Below are positions 1 through 40,040 of a stretch of 40,040 nucleotides of DNA, piece by piece. The first letter of the stretch is position 1; every line of letters begins with the position of its first letter. Origin of the DNA: Deltaproteobacteria bacterium. GTDB lineage: Bacteria > Desulfobacterota > B13-G15 > RBG-16-54-18. The notes beneath the pieces are model-generated. The model worked only from the letters and a program-made list of their open reading frames with translations, was not told the DNA's origin and ran no database searches. Location: contig JAFDHG010000013.1 of the NCBI GenBank assembly GCA_019308925.1, forward strand, positions 1-40,040, in the 5' to 3' direction. The translations under genes and the position numbers were made by a program.

Positions 1-34
1 CTGTATAGATTTTATTTCGTAATGGAGGTGGACA

Positions 35-355
35 GTGAATATCAGCGATGTCTTGCAAGAATTTAAGCGTCGGCTAGAGATGGTCTATGAAGATAATCTT
101 AAAGATATTATTCTCTTTGGTTCAAGGGTAAGAGGAGATTTTACCGAAGAATCTGATATAGATATTCTTGTCTTATTAGGCAATATTACAAGCTATGAGG
201 ATGAATTCAATAAAATCTTCCGAATTCAGCGTGAAATAGAAAGAAAGTATGATGATAGAGTAATTATAAGTTCTACCCTGGCTATTCAGGATGATTACAA
301 TTCAAGGCTCGAACCTTTATATCTTAATATTCGAAAGGAAGGAGTTTCGTTGTGA
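35..355 (+). CDS. MNT-type minimal nucleotidyltransferase (putative antitoxin)
   Basis: A 106-residue protein with the Pol-beta-like nucleotidyltransferase signature: G29-S30-R31 and R34-G35, then S40-D41-I42-D43, the two Asp residues being the expected metal ligands. The GTG start is chosen because GGAGGTG lies just upstream (24-30). The stop overlaps the next start in a GTGA, which implies translational coupling with the HEPN gene. In characterised MNT/HEPN pairs (type VII toxin-antitoxin) the MNT protein AMPylates and neutralises the HEPN toxin. That role here is inferred from domain order and family and is not shown by the sequence. Confidence 0.85.
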   Translation: MNISDVLQEFKRRLEMVYEDNLKDIILFGSRVRGDFTEESDIDILVLLGNITSYEDEFNKIFRIQREIERKYDDRVIISSTLAIQDDYNSRLEPLYLNIRKEGVSL

Positions 356-741
356 AAAATGAAATTAAAGGGATTATCCAGAAGGCAGAAAGAAGCCTTA
401 AAGTGGCTTTAGGTCTTTTTGCAGAAAATGATTTTGATTTTGCGGTCTCAAGGGCATATTATTCAATGTTTTATATGGCCGAAGCTGTTCTTCTTACAAA
501 AGGTCTCTCGTTCTCAAAGCACTCAGGCGTTATATCTGGATTTAATCAGCATTTTATCAAGACAGGTATTTTTGAATACAAATATTATGAAATGCTTCGC
601 TTCGCATTTGAACAAAGGAATATTGGAGATTACAGGTTTCTTCAGCAGGTTTCAAAAGAAACAGCCCAAAGGGTTGTAAATGAGGCAAGACAATTTTTAG
701 AAGAAACCAAAGAGTACCTGAAAAGTTTTACTAATGGATAA
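352..741 (+). CDS. HEPN-domain protein (putative toxin partner of the MNT gene)
   Basis: A 129-residue all-helical protein with the HEPN core segment S-R-A-Y-Y-S-M-F-Y around residues 33-42 and a later R-N-x-G-D-Y motif. The GTG start overlaps the MNT stop by four bases. The classical R-x4-6-H RNase motif of toxic HEPN proteins is not visible, because Tyr occupies the place where His is usual. It may therefore belong to the non-RNase HEPN branch, or act as a binding partner rather than a nuclease. The MNT-HEPN gene order supports a toxin-antitoxin or small-defence role. Family assignment is good, activity uncertain. Confidence 0.8.
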   Translation: MKNEIKGIIQKAERSLKVALGLFAENDFDFAVSRAYYSMFYMAEAVLLTKGLSFSKHSGVISGFNQHFIKTGIFEYKYYEMLRFAFEQRNIGDYRFLQQVSKETAQRVVNEARQFLEETKEYLKSFTNG

Positions 742-901
742 GGTAAAACAGTTTATAGAAAGCCACATACCTCAGATGAATAGCTCCGAAAAGGTATATC
801 AGCTTTTTGAGGGATTAGGGTATAAAATTTTATATCCTTCTTTCAGAGGGAAAGAGGCATTTGGACTACGAGAAAAGGATAAAGAAGATATAAACAGGTG
901 A
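734..901 (+). pseudogene. Truncated N-terminal fragment, probably of a large restriction/methylase-type protein
   Basis: A 55-codon frame opens with ATG at 734, overlaps the HEPN stop by eight bases, and ends at TGA 899-901. The translation contains V-Y-Q-L-F-E-G-L-G-Y and E-A-F-G-L-R-E-K-D-K-E. To my recollection this resembles the first 50 residues of long restriction- or helicase-type proteins. No continuation is found downstream, where the RadC-like frame begins. I read it as the surviving head of a gene removed by deletion. It could alternatively be a free-standing small protein translated from the HEPN operon. Recognition is from memory and is weak. Confidence 0.4.
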
Positions 902-940
902 GTTGAAAAACAGGGGAAAATTAAACTATGAGGTTAAAAA

Positions 941-1231
941 ATGGATTCATCATCTCAAAAGTGGCGACATCCTGGGGGCAAACTCAGGGAACTCGGTCCG
1001 GAAAGCCTTTCTGATGCCGAACTCCTCGCCATCCTGATCTCTTCGGGCATCAAGGGCAAGCCTGCGGAAAAGATCGCTGAAGAAATTCTCGCCAATTTCG
1101 GCTCTTTTAAAGGAATGGCAAATCAGCCTCTACACAAATTCCTTGAGATAAAAGGGCTAGGAGACGTAAAGATCATAAGGGTTGCCGCTGCCTTTGAGAT
1201 AGCACGAAGAATGGGGCAGAAAGGGGTCTGA
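941..1231 (+). CDS. RadC-like N-terminal domain protein (UPF0758 head without the MPN/JAB domain)
   Basis: 96 residues match the helix-hairpin-helix head of RadC/UPF0758: L-S-D-A-E-L-L-A-I-L-I near residues 22-32, and a helix-hairpin-helix I-K-G-L-G-D-V-K near 69-76. Full RadC proteins are over 200 residues and carry a C-terminal JAB/MPN metalloprotease-like domain (H-x-H...D), which is absent. The stop codon lies inside a perfect palindrome (1220-1238), so an inserted repeat or a rearrangement at that site may have cut the gene. Short stand-alone RadC heads beside restriction genes may also be a real family. The function of either form is unknown. Confidence 0.6.
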   Translation: MDSSSQKWRHPGGKLRELGPESLSDAELLAILISSGIKGKPAEKIAEEILANFGSFKGMANQPLHKFLEIKGLGDVKIIRVAAAFEIARRMGQKGV

Positions 1232-1238
1232 CCCCTTT
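1220..1238. repeat. Perfect 19-bp palindrome at the end of the radC-like frame
   Basis: AAAGGGGTC-T-GACCCCTTT is a 9-bp perfect inverted repeat around one T. It supplies the TGA stop (1229-1231) of the RadC-like frame. Palindromes with a GGGGTCWGACCCC core are, to my knowledge, common interspersed REP-like sequences in environmental bacteria. No second copy was noticed in this window. Confidence 0.7.
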
Positions 1239-1254
1239 TATACTTGGAGAAGAT

Positions 1255-1410
1255 ATGGCTATTGCCATTAGAGGATCTGAGAAACGATTGGAGGATTTAA
1301 AAGCAGAACCCAAAAAGACCCTTGATCGGCTTGAGGAAGAGGATTTGGTAGTTGAGAGGAACCCAGAACCTATATCAGTTGCTATTAGTGTACCGAGGAC
1401 TAAAACGTGA
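1255..1410 (+). CDS. Small 51-residue protein translationally coupled to the restriction enzyme gene
   Basis: ATG at 1255 is preceded by GGAGAAG (1246-1252). The frame ends in TGA 1408-1410, overlapping the GTG start of the 1363-residue enzyme in a GTGA. That overlap plus the Shine-Dalgarno argue that it is translated. The sequence is charged in the middle, with a short C-terminal L-V-V-E-R-N-P-E-P-I-S-V-A-I segment. This faintly recalls the strand-strand core of Phd/YefM antitoxins (a hydrophobic strand, E/R-N-G-K-P, a second strand), but the similarity is too weak for a call. It may be a controller or assembly peptide, or a decayed antitoxin feeding the downstream start. Confidence 0.5.
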   Translation: MAIAIRGSEKRLEDLKAEPKKTLDRLEEEDLVVERNPEPISVAISVPRTKT

Positions 1411-4400
1411 AGTCCCATCTTAACAAAGGACTTTTTTCTAACTATTACCTTGAAGAACTCCTTCCGAGGGAGGAGGAATTCAAGATCTCATTACCAGAAT
1501 TAGAAAAAGTTATAGAAGAAATTAAGTGTATATGGGATAAGAAATATCTTTCATCGCTTAATGAACCCCAACTCCGAAAACATTTCTTGGATAAGGTTTT
1601 TGAAACCTTAGGCTGGACAATCGATGTAGAGCCTCCGACACCATCAGGTGAATGGTCAAAACACCCTGATTATGCCCTGTTTCACTCTATGGAGGACTTA
1701 AAGAATGCCCAGAAAGCAACTAAGGAAGAATATTTCAAAAAATCTCTTTGTATAGGGGAAGCCAAGCGCTGGGAAAGACCACTCGATAAGAAAATAAAAG
1801 TTGACCCTGAAGACCCACAAAATCCCTCCCTCCAAATAAGTAGATATTTATGGCTTACCGAAGTTAAATGGGGGATACTTACTGATGGAAGGTACTGGAG
1901 GCTTTATGAAAGAGAGACTTCAAAGAGGCTAGATATCTTCTATGAGATAGATTTAGAAAACCTTATTGAAAATGGCTCTATAGAGGACTTCAAATACTTC
2001 TATCTCTTCTTCCGAAGGCATGCTTTTCCTTATTTTTTAGAAAAGGTCTATAAGGAAAGTGTTGACTATGCTGAAGCGGTCGGTGAAGCACTTAAAGAAA
2101 ATGTCTACCAGGCGCTAAAGACCTTGGCTCAGGGCTTTTTGAAAACACCAGAGAATGACCTAAAAGAAAGTCGTCTTAAAGAGATTCATGACAACTCCCT
2201 GATCCTCCTTTACCGCCTTCTCTTCATCCTCTATGCCGAGTATCGCGGACTCCTCCCTCTACTAGGAGAAAACCAACTTTATACCGAATCATACAGTCTG
2301 GATGCCCTTAAGAAGGAAATAGCAGATAGATTAGATAGACACGAACCCATCGCCACCTCAACACATGGATACTGGAATAAAATAAAAGAATTATTTGAGA
2401 TCATAAATACTGGGAATTCCGAGCTAGGAGTGCCTCCATACAACGGTGGGCTTTTTGACCCCGATAAACACGAATTTCTGGAAAAATATAGGGTAGGAGA
2501 TCTTTATATCGCAAAGGCAGTAGACCTTCTCTCCCGTTCCAGTGATAGGGCTTATATTGATTATGGTAGCCTTGAAATCCGTCATTTAGGCTCTATTTAT
2601 GAGGGCCTTCTGGAATACAGACTCAAGATTGCTGAAGAGAAGCTTGTTTCCGTAAAAGAAAAAGGTAAGGAAGTCTTTATTCACCTTGAAGAGGCCAAAA
2701 AGGCAAAAAAGAAGATTAAGGAACAAGAAATTGTCAGTAAAGGTGAGGTATATCTAGTCACTGACAAAGGCGAGCGTAAGGCAACTGGTTCCTACTACAC
2801 CCCTGACTATATTGTCAACTATATCATTGATAACACTCTTGGCCCTCTTGTACAGAGGATTTATAGGGAATCAAAGTTAGCCCAAGAGATTAGAAACAGC
2901 ACTCGTCATTTTGATGAAATTTTCGAAGAAATAGTTAAGGAAAGAGGAGAGGAAGAAAAGGAGAATTTACTTAAATTATGGAACCTGACCAGAGGCAATC
3001 AGGAACAGCGGGGTTTCCTTCTAAATATGCTTGATGGCGCAGAACCTTCTCATGGATATGATCCATTAGAACGAATTCTTCAATTAAAAATTCTCGATCC
3101 TGCAATGGGAAGTGGTCATTTTCTGGTAGAGGCTACTGATTATCTGGCAAGGGAACTCCTTAAGGTTTTAAGCGGCGAGCCCCTGTTGAAACCCTCAAAG
3201 GAAATGGTGGTCAGGGAAGCTAAGGAGCCTTATGGTCTAAAAGAACCAGAAGAAGAGGACATAAGGTGGGCAAGGCGTGAAGTAGTAGAAAGGTGCATTT
3301 TCGGAGTGGATTTGAACCCACTGGCAGTGGAGTTGGCTAAACTCTCTTTGTGGCTTTACACGGTAGCAAAGAACAGACCCCTTAATTTCCTTGATCATCA
3401 TTTAAGATGTGGGAATTCCCTAATTGGAGCAAGAATAGATAATTTAGCAAGCCTTCCTGAATTGAAAAAGAAAAAACCACAAGCTGGGCCTATCCAACTT
3501 GGACTCTTTGAAAGTATCTTCAAGGAAAAAGTCAATATTCTCCTTGGGGCCTTTGGCCAGATTGAGGGCCTTCCCTCTGATACAGTAGAGCAGATCAGGG
3601 AAAAAGAGAAATTTTATAATGATTTTAGAAAGATAACCACCAGATTTCAAGATGTGGCCGATGTATGGACAAGTGTATATTTTGGAAATGATGAGGTTTT
3701 CAACTGGTATGCCAAGCTTGAAAAGAATCTTAGAGCAACCGATGAGGAATGGGAAAGATTAAGCCACGAACGCTGGTTCAAAAAAGCAAAAGAGATTGCT
3801 GACGAAAAGAGATTCTTCCACTGGGAACTGGAATTTCCAGAGGTCTTCTTTGAAGGACACCAAAGAAAGGAGAACCCTGGCTTTGATGCGGTAGTGGGGA
3901 ATCCACCGTGGGCTTCGCTTAAGGGAAAGTTCCGAATCGCTAACTTTGACGACCAAGAAGCACTATATTTATCAATCGCATTCCCAGACAATACTTATAT
4001 GCCAAACTTATTTGAGTATTTTATCGGGACTGCCTTGAAACTTGTTCAAATAGGAGGAAGACATTCGTTTATAGTTCCTGACCGATTAGGCTTCAATGCA
4101 AACTTAAGGTATCTTCGTTCGCAAATACTTCAAGATACTAAGATTAAAAGCTTACTCTACAAAATAGCTTTTCCTGATGTAACAGCTGACACTTTAATAT
4201 ATGATTTGGAGAAGGCCCCTAAGATGCCGACCGATTGGATTGTGAAGGTTACGGACTATCAAAAAGGTAGTATTAGGATTCCTCAATCTTACTATGCTGA
4301 ACTGCCTGACAATGAGTTCCTATTCTTTGATAGTGAAAGGGTGATAGAAATTATTCATAAACTGGAGGGTCCAAATATTTCTCTGCTTGACAAGTTGGTA

Positions 4401-5498
4401 GAATCCACTTCTGGCTTTGGTGGCAAATCTGCAAGCATCACTTCTATCAGAAAATCAGTCAAACAAATTCCAGTTATCAAGGGCGAAAATGTTCAGAAAT
4501 ATTTGATAGATAATCATTTCTATTTTGAATTCAAATCTAATAATATCACTGGTCGGACAAAAGACATATGTAAGCTAGGAGCTCGCCCAAAGGTCCTTCT
4601 TCGCAAGACAGGCGTAGAAATAATATCAGCATACGATGATACAGGTAGGTATCCTGAACAATCTGCTTACTTCCTTTTTAATAAGATTACATGCGAGGAT
4701 TATAAGTATTTGCTTTGCCTTTTGAACTCAAAGACTCTAACTTTCTATTATTGGTATAAACTTGTTACCAACCGCGACTCTACACCACAACTCAAAAAAA
4801 TACACTTGGATGCATTTCCCATTCGTCGTATCTCATTTGTCACGCGCAAAGACCAACGGGAGCGCTTAGTTTACGAAGCAAAAAAACATTATAAAAAATT
4901 TCTTGAGAGAGGAAATTCTAATACCATCCTCCACTTTGTCGAATCCCGATTGATAAAGGAGCATAAGCCTGATCCGGAACTTGTTAAAAAGCATAACGTA
5001 GATCCACTCAATAAAGACTGGCAGTTTCCTGAAGGTGCTTTATGGGAGCAATCAGATGTTGTCCATGATATTCTGACATTTCTTGCAGAGCAAATGATTG
5101 AAATGAATAAAGAGAAACAGGAGGAGACTAAGGGATACCTTGAATGGCTTGAGAGTCAGCTAAAAATTCAATCAGATGCTGAGGGGAATGCAGGTATTGA
5201 GGCCCTTACTGGAAAAACACAGATTAAAAACTATTTGGGCGACTACCAGAAAGGAGAAGAGCATCTCTCGTTTGATCAATTCTGGAAAATTTTGGAGAAA
5301 AATAAGACCAGAATCCAGGCAAATCTCAAATCCAGGGAGCTTTATGAAAATATCAGATCAGAATACGAAAAATCCCTCACAAAACTCTTACCCTTAAAAG
5401 AAAAACTCCGTAAAACCGACTGGCTCATAGACCAGATCGTTTACAAGCTCTACGGATTGACGGAAGAGGAGATAAAGATCGTGGAGGAAAATCGATAG
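1407..5498 (+). CDS. Type IIG (Eco57I-like) restriction endonuclease-methyltransferase
   Basis: A 1363-residue single-chain enzyme predicted to cut and N6-adenine-methylate DNA. The nuclease head shows a PD-(D/E)xK arrangement: P87-D88 followed by G117-E118-A119-K120. The methylase carries G-S-Y-Y-T-P near 462-467 (motif X region), L-D-P-A-M-G-S-G-H-F at 563-572 (motif I, SAM binding), D-L-N-P-L-A-V-E-L-A-K after about 632, and catalytic N832-P-P-W835 (motif IV). Residues about 880-1150 are the likely target-recognition region, followed by a charged helical tail. All key residues look intact, so it should be functional. The GTG start overlaps the small upstream gene. No separate methylase or specificity subunit is nearby. 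Confidence 0.9.
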   Translation: MKSHLNKGLFSNYYLEELLPREEEFKISLPELEKVIEEIKCIWDKKYLSSLNEPQLRKHFLDKVFETLGWTIDVEPPTPSGEWSKHPDYALFHSMEDLKNAQKATKEEYFKKSLCIGEAKRWERPLDKKIKVDPEDPQNPSLQISRYLWLTEVKWGILTDGRYWRLYERETSKRLDIFYEIDLENLIENGSIEDFKYFYLFFRRHAFPYFLEKVYKESVDYAEAVGEALKENVYQALKTLAQGFLKTPENDLKESRLKEIHDNSLILLYRLLFILYAEYRGLLPLLGENQLYTESYSLDALKKEIADRLDRHEPIATSTHGYWNKIKELFEIINTGNSELGVPPYNGGLFDPDKHEFLEKYRVGDLYIAKAVDLLSRSSDRAYIDYGSLEIRHLGSIYEGLLEYRLKIAEEKLVSVKEKGKEVFIHLEEAKKAKKKIKEQEIVSKGEVYLVTDKGERKATGSYYTPDYIVNYIIDNTLGPLVQRIYRESKLAQEIRNSTRHFDEIFEEIVKERGEEEKENLLKLWNLTRGNQEQRGFLLNMLDGAEPSHGYDPLERILQLKILDPAMGSGHFLVEATDYLARELLKVLSGEPLLKPSKEMVVREAKEPYGLKEPEEEDIRWARREVVERCIFGVDLNPLAVELAKLSLWLYTVAKNRPLNFLDHHLRCGNSLIGARIDNLASLPELKKKKPQAGPIQLGLFESIFKEKVNILLGAFGQIEGLPSDTVEQIREKEKFYNDFRKITTRFQDVADVWTSVYFGNDEVFNWYAKLEKNLRATDEEWERLSHERWFKKAKEIADEKRFFHWELEFPEVFFEGHQRKENPGFDAVVGNPPWASLKGKFRIANFDDQEALYLSIAFPDNTYMPNLFEYFIGTALKLVQIGGRHSFIVPDRLGFNANLRYLRSQILQDTKIKSLLYKIAFPDVTADTLIYDLEKAPKMPTDWIVKVTDYQKGSIRIPQSYYAELPDNEFLFFDSERVIEIIHKLEGPNISLLDKLVESTSGFGGKSASITSIRKSVKQIPVIKGENVQKYLIDNHFYFEFKSNNITGRTKDICKLGARPKVLLRKTGVEIISAYDDTGRYPEQSAYFLFNKITCEDYKYLLCLLNSKTLTFYYWYKLVTNRDSTPQLKKIHLDAFPIRRISFVTRKDQRERLVYEAKKHYKKFLERGNSNTILHFVESRLIKEHKPDPELVKKHNVDPLNKDWQFPEGALWEQSDVVHDILTFLAEQMIEMNKEKQEETKGYLEWLESQLKIQSDAEGNAGIEALTGKTQIKNYLGDYQKGEEHLSFDQFWKILEKNKTRIQANLKSRELYENIRSEYEKSLTKLLPLKEKLRKTDWLIDQIVYKLYGLTEEEIKIVEENR

Positions 5499-5521
5499 CA
5501 ATTAATCTTTAACCCGGATTA

Positions 5522-7609
5522 TTGACGAAAATGGTAAGCGAATTAGAATTCTTCAAGGGGAAAAGGCCCTGGTCTAAGATTAAAGATAGAGTTATCGGAG
5601 GTTATTTGGTGCCTTACTTGCGAAAGGTATCAAAACTTAATCGTAAGATAATATTGGTGGATGCATTTGCCGGACCAGCTATTTTTGAGGACGGCACCAA
5701 AGGATCCCCATTGATCATTTGCGAAATTGCCGACAAGCATGCTTCTAACCAATATCTCGCAGTTTTCATTAATAAGGATAGAAACAGCCATGTAAAATTG
5801 GAAAAAAATTTAAAGAAATATATCCAGAGCGAAAAAGCAATTCCGCTTTACGGAAACGCTCAAGAACTTTTAAAGGTGCTAAAAGATGTTGTTGGGGATG
5901 CAACTTTCTTAGTTTATTTGGATCCCTTTGGTCTTAAAGGTTTGGAATTTCCCTCTCTGGAACCTTATTTAGGAAGAGATAGAAGGTTTAGCACGGAAAT
6001 AATTATAAACATAAGCATGCCCACTTTGCATAGACTGGCAACATATAAGGCTAGGAGCGGAGGAACGGAGAGTATAAAAACGAATATATTAAATCAAAGG
6101 CTAACCAAAATTCTTGGTGGTGATTATTGGCAAAGTATCATGTGGTCTAACCTTTCCGCGAATGAAAAAGAGCGTCAAGTAGTAGAAAAATATGTAGGGC
6201 TTTTAAAAAGATATTTGCCTTATGCCGGATATTGCCCTGTTAGAGAAAAACCAGATGGCCGCGTAAAGTACTACATTATTTTTTGTTCCCGCCATCAAGA
6301 TGCTTTGTTCCTGATGAATGACATTATGTATACAGCATACTATGAAACCCTTCACGAAATGGAATGGGGAGGAACTTTATTTGAAGCGTTTGACTGGAAG
6401 AAAATTGTCTGCCATGAAAAGGAAATTGAAGAAGAGATCCTGACAATAATCAAAGATAAACCTGGCATAGCACGCAAGGAATGCTGGTTTGAACTGATAA
6501 AAACAAACTTCATGAAATGGAATGCCTCTGAATATAAGAAGAATGTTAAGAAACTATTGAAGGAAAATAAAATTATGTCAGATTGTGCGAGGCAAAACGA
6601 TGACTCGCGTCTTTACCCGATTAATCATAGCAACTTTCGATTAAAAACACTTTCACGTTTAAGGACGCACTATAAAACCTATAAAACACTTGAAGGAGAA
6701 AAAGTTGAGCTATTAGAAAAAGTCAATGATGGATCTATCATAACGAGGTTTGATAAAACTGCTTACCCTCAAAGACCATCTGACATTGTTTGCCCGCACT
6801 TCTTAGAACTTAAATGGGCCTACGGTTGTCCTTTTGATTGTGCTTGGTGTTACCTTAAAGGGACTTTTCGCTTTCGCCCAGAAAGATTAAAACCAACTTT
6901 CAAGCCTCTGGAAAAGGTAAAGCTGCATGTGGATGCTTTCCTTGAACAGGTGGAGACACCTGAGATCCTGAACACAGGCGAAATAGCGGATTCCCTTATG
7001 GGTGAAGGGGGTGATTACCCTTTTTCTAAATTCATAATCTCCCTCTTTCAAAGACAAAAGAGACATAAGGTCCTTTTTGTCACAAAATCGGCCAACATAA
7101 AGCATCTATTAAAGATTCCAGATCCACAGCAGGCCATAATAAGCTTCAGCCTAAATGCAGAACCAGTAGCTCAAAGATGGGAAAGAAGGGCTCCTTCAGT
7201 AATGACAAGAATAGAAGCTGCACGCAAACTTTATGAACACGGCTACGAGGTGAGGATTAGGGTAGACCCAATGGTCCCTGTAGAGGAGTGGGATAGGCAC
7301 TATCTGTCGGTTGTAGATATCATTTTTGACAGCTTTGTTCCTGAGAGGATAACCCTGGGGTCCTTGCGAGGACTTCAGAGCACCATTAATGGGGTGAAAG
7401 ATAAGTCATGGACAGTTTATCTCAAAGAAAATTCCAATTGGGGGAAGAAGATAGACTTTAAGACTCGTTATAAAATGTATCAGATGGTGATTAGGCATCT
7501 AAAGGATCAACATGATTTCTCAAGAGTGGCCCTTTGTAAAGAGACTGTGGCTATGTGGAAAAAGCTCAAGATGGACTGGAAGCAAGTAAGGTGCAATTGT
7601 ATATGGTAA
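5522..7609 (+). CDS. Fusion protein: TcmP-like domain plus spore-photoproduct-lyase-like radical SAM domain
   Basis: A 695-residue two-domain protein. Residues 1 to about 380 match the three-Cys-motif partner family TcmP: V-D-A-F-A-G-P, G-S-P-L-I and Y-L-D-P-F-G-L-K-G, a methyltransferase-like Rossmann pattern, then a winged-helix-like stretch near 300-365. Residues about 425-695 are a radical SAM domain of the spore photoproduct lyase type, with cluster ligands C436-x3-C440-x2-C443, an N-T-G-E-I-A-D-S-L segment, and a C-terminal C-N-C. The two parts are, as I recall, normally separate neighbouring genes. The start is TTG 5522 or ATG 5531, neither with a good Shine-Dalgarno. The gap to the restriction enzyme is 23 bases, so they are probably co-transcribed. 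The substrate is unknown; DNA or nucleotide chemistry is plausible. Confidence 0.8.
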   Translation: MTKMVSELEFFKGKRPWSKIKDRVIGGYLVPYLRKVSKLNRKIILVDAFAGPAIFEDGTKGSPLIICEIADKHASNQYLAVFINKDRNSHVKLEKNLKKYIQSEKAIPLYGNAQELLKVLKDVVGDATFLVYLDPFGLKGLEFPSLEPYLGRDRRFSTEIIINISMPTLHRLATYKARSGGTESIKTNILNQRLTKILGGDYWQSIMWSNLSANEKERQVVEKYVGLLKRYLPYAGYCPVREKPDGRVKYYIIFCSRHQDALFLMNDIMYTAYYETLHEMEWGGTLFEAFDWKKIVCHEKEIEEEILTIIKDKPGIARKECWFELIKTNFMKWNASEYKKNVKKLLKENKIMSDCARQNDDSRLYPINHSNFRLKTLSRLRTHYKTYKTLEGEKVELLEKVNDGSIITRFDKTAYPQRPSDIVCPHFLELKWAYGCPFDCAWCYLKGTFRFRPERLKPTFKPLEKVKLHVDAFLEQVETPEILNTGEIADSLMGEGGDYPFSKFIISLFQRQKRHKVLFVTKSANIKHLLKIPDPQQAIISFSLNAEPVAQRWERRAPSVMTRIEAARKLYEHGYEVRIRVDPMVPVEEWDRHYLSVVDIIFDSFVPERITLGSLRGLQSTINGVKDKSWTVYLKENSNWGKKIDFKTRYKMYQMVIRHLKDQHDFSRVALCKETVAMWKKLKMDWKQVRCNCIW

Positions 7610-7642
7610 AACCTGAAAGAGGTTAATATACCAAAAACAAAA

Positions 7643-7727
7643 ATGGAAGAAGAAGCCAATTTTCTGAATTTGTCCATAAACCATGGCCTCGGGGGCGCAG
7701 GGAGACGGAGACGACCCGACCCATCAC
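7643..7727. repeat. Long direct repeat, copy 1 (second copy at 11900-11982)
   Basis: About 85 bp, of which 7664-7711 is identical base for base (48 of 48) to 11919-11966. The flanks differ by a few substitutions and small indels. Both copies can encode the same segment V-H-K-P-W-P-R-G-R-R-E-T-E and diverge right after P-I-T. Here the frame continues into an HsdS tail; at copy 2 it continues into TrmI. One-base differences disrupt the frame near 7660 relative to copy 2. Confidence 0.9.
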
Positions 7728-7851
7728 CGCCGAACTCAAAGAAAAAATGGCACAGGCTGAGAAACTTCGTACCGGGATTGAAAAACAGTTAGAGACCATC
7801 AATGCCTTACCGCAGGCTATTTTGAGAAAGGCATTTAGAGGAGAGTTTTAG
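7666..7851 (+). pseudogene. C-terminal remnant of a type I restriction specificity subunit (HsdS)
   Basis: The frame ending at TAG 7849-7851 reads a coiled-coil-like E-L-K-E-K-M-A-Q-A-E-K-L-R stretch, then L-P-Q-A-I-L-R-K-A-F-R-G-E-F. The A-I-L-x-K-A-F-x-G-E ending is the hallmark C-terminus of HsdS subunits. Only about 40 residues are recognisably HsdS; the part before it is the direct-repeat segment. No recognition domains and no start codon remain, so this is a relic and not a gene. It fits a once-present type I restriction locus, together with the HsdM head at 8171. Confidence 0.7.
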
Positions 7852-7889
7852 ATGGCTATTTAAATTCACCCCCTAGAAGGGTAATGAAC

Positions 7890-8123
7890 ATGAAACTAAG
7901 TTATGACCCACGTTACAATATCGCCTATATCAGGTTGAGGGAGAAAATCACCGAAGTTGAGGCGATTCGGGTAAGTGATGAATTGAATGTTGACATATCT
8001 CCTGATGGAAAGATCTACGGCATCGAATTGCTCAATGCCAACGAACAGCTCGAAATTGACAAAAACGGTGGTTTGGTTTTAACAGACGAAACTACAGGTA
8101 AAACAGTAAGGCTGCCTATTTAG
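7890..8123 (+). CDS. DUF2283 family protein
   Basis: A small acidic beta-rich protein matching the DUF2283 pattern: Y-D-P-x-x-N-I-A-Y-I-R-L near the N-terminus, then D-I-S-P-D-G-K-I-Y-G-I-E-L-L-N-A. I prefer ATG 7890 (77 residues) because GAAGGG (7876-7881) is eight bases away; ATG 7884 (79 residues) is in frame but too close. DUF2283 genes are often paired with DUF4258 proteins and suspected of being antitoxin-like, but no such partner is here. It sits alone between two type I restriction remnants. Confidence 0.85.
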   Translation: MKLSYDPRYNIAYIRLREKITEVEAIRVSDELNVDISPDGKIYGIELLNANEQLEIDKNGGLVLTDETTGKTVRLPI

Positions 8124-8170
8124 AGAATAGCCCTTGTTCGGAGGGTAGTGGAGGAAGAAGTAGCGCTCTA

Positions 8171-8284
8171 ATGCCTAGAAATGCTCGAAGAATAACCACT
8201 CCCCAATCTCTGAACGCCTACATCAAAGGCATCTGTGACATTATGCGGAGGTCGGGTAGGGCTGGGGAACAAGGTATATTTTGA
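8171..8284 (+). pseudogene. N-terminal remnant of a type I restriction methylase (HsdM)
   Basis: A 37-codon frame (ATG 8171 to TGA 8282-8284) contains L-N-A-Y-I-K-G-I-C-D-I-M-R-R-S. This is very close to the conserved start of HsdM/N6-methylase proteins, typically L-x-x-Y-[IV]-K-x-I-C-D-I-M-R-R-S. After residue 32 the similarity ends abruptly. No methylase motifs follow and the frame is closed. The rest of the gene has been deleted. It lies downstream of the HsdS tail, the reverse of a normal hsdM-hsdS order, so the locus was rearranged as well as deleted. Confidence 0.65.
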
Positions 8285-8506
8285 AAAGGATCTAAAAATG
8301 TAGTAGCTTGGATGGAAATGTAGTAGTTTTATATAATTCAACTTAATTTTGAAGGAACTACATTCCTTCCTTCCGGTGGCTTTTTTCAGTTCATGTTGCT
8401 CACCATTTTTACCGCATTGCCTTTGTCACCCCGAAAGGAGCTGGAAGGATTGGTGGAGGAATTTAAAGAAATATATAATAAAGTAGCTTATGGAGGAGGA
8501 AAGGGA
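8285..8506. other. Non-coding stretch ahead of the nucleotidyltransferase-darTG operon
   Basis: AT-rich. It holds two direct copies of AAATGTAGTAG (8296-8306 and 8316-8326) and a perfect hairpin GAAGGAA-CTACA-TTCCTTC (8351-8369), whose CTACATT is part of an inverted copy of the same word. A possible promoter reads TTGAAA (8281-8286), 17 bases, TAGCTT (8304-8309). A frame open from 8393 runs into the next gene but shows no domain before the strong Shine-Dalgarno at about 8492-8505, so I treat it as untranslated. Repeats beside a candidate promoter suggest an operator for this toxin-antitoxin operon; this is inference. Confidence 0.35.
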
Positions 8507-8851
8507 ATGAAATCCGTTGATGAAATCAATATTTCTAATAAAGAGAAACTTATTTTACGGGAAATTAAAGAGGCCGTGCAAAGGATCACGCCAAATGCAG
8601 AGATCGTATTTTTTGGTTCCAGGGCCCGAGGAGAGGTGGCTCATGAATCAGATTGGGATATCCTTATCCTTGCAGATAACGTCACCTATGAATTAAAAGA
8701 TGAGCTATGCACTGCTCTCTACGACATGGAGCTGGAAAAAGACATTATTATTAATCCCCTCATATTAAATAAAAAGGAGTGGGTGTCCGGACTTTTCTCT
8801 AACCATCCTACCCATAGGAATGTCGAAAGAGAGGGTGTTTTGATACCATGA
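8507..8851 (+). CDS. MNT-type nucleotidyltransferase in operon with darT
   Basis: 114 residues with F-F-G-S-R-A-R-G (G37, S38) followed by E-S-D49-W-D51-I-L-I, the nucleotide- and metal-binding core of minimal nucleotidyltransferases. The start at ATG 8507 is preferred over an in-frame ATG at 8393, because GGAGGAGGAAAGG stands immediately upstream and homology begins only here. The stop overlaps the darT start in an ATGA. There is no HEPN partner, unlike the pair at 35-741. Its place as first gene of a DarT-DarG operon suggests a role connected with ADP-ribosylation toxicity or its control. Confidence 0.85.
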   Translation: MKSVDEINISNKEKLILREIKEAVQRITPNAEIVFFGSRARGEVAHESDWDILILADNVTYELKDELCTALYDMELEKDIIINPLILNKKEWVSGLFSNHPTHRNVEREGVLIP

Positions 8852-9438
8852 ACCGAAGTGACCTTCAGGAACTCCATTACATCACCACCATGAGGAATGT
8901 TCCTTCGATTATTTCCAGGGGCATCCTTTCTCACAAGCAGTCGAAAGAGATAAACCATAATTCTGTTGCCATGGAGGTAATTCAGGAGCGAAGGAAGAAG
9001 AAAGTTGTTCCTGGTGGACGTCCATTACAAGAGTATGTGAATCTGTATATCCATGCCAGAAATCCAACGCTCTATGTTCTCCGATCTCGTCATACTGATC
9101 TTTGCATTTTCCGTATAAGTACGCAAATTCTTGACTTGCCAGAGGTTATTATAACCGATAGCAATGCCTCAAGTGACTATGTACGTTTCGCTCCTGCTCC
9201 AAGGGGGCTTTCCATAGTTGACAAAGAGATGACATTTGCTGAATACTGGGCTCATCCTGACCCGTTTGAGGCGATGCGCCGCAAGTCAGCAAAATGTGCT
9301 GAGGTTTTGGTTCCAGATCGTATAGACCCTAGTCTTATTATGGGAGCTTATGTCTCGTGTCCTGAAGCAAAAGCAGCAGTTGAAGCACTGGGAGTTGATA
9401 TTCCTGTAACTATAAATTCATATCTTTTCTTCACATAA
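8848..9438 (+). CDS. darT: DarT-like single-stranded DNA thymidine ADP-ribosyltransferase toxin
   Basis: 196 residues matching DarT (DUF4433). The N-terminus has L-H-Y-I-T with a nearby I-I-S-R-G-I-L-S. E-R-R and P-G-G-R-P-L-Q-E-Y-V fall near 48-64, then A-R-N-P-T-L-Y, and a C-terminal K-C-A-E152-V-L-V-P whose Glu is the expected catalytic residue. DarT uses NAD+ to ADP-ribosylate thymidine in single-stranded DNA, which blocks replication; it works as a toxin and as phage defence. The start overlaps the nucleotidyltransferase stop by four bases and darG follows after ten bases. All parts look intact. Confidence 0.9.
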   Translation: MNRSDLQELHYITTMRNVPSIISRGILSHKQSKEINHNSVAMEVIQERRKKKVVPGGRPLQEYVNLYIHARNPTLYVLRSRHTDLCIFRISTQILDLPEVIITDSNASSDYVRFAPAPRGLSIVDKEMTFAEYWAHPDPFEAMRRKSAKCAEVLVPDRIDPSLIMGAYVSCPEAKAAVEALGVDIPVTINSYLFFT

Positions 9439-9448
9439 GGAGGGGAAA

Positions 9449-10573
9449 ATGGTCAAAGTATTGATGGGAGATATTCTAGAATCCAAGGCCCAGACCCTTG
9501 TCAATACTGTGAATTGCGTTGGAATCATGGGAAAGGGGATTGCACTAGAATTTAAAGAGCAGTTCCCTGATATGTTCAGGGATTATGTAGAACGGTGCAA
9601 TCGGAAAGAGGTCAAACTTGGGAAACCCTATCTGTTTAAAAGGCTTATTCCCCCTTGGATTTTGAACTTTCCAACTAAGGAACATTGGAGGTCTGTTTCG
9701 CGCATTGAAGACATTATACAGGGTTTAAAATATTTGCTTCAGCATTACAAAGAATGGGGGATTACGTCTCTTGCTGTTCCCCCGCTTGGTTGTGGTCAAG
9801 GTCAATTGGATTGGAAGATAGTTGGGCCAACCCTATACCGCTACTTAAATCAATTAGATATCCCTGTTGAGCTTTATGCACCCTACGGGACACCACATGA
9901 AGAGTTGCAGCCTGAATTTCTGGAGCAGGCCCCAGATGTTAAAAGGACCGAGCCAGAATTTGCTCCGGAAAGGATTAAACCTGCATGGGTTGCCTTAGTG
10001 GAAATTCTGAAACGCGTGGAAGAAGAACCTTACCATTGGCCTGTTGGCAGAACTACGTTCCAGAAAATTGCCTACATTGCAACCCAAGAGGGATTGCCGA
10101 CTGGACTGCAATACAAAAAATCAAGCTTTGGACCATTCTCTCCAGAGTTAAAGGGTGTTATTACCCAATTAGTCAACAATGGCTTAATACGGGAAGAGCA
10201 ACTTGGACGTATGTTTGCAGTGAAGGTTGGGCCAACTTTTGAGGATGCACGCAAAGCTTACGTGAATGATTTAGTAAAATGGGAATCAATTATTGATAAG
10301 ACAGCGGATTTATTCATGCGCATGCAAACAAGGCAATCTGAGGTCGTTGCTACAGTCCTTTTTGCTGCCAATATATTATCAAACAAAATAAATGACCAAC
10401 CCTCCGAAGCAGAAGTCTTACATGAAGTAATGCAATGGAAACAACGCCGTCGCCCAAAACTTAATGCCAAGGAGGTCGCCTACACGATTCGTAACCTAGC
10501 TGCTTTGAGATGGTTGAAAGTCAAACCAAGTTCAGGCTTACCAATACCGGATGAAATTATTGCTGAGGCATAA
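9449..10573 (+). CDS. darG: DarG-like macrodomain antitoxin (DNA ADP-ribosylglycohydrolase)
   Basis: 374 residues. Residues 1-155 form a macrodomain: V-N-T-V-N-C-V-G-I-M-G-K-G-I-A, P-T-K77-E-H-W at the position of the catalytic Lys of DarG, and P-P-L-G-C-G-Q-G. DarG reverses DarT modification of DNA. The C-terminal part (about 175-374) contains F-Q-K-I-A-Y-I and S-F-G-P-F-S-P-E-L. This resembles the K-L-x-Y...Y-G-P core of DUF4065/Panacea-like domains and probably sequesters DarT directly. A strong Shine-Dalgarno, AAGGAGGGG, precedes the ATG. It is clearly the partner of darT. Confidence 0.9.
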   Translation: MVKVLMGDILESKAQTLVNTVNCVGIMGKGIALEFKEQFPDMFRDYVERCNRKEVKLGKPYLFKRLIPPWILNFPTKEHWRSVSRIEDIIQGLKYLLQHYKEWGITSLAVPPLGCGQGQLDWKIVGPTLYRYLNQLDIPVELYAPYGTPHEELQPEFLEQAPDVKRTEPEFAPERIKPAWVALVEILKRVEEEPYHWPVGRTTFQKIAYIATQEGLPTGLQYKKSSFGPFSPELKGVITQLVNNGLIREEQLGRMFAVKVGPTFEDARKAYVNDLVKWESIIDKTADLFMRMQTRQSEVVATVLFAANILSNKINDQPSEAEVLHEVMQWKQRRRPKLNAKEVAYTIRNLAALRWLKVKPSSGLPIPDEIIAEA

Positions 10574-10627
10574 CTATAGTTCTTTTAATAACCTCACAAG
10601 GATTTGGTAAAATAATCCAACATTATC

Positions 10628-10656
10628 TTGACAGAATATCTTTCTAAGATTATACT
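10628..10656 (+). promoter_or_regulatory. Sigma70-like promoter for the panA-panT operon
   Basis: TTGACA (10628-10633), 17 bases, TATACT (10651-10656), the best -35 box in the window. The predicted start lies about 24 bases before ATG 10687, with AAAAAGGAGGGGGG between them. An XRE-type antitoxin normally represses its own promoter, but no clear operator palindrome was seen. Confidence 0.7.
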
Positions 10657-10686
10657 TGGTTTTGGAGGGAAAAAGGAGGGGGGGAG

Positions 10687-11478
10687 ATGGGTAAGGTTTA
10701 TATAGAACTTGGAAGCAGGATTAAAAAATTGAGGGAACAACGGGGGATTAGCCAACAGAGGCTTGCGGAACTGTTAGGTGTTTCACGTCCTACCATATCT
10801 CAAATAGAGATGGGAGAGAGAAAGGTATCTGCTGATGAGTTAATAAAGCTGTCGGAGATATTTGATGTCTCCGTGGAGCACCTGCTTGGTGTGAAAAAGG
10901 GGCCTGAGGTGATACTTAGAGAAACCAAAAAGAAACAAAAGGTAAAACCTCAAATAAGAATCAATGTGCCGCAAAAGAATTTAGAGAAGTTCAAGGAAGT
11001 TATTATCTATATCCTTAACAAGGTCGGCTCAAAGCCTAACATTGGAGAGACGGTGATCTATAAGCTTCTCTATTTCATTGATTTTGACTTTTACGAGAAA
11101 TATGAAGAGCAGTTGATTGGTGCAACTTACATTAAGAACCGTTATGGGCCAACGCCAATAGAGTTCGAAAGAGTAGTGGACAAAATGATTGGAGATAGAG
11201 AAATCATGAAGGTCAAAAGTACCTATTTCGAATATCCCCAAACAAAATATTTACCCTTAAGAAAAGGAGACCTTTCCAAACTAAAGGCAAACGAAATCGA
11301 AGTTATTGATGATGTCCTGAACAGGCTCTCTGATATGAACGCCTCTCAAATAAGCGAATACTCCCATAACGATGTCCCCTGGCTTACAACAGAAGACCAA
11401 GGGATCATTGAATACGAGTCTGTTTTCTATAGAACCTCAGCTTATTCGCTAAGAGAATATAGTGAAGATATTCAATGA
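10687..11478 (+). CDS. HTH-Panacea (DUF4065/SocA-like) antitoxin
   Basis: 263 residues in two parts. Residues about 6-68 are an XRE helix-turn-helix (I-K-K-L-R-E-Q-R-G-I-S-Q...L-L-G-V-S-R-P-T-I-S-Q-I-E). Residues about 98-230 match the Panacea/DUF4065 domain: V-I-Y-K-L-L-Y-F-I-D, then T-Y-I-K-N-R-Y-G-P-T-P, and N-D-V-P-W near the end. Panacea proteins are antitoxins that neutralise many unrelated toxins. The helix-turn-helix head suggests autoregulation. Its 3' end overlaps the toxin-like gene by 17 bases. The gene has its own promoter and is not part of the darTG operon. Confidence 0.88.
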   Translation: MGKVYIELGSRIKKLREQRGISQQRLAELLGVSRPTISQIEMGERKVSADELIKLSEIFDVSVEHLLGVKKGPEVILRETKKKQKVKPQIRINVPQKNLEKFKEVIIYILNKVGSKPNIGETVIYKLLYFIDFDFYEKYEEQLIGATYIKNRYGPTPIEFERVVDKMIGDREIMKVKSTYFEYPQTKYLPLRKGDLSKLKANEIEVIDDVLNRLSDMNASQISEYSHNDVPWLTTEDQGIIEYESVFYRTSAYSLREYSEDIQ

Positions 11479-11833
11479 AATTTCCCGTCTACCCGAGTTT
11501 AATAAGGATTTTAAGAGGCTTTTAAAGAGATTTAAAACCCTGGAAGAGGATTTTATAATCTTTATAGAAAAGCAATTGAACCTCTATCATAAGCTAAAGA
11601 TAGATAATAAAGGCATATTCCCACTAACCGGCTTAGGGGTAGAATACCCAAAGATATACAAGGCAAAGAAGTTTGCCTGTAGGTCTCTAAAAAGTAAAGG
11701 GGTTCAGTCGGGTATTAGAGTAATCTATGCTTATTTTGAGGATGCGGATAGAATTGAGCTAATCGAGATTTATTACAAAGGGGATAAGCAAAGTGAAGAC
11801 AGAGATAGAATATCGAAACATTACAGAAGGTAG
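11462..11833 (+). CDS. RelE/ParE-fold putative toxin (partner of the Panacea antitoxin)
   Basis: 123 residues. The N-terminus is F-N-K-D-F-K-R-L-L-K-R-F and the C-terminus R-I-E-L-I-E-I-Y-Y-K-G-D-K...E-D-R-D-R-I-S-K-H-Y, an arrangement typical of RelE-family mRNA interferases with a K-x-F-x3-L-K-R start and basic tail. The GTG start lies inside the antitoxin gene, a 17-base overlap in another frame, giving tight coupling. RelE-like toxins paired with Panacea antitoxins are known. Catalytic residues of RelE vary, so activity cannot be judged by eye. Confidence 0.75.
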   Translation: MKIFNEISRLPEFNKDFKRLLKRFKTLEEDFIIFIEKQLNLYHKLKIDNKGIFPLTGLGVEYPKIYKAKKFACRSLKSKGVQSGIRVIYAYFEDADRIELIEIYYKGDKQSEDRDRISKHYRR

Positions 11834-11899
11834 GGACGTTAAAAGATCATTTAATGCGAAATGTAGAGGGGTCGAAAAACGAAAAAATAAATAGAAAAA

Positions 11900-11982
11900 A
11901 TGGAAGAAGCCAAATTTGCTGAATTTGTCCATAAACCATGGCCTCGGGGGCGCAGGGAGACGGAGATGACCAAACCCATCAC
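11900..11982. repeat. Long direct repeat, copy 2, fused to the 5' end of trmI
   Basis: Matches 7643-7727, with 11919-11966 identical to 7664-7711. It brings an in-frame ATG (11900) and 22 codons ahead of the probable native trmI start at 11966, and ends within the first codons of trmI at the shared word ACCCATCAC. The copy therefore ends exactly where housekeeping sequence begins. Confidence 0.9.
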
Positions 11983-12751
11983 TGAAGGGGAGTGCATCAT
12001 ACTCCTGGATCCAGCGGATGAGAAGGAGTTCTTCTTCAAGATGAGGCAAAAGGGGCATATTAACCTCTACAAAGGAAAGATCCTCCACAACGAGATCATC
12101 GGCAAAACCGAGGGCGCAGTGGTGCGCAGCTCCAAGGGGGAACCATTTCTCGTCTTCAGGCCGACCCTCTATCAGTTCATCATGCATATGAAGAGGGACA
12201 CCCAGATCATCTACCCCAAGGACCTGGCCCTGATCTTAGTCTATGCCGATATCTACCCTGGATGCATTGTGCTCGAGGCCGGGATAGGCTCTGGTGCCCT
12301 GACCCTGGCGCTGCTACGAGGTGTGGGAACTGAGGGGAAGGTCATCTCCTATGAGGTACGGGATGAGTTCATCCAGCGGGCAAAAAAGAACATCAACCTC
12401 CTCTTGGAGGATCCCCCTAACCTAGAGGTGAAATTGAGGGATATATATGAGGGGATAGAGGAGGAGGGGCTGGACAGGATCATCTTGGACATCCCCGAGC
12501 CCTGGCGGGTAATAAACGATGTAGCTGTGAGCCTGCGTCCTGGGGGGGTGTTCCTGGGCTATCTGCCCACCATCATCCAGGTCAAATCCCTGGTGGATGC
12601 CCTGCGGGAGGAAAAGAGGTTCACCTCCATCCAGGTCTTTGAGTCCCTGGTCAGGAACTGGAATATAGAGGGGCTCAGTGTGCGTCCCTTTCACCGAATG
12701 GTGGCCCATACAGGCTTTATAACCTTGGCCAGGAGGGGGGAAACCCCTTAA
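11966..12751 (+). CDS. trmI: tRNA (adenine-N1)-methyltransferase TrmI
   Basis: Methylates N1 of adenine in the T-loop of tRNA (position 58, in some organisms 57). 261 residues: an N-terminal small beta domain, then the SAM-binding G-I-G-S-G-A-L-T-L-A-L, an acidic E-V-R-D-E-F, and I-L-D-I-P-E-P-W (motif IV region). The frame is open from 11900, but those 22 codons belong to the direct repeat. I prefer ATG 11966, which has AGGGAGACGGAG upstream and M-T-K-P-I-T-E-G as a typical family start. It converges on sppA with one base between the stop codons. It is the first core gene to the right of the accessory block. Confidence 0.9.
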   Translation: MTKPITEGECIILLDPADEKEFFFKMRQKGHINLYKGKILHNEIIGKTEGAVVRSSKGEPFLVFRPTLYQFIMHMKRDTQIIYPKDLALILVYADIYPGCIVLEAGIGSGALTLALLRGVGTEGKVISYEVRDEFIQRAKKNINLLLEDPPNLEVKLRDIYEGIEEEGLDRIILDIPEPWRVINDVAVSLRPGGVFLGYLPTIIQVKSLVDALREEKRFTSIQVFESLVRNWNIEGLSVRPFHRMVAHTGFITLARRGETP

Positions 12752-12752
12752 A

Positions 12753-13640
12753 TCACTTATGCCAAATATAATTTAAGTGGGGGTGGGTGTCCTGCACCTC
12801 CTCCCTGAGGCGTTGAGTGATCTCCTTTATAAAGTAATCAAGCACCGACGGCCTCCTCTTTCGGGCATAGACCACATGGGGCTTTCCCTTTATCCCTGCC
12901 ATCTTGGCAGCCAACTCTATGGTATCTTCCAAGTTCCCCAGTTTGTCCACCAGCCCTAAGGCCAAGGCCTGTTCCCCGGAGAAGATCCTCCCGTCGGCGA
13001 TGGCGGCTACCTTTTCGATGGGGAGCCTTCTCCCCTCGGCCACCGCCTTGATAAACTGGCGGTGCACAGTGTCGATCACCTCCTGGAGTAAGGCCTCCTC
13101 CTCCGGAGTCATCTCCCTGAAGGGCGAACCGATATCCTTGTGAGGGCCGCTCTTTACCACGTACCCCTTATAACCGATCTTTTTCAGGAGTTCTTCTATA
13201 TTAGAAAACTGCATCACCACCCCAATACTCCCGGTGATGGTGCCCGGATTGGCCACGATCTTGTCGGCCCCACAGGCCACATAGTACCCCCCTGATGCCG
13301 CCACCCCCCCCAGAGAGGCCACCACCTTCTTCACCCTCCTGGCCTTGACCACTTCCCGATAGATCTCCTGGGACGCCCCTACCCCCCCGCCAGGGGAGTC
13401 AATGCGCAAAACGATCGCCTTTACTCCACCATCTTCTGTAAAGGACTTGACCCCCCGGATGACCTCCCTGGAATTGGAGATGACCCCGGTGATTTCCACC
13501 ACCCCTACCTTATCCCCGAGGACGAAGGAGGGGGCCTCCCTCCTAAACATATAGGTCAACAGGAGGATAGACCCCACAAAGACCACCAAGATCACCCCAA
13601 TGATGATGAGCCCTATCAAGACCGGGTGTTTCTTCATCAT
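12753..13640 (-). CDS. sppA: Signal peptide peptidase SppA (short form)
   Basis: A 295-residue S49-family serine protease anchored by an N-terminal membrane helix (about 8-31). D-S-P-G-G-G at 81-86 and A-A-S116-G-G-Y-Y give the nucleophile; K168 in G-P-H-K-D-I-G-S-P-F is the expected general base, 52 residues later as in short bacterial SppA proteins. It degrades cleaved signal peptides within the membrane. The gene overlaps the upstream secreted-protein gene by four bases and ends the operon that begins with the M50 protease. Confidence 0.93.
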   Translation of the reverse strand: MMKKHPVLIGLIIIGVILVVFVGSILLLTYMFRREAPSFVLGDKVGVVEITGVISNSREVIRGVKSFTEDGGVKAIVLRIDSPGGGVGASQEIYREVVKARRVKKVVASLGGVAASGGYYVACGADKIVANPGTITGSIGVVMQFSNIEELLKKIGYKGYVVKSGPHKDIGSPFREMTPEEEALLQEVIDTVHRQFIKAVAEGRRLPIEKVAAIADGRIFSGEQALALGLVDKLGNLEDTIELAAKMAGIKGKPHVVYARKRRPSVLDYFIKEITQRLREEVQDTHPHLNYIWHK

Positions 13641-14329
13641 CCACCTCCCCCTTGTTTGGAAGGACCTTGCGTTGATAACTCTATTTCCAGCTCCTCAGGG
13701 GTTAAGGTTATAACCTTGACCTTGAGGCCGCCGAATTCCTGGTGAAGGATTTTGTCGGCCAACCTGCCCGTCTCACCTTTCAGGACCAACCCCCAGGTGA
13801 ACTTGGTGGGTTCGATCTCGGTGAGGGCAAACGTCGAAACCTCTACATCCTCTTTGAGGAATTCCTCCACCTTTAGATAAACCCGATAACTCTTGATCCC
13901 CGCCACCACCAATTTGACCTTCCGCAAAAGGGGCCTTTCCTCCCCCCTTCCCAAAAGCCCCAGTGACTCCAAACTCTTCTTTATCCCCTTAGTATCCACC
14001 AAGACCTCTAGCAAGGCCTGATATCCGGTGGACAGGGGGGTCTCCTCCAGGACCTTATAGCTCAAGACAAATGATTCAGCCCTGTTATAAACCCCTTCGA
14101 CCAATATCTTATGTTGCTCCTCCATGGCCTGGAACGTGATCATACCCCTCACAGCCTCCTCTACTGCCTTCCTTAACCCATCCTTTACAGCCATCTCCAG
14201 GGTAGGGTGCGGGAGGTCATCTCCCCTTTCGCTCTTGCCCAAGACCACAAAGGTCTCCTCCCCCCATCCTAAGCCACAGACACCCAAGAGAAAGAAAACC
14301 AAAGGGACAATCAGGACAATCCTCTTCAT
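13637..14329 (-). CDS. Secreted protein with FlgT/LPP20-like N-terminal region
   Basis: 230 residues with a cleavable-looking signal peptide (1-23, ending L-G-W-G-E). The body has A-V-K-D-G-L-R-K-A-V-E-E-A-V and an R-A-E-S-F-V-L-S-Y-K-V-L-E-E segment. This is reminiscent of the N-terminal domain of FlgT/LPP20-type periplasmic proteins (a helix with A-L-R-x-A-V-x-x-A-V, then Y-x-x-S-Y-K-V). No lipobox Cys is seen. No flagellar genes are nearby, so a flagellar role is not supported. It lies between scpA and sppA, overlapping sppA by four bases. Confidence 0.7.
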   Translation of the reverse strand: MKRIVLIVPLVFFLLGVCGLGWGEETFVVLGKSERGDDLPHPTLEMAVKDGLRKAVEEAVRGMITFQAMEEQHKILVEGVYNRAESFVLSYKVLEETPLSTGYQALLEVLVDTKGIKKSLESLGLLGRGEERPLLRKVKLVVAGIKSYRVYLKVEEFLKEDVEVSTFALTEIEPTKFTWGLVLKGETGRLADKILHQEFGGLKVKVITLTPEELEIELSTQGPSKQGGGG

Positions 14330-14338
14330 CTCAGTCCC

Positions 14339-15049
14339 TTACGACGTTAAGGTACGAGTTATCCAGAGGGGGCCAAAGGCACCCTTCTGATAGACCCGCA
14401 ACATCCCCGCTCTGATCAGCTCCAAGAGGGCGAGGAAGGTGATGATCAACTCCTCCCGCGAGGCAAAGGGGGTAAAAAGGGACAAAAAGGGTACAGCCTC
14501 ACCTGTCCCTTGGAGTCTATCCCATAACTCCCTAATCTTATCCCCCAGGGTTACCCTCTCCAAGGTGATTTCATGAAGCTCCTCCACCTCCCGGCGTTGT
14601 AGCAGATCGTGCAGCGCATCGATGAGGTGAAAGAGACCTGCCTCTATCTCCCCTTGCTCGGCCTCGATCTCCTGGGCAGGTCTGACAAAGACATCCCTCT
14701 CCAATAACTCTTGATGCGACAGACACAAAGCGGCCTCTTTGAACCTCTTATACTCCAAAAGGCGATGGACAAGCTCTGTGCGGGGATCTTCCTCCTCTTC
14801 CTCTTCTTCTTGGATGGTTGACGGAAGGAGCATCCTAGACTTTATATACATAAGGGTAGCCGCCATCAACAAAAATTCCCCCGCGATATTGAGGTCGAGG
14901 GCCTTCATTATCCTTATATATTCTAAGTATTGTTCAGTGATCAAGGCGATGGGGATGTCGTATATATCCAATTGATTCTGCTTGATCAGATGAAGCAATA
15001 GGTCTAAAGGTCCCTCAAAAACATCGACCTTTACCTGATAAAGCTCCAT
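14339..15049 (-). CDS. scpA: Segregation and condensation protein A (ScpA, kleisin)
   Basis: 236 residues. The N-terminus has F-E-G-P-L-D-L-L-L-H-L-I and the following L-D-I-Y-D-I-P-I-A-L-I-T-E-Q-Y-L-E-Y, both diagnostic of ScpA; an acidic E-rich loop lies near 78-89 and a winged-helix end follows. ScpA bridges the SMC dimer heads together with ScpB for chromosome compaction. scpB is not in this window. It sits two bases after trpS in the same operon. Confidence 0.95.
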   Translation of the reverse strand: MELYQVKVDVFEGPLDLLLHLIKQNQLDIYDIPIALITEQYLEYIRIMKALDLNIAGEFLLMAATLMYIKSRMLLPSTIQEEEEEEEDPRTELVHRLLEYKRFKEAALCLSHQELLERDVFVRPAQEIEAEQGEIEAGLFHLIDALHDLLQRREVEELHEITLERVTLGDKIRELWDRLQGTGEAVPFLSLFTPFASREELIITFLALLELIRAGMLRVYQKGAFGPLWITRTLTS

Positions 15050-15051
15050 GG

Positions 15052-16035
15052 CTATATCTCCATGGCCTCCCTCGCCTCAGTCATGGTGTTCTGGGCCACC
15101 GCTGTCGCCCTTTCGGTCCCTTCACGGATGATCTCCTCTACCTCACCTAAATGGGTGAGGTAGTAATCCCTCTTCTCCTGGATAGGGGCCAGATATTCTT
15201 TCACCCTCTTGACCAAGATTCTTTTGCACTCGGTGCATCCTATTCCAGCCCGACGACAATCCCTATCGATCTCCCGGACAACCTCGGGATCAGTATAGAT
15301 GCGGTGATAGGAGAAGACGCTGCACACCTCTGGGTCCCCTGGATCCTTCCTGTATCCCCTTTGAGGGTCTGTGATCATCTGCTCGATCTTGGCCGCCAGG
15401 ACCTCTTCAGGGTCAGAGATATAGATGGCGTTGTTGTAGCTCTTACTCATCTTCCTCCCATCGATCCCCAGCAGGTTGGGGACTTCCGTTAATAACGCCT
15501 CGGGAAGGGGGAACACCTCTCGATATAGATAGTTAAACCTGCGGGCTATCTCCCTGGTGATCTCTAAATGGGGGAGTTGATCCCTGCCCACGGGGACATA
15601 ATTACCCTTGTACATGAGGATGTCGGCGGCCTGCAGCACGGGATATCCGAGAAAGCCATAAGTCCCCAGCTCTTTGTCCCCCAGCTCTTCTTGCTGCTCC
15701 TTGTATGTGGGGTTGCGCTCCAACCAACCGAGGGGGGTGATCATGGACAGCAGGAGATGGAGCTCTGCATGTTCCTTTATCCACGACTGGACAAAGAGGG
15801 TGCTGCGCTGGGGATCTAGGCCCACACTCAACCAATCGATGAACATCTCGGTCAAACTCTCGTTGATGACGGAGGTATTCTTGTATTCAGAGGTCAAGGC
15901 GTGCCAATCCGCAGCGAAATAAAAGCATTCATACTCGTCCTGGAGACCCCGCCAGTTCTCTAGGATGCCGTGAATATGCCCCAAGTGGGTCTTGCCGGTG
16001 GGACGCATGCCGCTTACTACCCGCCTCTTCTCCAT
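15052..16035 (-). CDS. trpS: Tryptophanyl-tRNA synthetase
   Basis: A 327-residue class I synthetase charging tRNA-Trp. The HIGH-type motif is G14-K-T-H-L-G-H20 and the KMSKS motif is K195-M-S-K-S199, with G-R-D-Q-L-P-H for tRNA/ATP handling in between. Length is normal. GGGAGGA stands upstream of the ATG. The C-terminal part has a C-x2-C-like G-C-T-E-C-K, seen in some bacterial TrpRS. It is the second gene of the operon. Its presence is relevant to the putative Trp attenuator at 30672-30814, though the two loci are far apart. Confidence 0.96.
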   Translation of the reverse strand: MEKRRVVSGMRPTGKTHLGHIHGILENWRGLQDEYECFYFAADWHALTSEYKNTSVINESLTEMFIDWLSVGLDPQRSTLFVQSWIKEHAELHLLLSMITPLGWLERNPTYKEQQEELGDKELGTYGFLGYPVLQAADILMYKGNYVPVGRDQLPHLEITREIARRFNYLYREVFPLPEALLTEVPNLLGIDGRKMSKSYNNAIYISDPEEVLAAKIEQMITDPQRGYRKDPGDPEVCSVFSYHRIYTDPEVVREIDRDCRRAGIGCTECKRILVKRVKEYLAPIQEKRDYYLTHLGEVEEIIREGTERATAVAQNTMTEAREAMEI

Positions 16036-16048
16036 ATCATATTCCTCC

Positions 16049-16687
16049 CTAAATATGTGGTCCCAAAAAGAGTTGCACGCCGAACATTATGACAGGGAAG
16101 ACAACGAAATTGACCACCTGGGTGATGATCAAAAAGATGAGGATCAAGAACCCATAGGGCTCTACCTTAGCAAAGGTCTCTGCCTTCTCCGGGGGAAGAA
16201 GCCCAGCCAGGACCCTACCTCCATCAAGGGGAGGGATGGGGATGATATTGAAGATGGCCAGCCCCAGGTTGATCACCACGCCCACCTTTAACATGAGCAG
16301 GATGGGAACAAATATCTTGAGGAGCAGAGGAAAGTTGGGAAGGGAAAGCTGGAGCAGGAACCGGAAGGCGATGGCGAAGACCCCTGCCAGCAGGACATTG
16401 GTCACCGGACCAGCCAAGGCCACCCACATCATATCTCTGCGGGGGTCCTTGAAATTTAAGGGGTTTACCGGCACCGGCTTGGCCCAACCGATCATCCTGG
16501 TGAAAAAGAAGACCAAGGTCCCCACCAGATCGAGGTGTTTGATGGGGTTGAGGGTAAGCCTGCCTGCCAACCGCGGCGTCGGATCCCCCAACCGGTCGGC
16601 CACCCACCCATGGGCGACCTCATGTAAGGTCACAGCCAATAGGATGGGAAGGACTAAGATGGAGATTTGTTGAATGGTTGAACCCAC
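16049..16687 (-). CDS. Site-2 protease family (M50) membrane metalloprotease
   Basis: 212 residues and several membrane helices. The zinc-binding motif H-E-V-A-H is at residues 22-26 and the second motif P-P-L-D-G-G-R-V-L is about 130 residues later, as in short Rip/SpoIVFB-like intramembrane proteases. The frame is open up to TTG 16744, but those first codons coincide with a near-consensus promoter (16716-16744), so translation cannot start there on its own transcript. GTG 16687, with GAGGCGG upstream, starts exactly where the family usually starts. It is the first gene of the M50-trpS-scpA-secreted-sppA operon. The substrate is unknown. Confidence 0.85.
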   Translation of the reverse strand: MGSTIQQISILVLPILLAVTLHEVAHGWVADRLGDPTPRLAGRLTLNPIKHLDLVGTLVFFFTRMIGWAKPVPVNPLNFKDPRRDMMWVALAGPVTNVLLAGVFAIAFRFLLQLSLPNFPLLLKIFVPILLMLKVGVVINLGLAIFNIIPIPPLDGGRVLAGLLPPEKAETFAKVEPYGFLILIFLIITQVVNFVVFPVIMFGVQLFLGPHI

Positions 16688-16715
16688 GTCCGCCTCAGGG
16701 ATAAAATTTTCCCCT

Positions 16716-16744
16716 AAATTATCAGAGCGAAACAATAAAGTCAA
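16716..16744 (-). promoter_or_regulatory. Promoter for the M50-trpS-scpA-sppA operon, overlapping the end of the CCA-enzyme gene
   Basis: On the minus strand: TTGACT (16744-16739), 17 bases, TAATTT (16721-16716). The -35 box overlaps the TGA stop of the upstream gene. The predicted start is near 16709, about 22 bases ahead of GTG 16687. Confidence 0.65.
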
Positions 16745-19356
16745 ACTCGCTCAGCCAGGTAATTGGCGCGAACATACCTTACTTCATCTTCTTTGGTCTT
16801 GACCTTGTCTTCGAGGCGGGCCAGGAGGAGGGAATCAAGGATCTCACGGTAGATAGGACCTGGTTGGATACCCAACTCCTGCAGATCCTTCCCCCGCAGA
16901 ATCACCTTCATATCTTTGAGCTTGGTGAAGAAGAGGGAGACCGACTTCTTTACCTCCTTCTCATCTGTCTTGGCCATCAAATAGAGAAGGACCTCGATGG
17001 AAATGGGCTTAAAAAGGGCATATATCTCCTTGGGCCTCATCCGCCTTTTGCGGGCCTTTTGCAGTATGGTGAACCCTTCCCTTCTCCCCTCTATCAATCT
17101 CTTTCTGTACCGTGGGGAAAGGGAGAGCCTCTGGGCCATCTCTTCCAACCCTTCCGGCTGCAACTGATCGGCCAAACCGAAGAGATAGACCATCCATTTC
17201 AAATAGCCCCCCCCTAAAAAGAGGAGATCAAACCAGCTGATCACCTCATATATCCTGGCCAGCAGGGCCTTGGTCTGAGAGTTATAATCCAAACAAGGAT
17301 GGATGAATTTGAGGAGATCGAACTCCGCCATCCTCTCCAGTATGGGAAGGGGATTTTCCTCTCGCAGGATCAGCTCCAGCTCCGAGAAGAGCCTCGCCCC
17401 GCTCAACCTCTCCAAAAAACCCATGGAGATGGCGTTTTTGATCAGGTTCTGGGTATGCTTCCCGATTTGAAAGCCAAACCTCTGTTCAAAACGGATGGCC
17501 CGAAAGATGCGTGATGGATCCTCCACGAAACTGAGGTTGTGCAGGACCCTAACCACCCCCTCCTTCAGATCCCTCTGGCCCCCAAAGAAGTCGAGGAGAT
17601 GGCCAAAGGCACCTGGTCTCAGCTCGATGGCCAAGGTATTTATGGTAAAGTCCCGGCGGAAGAGGTCCATCTTTATGGAACTGAGCTCTACAGTCGGAAG
17701 GGCGGCCGGGCGTTCATAGTATTCCATCCTCGCCGTGGCCACATCGATCTTATATCCATTGGAGAAGAGGATGGTGGCGGTCTTCATCCTTTTGTGTACC
17801 TTCACTCGGCATCCACTTTTGGCACCGAAGACCTGGGCAAAGCGGATACCATCCTCCTCCACCACCACATCGATATCGTAGTTCTCCTTCCTCAAGATCA
17901 GATCCCTGACAAAGCCTCCCACGGCATATACCTTATACCCTAACTCCTCCCCCACCTGACCTAATGCACGCAGCAGAGAGATGACCTGGAGGGGCAGTCT
18001 CTCATCCATGAGCTTGGTGAGCACCTTTTTCCTCGCATAGATGGGACCCAGAGGAGAAGGGGTAAGGGCATCGTGCAGGGCCCGCAAGAGGTCCGTCCTG
18101 GTGATCCCCCCGATCAACCTCCCCCCCTCTACCACCGGCAGAAACCTCTGATTCTCCCCCACGATGTAACCCTGCACCTCTCGCAAAGGGGTCCCAGGCC
18201 CCACAACAGAAAAATCGGTTGTCATATATTCCCTTACCGAAAGGCCCCCCAGGCCATGGAGGGTGGCCTTCTCCACGGTTGGCCGCGAGATCAGACCCAC
18301 CAAGTTCTCCCCCATTAAGACAGGCAACACGTTGATATTATAATACTTGCTCAATATCCCATGGGCCTCTTCTAGGGTGTCTCCCTCCTGGATGGTCTTG
18401 AGGGGATGGATCATGATATCCTTGGCCCTTATCTTAGGTTTGACCACCTCATGTAAGATCCCCAACAGTCTTTCTTTGGCCTGTACCAGGGTCAAATCCC
18501 TGATGGTGGCTGAGGCTGCAGTGGGATGTCCGCCCCCACCGAACTCTACGGCCACCTCGGCCACATTCACCTCCTCCACCCTGCTCCTGCCGATGAGATA
18601 GGTTCGATCCTCCATCCTGATCAAGGCGAAGACGACATTGAGGTTCTCCATGTCCTTCAGCTTATGGACCAGGACCGCCACGTCTCCAATATACCTATCG
18701 GACGAGCCGGTAGTTACCACCACCTCCACCCCCCGGATATTATATCGCTCTGCCGAACGGATGAGGTCATTGAGCAGAAAGACCTGCTCGGCGGTCAACT
18801 CCCTAGTGATCATATCGGAGATGCTGTTGAGGCTCGCCCCTTTCGTGAGGAGATAGGCAGCAGCGTAAAAGTCTTCTTTAGTGGTGGAGCTAAAGGTGAG
18901 AGATCCTGTATCCTCGTAGATCCCCAACATCATGATGGTCGCCTCATCAGGGGTGATTCTGATCCCCTTCTGCCTCAATATCCTGAGGAGAATGGTAATG
19001 GTGGCCCCTGTCTCCTCTATGACCTCCAGAGTCCCCCTCACATCGTCTGTTGAAGGGGGATGGTGGTCGTAGATATGTATCTCCAAACCGGGTTTGTCCA
19101 CAATCTCGACAAATTTCCCTATGCGGGACCTCTGCCTCGTATCCACCATGATAAGCCTTCTGATATCTTCCAGTTCTATGTCCTTCACCCTATCCGCTTC
19201 CAGGATATAGAAGCTAGAGCGGACAAAGAAGTCCCGCAAACCCTTTTCCTGAGACCCGGGGAATACCAACTTGGCCTCAGGGTAGAGCTTTTGGGCCGCC
19301 AACATGGAGGCCAAGGCGTCAAAATCCGCATTGATATGGGTGATGATGACATCCAC
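16741..19356 (-). CDS. DHH-CBS-tRNA nucleotidyltransferase (CCA/A-adding type) fusion
   Basis: About 870 residues. The N-terminal DHH phosphoesterase has H-I-N-A-D-F-D-A, then V-D-T-R and Y-D-H-H-P-P, with G-G-G-G-H at the DHHA1 end near 275. Two CBS repeats follow (about 315-430), then a poly(A)-polymerase-type head with G-G-F-V-R-D and D-I-D-V-V (about 475-510), and a helical tRNA-binding tail. The architecture is known for CCA- or A-adding tRNA enzymes in several anaerobic lineages; CC- versus A-adding cannot be told by eye. Start: TTG 19371 is open, but GGGGGA (19365-19370) points to GTG 19356 and fits the promoter at 19377-19405. Confidence 0.88.
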   Translation of the reverse strand: MDVIITHINADFDALASMLAAQKLYPEAKLVFPGSQEKGLRDFFVRSSFYILEADRVKDIELEDIRRLIMVDTRQRSRIGKFVEIVDKPGLEIHIYDHHPPSTDDVRGTLEVIEETGATITILLRILRQKGIRITPDEATIMMLGIYEDTGSLTFSSTTKEDFYAAAYLLTKGASLNSISDMITRELTAEQVFLLNDLIRSAERYNIRGVEVVVTTGSSDRYIGDVAVLVHKLKDMENLNVVFALIRMEDRTYLIGRSRVEEVNVAEVAVEFGGGGHPTAASATIRDLTLVQAKERLLGILHEVVKPKIRAKDIMIHPLKTIQEGDTLEEAHGILSKYYNINVLPVLMGENLVGLISRPTVEKATLHGLGGLSVREYMTTDFSVVGPGTPLREVQGYIVGENQRFLPVVEGGRLIGGITRTDLLRALHDALTPSPLGPIYARKKVLTKLMDERLPLQVISLLRALGQVGEELGYKVYAVGGFVRDLILRKENYDIDVVVEEDGIRFAQVFGAKSGCRVKVHKRMKTATILFSNGYKIDVATARMEYYERPAALPTVELSSIKMDLFRRDFTINTLAIELRPGAFGHLLDFFGGQRDLKEGVVRVLHNLSFVEDPSRIFRAIRFEQRFGFQIGKHTQNLIKNAISMGFLERLSGARLFSELELILREENPLPILERMAEFDLLKFIHPCLDYNSQTKALLARIYEVISWFDLLFLGGGYLKWMVYLFGLADQLQPEGLEEMAQRLSLSPRYRKRLIEGRREGFTILQKARKRRMRPKEIYALFKPISIEVLLYLMAKTDEKEVKKSVSLFFTKLKDMKVILRGKDLQELGIQPGPIYREILDSLLLARLEDKVKTKEDEVRYVRANYLAERV

Positions 19357-19376
19357 CAAGATATCCCCCAAATTTT

Positions 19377-19405
19377 TTATAACCTAGACAATGCGGTATT
19401 GTAAA
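19377..19405 (-). promoter_or_regulatory. Candidate promoter for the DHH-CBS-tRNA nucleotidyltransferase gene
   Basis: Minus strand TTTACA (19405-19400), 17 bases, TTATAA (19382-19377). A start near 19370 leaves room for GGGGGA and GTG 19356, and argues against the TTG at 19371. Confidence 0.5.
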
Positions 19406-19425
19406 AAATGGGCGTAATGATTATC

Positions 19426-19454
19426 TTGCACTATGACCCCTTATATGATAGAAG
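19426..19454 (+). promoter_or_regulatory. Candidate promoter for the zinc-ribbon-like gene
   Basis: TTGCAC (19426-19431), 17 bases, TAGAAG (19449-19454). The words CCCCTT and TGATAGAAGT recur at the same places in the iorAB promoter (30621-30649). Confidence 0.5.
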
Positions 19455-19487
19455 TTATTCTTTATTAAAGGGGTAAGGAGGGCATAG

Positions 19488-19754
19488 ATGGCCAGATGCC
19501 TCAGGTGCGGTAATACCTCTGCTTTTAACGTGTGGTGCTCCATTCAGAAGGTCCTGGAAGTAGAGCTCAATGAAAAAGAAGAGCTGGTAGAAATCATAGG
19601 GGAACCTGAGGATGAAAGCTTCCATAGTTTAGAAGATATCGAACTGATGGAGGACGATTTGGCCTTCGCGATGGTAAGTTGTGCATGGTGTGGAAGCAAG
19701 GAAATAGAGATAGATGGAAAAGAAGAAGTAATCTCCCTCCGCATCCGACATTGA
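19488..19754 (+). CDS. Small acidic protein with zinc-ribbon-like Cys pairs
   Basis: 88 residues, not recognised as a named family. C4-x2-C7 with C17, and C65-x2-C68 separated by a very acidic middle, suggest a split zinc ribbon. AAGGAGG lies 7-10 bases upstream of the ATG and a promoter lies before it. It stands alone, divergent from the tRNA nucleotidyltransferase and converging on rodZ with a 14-base gap. The intact Cys pairs, Shine-Dalgarno and promoter argue that it is real. Function unknown. Confidence 0.75.
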   Translation: MARCLRCGNTSAFNVWCSIQKVLEVELNEKEELVEIIGEPEDESFHSLEDIELMEDDLAFAMVSCAWCGSKEIEIDGKEEVISLRIRH

Positions 19755-19768
19755 GGAACAAAAACTAA

Positions 19769-20560
19769 TCATCCCTCCTTCCCAGGGGGAAGGGTGAGCT
19801 TGACCACCTGTCCCACCTCCCCTAAGAGCCCAAACTCCCTGCCATCAAAGATCACCTTTACGCCACCTGCGTTTCCTATCAAGAGTTCAAAACAGTGAGG
19901 CCCCCTACGGGTGTACCTGTCCCCTGGAGAAAGGGTGACATCAAAGGGGGGGGATGACCCCTCCTTTATCTCTACCCATGTCCTCTCCGAGGCCTCGATG
20001 ACAAGGACATGTTCTCGTCCAGGCAAGGCCTCCTCTTTCTCCTGCGCACCACCTTTAGGCAGAGGCGTTGATTCCTCCGCCGAAGGAGTGAGGGAAGGGG
20101 CCTGCAAATTGCCAGGGGGAGATGTAACCTCCTGCTCTGTGTAGGTCCCTTTGATGGATGCCTCCTCTACTCGCTCCCTGGGGCCTTGTCCAATCAGTAA
20201 GAGGAAAAGGACTATTATGATCATCAAGAGGATGGCCCCAGCAACAATGTACTTTTTGGGTACTTCCTTCTCCCTTTCGAGGAAGGGCTCTTCTGTCCCC
20301 TTGGTCGGGTATTCCTTTTGCCACTCTTTATATCTGAACAGGACCTCTTCGGGGTCCAACCCAATATATCTGGCGTAGGCCTCTATGAAACCCTTCACAA
20401 AGACCTCTGGAGGCAGAACCTCTCGTTGATCCTCTTCAATGGCCTCCAAGATGGTGCGACGAATCTTAGTGGCCCGGCAGATCTCCTCTAACGAGGCCTT
20501 TCTTGCCTCTCGCTCTTTTCTTAGATAGGCACCAAAACTTTCCATCTCCACCTTCACCAT
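19769..20560 (-). CDS. rodZ: RodZ-like HTH membrane protein (cell-shape regulator)
   Basis: 263 residues. The cytoplasmic HTH_25-type domain covers about 7-75 (F-G-A-Y-L-R-K-E-R-E-A-R...V-F-V-K-G-F-I-E-A-Y-A-R-Y-I-G-L-D-P). One membrane helix lies at about 105-126. A Pro/Ser/Glu-rich linker leads to a C-terminal DUF4115 beta domain (about 185-255). RodZ links MreB filaments to the elongation machinery; mreB is about 9 kb away on the same strand. The start may be M1 (20560) or M6 (20545), the latter having AAGGTGGAG just upstream. It is the last gene after era in the mla operon direction. Confidence 0.85.
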   Translation of the reverse strand: MVKVEMESFGAYLRKEREARKASLEEICRATKIRRTILEAIEEDQREVLPPEVFVKGFIEAYARYIGLDPEEVLFRYKEWQKEYPTKGTEEPFLEREKEVPKKYIVAGAILLMIIIVLFLLLIGQGPRERVEEASIKGTYTEQEVTSPPGNLQAPSLTPSAEESTPLPKGGAQEKEEALPGREHVLVIEASERTWVEIKEGSSPPFDVTLSPGDRYTRRGPHCFELLIGNAGGVKVIFDGREFGLLGEVGQVVKLTLPPGKEG

Positions 20561-20596
20561 ACCATATAGCGCCCTATGACTTTTGTCAATTTCTTC

Positions 20597-21481
20597 TTAA
20601 GCGAGGCCAAACTCCCGCAAGGCATAATCCTTCTTCGTCCAGTCCTTCTGCACCCTCACCCAAAGGTCCAGGTATACCTTGGCACCCAGGAGCTGCTCCA
20701 GGTCCATCCTGGCCCGTTTTCCGATCTCTTTCAACATCCTTCCACCCTTCCCAATGAGAATCCCCTTCTGAGATTCCCTCTCTATATTGATAGAGGTCCT
20801 TATCCAGATCACTCCCCCCTCCCTCTCCTTAAAATCCTCCACCACCACCGCACATGAATAGGGGATCTCCTGATGGGTCAGGTAAAAGATCTTCTCCCGG
20901 ATGATCTCCCTCGCCATAAACCTCTCCGTCTGATCGGTGATGAAGTCATCCGGATAGTACTTGGGACCAGGGGGAAGGAATGCTATAATCTCTTTTTCTA
21001 AGCGGTCCACTCCGGTGCCCAAGAGGGCCGATATCCGCATGACCTTGGTATAAGGGAAAGGGGGTTCTGGCAAGGCACCACCTCCTTTTACCAGATCGAC
21101 CTTGTTGATCAATAAGATGACCGGGGCCTTTATCCCCTCAAGGACCTCCCATACTATCTCCTCCCCTTGTAGGAAGGGTCGGAAGGCCTCTACCATGTGG
21201 AGGACTATATCGGCATCTTGCAAGGCACCTTTGGTCGCATTGAGCATATATCTGTTGTGTTTTGAGGTGTCCTCATGGATCCCAGGGGTATCTACAAAGA
21301 TGATCTGGGCATGAGGAAGGGTCTTGACCCCGAGGATCCTATTCCAAGTGGTCTGTGGTTTGGGTGAGACGATGGCAATCTTCTCCCCCAGGAAACGATT
21401 GAGGAGGGTGGACTTCCCCACATTGGGCCGCCCAATAATGGGGACAAAACCCGAATGGAAATCATCTTCCTGCTTCTCCAA
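20597..21481 (-). CDS. era: GTPase Era
   Basis: A 294-residue ribosome-assembly GTPase binding the 3' end of 16S rRNA. G1 is G17-R-P-N-V-G-K-S24; K-P-Q-T-T-W-N-R-I is the switch region, where Arg is more usual than Trp; G3 is D64-T-P-G; G4 is N-K-V-D near 125-128; S-A-L-L-G-T-G is G5. The C-terminal KH domain has G-K-G-G-R-M-L-K-E-I-G. The start overlaps the end of mlaD by 20 bases, indicating co-translation with the lipid-transport genes. Confidence 0.95.
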   Translation of the reverse strand: MEKQEDDFHSGFVPIIGRPNVGKSTLLNRFLGEKIAIVSPKPQTTWNRILGVKTLPHAQIIFVDTPGIHEDTSKHNRYMLNATKGALQDADIVLHMVEAFRPFLQGEEIVWEVLEGIKAPVILLINKVDLVKGGGALPEPPFPYTKVMRISALLGTGVDRLEKEIIAFLPPGPKYYPDDFITDQTERFMAREIIREKIFYLTHQEIPYSCAVVVEDFKEREGGVIWIRTSINIERESQKGILIGKGGRMLKEIGKRARMDLEQLLGAKVYLDLWVRVQKDWTKKDYALREFGLA

Positions 21482-22394
21482 TCCCCTCCTCCTTCTTTTT
21501 TTTGATGGTGTAACGGATGAGCCCCTTGATGACCTGACTCCTCTTGGCCCCTCCGAGGATCACTTTTAGGTCTTCATAGACCGAGGGGTCGTTGATGATG
21601 GCCCCCAAACTTCCCTCTCCCCTTTCTACCTTCTTGACGATGTTATTTAAAGATTGGGCGACGGAAGAGAGCTCCTTCATCAGGTCATCCAGGGATGAAG
21701 AGGCCATTGATAGATCCTTTACCAGATCCCCTCCTTCCTTGCTGACGATGGTGCTCAAAGACCGGGAGGTATCGGAGAGCTCCTTTATCAAATCATCCAG
21801 GGAGGCAGAGGCCACCGACAGATTCCTCACCAACTTCCCCCCAGCAGGATCATATAAGACAGCATGGAGAAACCCCTTCCCGGACCTCACCTGGGTGCTG
21901 ATCTCCTTGATGTCCACCAAGATGGTATTGATGACATCGATGACCGCCTCGGTTTTGGCCACATAGGCGAAGAGGTCGATGGGATCAACACTCTTTATTC
22001 GTGCCCTGCCCGACAAGACCTTGTTCTCAGGTGACCCCAGGGTGATCTCCACATATTTATCACCCAACAGGCCCATGGTCTGAATGGTGGCTATAGAGTC
22101 CTCCCGGATCCTTTCTTGAATCCCCTTATTTATCTTCATCTCTACCTTGATGGTCTTTTCCTCTATATCTCCCGCGAAATAGATGGCGCTAACCCTGCCC
22201 ACTGTAAGGCCGGCCAATCTCACCGGAGCGCCAACGACCAGCCCCTTGATGTTGGAGAAGCAGGCCCAAAGGGTGTATTGACTCTGAAAGTACCTCTGAT
22301 GGCTCCCGATAGCGAAGATGACCACGGCGAAAAGGACCAGGATGATCACCACAAAGGCCCCTACCTTTATCTCGGTAAATTTAGTCGATCTCAT
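21462..22394 (-). CDS. mlaD: MlaD/MCE-domain lipid-transport substrate-binding protein
   Basis: 310 residues. One N-terminal membrane helix (about 10-29) is followed by an MCE domain (about 37-115: F-S-N-I-K-G-L-V-V-G-A-P-V-R-L-A-G...V-G-R-V-S). A long helical tail contains two near-identical units with A-S-x-S-L-D-D-L-[IM]-K-E-L-S, so an internal repeat. It forms the periplasmic ring of the Mla phospholipid transporter together with MlaE and MlaF. The tail is longer than in E. coli MlaD (183 aa). No mlaC or mlaB gene is nearby. Confidence 0.9.
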   Translation of the reverse strand: MRSTKFTEIKVGAFVVIILVLFAVVIFAIGSHQRYFQSQYTLWACFSNIKGLVVGAPVRLAGLTVGRVSAIYFAGDIEEKTIKVEMKINKGIQERIREDSIATIQTMGLLGDKYVEITLGSPENKVLSGRARIKSVDPIDLFAYVAKTEAVIDVINTILVDIKEISTQVRSGKGFLHAVLYDPAGGKLVRNLSVASASLDDLIKELSDTSRSLSTIVSKEGGDLVKDLSMASSSLDDLMKELSSVAQSLNNIVKKVERGEGSLGAIINDPSVYEDLKVILGGAKRSQVIKGLIRYTIKKKKEEGIGEAGR

Positions 22395-22406
22395 CCTCTC
22401 CTCCTT

Positions 22407-23156
22407 TTATTCTCCTTCAGTGACCTCATCGGCGATAAATGCCCTTACCTCTTTGAGTTCAGAGGAGACAAACTCCTCCTTGGTCCCCACCATGGCGATC
22501 TTCCCTCTATGTAAGAGGACCAAACGATCTGTCACCGCATAGGCGCTGTCCAGATCGTGGGTGACCACGATGGAGGTGACCTTTAATATCTTCTGGATCT
22601 CAACAATAAGGTGGTTTATCCTCTTGATATTGGCCGGATCAAGACCTGTGGTGGGTTCATCGTACAGGATGATCTCTGGATCGATGGCGATGGCCCTGGC
22701 CAGGGCCACCCTCTTCTTCATCCCCCCACTCAGCTCTGCAGGCATCTTGTCCTCCACCCCCTCCAAACCCACCAAGCGCAGTTTCTCTTTCACCATCCTC
22801 TGGATCTCTCCTTCGGGGAGACGGAAGTGCTCCCTGATAGGATAGGCCACGTTCTCCCCGGCACTGAGGGAATCAAAGAGGGCAGCACCTTGAAAGAGCA
22901 TCCCCATTTTTCTCCTAATGGGGAGCAGCTCATGTTCCCTGAGGGGCACAATATCCCTCCCCTCGATGCATATTTCTCCTTGATTGGGCTTTTCCAAGCC
23001 AGTGATAAGCCTGAGCAGGACGCTCTTACCCGTGCCACTACCACCCAAGATGGTGATGGTCTCCCCCTTTTTTATCCCTAGCTTCAGTCCCTGCAAGACC
23101 TGGAGGTCGTCGTAGGATTTATAGATATCTTTGATTTCGATGATCGACCTTTTCAT
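22407..23156 (-). CDS. mlaF: MlaF ABC transporter ATPase
   Basis: 249 residues, cytoplasmic ATPase of the Mla complex. Walker A is G38-G-S-G-T-G-K-S45, the signature L-S-G-G-M-K-K-R, Walker B I-I-L-Y-D-E-P-T-T-G-L-D-P, and H-switch V-V-T-H-D. The L-S-G-G-M variant is typical of the Mla/Ttg2A branch. It lies three bases after mlaE and twelve before mlaD. Confidence 0.95.
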   Translation of the reverse strand: MKRSIIEIKDIYKSYDDLQVLQGLKLGIKKGETITILGGSGTGKSVLLRLITGLEKPNQGEICIEGRDIVPLREHELLPIRRKMGMLFQGAALFDSLSAGENVAYPIREHFRLPEGEIQRMVKEKLRLVGLEGVEDKMPAELSGGMKKRVALARAIAIDPEIILYDEPTTGLDPANIKRINHLIVEIQKILKVTSIVVTHDLDSAYAVTDRLVLLHRGKIAMVGTKEEFVSSELKEVRAFIADEVTEGE

Positions 23157-23159
23157 CTT

Positions 23160-23936
23160 CTAGAGTAACATAAATAACTTGGTCAAAAAGAAGTCAGACA
23201 CCAAGACCATAATGGAGACCAAGACCACAGTAGTGGTGGTGGAGCGGCCAACCCCCTCGGTCCCCCCCTTGGTAACCATCCCCTGATAGCACCCGATGAC
23301 CGCGATGATGAAGCCAAAGAAGAAGGCCTTACCCACCCCGCTGGCCATATCCTGTAAAGATATATTCTCCAAGATAGTGGTAAAATAGTAGTAGGAGTTG
23401 ACCTGAAGCTCTAAGACACTGATAATGAGCCCCCCCAAGATACCCAAGATGTCGGCCACAATGGTGAGAAGGGGGAGGACCAATACCGTTGCGACCAATT
23501 TGGGGACCACCAGTTTCTTCACGGGATTGGCCCCCATAACCCGGATGGCATCGATCTGCTCGGTCACCTTCATGGAACCGATCTCAGCGGTAATACCTGA
23601 ACCTACCCTCCCCCCCACCATGATGGCGGTGAAGACCGGCCCTATTTCCCTTACCATGGATATGGCCACCACCACCCCAATAAACCCTTTGGCCCCAAAA
23701 CGGCTCAGGGCATAGGCGGTCTGCAGGGCCAAGACCATCCCCGCAAAGATGGCGATGACATTGACCACTGTCAAGGAACGAATGCCGATGTAATCCATCT
23801 CCTGCACGATAAGCCCTAGTTGGTAGGGTGGTCTAATCCCATAATAGACTGCCTGAAGGAGGAGGTGGGTAGCCCCACCCACATACATGAGGGCAGATCT
23901 CAATTGCTGCAGGATGAGATAGGCCAGTTCCTTCAA
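23160..23936 (-). CDS. mlaE: MlaE ABC transporter permease
   Basis: 258 residues with five to six hydrophobic helices and the conserved MlaE segments G-P-V-F-T-A-I-M-V-G-G-R-V-G-S-G-I-T-A-E-I-G and E-Q-I-D-A-I-R-V-M-G-A-N-P. Inner-membrane permease of the retrograde phospholipid transporter. The start overlaps the upstream lipoprotein by four bases (ATGA). Confidence 0.95.
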   Translation of the reverse strand: MKELAYLILQQLRSALMYVGGATHLLLQAVYYGIRPPYQLGLIVQEMDYIGIRSLTVVNVIAIFAGMVLALQTAYALSRFGAKGFIGVVVAISMVREIGPVFTAIMVGGRVGSGITAEIGSMKVTEQIDAIRVMGANPVKKLVVPKLVATVLVLPLLTIVADILGILGGLIISVLELQVNSYYYFTTILENISLQDMASGVGKAFFFGFIIAVIGCYQGMVTKGGTEGVGRSTTTTVVLVSIMVLVSDFFLTKLFMLL

Positions 23937-24463
23937 TGGCGTCCCTTGGGTTGGAGGAAGTTGAGGCCAGCAAGAAATTGGCGGAACGTCTCCACCTTGC
24001 GGGGAAACACCTCAAGTGGTGACCAAAAGATCATGTCATAGACCAGGCCCTCACTTTTCACCACATAGATCTCAGCCTTTACCTCGGTCCCCTCCACCTG
24101 CCCCTCTAACACAGTTCTCAAGGCCTCTCTCCCGTTGACCTTCGCGGTGTCTTGGGCGATGATCTTCTTGCGCTCGAAGGCGATGAGCAGATGACGGGTG
24201 AGGTTGGGCAGGTCCAAATCCCTCTTCAATGGGCTCACATTTAACACGATGGTCGCCCCTTCCTGAGGATCCCAAAGGGCAAGATCTACCTCCTCCCAAG
24301 ACAATAACATCCAACCGCCCTGGGGGAGGAGGAGTTCAAAATATCCCTGGGGATCGCGATATCTCCCCCCCTCCACCAAATTTAAGGTAGGAGCACAACT
24401 TAACCACCAGAGGGGAAAAAGGAGAAAGGAAATTACCAGATATTTGAAATATAGTTTGGACAT
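23933..24463 (-). CDS. Putative outer-envelope lipoprotein heading the mla operon
   Basis: 176 residues. A signal peptide with lipobox L-S-C (Cys near residue 23) indicates lipidation. The mature part has G-Y-F-E-L-L-L-P-Q-G-W, a beta-rich fold recalling periplasmic proteins with an N-terminal P-x-G-W motif, but no family name can be given. It is the first gene of the operon with mlaE-mlaF-mlaD-era. It could serve as the missing outer-membrane or periplasmic partner (MlaA or MlaC role); that is context-based inference only. Confidence 0.75.
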   Translation of the reverse strand: MSKLYFKYLVISFLLFPLWWLSCAPTLNLVEGGRYRDPQGYFELLLPQGGWMLLSWEEVDLALWDPQEGATIVLNVSPLKRDLDLPNLTRHLLIAFERKKIIAQDTAKVNGREALRTVLEGQVEGTEVKAEIYVVKSEGLVYDMIFWSPLEVFPRKVETFRQFLAGLNFLQPKGRH

Positions 24464-24471
24464 TTTAAAAT

Positions 24472-24500
24472 ACCTTATAGGACTTCAAGGGTAAAGTCAA
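24472..24500 (-). promoter_or_regulatory. Promoter for the lipoprotein-mlaEFD-era operon
   Basis: Minus strand TTGACT (24500-24495), 17 bases, TAAGGT (24477-24472). The start codon at 24463 is only about nine bases from the -10 box, so the transcript may be almost leaderless. TATAAG two bases upstream is an alternative -10, with a 15-base spacer. Confidence 0.55.
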
Positions 24501-24530
24501 CCACATCAGACTCGGCTCCCTCTTTTGGAG

Positions 24531-24559
24531 TTGAAAGCAACGAGGTTATATGGTAATTG
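24531..24559 (+). promoter_or_regulatory. Promoter for ssb
   Basis: TTGAAA (24531-24536), 17 bases, TAATTG (24554-24559). The predicted start is about 28 bases before ATG 24594, with GAGGAGAGGAG as ribosome site. It diverges from the mla operon promoter. Confidence 0.55.
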
Positions 24560-24593
24560 TAGGTAGCCAAAGTTTGAGGAGAGGAGAAAAGAT

Positions 24594-25007
24594 ATGTTAG
24601 GAGTGAACAAGGTGATCTTGGTAGGGAATTTAGGGGCTGATCCTGAGGTCAGGTACTCCAGCACGGGGACTGCAGTTACCAGCTTCAGGATCGCCACCAG
24701 TGAAAACTGGACCAATAAGGAGGGAGAAAGGGAGACCAGAACCGAGTGGCATCGGGTGGTGGCCTTCGGAAAATTGGGGGAGATATGTGCGGAATATCTG
24801 AGTAAGGGGAGACAGGTATATGTGGAGGGGCGGCTCAGGTCCCGCTCATGGGAGGACAAAGAGGGCAACAAGAGGTGGGTAACAGAGGTGGCGGCCACCA
24901 ACATGGTGATGTTGGGGGCAGCTGGGGAACAGATCAAGGGGATGGAGGGTGAACCCGTAGAGGAACCTCCAGAGTTAACCAAGGAAGAAGACGACATCCC
25001 CTTTTGA
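24594..25007 (+). CDS. ssb: Single-stranded DNA-binding protein
   Basis: 137 residues. The OB fold has [17 protein letters not shown] at the start, [10 protein letters not shown], and Y-V-E-G-R-L. A short acidic linker leads to the C-terminal tip D-D-I-P-F that recruits repair and replication proteins, PriA among them. Single gene between the mla promoter and the convergent rodA. Confidence 0.96.
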
Positions 25008-25044
25008 GATGAGTATGGACTCTGAAGGTATTTTAGGGCTTGCC

Positions 25045-25069
25045 TTCAGGGGGATTTGTCCCCCCTGAA
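25045..25069 (+). terminator. Strong hairpin after ssb, without a T tract
   Basis: TTCAGGGGG (25045-25053) pairs with CCCCCTGAA (25061-25069), nine bp around a 7-base loop, 38 bases after the ssb stop. No T run follows on either strand, so it may be a weak bidirectional terminator between convergent ssb and rodA, or a 3'-end stabiliser. Confidence 0.4.
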
Positions 25070-25080
25070 ACCCCATATAA

Positions 25081-25188
25081 GATAGGGTTCGAGGATTCTA
25101 GGATTCGAGGGTTCAAGGGTTTTATTTTTCACTAGAACCCTGGGCCCCTAGACCCCTTGAATCCTATGATTTAAATCCTTGAATCCTA
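25081..25188. repeat. Dispersed inverted-repeat element, copy A
   Basis: Built from variants of GGATTC(A/G)AGGGTTC and their reverse complements. It contains CACTAGAACCCTGG (25130-25143), also present at 37981-37994, and CTTGAATCCT words on the opposite arm. It lies between convergent ssb and rodA. A shorter related piece (CGAATCCTTGAATCCCC) occurs near 33512-33528. Confidence 0.65.
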
Positions 25189-25235
25189 TATTTTACATAG
25201 GCGGAGGTGAACCCAAGCCCTTATTTTCGTTTGGG

Positions 25236-26333
25236 TTAAAAGATATACCGCCTCGCCCTGACGTTAAGAAGGAGACCTATTCCCATTAAATTGACAATGG
25301 CAGAAGAACCGCCATAGCTTAAAAAGGGCAGGGGCAGACCTACTACAGGCATAATCCCCAAGACCATGCCCACATTTATCACTACATGCCAAAATATCAT
25401 GGCCGTTACCCCAAAGGCGAGGATGGCCCCATACCTATCCTTTGCCCTAACACTTATGTTGAGGCCCCAAAGGATCAGGGCTAAATAGAGGGCCAGGACC
25501 AGCCCACAGCCAACAAACCCCCACTCCTCTCCCACAACGGCGAAGATAAAATCCGTATGGTGCGCGGGAAGAAACTGGAGTTTACACTGGGTACCATGAA
25601 GATACCCCTTCCCCCATACTCCTCCAGAGCCGACAGCGATCTTGGACTGGATTATATGATAGCCTGCCCCTAAGGGATCCATATCGGGGTTTAAGAAGGT
25701 GAGGACCCTGGTGCGTTGATAATCCTTCAGCCCAGCCCAACAAAAAGGGGTGGCAATGATGACCACCATTAACAATATGATGAGGGATCGGAAGCGGATC
25801 TTGACGAACATGACTATGGAGAAAAAGATAAAGACCAAGACCAAGGCCGTCCCCAAATCAGGTTGCTTGGCGATCAGCAGGGTGGGCAGCAGGGTGATGA
25901 CCGCCGGGATGAAGAGTTCCCTCAGTCGATACCCCTCTTTCCTCTCATAATGAGCAAAATGGCTGGCGAGGGCGAGGATGAGGGCAATCTTCATTAGCTC
26001 CGAGGGCTGAAGGGTGAAAAGTCCTATCCTTATCCACCGTTGGACCCCCCCCACCACCATCGCATAGATGAGCACACAGACTATGGCCAGAAGGGCCAAG
26101 ATGTAAATGTGATAAGCAAACTCTTTATAATAGCGGTAGTCAACCAAAAATACCAGCAGGCCAAGAAATACCCCTATCCCCAACCAACAAAGCTGCCTCT
26201 GATAGAAGAGGAATTCCCCTCCAGGTAGGTTGATGGTGGCACTGTAGAGGTTGATGATCCCTATCGTCATCAGGGCAAGGGTCAGGGTGATCAGCTTACC
26301 ATCCAGTTGACCCCACAGCCTCCTGACGATCAT
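25236..26333 (-). CDS. rodA: RodA, SEDS-family peptidoglycan glycosyltransferase
   Basis: 365 residues and about ten membrane helices. SEDS signatures: V-D-Y-R-Y-Y near the start, Q-P-D-L-G-T-A, G-x-G-Y-L-H-G-T-Q after A-G-Y-H, and the C-terminal P-V-V-G-L-P-L-P-F-L-S-Y-G-G-S-S. It polymerises glycan strands with PBP2 during elongation. Its start overlaps the mrdA stop by four bases. Last gene of the mre operon. Confidence 0.95.
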   Translation of the reverse strand: MIVRRLWGQLDGKLITLTLALMTIGIINLYSATINLPGGEFLFYQRQLCWLGIGVFLGLLVFLVDYRYYKEFAYHIYILALLAIVCVLIYAMVVGGVQRWIRIGLFTLQPSELMKIALILALASHFAHYERKEGYRLRELFIPAVITLLPTLLIAKQPDLGTALVLVFIFFSIVMFVKIRFRSLIILLMVVIIATPFCWAGLKDYQRTRVLTFLNPDMDPLGAGYHIIQSKIAVGSGGVWGKGYLHGTQCKLQFLPAHHTDFIFAVVGEEWGFVGCGLVLALYLALILWGLNISVRAKDRYGAILAFGVTAMIFWHVVINVGMVLGIMPVVGLPLPFLSYGGSSAIVNLMGIGLLLNVRARRYIF

Positions 26334-28150
26334 TTTTCCCTTCGTTTAAGATATAGATATCTCCTTATCATCTCCCGGGCCAAGGGGGCGGCGGCAGAGC
26401 CCCCATGCCCTCCATGCTCGATCAACACCACCACCGCAATCTCAGGGTTATGGGCGGGGGCATAGGCCACAAACCATGCGTGATCTCGCGACTCATAGGG
26501 CATCTCCTCGGGCTTAGGCCTCCTCCCCCTCCCTCTGAGTTTGACCACCTGTGCGGTGCCCGTCTTCCCAGCTATCTCCACCCCAGCAAGGCGAGCAGCC
26601 CTACCCGTCCCATGATCGTCTTTGATTACGCCCACAAGTGCCTCCCTTATCTCATCCAAGGTCTCTGTGGAGACAGGAAGCCTTCCTATCTCCTGGGGTT
26701 GATAGTCCACCAGTTCCTTCTTGTCAATGTCCTCCACACGTTTTGCTATCTGCGGTTTGAGGAGGACCCCGCCGTTGGCAATGGAGCTGATGAGGTTGAG
26801 TAGTTGTAGGGGGGTTACCAAGATATAACTCTGACCTATGGCCATGGAAATGGTCTCTCCCGTATACCATTGCTCACCCAACCTCTCCCTCTTCCATTCC
26901 GCGCTGGGGATCAACCCCTTTTTCTCCCCCTTGAGGTCTATCTCCGTAAGCCTTCCGAGGCCGAAGCCCTTCGCATACCTGCTCAACTTCTCCACTCCCA
27001 ATCTCTCCCCCACTTGATAGAAGAATATATCGCACGACTCCACTAATCCTCTATGGAGCTTCACCGCCCCATGCCCCCCTCTCCGCCAGCACTGGTACCC
27101 CCTCTTTCCCAGGTAATAGATGCCGGAACAATAAAGGGTAGTCTTGGGGGTTATCACCCCCTCCTCCAAACCTGCCGCTGCTGTCACTATCTTGAAGACA
27201 GAGCCGGGAGAATAAAGCCCCTGGATCCCCCTGTTTTGCAGGGGGTGTAAGGGGTGGGAGACCAGCTCTTCCCACTCCTCGACCGATATCCCCTCGGCAA
27301 AGAGGGCTGGTTGGAAGGAAGGACTGCTGCAAAAGGCCAATATCTCACCAGTTGTGGGGTCCATAGCGATAATGGCCCCTGCCTTTTCGTCCAAGAGCTT
27401 CTCCCCGTACCTCTGCAGATCCAGGTCTATTGTCAAGTACAGATTGTGTCCGGGAATAGGGAAGACCTCTTTTAGGACCCGTACCTCTTTCCCCACAGCA
27501 TCAACCTCCACCTGTCTACCCCCATCGATCCCTCTCAGATGCCCCTCCCATTGCCATTCCACCCCGTATTTTCCCAGGCAGTCCCCCATCTTATAACCCT
27601 TTCTGCTTTTCAGCTCCTCCTTATCTATTTCCCCTACATAACCCAATATGTGGGCAGCCACTTCGCCATATGGATACGTCCTTATCGGCCTCATACTTAC
27701 CTCTACCCCAGGAAGATCCAATCTATAAGTCTTCAAAAGGCTCAATTCCTTCCAAGAGATGTCTGTCTTGATCTTTACCAGTTGAAACGGGGGACGATCC
27801 CTATCCTTTATCTTGCGCTCTATCTCCACAGGGGGAAGGTGCAGAAATCGGGAGAGCTTCTTGGTCAACCCTTTCAGGTCGTCCACATCCTCAGGCATCA
27901 CCATGGCATTAAAGGAGGTGTGATTATCTGCCAATATCCTTCCCTTCCTATCCATGATCATCCCCCGCACAGCGGGGATCTTCCTCAACCGTATCCTATT
28001 ATTTTCAGAGAGTAGCCGGAGTTCCTGTTCCTTAACTATCTGAAGATACCAAAGCCTTACAAAGATGAAGAAGAAGATGATGACGACGACGAAGACAAAA
28101 TACCTATGCCTCGGTCTAAATTCCTCTGGCTCCCGCCTTCTTAAGTCCAT
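26330..28150 (-). CDS. mrdA: Penicillin-binding protein 2 (MrdA), elongation transpeptidase
   Basis: 606 residues. A membrane anchor lies at about 20-40 and a pedestal domain at about 50-220. The transpeptidase has S-P-G-S-V-F-K (S-x-x-K nucleophile), a later S-x-N-type motif and K-T-G-T-A-Q near 535. It cross-links peptidoglycan for rod elongation, partner of RodA. It overlaps the end of mreD by 35 bases, unusually long, and rodA by four. Confidence 0.95.
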   Translation of the reverse strand: MDLRRREPEEFRPRHRYFVFVVVIIFFFIFVRLWYLQIVKEQELRLLSENNRIRLRKIPAVRGMIMDRKGRILADNHTSFNAMVMPEDVDDLKGLTKKLSRFLHLPPVEIERKIKDRDRPPFQLVKIKTDISWKELSLLKTYRLDLPGVEVSMRPIRTYPYGEVAAHILGYVGEIDKEELKSRKGYKMGDCLGKYGVEWQWEGHLRGIDGGRQVEVDAVGKEVRVLKEVFPIPGHNLYLTIDLDLQRYGEKLLDEKAGAIIAMDPTTGEILAFCSSPSFQPALFAEGISVEEWEELVSHPLHPLQNRGIQGLYSPGSVFKIVTAAAGLEEGVITPKTTLYCSGIYYLGKRGYQCWRRGGHGAVKLHRGLVESCDIFFYQVGERLGVEKLSRYAKGFGLGRLTEIDLKGEKKGLIPSAEWKRERLGEQWYTGETISMAIGQSYILVTPLQLLNLISSIANGGVLLKPQIAKRVEDIDKKELVDYQPQEIGRLPVSTETLDEIREALVGVIKDDHGTGRAARLAGVEIAGKTGTAQVVKLRGRGRRPKPEEMPYESRDHAWFVAYAPAHNPEIAVVVLIEHGGHGGSAAAPLAREMIRRYLYLKRREK

Positions 28151-28658
28151 GGCGGAAAATACCCCCTTCTCCCCTCTCCCCGAGGGCGAATATCTTTGGA
28201 GTTATGATAAGGACGACAGGGGCAAAGAACCCTGTACAAAGAATTTGCAAAAGGAAAGAACGAAAGAGGGTGGGAAAGGGGATATGTATACCTCCTCCGA
28301 TGAGCAAGACGACGGCCAACAGAAAACCATCGACTATCCCTCCAAGAAGTACCATCGCCATCTTGGATATCACGTTTGGGAAATAAAACCTTCCCGCTAT
28401 CAATGTGGTAAGGAAAAAGACCACCGTCTTGGAGAGGGCATTCAGGCCGATAACTCCTCCCGCTAACACATCTTGCAGCACACCTAGAACGAAAGAGAAA
28501 CCGCCTCCAAGGGAAAGGGAGTACTTAAGACCATAGACAATCACCACTATAAGGACCACATCGGGGCTGGGGAAACGGGTGGGGAGAAAACCCACGAGGG
28601 TGGTCTCCAACACCAACCACCCCACCCCAACAAAGAAAGGGAGTAGAACCCTGAACAA
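28116..28658 (-). CDS. mreD: Rod shape-determining protein MreD
   Basis: 180 residues with about five hydrophobic helices in the typical MreD arrangement (P-S-P-D-V-V-L-I, G-G-G-F-S-F-V-L-G-V-L-Q-D-V, G-L-N-A-L-S-K). The frame opens with TTG at 28658, AAGGGG being suitably placed before it. It lies five bases after mreC. Slightly longer than many MreD proteins because of a charged C-terminal tail overlapping mrdA. Confidence 0.9.
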   Translation of the reverse strand: MFRVLLPFFVGVGWLVLETTLVGFLPTRFPSPDVVLIVVIVYGLKYSLSLGGGFSFVLGVLQDVLAGGVIGLNALSKTVVFFLTTLIAGRFYFPNVISKMAMVLLGGIVDGFLLAVVLLIGGGIHIPFPTLFRSFLLQILCTGFFAPVVLIITPKIFALGERGEGGIFRHGLKKAGARGI

Positions 28659-28663
28659 GGCCT

Positions 28664-29494
28664 TTACCCCTTACCTTCTCCTGCTGGCTTTAAGATTACC
28701 AGCACCTCTTCCAGGCGGGAGAAGTCAGCGCTGGGGTTGACCTCTACCTCTTGAAAGAGGCCATATTCTTTCTTTTCTACCCTCACCACCGTTCCCATGA
28801 ACAGCCCTTTGGGGAAGATCCCACCGAGACCAGAGGTGACGATACGATCGCCGACCTGTATCTCATCCGTTCGAGAGACATACCTCAATTGACACCGAGG
28901 GCTACCCTCACCCTCCAAGATCCCCCTCGTTCTGGTCCGCTGTACCAGGGCATCCACTGAGGAATTTCGATCGATAATAAGCAAGATGATGGATGAACCC
29001 GTGGAGGTCCTGATCACCTGTCCAACCACCCCCTCCCAGATCACCACCGGCATCCCCTTTCGCACGCCGTCACGTCGCCCCTTGTTTATCACTATTGTCC
29101 TGAACCAAGCCGAGGGGGAGTAGGCGATGACCTCAGAGGGGATCATGGCAGCAGGGACCTGTTCCTTAAAGAGGAGGAGACGCCGCAAACGCCTGACAGC
29201 CTTGGCTGACTCCCTCAGCTCATCGTTCTCCCTCTGCAAGCGGTACACTTCACCCTGCAGACGAAGGTTTTCCTTTTTGAGGTCTACCAAAAGGATATAG
29301 CCTTGAAAGAGGTTAACCATGGAGTCGATGGTCCAATGAAAGGCTCGTTGACAGGGAGAGATAAATCTCAAGACTACGCTATGGAAGAGATCCCCCTCAT
29401 AGCGCCCACTTATCTGAATGGAGATGAGGGATACAGCGCATACAATAAGAAGGATAATGACGAGAGTGCCACGACGTCTCCTGAGGTCCACCAT
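28664..29494 (-). CDS. mreC: Rod shape-determining protein MreC
   Basis: 276 residues: an N-terminal membrane helix, a coiled coil (about 65-100), then beta domains with V-I-A-Y-S-P-S-A-W-F-R-T-I-V-I-N-K-G-R-R-D-G-V and V-T-S-G-L-G-G-I-F-P-K-G-L, both MreC hallmarks. It links PBP2-RodA to MreB. One base separates it from mreB. Confidence 0.95.
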   Translation of the reverse strand: MVDLRRRRGTLVIILLIVCAVSLISIQISGRYEGDLFHSVVLRFISPCQRAFHWTIDSMVNLFQGYILLVDLKKENLRLQGEVYRLQRENDELRESAKAVRRLRRLLLFKEQVPAAMIPSEVIAYSPSAWFRTIVINKGRRDGVRKGMPVVIWEGVVGQVIRTSTGSSIILLIIDRNSSVDALVQRTRTRGILEGEGSPRCQLRYVSRTDEIQVGDRIVTSGLGGIFPKGLFMGTVVRVEKKEYGLFQEVEVNPSADFSRLEEVLVILKPAGEGKG

Positions 29495-29495
29495 C

Positions 29496-30533
29496 CTAAT
29501 AATGGAGCGTCACCTCCCTCAGGAGATCCATATCATCCAATAGCTTACCCGATCCCATAACCACAGTACAGAGGGGATCGTCCACGATGGTTATGGGGAG
29601 GTTTATGACGTTGCGCAACAAGACATCTATATTTTTCAACAAGGCCCCGCCCCCGGTTAAAACTAACCCCTTATCGACGATATCAGAGGCCAGCTCCGGT
29701 GGAGTCCTCTCCAAGGTGATCCTTACCACATCCACGATGTCGTTCAGGGAGTCTGTAATGGCCTCCCTCACCTCCCCCACTGCCAGCTCCAAGGTCTTGG
29801 GAATACCTGAGACCAAATCCCTTCCTTTGATCTCCATTGTATCCGTGGCATCGTCGGTGGGGAAGGCATTTCCCAAATTGATCTTCACCAGTTCGGCAGT
29901 CCTCTCTCCAATGGAGAGATTATATTTCCTCTTCACATACTGAATGATGGCCTCATCCATCTTATCACCCCCCACCCGGATGGAATTGCTGGTGACGATT
30001 CCACCCAGGGAGATTACCGCCACCTCTGTGGTCCCTCCTCCTACATCCAAGATCATATTGCCCGAGGCCTCGGTAATGGGGAGTCCTGCCCCGATGGCCG
30101 CAGCCATTGGTTCATTGGCTAAGTAGACCTCCCTACACCCGGCCGACTCTGCTGACTCCTTCACCGCCCTCCTCTCCACCGGGGTGATCCCCGAGGGGAC
30201 ACAGACGACCACACGGGGGCGGACGAAGGATCTGCGATTGTGGGCCCTGAAGATAAAATAACGGAGCATCTGCTCTGTTATCTCAAAATCGGCGATGACC
30301 CCATCTTTCATCGGACGTATGGGGATGATATTCCCAGGGGTCCTTCCCAACATGCCCTTCGCCTCCTCCCCGATGGCGAGGATTTTCTGATTCCCCCTGG
30401 GGTCGCGATACACGGCCACGACCGAAGGCTCATTGGACACTATCCCCTTTCCCTTGACATAGACCAAGGTGTTGGCTGTCCCGAGATCAATGGCCAGATC
30501 GGTGGAAAAGAGGCTCATAACAGCATCAAACAT
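29496..30533 (-). CDS. mreB: MreB, actin-like cell-shape protein
   Basis: 345 residues: A-I-D-L-G-T-A-N-T-L-V-Y (phosphate 1), I-L-D-V-G-G-G-T-T-E-V-A (phosphate 2) and the adenosine motif V-L-T-G-G-G-A-L-L. It polymerises under the membrane and guides the elongasome. The frame is open to 30557, but GGGGGAG (30537-30543) immediately precedes ATG 30533 and M-F-D-A-V-M-S-L-F-S-T-D is the usual MreB start. First gene of mreB-mreC-mreD-mrdA-rodA. Confidence 0.97.
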   Translation of the reverse strand: MFDAVMSLFSTDLAIDLGTANTLVYVKGKGIVSNEPSVVAVYRDPRGNQKILAIGEEAKGMLGRTPGNIIPIRPMKDGVIADFEITEQMLRYFIFRAHNRRSFVRPRVVVCVPSGITPVERRAVKESAESAGCREVYLANEPMAAAIGAGLPITEASGNMILDVGGGTTEVAVISLGGIVTSNSIRVGGDKMDEAIIQYVKRKYNLSIGERTAELVKINLGNAFPTDDATDTMEIKGRDLVSGIPKTLELAVGEVREAITDSLNDIVDVVRITLERTPPELASDIVDKGLVLTGGGALLKNIDVLLRNVINLPITIVDDPLCTVVMGSGKLLDDMDLLREVTLHY

Positions 30534-30560
30534 AATCTCCCCCTTTTTTATATACAATAT

Positions 30561-30589
30561 AACCTAACAAATAAGCCCCTCAGAATCAA
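30561..30589 (-). promoter_or_regulatory. Promoter for the mreB operon
   Basis: Minus strand TTGATT (30589-30584), 17 bases, TAGGTT (30566-30561). The predicted start is about 20 bases ahead of ATG 30533. It diverges from the iorAB promoter, with 31 bases between the -35 boxes. Confidence 0.55.
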
Positions 30590-30620
30590 GAGGAAATGAA
30601 GGCCCTTTTAACAAAAAAGG

Positions 30621-30649
30621 TTGACTTCCCTTGCCCCTTGTGATAGAAG
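30621..30649 (+). promoter_or_regulatory. Promoter for the iorAB leader
   Basis: TTGACT (30621-30626), 17 bases, TAGAAG (30644-30649). The predicted start at about 30656 lies just before AAAGGAG (30658-30664), the ribosome site of the leader peptide. iorA itself is about 180 bases downstream, leaving space for the attenuator. Confidence 0.65.
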
Positions 30650-30671
30650 TCTACCATAAAGGAGCGTAATA

Positions 30672-30716
30672 ATGGTCAGGTACTCTTGCCTCAATTGGTG
30701 GCGTAAGGAAAAATAG
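30672..30716 (+). CDS. Candidate tryptophan leader peptide (14 aa) of iorAB
   Basis: ATG 30672 to TAG 30714-30716 encodes MVRYSCLNWWRKEK. It has a full Shine-Dalgarno (AAAGGAG, 30658-30664) seven bases upstream and lies directly downstream of a promoter. Two adjacent Trp codons (30696-30701) sit four codons before the end, as in trpL of enteric bacteria, whose WW also lies shortly before the stop. The stop is five bases before the first arm of the antiterminator. The function is inferred: ribosome stalling at the Trp codons would sense charged tRNA-Trp. Confidence 0.65.
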   Translation: MVRYSCLNWWRKEK

Positions 30717-30720
30717 AGGG

Positions 30721-30814
30721 GGAGTGGCCTGGCCAATGAAGTAACTGAGAGATAAAGAAGGAAAAGACAAGGGGGTCATAGGCCACTTCAAAAGGCTTAT
30801 GGCCCTAATTTTTT
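30721..30814 (+). promoter_or_regulatory. Attenuator: mutually exclusive antiterminator and terminator hairpins before iorA
   Basis: Arm 2 (30721-30730, GGAGTGGCCT) pairs with arm 3 (30780-30789, AGGCCACTTC) over ten bp, including one G-U. Arm 3 can instead pair with arm 4 (TGGCC at 30800-30804, plus TA at 30806-30807 after a one-base bulge), which is followed by TTTTTT (30809-30814), a rho-independent terminator. The structures share A780-A785 and so exclude each other. A ribosome held at the Trp codons leaves arm 2 free (antitermination); one at the leader stop would cover arm 2 (termination). iorA starts 25 bases after the T run. Pairings were found by eye; energies were not computed. Confidence 0.6.
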
Positions 30815-30838
30815 GACCACTTGTGCGGGGTTGAGGAG

Positions 30839-32638
30839 ATGAAACAGAGAAGATCAGTAGGTAAGGTCCTCATGGGAAATGAGGCCATGGCGTGGGGAAT
30901 CATAGAGGCTGGGGCCACGGCGGCAACCTCCTACCCCGGAACCCCTGCCTCTGAGATCATGGAGACGGTGTGCCGGATAAAGGAGGAGCACAGTTTGAAT
31001 ATCCATACCGAATGGTCGGTGAACGAAAAGGTAGCCTTTGAGGTGGCCCTGACCAATAGCTACCTAGGCAGAAGGTCAGCCGTTATGATGAAACAGATGG
31101 GATTAAATGTGGCCTTAGATCCCTTGATGAGTTCTGCTTACACAGGCGTAAGGGGTGGTTTTGTCCTCATCGCCGCCGATGATCCTGGGCCTTATAGCTC
31201 CCAGACAGAGCAGGATAGCAGATACCTAGCGACCTTTGCCAAGATACCCGTTTTTGACCCCTCCTGCCCTCAAGAGGCCAAGGAGATGGTGAAAAGGGCC
31301 TTCGAACTCTCTGAGGAATATGAGATACCGGTGATGATGAGACCGACCTCCTGGGTATGCCACTCCCGCCAGGGGGTTGTCTTGGACAAGATAGAAGGGA
31401 GAAACGAAACTCCCTCTTTCAAAAAGGACCCCCAGCGTTGGGCAGCAACCCCAAGATTCAGATATCTTCTGCACAAGGAGCTAAACAGAAAGATCAGAGA
31501 GATCTCTCTCCGAAACCACCCATCCCCCATCTCCGCCCCTGGGGGGGCGGAGATGGCTGTGGTGGCCTCAGGGGTCCCCTATGCCTATGCTTACGATGTC
31601 GTCAAGGCCATGGGGCTGGAGGAAAGGGTGGCCTTGTACAAGGTCGACCTCCCCTACCCCCTGGGCCAGGAGATAGATGAACTTGTACAAATCCATCCAC
31701 AGACCTTGATATTGGAGGAGACCTATCCCGTGATAGAGCTTCAGATAGGCTGCAGGGAGGGAGTCAGGGGAAGGTTGGACCTCACCATCCCCTCCGAGGG
31801 AGAACTAACCCCAGACATCATCGCCCACCTCTTCGCCACCCTCTTGGGTGAAGGGGTGGGGGAGGTGAGGATCCCCCCTGAGGGGGGGAGGAAACCGAGT
31901 TTGTGCCCTGGCTGCCCTCACCGGGCGGCATTCTGGGCCCTAAAAAAGGCCTTGCCCCAGGGGATATATCCCGGCGATATAGGCTGTTATACCCTGGGGT
32001 TGAATCTCAAGGCCGTGGACACCTGCCTGTGCATGGGTGCAAGCGTCAATCAAGCCGCAGGCCTTTACCACTCTTTTAAACAGGGACAAAAGAGTGTCCC
32101 ACCCATTGTTGCCACCATCGGAGACTCTACCTTCTTCCATGCAGGGATCACAGGTTTGATCAACGCCGTCCACCAAGGGGCCTCCTTTGTCCTTCTCATC
32201 CTGGACAATGGGACGGTGGCCATGACTGGTGGACAACCCACACCAGCAGGGGGTGGTCCGGGTAAAAGTATACAGATAGAGGAGGTAGTTAGAGGGTGTG
32301 GGGTGGACTTCATCCGGACAGTGGACCCCTATGACATCCCCCTCCTGATTCAACTTTTAAAGGAGGCGGACCACTATGCACGAGGCGAGGAGAAGGGGGT
32401 AGCGGTGATCATCGCCAGGCACCCTTGCCTGATCTATGGGGCTAGGGATGAGAAAAAGGGGGGGGGTGAGATCTTTATCGGAGAGGAATGTGATCTTTGT
32501 GGTCTGTGCACGGAGAGGTTCGAATGCCCAGCCTTGTGCAAAGGCCCTCAAGGGGGACCCATTATCATCAAGACCTTATGTACCAACTGCGGCGCCTGCC
32601 TTTACGTATGCCCGCAGGGGGCGATAAAGAGGGTGTAA
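30839..32638 (+). CDS. iorA: Indolepyruvate:ferredoxin oxidoreductase, alpha subunit
   Basis: 599 residues. It converts arylpyruvates (from Trp, Phe, Tyr) plus CoA and oxidised ferredoxin to aryl-acetyl-CoA, CO2 and reduced ferredoxin, or the reverse. N-terminal pyrimidine domain: L-M-G-N-E-A-M-A-W-G and S-Y-P-G-T-P-A-S-E-I. TPP domain: C-P-G-C-P-H-R, G-D-I-G-C-Y-T-L-G, G-D-S-T-F-F-H-A-G. C-terminal ferredoxin segment: C-D-L-C-G-L-C and C-T-N-C-G-A-C-L-Y-V-C-P. The ATG at 30839 with purine-rich GGGGTTGAGGAG is preferred over TTG 30821. Expression appears controlled by the upstream attenuator. iorB follows two bases later. Confidence 0.93.
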   Translation: MKQRRSVGKVLMGNEAMAWGIIEAGATAATSYPGTPASEIMETVCRIKEEHSLNIHTEWSVNEKVAFEVALTNSYLGRRSAVMMKQMGLNVALDPLMSSAYTGVRGGFVLIAADDPGPYSSQTEQDSRYLATFAKIPVFDPSCPQEAKEMVKRAFELSEEYEIPVMMRPTSWVCHSRQGVVLDKIEGRNETPSFKKDPQRWAATPRFRYLLHKELNRKIREISLRNHPSPISAPGGAEMAVVASGVPYAYAYDVVKAMGLEERVALYKVDLPYPLGQEIDELVQIHPQTLILEETYPVIELQIGCREGVRGRLDLTIPSEGELTPDIIAHLFATLLGEGVGEVRIPPEGGRKPSLCPGCPHRAAFWALKKALPQGIYPGDIGCYTLGLNLKAVDTCLCMGASVNQAAGLYHSFKQGQKSVPPIVATIGDSTFFHAGITGLINAVHQGASFVLLILDNGTVAMTGGQPTPAGGGPGKSIQIEEVVRGCGVDFIRTVDPYDIPLLIQLLKEADHYARGEEKGVAVIIARHPCLIYGARDEKKGGGEIFIGEECDLCGLCTERFECPALCKGPQGGPIIIKTLCTNCGACLYVCPQGAIKRV

Positions 32639-32640
32639 AA

Positions 32641-33201
32641 ATGGATCTCCAAATGGTCATCGCTGGTCTGGGAGGGGAGGGAATCATTTTTATGACCCGT
32701 GTCTTGGTAGAGGGCCTCTACCGATGTGGCCAACCCGTGATCTCAACGGAGACCCACGGCATGGCCATGAGGGGAGGATCGGTGATATCACAGATCAAGA
32801 TTGGGGATTACCAGAGCCCCCTGATCCGTTATGGGGAGGCCGACCTTTTAGTGGGGACCTCTCTCGAAGAGGCCCACAGGAATCTCCCCTACCTCAAAGA
32901 GGGGGGGATAATCATTAAAAATACACCTCAAAAAGGGGTCCATTGTATCGATGCCAGCGCAATAGCTCACAAGATAGGCAATCCCAGGGGAGGTAATTTG
33001 GTCCTCCTGGGATATGTCTTAGCCCATCTTGTTCCGGCCATCTCCATTGAACCCTTCCTAGAGGTCACTGGAGAACTCACCCCAGAGAAGTTTCTTACAG
33101 GCAATCTAAAGGCCTTACAGGAGGGATGGCAGGTAGTTTTGCAAGGTAATAAGGAGGAGGACAAAGCGGAGGAGGGGAATCAGGCGGCACGGGAAAATTG
33201 A
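32641..33201 (+). CDS. iorB: Indolepyruvate:ferredoxin oxidoreductase, beta subunit
   Basis: 186 residues of the gamma-type pyruvate/ketoisovalerate oxidoreductase domain: V-I-A-G-L-G-G-E-G-I-I-F-M-T-R-V-L, T-E-T-H-G-M-A-M-R-G-G-S-V-I-S. The start is ATG 32641 with GAGGGTG upstream. The frame is open farther upstream but overlaps iorA there. Its last 22 bases are antisense to the end of rpsU. Confidence 0.93.
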   Translation: MDLQMVIAGLGGEGIIFMTRVLVEGLYRCGQPVISTETHGMAMRGGSVISQIKIGDYQSPLIRYGEADLLVGTSLEEAHRNLPYLKEGGIIIKNTPQKGVHCIDASAIAHKIGNPRGGNLVLLGYVLAHLVPAISIEPFLEVTGELTPEKFLTGNLKALQEGWQVVLQGNKEEDKAEEGNQAAREN

Positions 33202-33365
33202 CGCTCTTTCCTGCGCATCCTGCGGATGGCCTTGGCCCTCTTCAGCCTTACCCTTTCTCCCTTGCTGATAAAGTAGGAGTGCTTCTTTAAGGCAGGCTGG
33301 ATGTTCCTTTGAAAATCCTTCTTGAGCCTTTTGAGCATCTTCTCAAGTTCATCTCTCTCAGTCAT
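33180..33365 (-). CDS. rpsU: Small ribosomal subunit protein bS21
   Basis: 61 residues, highly basic, with L-K-R-L-K-K-D-F near the N-terminus and K-H-S-Y-F-I-S-K-G-E-R-V-R-L-K-R-A-K-A-I-R-R-M-R-split pattern typical of the basic S21 tail. S21 helps mRNA binding in initiation. The best promoter of the core region (33447-33475) serves it, in keeping with high expression. AAAGGAGGGG lies upstream of the ATG. Confidence 0.8.
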   Translation of the reverse strand: MTERDELEKMLKRLKKDFQRNIQPALKKHSYFISKGERVRLKRAKAIRRMRRKERQFSRAA

Positions 33366-33446
33366 CCAATCCCCTCCTTTCCTTTCAGAGTCTTTCCGCC
33401 CCTGCTATTAATCCTCCGATGACCTCGTTTTACTTTTTAAAATAAA

Positions 33447-33475
33447 ATTATAAACCATCTGCGATATATTTTCAA
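33447..33475 (-). promoter_or_regulatory. Consensus promoter for rpsU
   Basis: Minus strand TTGAAA (33475-33470), 17 bases, TATAAT (33452-33447), with a perfect -10. The transcript would have a leader of about 75 bases. Confidence 0.75.
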
Positions 33476-33518
33476 CCCCCTAACAGGACCAAACAGATCT
33501 TTTCCCATCCTCGAATCC

Positions 33519-33547
33519 TTGAATCCCCCTTTGGGAAATGGTATCTT
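33519..33547 (+). promoter_or_regulatory. Candidate promoter for the ECF sigma operon
   Basis: TTGAAT (33519-33524), 17 bases, TATCTT (33542-33547). The -35 box lies in a piece of the dispersed repeat family. No convincing ECF-type GGAAC...GTC promoter was found, so autoregulation is not evident. Confidence 0.4.
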
Positions 33548-33608
33548 CATTAGCGGGGAGGATTAAACCTTTTCACCTTTCTGGTGTCATAAAAAATATG
33601 AGGTAACC

Positions 33609-34139
33609 ATGGGAGGGGAAACCCAACTGGTGGAGAGGGTGCTGAGGGGGGAAGAGGGGGCCTTTGAGGAGCTGGTCATGATGTATCAAGCACCTATCTA
33701 TTATCTCACCCTCCGCTTCGTCAGGGATGAGCAAGCGGCAGCAGACCTGGCCCAAACCACCTTCTTTAGGGCCTTCCAGGGGCTCTGGGGCTTCCGCCAA
33801 GGGGCGAGTTTTAAGACGTGGCTCTATCGCATCGCCATCAACCTTTGCAAAAATTACCTACGAGATCATGGAAAGGAGAAGTTTAAGGATTGGAGTGATA
33901 TCGATCCGCCCTCATCCGCTAACCCCTTACAGAAACTTATAGAAAATGAGGAACAGAAGCTCCTCTTGCGGGCCTGGGGACGACTACCCGAGAGACAGCG
34001 ACTCACCTTGACGCTGAGGGTGCAAGAAGGGATGAAGTACAGGGAGATAGCGGAGGTCTTGGGATGTTCCGTGGGGACGGTAAAGGCAAATTTTCACCAC
34101 GCCCTTATCAAATTGAAGGAGATCTTCCAGGAGGGCTGA
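33609..34139 (+). CDS. ECF-type RNA polymerase sigma factor (RpoE-like)
   Basis: 176 residues. Sigma2: A-F-E-E-L-V-M-M-Y...D-L-A-Q-T-T-F-F-R-A-F...F-K-T-W-L-Y-R-I-A-I-N-L-C-K-N. Sigma4: L-P-E-R-Q-R-L-T-L-T-L-R-V-Q-E-G-M-K-Y-R-E-I-A-E-V-L-G-C-S-V-G-T-V-K. It would direct transcription in response to an envelope signal, held off by the anti-sigma encoded one base downstream. Confidence 0.95.
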   Translation: MGGETQLVERVLRGEEGAFEELVMMYQAPIYYLTLRFVRDEQAAADLAQTTFFRAFQGLWGFRQGASFKTWLYRIAINLCKNYLRDHGKEKFKDWSDIDPPSSANPLQKLIENEEQKLLLRAWGRLPERQRLTLTLRVQEGMKYREIAEVLGCSVGTVKANFHHALIKLKEIFQEG

Positions 34140-34140
34140 G

Positions 34141-34812
34141 ATGAGATGCCATAAGGTGGAGAAGTTATTGCCGGACTACATCGGCGATGAGCTATCGGCT
34201 GAGCAGAGGAGACAAATCGACCAACATATAGAAGGATGCCCCAACTGCAGAAATAGCTTAGGGATGTTAAGGAAAATCTGGGATGGACTTGCCCATCAAC
34301 CCCTCCCTCAAAGGGGAGAGGAGTTCTGGCAGGAGTTTACCCGGGGCGTTATGAGGGAGATAAGGGGGGGACAAACTATGCCCTCTAAGGAAAAAAGGGG
34401 CTTTGCCCTCCCAGGATGGAGATTCTTTCTCCCTGCGGCGGCGGCCCTGCTCATCATTGTGGGGGTAATCGTTTTAAAAGGTGGCCTTTGGGGACCCTTT
34501 AATGGGGAACAGCAAAGTCCATGGGCCTTTTTTGAGGAGCAGGAGGTCCTGGTTGAGGTGGTCCATCACCTTTCCTTTGGGCCCATGGCCATGGAAGGAG
34601 AAGGCCCCCCGGGTGGGATTACCCTGAAAGAGTCTCCTCTTTTGGCAGAAGGGTTAAGGCCCCCTCTAAAACCGACGGAGACGGCGGCGATCGCAGAGGC
34701 GCTAACACTGCTGTTCGGAGAGGACGACCTCTATGGGGAATTGGAGGAGTTACAGGAGGAAGATCTGGAGGAGTTCTGTCAACTTCTCTCCTCGAGATAT
34801 CCCTCCAGTTGA
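34141..34812 (+). CDS. Membrane anti-sigma factor with zinc-finger (zf-HC2) head
   Basis: 223 residues. The ZAS-type zinc motif is C3...H29-x3-C33-x2-C36. The membrane helix is at about 95-113, with about 110 periplasmic residues ending in an acidic E-rich tail. The H-x3-C-x2-C arrangement is that of anti-ECF-sigma factors. Co-transcribed with the sigma factor. Confidence 0.88.
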   Translation: MRCHKVEKLLPDYIGDELSAEQRRQIDQHIEGCPNCRNSLGMLRKIWDGLAHQPLPQRGEEFWQEFTRGVMREIRGGQTMPSKEKRGFALPGWRFFLPAAAALLIIVGVIVLKGGLWGPFNGEQQSPWAFFEEQEVLVEVVHHLSFGPMAMEGEGPPGGITLKESPLLAEGLRPPLKPTETAAIAEALTLLFGEDDLYGELEELQEEDLEEFCQLLSSRYPSS

Positions 34813-34830
34813 CGAAAAGGAGGAGATCCG

Positions 34831-35358
34831 ATGAACAAAGGATTGCTTGTCTTGGCCTTGATTGTCTCTCTGGGTTTAACTGGTGCAAAGACCCTTGCTC
34901 AGCCCACTGGACCCCCTCCATCCAGAGAGGAAAGACCCATGAATCGCGAACGAGCAGAGGAACTGAAAAAGAGGGTGGAACTCATCTGGATGTGGCGGCT
35001 GACCGAAGAGCTGGAGTTGACGGAAGAGGAAGGAGCTAAGCTCTTCCCTCTTCTGCGCAAATATGAGGAGAAAAAGAGACGGCTGAGGGAAGAAAGGAAG
35101 AGGCTCTTTTGGGAATTGAATAGGATAGTCGAGAAAGGTGAGGTATCTGAGGGGGCCTTGAAGGAGGCAGTAAAGGCCCTGGAAGAAAACGACAGGGACC
35201 TCCAAAAGGTGAAGGGGGAGGGATTTAATGAGCTCAAGAAGATCCTCCCTGTAAAAAAACAGGCAAAATACATCATCTTCCAAGAGAACTTTCGCCGCGA
35301 GATACATGGCCTTATCGAAAGGGCAAAGCGAAGGGAGATGAGGCCCAGGAAACCCTGA
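34831..35358 (+). CDS. Periplasmic Spy/CpxP-like (heavy-metal sensor, LTxxQ-type) protein
   Basis: 175 residues: signal peptide at 1-23 (ending L-A-Q), then a long charged helical hairpin containing L-T-E-E-L-E-L-T-E-E-E-G-A-K-L-F-P, which matches the repeated L-T-x-E-Q pattern of Spy/CpxP/ZraP proteins. Such proteins act as periplasmic chaperones or as sensors feeding anti-sigma factors. GGAGG-type site before the ATG, 18 bases after the anti-sigma gene. Confidence 0.8.
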   Translation: MNKGLLVLALIVSLGLTGAKTLAQPTGPPPSREERPMNRERAEELKKRVELIWMWRLTEELELTEEEGAKLFPLLRKYEEKKRRLREERKRLFWELNRIVEKGEVSEGALKEAVKALEENDRDLQKVKGEGFNELKKILPVKKQAKYIIFQENFRREIHGLIERAKRREMRPRKP

Positions 35359-35405
35359 GGCTGCATCCTTTACAACCCCCCCTTTAGATGTTAATCTCTT
35401 GAGGG

Positions 35406-37844
35406 ATGTCACAGGCAGGGATAGATAAAGGGGGGGTATATGCGGAAGTAGGAATTGCCCTCCCGCTGGAGAAGACCTTATATTACGCCATCCCCTCGCA
35501 TCTCCGATCCTTGTCCGAGGTCGGCAAGAGGGTCTTGGTCCCTTTAGGTAGACGAAAGGTCACCGGCTACCTACTGGAGATACCTCCCCATCTTCCCCCA
35601 GGTATAAGGGGCATAGATATAAAAGAGATCCTCGATATCCTGGATGAGGCCCCTCTCTTTGACGAGGGGATGCTCCAATTCTTCCGTTGGATTGCCAACT
35701 ATTACCTCGCCCCTTTGGGGGAGGTAATAAAGACGGCCCTTCCCCCCGGGATCAACTGGGAGAGCTATTATCACGTATCCTTGACGCAAGAGGGGAAAAG
35801 GGTGGCCCTCGGGCACTCTCCCCATAGGGCCCCATATGTCGAGGTACTGCAGGCCATAGACCCTCAAAAGGGGAGCCCCCTGAAGAGGCTCCTCAAGGAC
35901 CACCCTCGCCGTTCCCTCTTCTTCTCCTTGCAGAAAAAGGGATTGATCTCCCTGGAGGCAAAGATAAAGGAGGGAAGGACGAAGGTCAAAAAGTTGACCT
36001 TTGTGGAGACCTTACCACCCCCTTGCCCTGCTGAGCCCCTCAAACCCAGGAAGAGGGAAATTCTCTCCTTTCTCGATGGGAAAAGGAGGGTACCGATGGG
36101 AGAACTTCAGAGGAGGTTCAAGAGAGCCCCCTCGGCAATCAAGGAGTTGATGAAAAGGGGAATAGTGGCCGTGAAGGAGGAGGAGATCTATAGAGAACCA
36201 GTTATGGAGGTTCTTGAAAGAGAGGAAGGCCCCTTCTCCATGACCACAGAGCAACAAGAGACCCTGAAGCAGATAAGGAGGGCCCTGGAGGGGAATATGT
36301 TTAGCCCCTTTCTCCTCCATGGTGTGACGGGTAGCGGAAAAACAGAGGTCTACCTCAGGGCTGTGCAGGAGGCCCTGTCTTTGGGTAAGCAGGCCTTGAT
36401 CCTCGTCCCTGAGATCTCCCTCACCCCCCAATTATTGGGGCGCTTCCAAAGGAGGCTGGCCGTGGAAATGGCCCTCCTGCACAGCGGTCTGTCGCCGGGG
36501 CAGAGGTACGACCAGTGGAGGAAGGTGAGCAAGGGCGGGCTTAAGGTGGTCATCGGTGCCCGTTCCGCCATCTTCGCCCCCTGTAAAGACCTAGGTTTGA
36601 TCATCGTGGACGAAGAACATGAGACCTCGTACAAACAGGAAGAAGGGGTGAGATATAATGCGCGGGACCTGGCCTTAGTGCGGGCAAAGAGGGAGGGAGC
36701 TGTGGTGGTCCTCGGCTCCGCCACCCCTTCCCTCGAATCCTTTTACAACGCCCAGAGGGGGAAGTTCCAACCCTTGCACCTAACACAAAGGGTAGCAGGA
36801 GGAATCTTGCCACAGGTGGATATAGTAGACCTAAAGGGGGAAAAACATCCCCTGCTCTCCTCCACCTTAAAGGAGGCCTTGGCCGAAGCTCTGGAAAATG
36901 GAGGGCAATCCCTTCTCTTTTTAAACCGACGGGGGTTCTCCAGTTCGGTCATCTGCGCTGATTGTGGTTCTCCCTTCAAATGTAACAATTGCAGCGTAAC
37001 CCTCACCTTTCATGCCCAGAGAAGGGTCCTCCTTTGCCACTATTGTGGTTATCATCTTCCCGCCCTCCAAATCTGTCCCCACTGCGGGGGCGGCAAGATC
37101 CAATTGCTTGGGTTCGGCACAGAAAGGGTGGAGGAAGAGATAAGGAAACTATTCCCCCAGGCTCGGGTTGCACGCATGGACAGTGATGTCATGACCCGGC
37201 GGGGTGCCTATGGAAGACTATTAAGGGCCTTGGAAAGGGGTGAGATAGATATCCTAATAGGAACTCAGATGATCGTCAAAGGACACGACTTCCCCCAGAT
37301 CACGTTGGTGGGAATCATCTCAGCCGATGTCACCCTCAACCTCCCTGACCTCCGGGCAGCGGAGAGGGGTTTTCAACTGCTCAGCCAAGCGGCTGGAAGG
37401 GCAGGAAGGGGGAGGCGTCCAGGAAAGGTCATCATCCAGACCTTTCTCCCCGATAATTACGCCATTCAAAGGGCCAAAGGACATGACTTCTGGGGCTTCT
37501 ATCAGGAGGAGATGGCCTTACGCAAGGCCCTGCGCTACCCCCCATTCACCCGCATGGTCAATATAAGGGTCTCATCCAGAGACCCCCAGGATGCAGAAGT
37601 GGGAATACAAAAGCTGGCGAAAAAGGGGGCAATTCTACTAAAGGCCCACCCGGGGAAGGTGCAGATATTGGGGCCAAGCCCTGCCCCCTTAGCCCAGATC
37701 AAAGGGAGATACCGCTGGCAACTCATCCTCAAGGGGGAAAGGATCACCCACCTTCAACGTTTCGTCCACCCCTTGATGGAAGAGGGAAAAAGACTAAAAG
37801 GGGTAAGAATAGAGGTGGATGTGGACCCCCTTTCCATACTTTGA
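35406..37844 (+). CDS. priA: Primosomal replication-restart helicase PriA
   Basis: 812 residues. The N-terminal 3'-DNA-binding domain has V-G-I-A-L-P-L-E-K-T-L-Y-Y. Walker A is G-V-T-G-S-G-K-T near 306-313, and D-E-E-H Walker B follows. The zinc region contains four C-x2-C pairs (C-A-D-C, C-N-N-C, C-H-Y-C, C-P-H-C) near 518-560, then helicase motifs G-T-Q-M-I-V-K-G-H-D-F and Q-A-A-G-R-A-G-R. It restarts stalled forks and is stimulated by Ssb, whose tail is conserved here. It lies 47 bases after the Spy-like gene. Confidence 0.96.
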   Translation: MSQAGIDKGGVYAEVGIALPLEKTLYYAIPSHLRSLSEVGKRVLVPLGRRKVTGYLLEIPPHLPPGIRGIDIKEILDILDEAPLFDEGMLQFFRWIANYYLAPLGEVIKTALPPGINWESYYHVSLTQEGKRVALGHSPHRAPYVEVLQAIDPQKGSPLKRLLKDHPRRSLFFSLQKKGLISLEAKIKEGRTKVKKLTFVETLPPPCPAEPLKPRKREILSFLDGKRRVPMGELQRRFKRAPSAIKELMKRGIVAVKEEEIYREPVMEVLEREEGPFSMTTEQQETLKQIRRALEGNMFSPFLLHGVTGSGKTEVYLRAVQEALSLGKQALILVPEISLTPQLLGRFQRRLAVEMALLHSGLSPGQRYDQWRKVSKGGLKVVIGARSAIFAPCKDLGLIIVDEEHETSYKQEEGVRYNARDLALVRAKREGAVVVLGSATPSLESFYNAQRGKFQPLHLTQRVAGGILPQVDIVDLKGEKHPLLSSTLKEALAEALENGGQSLLFLNRRGFSSSVICADCGSPFKCNNCSVTLTFHAQRRVLLCHYCGYHLPALQICPHCGGGKIQLLGFGTERVEEEIRKLFPQARVARMDSDVMTRRGAYGRLLRALERGEIDILIGTQMIVKGHDFPQITLVGIISADVTLNLPDLRAAERGFQLLSQAAGRAGRGRRPGKVIIQTFLPDNYAIQRAKGHDFWGFYQEEMALRKALRYPPFTRMVNIRVSSRDPQDAEVGIQKLAKKGAILLKAHPGKVQILGPSPAPLAQIKGRYRWQLILKGERITHLQRFVHPLMEEGKRLKGVRIEVDVDPLSIL

Positions 37845-37940
37845 AATAGAGGCCTATCCTAGATAAGCACTATATAAGGGTCTGGATCTTCTCTCATTTA
37901 GTTGGTGGAATTGAAAGGATTTAAGGGGCCAATAAATACA

Positions 37941-38007
37941 GGGTCCTAGGGGCCAAGGGGTCTAGTGGTCGAGTGAAATACACTAGAACCCTGGAATCCT
38001 AGAACCC
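37941..38007. repeat. Dispersed inverted-repeat element, copy B
   Basis: Left arm 37941-37967 and right arm 37981-38007 are reverse complements at 21 of 27 positions around a 13-base loop. Related GGATCC/CTTGGACCCC words extend to about 38032. The right arm shares CACTAGAACCCTGG with copy A at 25130. It lies between priA and the L,D-transpeptidase promoter. It is a long hairpin but has no T tract immediately after it. Confidence 0.7.
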
Positions 38008-38085
38008 TTCATTTTGAATCCTTGGACCCCTTTTAGCAACTTTTTTTGGAGAAGAACCAAGGCTCTTTATAACAAAAGGAATATA

Positions 38086-38114
38086 TTGACTTTCAAGAAT
38101 TCATCCTATAGATT
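38086..38114 (+). promoter_or_regulatory. Promoter for the L,D-transpeptidase gene
   Basis: TTGACT (38086-38091), 17 bases, TAGATT (38109-38114). Transcription would start near 38121, which rules out the open-frame ATG at 38118 as the translation start. Confidence 0.6.
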
Positions 38115-38120
38115 CTAATG

Positions 38121-38288
38121 GAAATTGAAGTATTATCGGGATTTTTAAGGGAAACCCCTGTAGGATCCTTTTCTTCGGTCCTTTTTGTCCCCCAAACTTC
38201 AGAGAAAAGGGGAAGACCGTCTACCAATATGATGAGGGGAAAAAGTTCGCCAGAGAAAAAGATAAACCCAAATAAAGGAATGATCAAG
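38121..38288 (+). other. Long 5' leader of the L,D-transpeptidase mRNA
   Basis: About 168 bases between the predicted transcription start and ATG 38289. It is in frame with the gene but reads as a non-conserved, charged, signal-less peptide. No riboswitch, terminator or convincing hairpin was recognised, apart from the palindrome GGATCC near 38164. Confidence 0.3.
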
Positions 38289-39200
38289 ATGGGGAAAAAG
38301 GCCTTTCCCCTCCTTTTGCTCTTATTCCTCCTCTTGCTCCCGGGAAAACTCCACCCCAAGGGGGCATACCATTATTGCATGCCCGAAAATAGGGGTGGGA
38401 TAGATCCATCGGCAAATACAGTGATCGGGGCATTCCGAGACTATACCATTAGAGAAGAGGATACCCTGTTGGACATCGCCAGGAAATACGATCTGGGATA
38501 TCTGGAGTTGGTCATTCTCCATCCCGACATCGATCCCTGGGTACCCCCTGCAGACAAAAAAATGAAGGTCCCCACCTCCTGGGTGCTCCCCATATTCTAT
38601 AAACGGGGGATCGTAATCAACATCCCTGAGTTAAGGCTTTATCTGTTTCTAAAAGGGATCCAGATGGTGAAGACATATCCCATCGGCGTCGGAGTCCTGG
38701 ACTGGCCCACCCCCTTCGGGAGTTTTAAGGTAGTGGAAAAGACCAAAAACCCCACCTGGAACATCCCCCCCTCCATTCAGGAAGAATACGGGACAAGATT
38801 TATCCCCCCAGGCCCAGATAATCCCCTGGGAGAATATTGGTTACGGCTTTCCAACAATGACTATGGCATTCATGGCACCAACTCTCCCTGGGGAATAGGT
38901 AGATTGGTAAGTCATGGCTGTATAAGGCTTTATCCAGAGGATATTGAGGAGCTCTTCTCCTTGGTGAAATTAGGGACACCTGTGGAGATCATCTATGAAC
39001 CTATAAAGATCGGTTTTAAAGATAACCACATCTTTATCGAGGTCCACCCCGATATCTACCATAAGATCCCCGACCTCCTCCTCCACAGCGCAAAGAAGCT
39101 CTTTACCTATCGGATTTGGGAGGAGGTAGATCTCGACCTCCTCGTCCAGGCCCTGGAGGAACAAACGGGGATCCCCGTCGATATCACGCGAAAAAAGTAA
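38289..39200 (+). CDS. L,D-transpeptidase of the ErfK/YbiS type (possible lipoprotein-anchoring enzyme)
   Basis: 303 residues with signal peptide (1-23). A LysM-like segment lies around 60-100 (Y-T-I-R-E-E-D-T-L-L-D-I-A-R-K-Y). The YkuD domain has I-P-E-L-R-L-Y-L-F, T-Y-P-I-G-V-G, K-N-P-T-W-N-I-P-P-S-I, P-P-G-P-D-N-P-L-G-x-Y and H-G-T-N-S-P-W-G-I-G, ending in S-H-G-C211-I-R-L with the catalytic Cys. These match the E. coli ErfK/YbiS/YcfS group, which attaches Braun lipoprotein to peptidoglycan. AAGGA (38275-38279) favours ATG 38289, with 38280 second best. Convergent with the Lpp-like gene. Confidence 0.9.
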   Translation: MGKKAFPLLLLLFLLLLPGKLHPKGAYHYCMPENRGGIDPSANTVIGAFRDYTIREEDTLLDIARKYDLGYLELVILHPDIDPWVPPADKKMKVPTSWVLPIFYKRGIVINIPELRLYLFLKGIQMVKTYPIGVGVLDWPTPFGSFKVVEKTKNPTWNIPPSIQEEYGTRFIPPGPDNPLGEYWLRLSNNDYGIHGTNSPWGIGRLVSHGCIRLYPEDIEELFSLVKLGTPVEIIYEPIKIGFKDNHIFIEVHPDIYHKIPDLLLHSAKKLFTYRIWEEVDLDLLVQALEEQTGIPVDITRKK

Positions 39201-39230
39201 GGGCGGCAACCAAGAGATTACCGCCCTTAC
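39191..39230 (-). terminator. Rho-independent terminator of the Lpp-like gene
   Basis: On the minus strand: GTAAGGGCGG, 14-base loop, CCGCCCTTAC (stem 39221-39230 with 39197-39206), then TTTTTT (39196-39191). It is a perfect 10-bp stem starting seven bases after the Lpp-like stop. It includes the stop codon of the convergent L,D-transpeptidase gene; on the + strand there is no T tract. Confidence 0.85.
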
Positions 39231-39236
39231 ATGGCC

Positions 39237-39524
39237 TTACTTCCGCAATCCCTTCTCAAAAGCCTTCTCGCACTTCTCGGCACAGATCTCGGCCCTGTCG
39301 GCAGAGGACTGAGCCCTGATGGCAGCGGCCTCAGCCTTGTGTGCGGAACCCTTGGCACTTTTGGCCGACGCCTGGGCTGCCTTCATGGCCGCCTCGGCGG
39401 CCTCCCTGTGCTGTTTGATCTCCTTCATCTGTTTGTCGGTGGCACAGCCCAACCCGAGGACCGCTATAAAAACCAGAGAACAAAGACAAACACCAGCCTT
39501 TTTGACCCAAGATCTCTCCACCAT
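39237..39524 (-). CDS. Lpp-like (Braun-type) helical lipoprotein
   Basis: 95 residues: signal peptide with lipobox L-G-L-G-C27, then about 68 mature residues that are almost all Ala, Lys, Glu, Gln and Ser in heptad spacing (alanine-zipper coiled coil), ending G-L-R-K with C-terminal Lys95. In E. coli Lpp the C-terminal Lys is linked to peptidoglycan by L,D-transpeptidases. Here such an enzyme is the convergent neighbour. Two extra Cys (in I-C-A-E-K-C) near the end are odd for Lpp. AAAAAGGAGGG precedes the ATG. It has its own promoter and terminator. Confidence 0.8.
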   Translation of the reverse strand: MVERSWVKKAGVCLCSLVFIAVLGLGCATDKQMKEIKQHREAAEAAMKAAQASAKSAKGSAHKAEAAAIRAQSSADRAEICAEKCEKAFEKGLRK

Positions 39525-39571
39525 AACATACCCTCCTTTTTAAAAAGTTGATGGGATAACCTCTTCGATAT

Positions 39572-39600
39572 CTTATACCCTCCTTTTTCCATAATTTCAA
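39572..39600 (-). promoter_or_regulatory. Promoter for the Lpp-like gene
   Basis: Minus strand TTGAAA (39600-39595), 17 bases, TATAAG (39577-39572). Near consensus; the leader is about 40 bases. Fits a highly expressed monocistronic lipoprotein. Confidence 0.7.
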
Positions 39601-39609
39601 GGGGTATTT

Positions 39610-39819
39610 TTAACTTTTTTTGGTAAACCTTTTAAAAAACCTCAGGCCAAAGCCAACGGCCAAGGCCCCCCCGATGAGGATGACCAAGGAGGCGGCAAAA
39701 AAGGTAGCGATAAATTCCACAGGATGCTGTAGGTCATAGGCGACCTTCAACATGACAAGGCCAAAGGCCGCTATCCCAAGGGAAAGAAGGAGGAGAGCAA
39801 GACAAAGGCCTGGAGACAC
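39610..39819 (-). CDS. Small two-helix membrane protein
   Basis: 69 residues: two hydrophobic helices (about 4-27 and 36-60) around a polar turn with Y-D-L-Q-H-P, and a basic tail (R-F-F-K-R-F-T-K-K-S). GTG start with AAAGGAGAGG at good distance, and its own promoter. No family recognised. It precedes the Lpp-like gene, which has a separate promoter. Possibly an envelope protein. Confidence 0.65.
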   Translation of the reverse strand: MSPGLCLALLLLSLGIAAFGLVMLKVAYDLQHPVEFIATFFAASLVILIGGALAVGFGLRFFKRFTKKS

Positions 39820-39844
39820 CTATCCTCTCCTTTCGTTTCGCTCC

Positions 39845-39873
39845 ATCATAGCCTAATTCCCAATATCTATCAA
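39845..39873 (-). promoter_or_regulatory. Promoter for the small two-helix membrane protein
   Basis: Minus strand TTGATA (39873-39868), 17 bases, TATGAT (39850-39845), with a start about 18 bases ahead of GTG 39819. Confidence 0.6.
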
Positions 39874-39892
39874 TCACTCAGGGCAAGATATA

Positions 39893-39921
39893 TTGACGAA
39901 AAACGATTTTCATTATATCCT
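39893..39921 (+). promoter_or_regulatory. Candidate rightward promoter at the window end
   Basis: TTGACG (39893-39898), 17 bases, TATCCT (39916-39921). No coding start was seen before the window ends, so the gene served lies outside. The last 120 bases are AT-rich and otherwise featureless. Confidence 0.35.
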
Positions 39922-40040
39922 TTTTAAAACCCAAGTTTGACAAGTCTTTTGTAAGTAGTTGAAATATAAGCACAAAAATTTCCAGTTACACTAGGAGATT
40001 AAATTTTTCTTATATATCACTATGTTACGGGACTATCTTT

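Follow-up and report, generated by a model that had tools for sequence, protein, structure and literature searches.

Evidence for a tryptophan attenuator in front of the indolepyruvate:ferredoxin oxidoreductase genes iorAB of a deltaproteobacterium

Introduction

Most accounts of indolepyruvate:ferredoxin oxidoreductase (IOR) treat it as an enzyme that oxidises arylpyruvates. Since it can also run the other way and form them, its direction is normally hard to guess from a genome. We asked what the DNA in front of one pair of iorAB genes says about their control, and what that control implies for the direction of the enzyme. The genes lie in a 40,040-nucleotide stretch from a Deltaproteobacteria bacterium (assembly GCA_019308925.1, contig JAFDHG010000013.1), referred to below in its full length as the window. 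An original prediction, made from these letters alone, had proposed a Trp attenuator with a Trp-Trp leader peptide before iorAB. Our analysis, which is confined to sequence and includes no expression data, indicates that the leader is very probably a Trp attenuator of iorAB. The RNA mechanism appears well supported on these grounds, and the direction of the enzyme is inferred.

Results

Anatomy of the leader upstream of iorA

As criteria for an attenuator we took a short frame that has a ribosome-binding site and contains tandem Trp codons, a leader stop codon close to arm 2, a 1:2 protector, and a 2:3 antiterminator that is mutually exclusive with a 3:4 intrinsic terminator. In the window, a promoter-like site, ribosome-binding site, leader frame, arms and terminator are all observed within positions 30621-30814, in the gap between mreB and iorA. 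The features are as follows.

29496-30557, minus strand: mreB, the gene 5' of the leader region
30621-30649, plus strand: promoter-like site TTGACT-17-TAGAAG, from direct reading; an inferred promoter, not shown to be one
30658-30664, plus strand: AAAGGAG, ribosome-binding site for the leader, from direct reading, 7 nt 5' of the ATG
30672-30716, plus strand: leader peptide frame MVRYSCLNWWRKEK, with tandem Trp codons; bin116 has an orthologous frame, and some 30 other genomes have Trp leaders
30673-30687 (about), plus strand: arm 1, the protector, from the minimum-free-energy fold of 30656-30815; pairs with arm 2 if no ribosome covers it
30721-30734, plus strand: arm 2, 5' strand of the antiterminator, from its duplex with arm 3; compensated G-C to A-U change relative to bin116
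30772-30789, plus strand: arm 3, used by both antiterminator (2:3) and terminator (3:4), from folds and duplex energies
30794-30806, plus strand: arm 4, intrinsic terminator, 13-bp 3:4 hairpin of -22.3 kcal/mol
30809-30814, plus strand: U-run of the terminator, six T, from direct reading
30839-32638, plus strand: iorA, IOR alpha subunit; TIGR03336 (E 3e-188), with POR_N, TPP_enzyme_C and Fer4
32641-33201, plus strand: iorB, IOR beta subunit, 2 nt after iorA; PF01558, POR (E 4e-29)

The promoter-like site has its -35 TTGACT at 30621-30626 and, after a 17-nt spacer, a weak -10 TAGAAG at 30644-30649. It is absent from the listing of a stricter consensus scan of the window; bin116, whose IorA is 87% identical to that of the window, retains TTGACT and a similar -10. 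The leader frame runs from an ATG at 30672 to a TAG at 30714-30716 and carries tandem Trp codons at 30696-30701, so that the criterion of a tandem-Trp frame with a ribosome-binding site is met. The last Trp codon lies 19 nt from arm 2 and the end of the leader stop 4 nt from it, which meets the criterion of stop-codon proximity; in most relatives the stop likewise falls near or inside arm 2. The ATG of iorA (30839) follows the end of the U-run by 24 nt.

Arm 2 pairs with 30781-30789 over 9 contiguous base pairs, or 10 if U30730-A30780 is counted, and the 2:3 helix extends to 30774-30778 for a total of 14 bp. The duplex has an energy of -24.0 kcal/mol against -12.9 +/- 2.7 for shuffled sequences, and none of 200 shuffles was as good. 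The 3:4 terminator joins 30772-30784 to 30794-30806 around a loop of 9, so that the 2:3 and 3:4 helices exclude each other. The 1:2 protector is present in the fold of the window, the only sequence to which that statement applies. Folded as a whole, the 160-nt leader (30656-30815) beat all 200 dinucleotide shuffles (z -4.06).

Much of the original prediction reads correctly from the letters, namely the promoter-like site, AAAGGAG, the leader frame and the 10-bp pairing of 30721-30730 with 30780-30789. The competing hairpin and its six T's are also real, but it had been drawn too short, at 30780-30785/30800-30807. The spacings of 20, 5 and 25 bases need correction to the values above, although the layout that they described, one suited to control by a ribosome, stands. 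The alternative 2:3 and 3:4 pairings were recognised and arm 1 was missed.

Folding with the ribosome at different positions

When a stall at the second Trp codon was simulated by removing the upstream RNA, with arm 4 absent, the 2:3 helix formed (-20.2 kcal/mol). With the ribosome placed at the stop codon no 2:3 helix formed, because half of arm 2 was covered. In equilibrium folding of the finished leader the terminator was preferred in every state tried, and the antiterminator won only before arm 4 had been made. Given this equilibrium preference of the full-length RNA, the choice between 2:3 and 3:4 has to be kinetic. This outcome of the folding model is as expected for kinetic control, but it is not proof of it. 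In known attenuators the choice is kinetic (general mechanism in PMC1183508).

These folds suggest how the switch may operate. When Trp is plentiful, the ribosome would move past the Trp-Trp pair to the stop codon and cover part of arm 2; arm 3 would then pair with arm 4, and RNA polymerase would terminate before iorA. With charged tRNA-Trp in short supply, the ribosome would stall at the Trp codons and leave arm 2 free for arm 3, and the resulting 2:3 helix would block the terminator so that iorAB is transcribed. Read-through at low Trp is thus an inference.

We also considered a T-box, a riboswitch or a TnaC-like sensor in place of starvation-dependent stalling at the Trp codons, each of which could in principle act at the same position on the same ligand. 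No Rfam family, the T-box model included, matched the window at the gathering threshold or any of ten related loci at E 0.1. TnaC works through Trp-induced stalling and Rho, whereas here an intrinsic terminator and an antiterminator have arm 3 in common. Sensors of these kinds are therefore very improbable, and stalling at the Trp codons remains the preferred reading.

Trp leaders upstream of related iorA genes

It had been argued from the window alone that parts at such fitting distances are unlikely to arise by chance. This was too strong: at four other places in the 40-kb window a short frame contains a Trp pair and has a terminator-like site behind it, which makes the single-sequence argument weak. 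We therefore gathered iorA genes from relatives and scanned their upstream regions. The sample comprised 395 genomes of the phylum together with family-level sets, with 450 nt scanned per gene. The scan set consisted of 99 distinct iorA loci at at least 47% identity, and a locus was flagged if it had a Trp-pair leader and a terminator at a fitting distance.

Of the 99 loci, 34 had such a leader and terminator in front of iorA, a 28-fold excess over the 1.2 obtained from dinucleotide shuffles. The same scan run with each of the other 19 residues gave 1.7- to 6.7-fold over shuffles; only Trp was strongly enriched in leaders, and Phe was at background. In the controls, none of 18 distant iorA paralogues was flagged; of the other genes at these loci, 8 of 460 were. 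Roughly two in three of the related iorA genes had no such leader in the 450 nt scanned.

Examples of the leaders are MGSRILNLWWWWWGKKRGGVCP (L053), MRFSKATIKESFWWCWWWCDIKGVRTAHQ (L048), MSGNQILGNIGRWFWWWSSPQVKPVHR (L073), MRSKGEYWWWFACI (L007) and MDGKALSRLWWRFTPE (L065). Geometry was analysed for 31 leaders: the last Trp codon lies 9-20 nt from arm 2 in 30 of them and 6 nt from it in L086, and in these leaders arm 3 of the terminator is also complementary to arm 2.

The flagged loci and the true leaders do not coincide entirely. L013 and L100, both among the 34, were judged to be chance matches whose arms do not fit, and L066 and L097 were likewise set aside by eye. The scan overlooked L076, L166 and L047, in which leaders or model matches were found by eye or with a covariance model.

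Covariation of the arms

The orthologous leader frame of bin116 is MVRCSSFTWWCKGKKGE. The 2:3 helix reads GUGGCCU:AGGCCAC in the window and GUAGCCU:AGGCUAC in bin116, a compensated replacement of G-C by A-U. When 16 distant iorA leaders were aligned, 99.2% of the cells in the 2:3 helix and 97.2% of those in the 3:4 helix were paired; controls with the register slid gave 34-49% and 35-45%, respectively. In L070 and L076 a U-A pair replaces C-G in the 2:3 helix, and the arm-3 base concerned keeps its 3:4 pairing through a matching change or a wobble. L084 shows an equivalent compensated change in three arms, one base further along. Joint changes in arms 2, 3 and 4 are to be expected if selection maintains both alternative helices. 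The shuffle controls of the covariation analyses are indicative only, as the sequences share ancestry.

A second group, from family f33, had 92.5% (2:3) and 97.5% (3:4) of its cells paired, with compensated changes confined to the 3:4 helix. In this family and in L086 the 2:3 pairing was weaker, often no better than in shuffles.

These comparisons bear on whether the leader could be an ordinary terminator of the mreB-iorA gap beside a fortuitous short frame. Such a coincidence gains something from the four comparable sites in the window and from relative L037, which keeps a terminator without a leader. It is already contradicted by the excess of 34 loci over 1.2, by the orthologous frame and compensated pair in bin116 and by the covariation of three arms, and we regard it as scarcely credible. 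Loss of the short frame, the Trp codons or the compensating arm changes in related genomes would have refuted the original prediction; all three are kept in related genomes, and one close relative, L032/L037, has lost the start codon of the leader. The reading of the region as a Trp attenuator before iorAB is supported on sequence grounds, with the comparative evidence carrying it. As far as these alignments go, the significance of the window's leader comes from related genomes and not from the single sequence.

Trp leaders of trp genes and distribution of the iorA leaders

We built a covariance model, R1, only from the 16 iorA leaders. R1 detected leaders 5' of trpE and trpD-like genes in many genomes, among them L121 (61.5 bits) and L119 (50.7 bits) of the same phylum, with the arm motif shared. 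Because a model of iorA leaders recognises those of trpE and trpD, the observed homology suggests that the two probably have a common ancestry. In several genomes, for example G034 and G165, both the trp operon and iorAB carry a Trp leader. The window's own leader scored only 14.7 bits and is too diverged for the model.

In three genomes of the window's family (G001, G006 and G007), R1 found leaders such as ...NAWWCWWWKTESVH before a stand-alone TrpB-like gene, for which the best NCBIfam model is PRK12391 (TrpB-like). These stand-alone genes with Trp-rich leaders are L188 (G006), L189 (G001) and L196 (G007). In family f9, Trp-rich leaders (e.g. ...YWWCWQNYRGEVCPAPF) stand before a first gene that is trpD-like and not trpE (L200, L194, L199 and L203).

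About 30 related bacterial genomes carry a Trp leader before iorA. The attenuated genes belong to eight families, f1 (that of the window), f33, f20, f27, f38, f72, f71 and f90, and they cluster on a tree of IorA with 105 rows (10 label changes against 27 in shuffles). The closest named relatives of the window's iorA come from metagenome-assembled Deltaproteobacteria/Thermodesulfobacteriota. The iorA of G171 (L032/L037, family f74), whose product is 79% identical to that of the window, groups with the f1 genes on the tree, a placement suggestive of horizontal transfer. Its leader, as noted, has lost the start codon and retains the terminator; G171 has a full trp operon with a Trp leader of its own, MKRILSIGNSWWWWKNIGEGFVHR, before trpE.

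The iorAB genes and their genomic setting

The window's IorA matched TIGR03336 over its full length and as its best model, with 626.8 bits against a curated cut-off of 650.9. Among attenuated relatives, L007 (654.3) passes this cut-off and L009 (630.0) does not. Every match of iorB to the NCBIfam IOR beta models was below its cut-off. As expected of an IOR, TPP-binding and ferredoxin domains are present in IorA and iorB adjoins it; an iorB-like gene lies 3' of iorA in 28 of 30 attenuated loci.

The genome of the window (G000; 2.40 Mb, 120 contigs, 99% complete) encodes chorismate synthase (aroC), and in it we observed no match to the N-domain of anthranilate synthase component I (trpE), to TrpB or to TrpA. 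The same trpE, TrpB and TrpA searches were positive in all 14 control genomes. G005 was without chorismate synthase, the trpE N-domain, TrpB and TrpA, in a genome only 80% complete.

Five PaaK-type C-terminal ligase domains are encoded in G000. Downstream of iorB in the attenuated relatives we found paaK in 9, a LIV-type ABC permease in 16 and a DctP binding protein in 2 of 30 loci. The same genes also follow iorAB that has no leader (16, 17 and 3 of 82, respectively), which makes them less specific as support; such neighbours would still support an aryl-acid context. In the window a sigma factor gene comes after iorAB, with no ligase or transporter genes following.

Elsewhere in the window, about 15 kb from the attenuator, a class I tRNA synthetase of the Trp/Tyr family (PF00579; Trp or Tyr undecided) lies at 15052-16035 on the minus strand. 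The remaining observations concern the plus strand. DarT (8848-9438) and DarG (9449-10573) form a toxin-antitoxin/defence pair (PADLOC E 1e-37 and 2e-95). A large Eco57I-type methylase with a TaqI-like specificity domain occupies 1407-5498, its best PADLOC models being DrmMI and type IIG restriction-modification. Small proteins at 35-741 and 8393-8851 match the PADLOC candidate families PDC-S09 and PDC-M05 and flank the methylase region, with which they perhaps make up a small defence-gene cluster.

Discussion

The order of control inferred here, with iorAB predicted to be expressed when Trp is scarce, fits a gene of Trp supply, and from this we infer that IorAB makes indolepyruvate from indoleacetyl-CoA. 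In the proposed route indoleacetate would be converted to its arylacetyl-CoA by a CoA ligase, IorAB working reductively would join arylacetyl-CoA, CO2 and reduced ferredoxin to give indolepyruvate, and transamination would yield Trp; each of these steps is inferred. IorAB most likely works reductively, with direction and substrate inferred and not shown, and it is quite likely that the enzyme here supplies Trp or aryl acids. Whether it is the last route to Trp in the window's organism is evenly balanced, and uptake of Trp was not considered.

A genuine Trp attenuator might instead control an oxidative IorAB, serving fermentation of aromatic amino acids or supply of ferredoxin, with the control tuning catabolism in some other way or merely inherited from a trp operon. 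The usual description of IOR and the homology to trp-operon leaders, from which the leader may have been recruited, leave room for this. Expression at scarce Trp, as the 2:3/3:4 order predicts, makes little sense for Trp breakdown, however, and the leader, its arms covarying, has been retained before iorA across eight families and is present in a genome without trpE, TrpA or TrpB. We consider an oxidative role unlikely.

It remains possible, though the weaker case, that iorAB serves a broad salvage of aryl acids and supplies Phe and Tyr as well, with Trp sensed as their representative. This would be a variant of the reductive reading and not its opposite. PaaK-type ligases and several types of transporter follow iorAB in relatives, and the methanogen IOR serves synthesis of aromatic amino acids from aryl acids generally, according to the available portion of PMC4162585. 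Against this, Trp is the sole strongly enriched leader codon and Phe is at background.

Returning to reductive Trp supply, a wider proposal is that a single, homologous Trp attenuator came to be placed before trp operons, stand-alone TrpB-like genes and iorAB across the phylum and so defines a Trp supply regulon. On this proposal the window's lineage has lost the trp pathway, and attenuated IorAB, working reductively on indoleacetyl-CoA, is its sole remaining route to Trp. We would put no more weight on this proposal as a whole than against it.

A Trp-starvation switch before iorAB would point, on the evidence of regulation, to an anabolic direction in bacteria and across many lineages. It predicts that organisms classed as Trp auxotrophs for lack of trp genes may in reality produce Trp, using indoleacetate released by their neighbours. 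The leader also offers a sequence mark by which anabolic iorAB, with partner ligases and transporters, could be picked out.

The open-licence literature that we searched, including the text of PMC2965389, contained no Trp attenuator before iorAB; an older comparative mention is not excluded. The switch is of a known type with the classic mechanism, and its iorAB target is apparently undescribed. In the archaeon Methanococcus maripaludis, IOR is reported to serve the synthesis of aromatic amino acids, with aryl acids as starting material (cited in PMC4162585 and PMC3462420), which is alike in the direction proposed here; that system is archaeal, and the available parts of these sources mention no Trp attenuator. 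Peptide-leader attenuators precede amino acid genes of Actinobacteria and ilvBNC of Corynebacterium (PMC1262725 and PMC10272879, from the portions available), where, as we propose for iorAB, regulatory codons control genes that supply the same amino acid, in other phyla and with other genes. The trpE/trpD Trp leaders of the same phylum share the arm motif and differ in the downstream gene. Unlike trpL of the E. coli trp operon, the window's attenuator controls iorAB and not trpEDCBA, and it matches no Rfam model. In its design, however, it is like trpL: both have a tandem-Trp leader, arms that pair as 1:2, 2:3 and 3:4, an intrinsic terminator just before the first gene, and a stop codon placed so that a ribosome there can cover arm 2.
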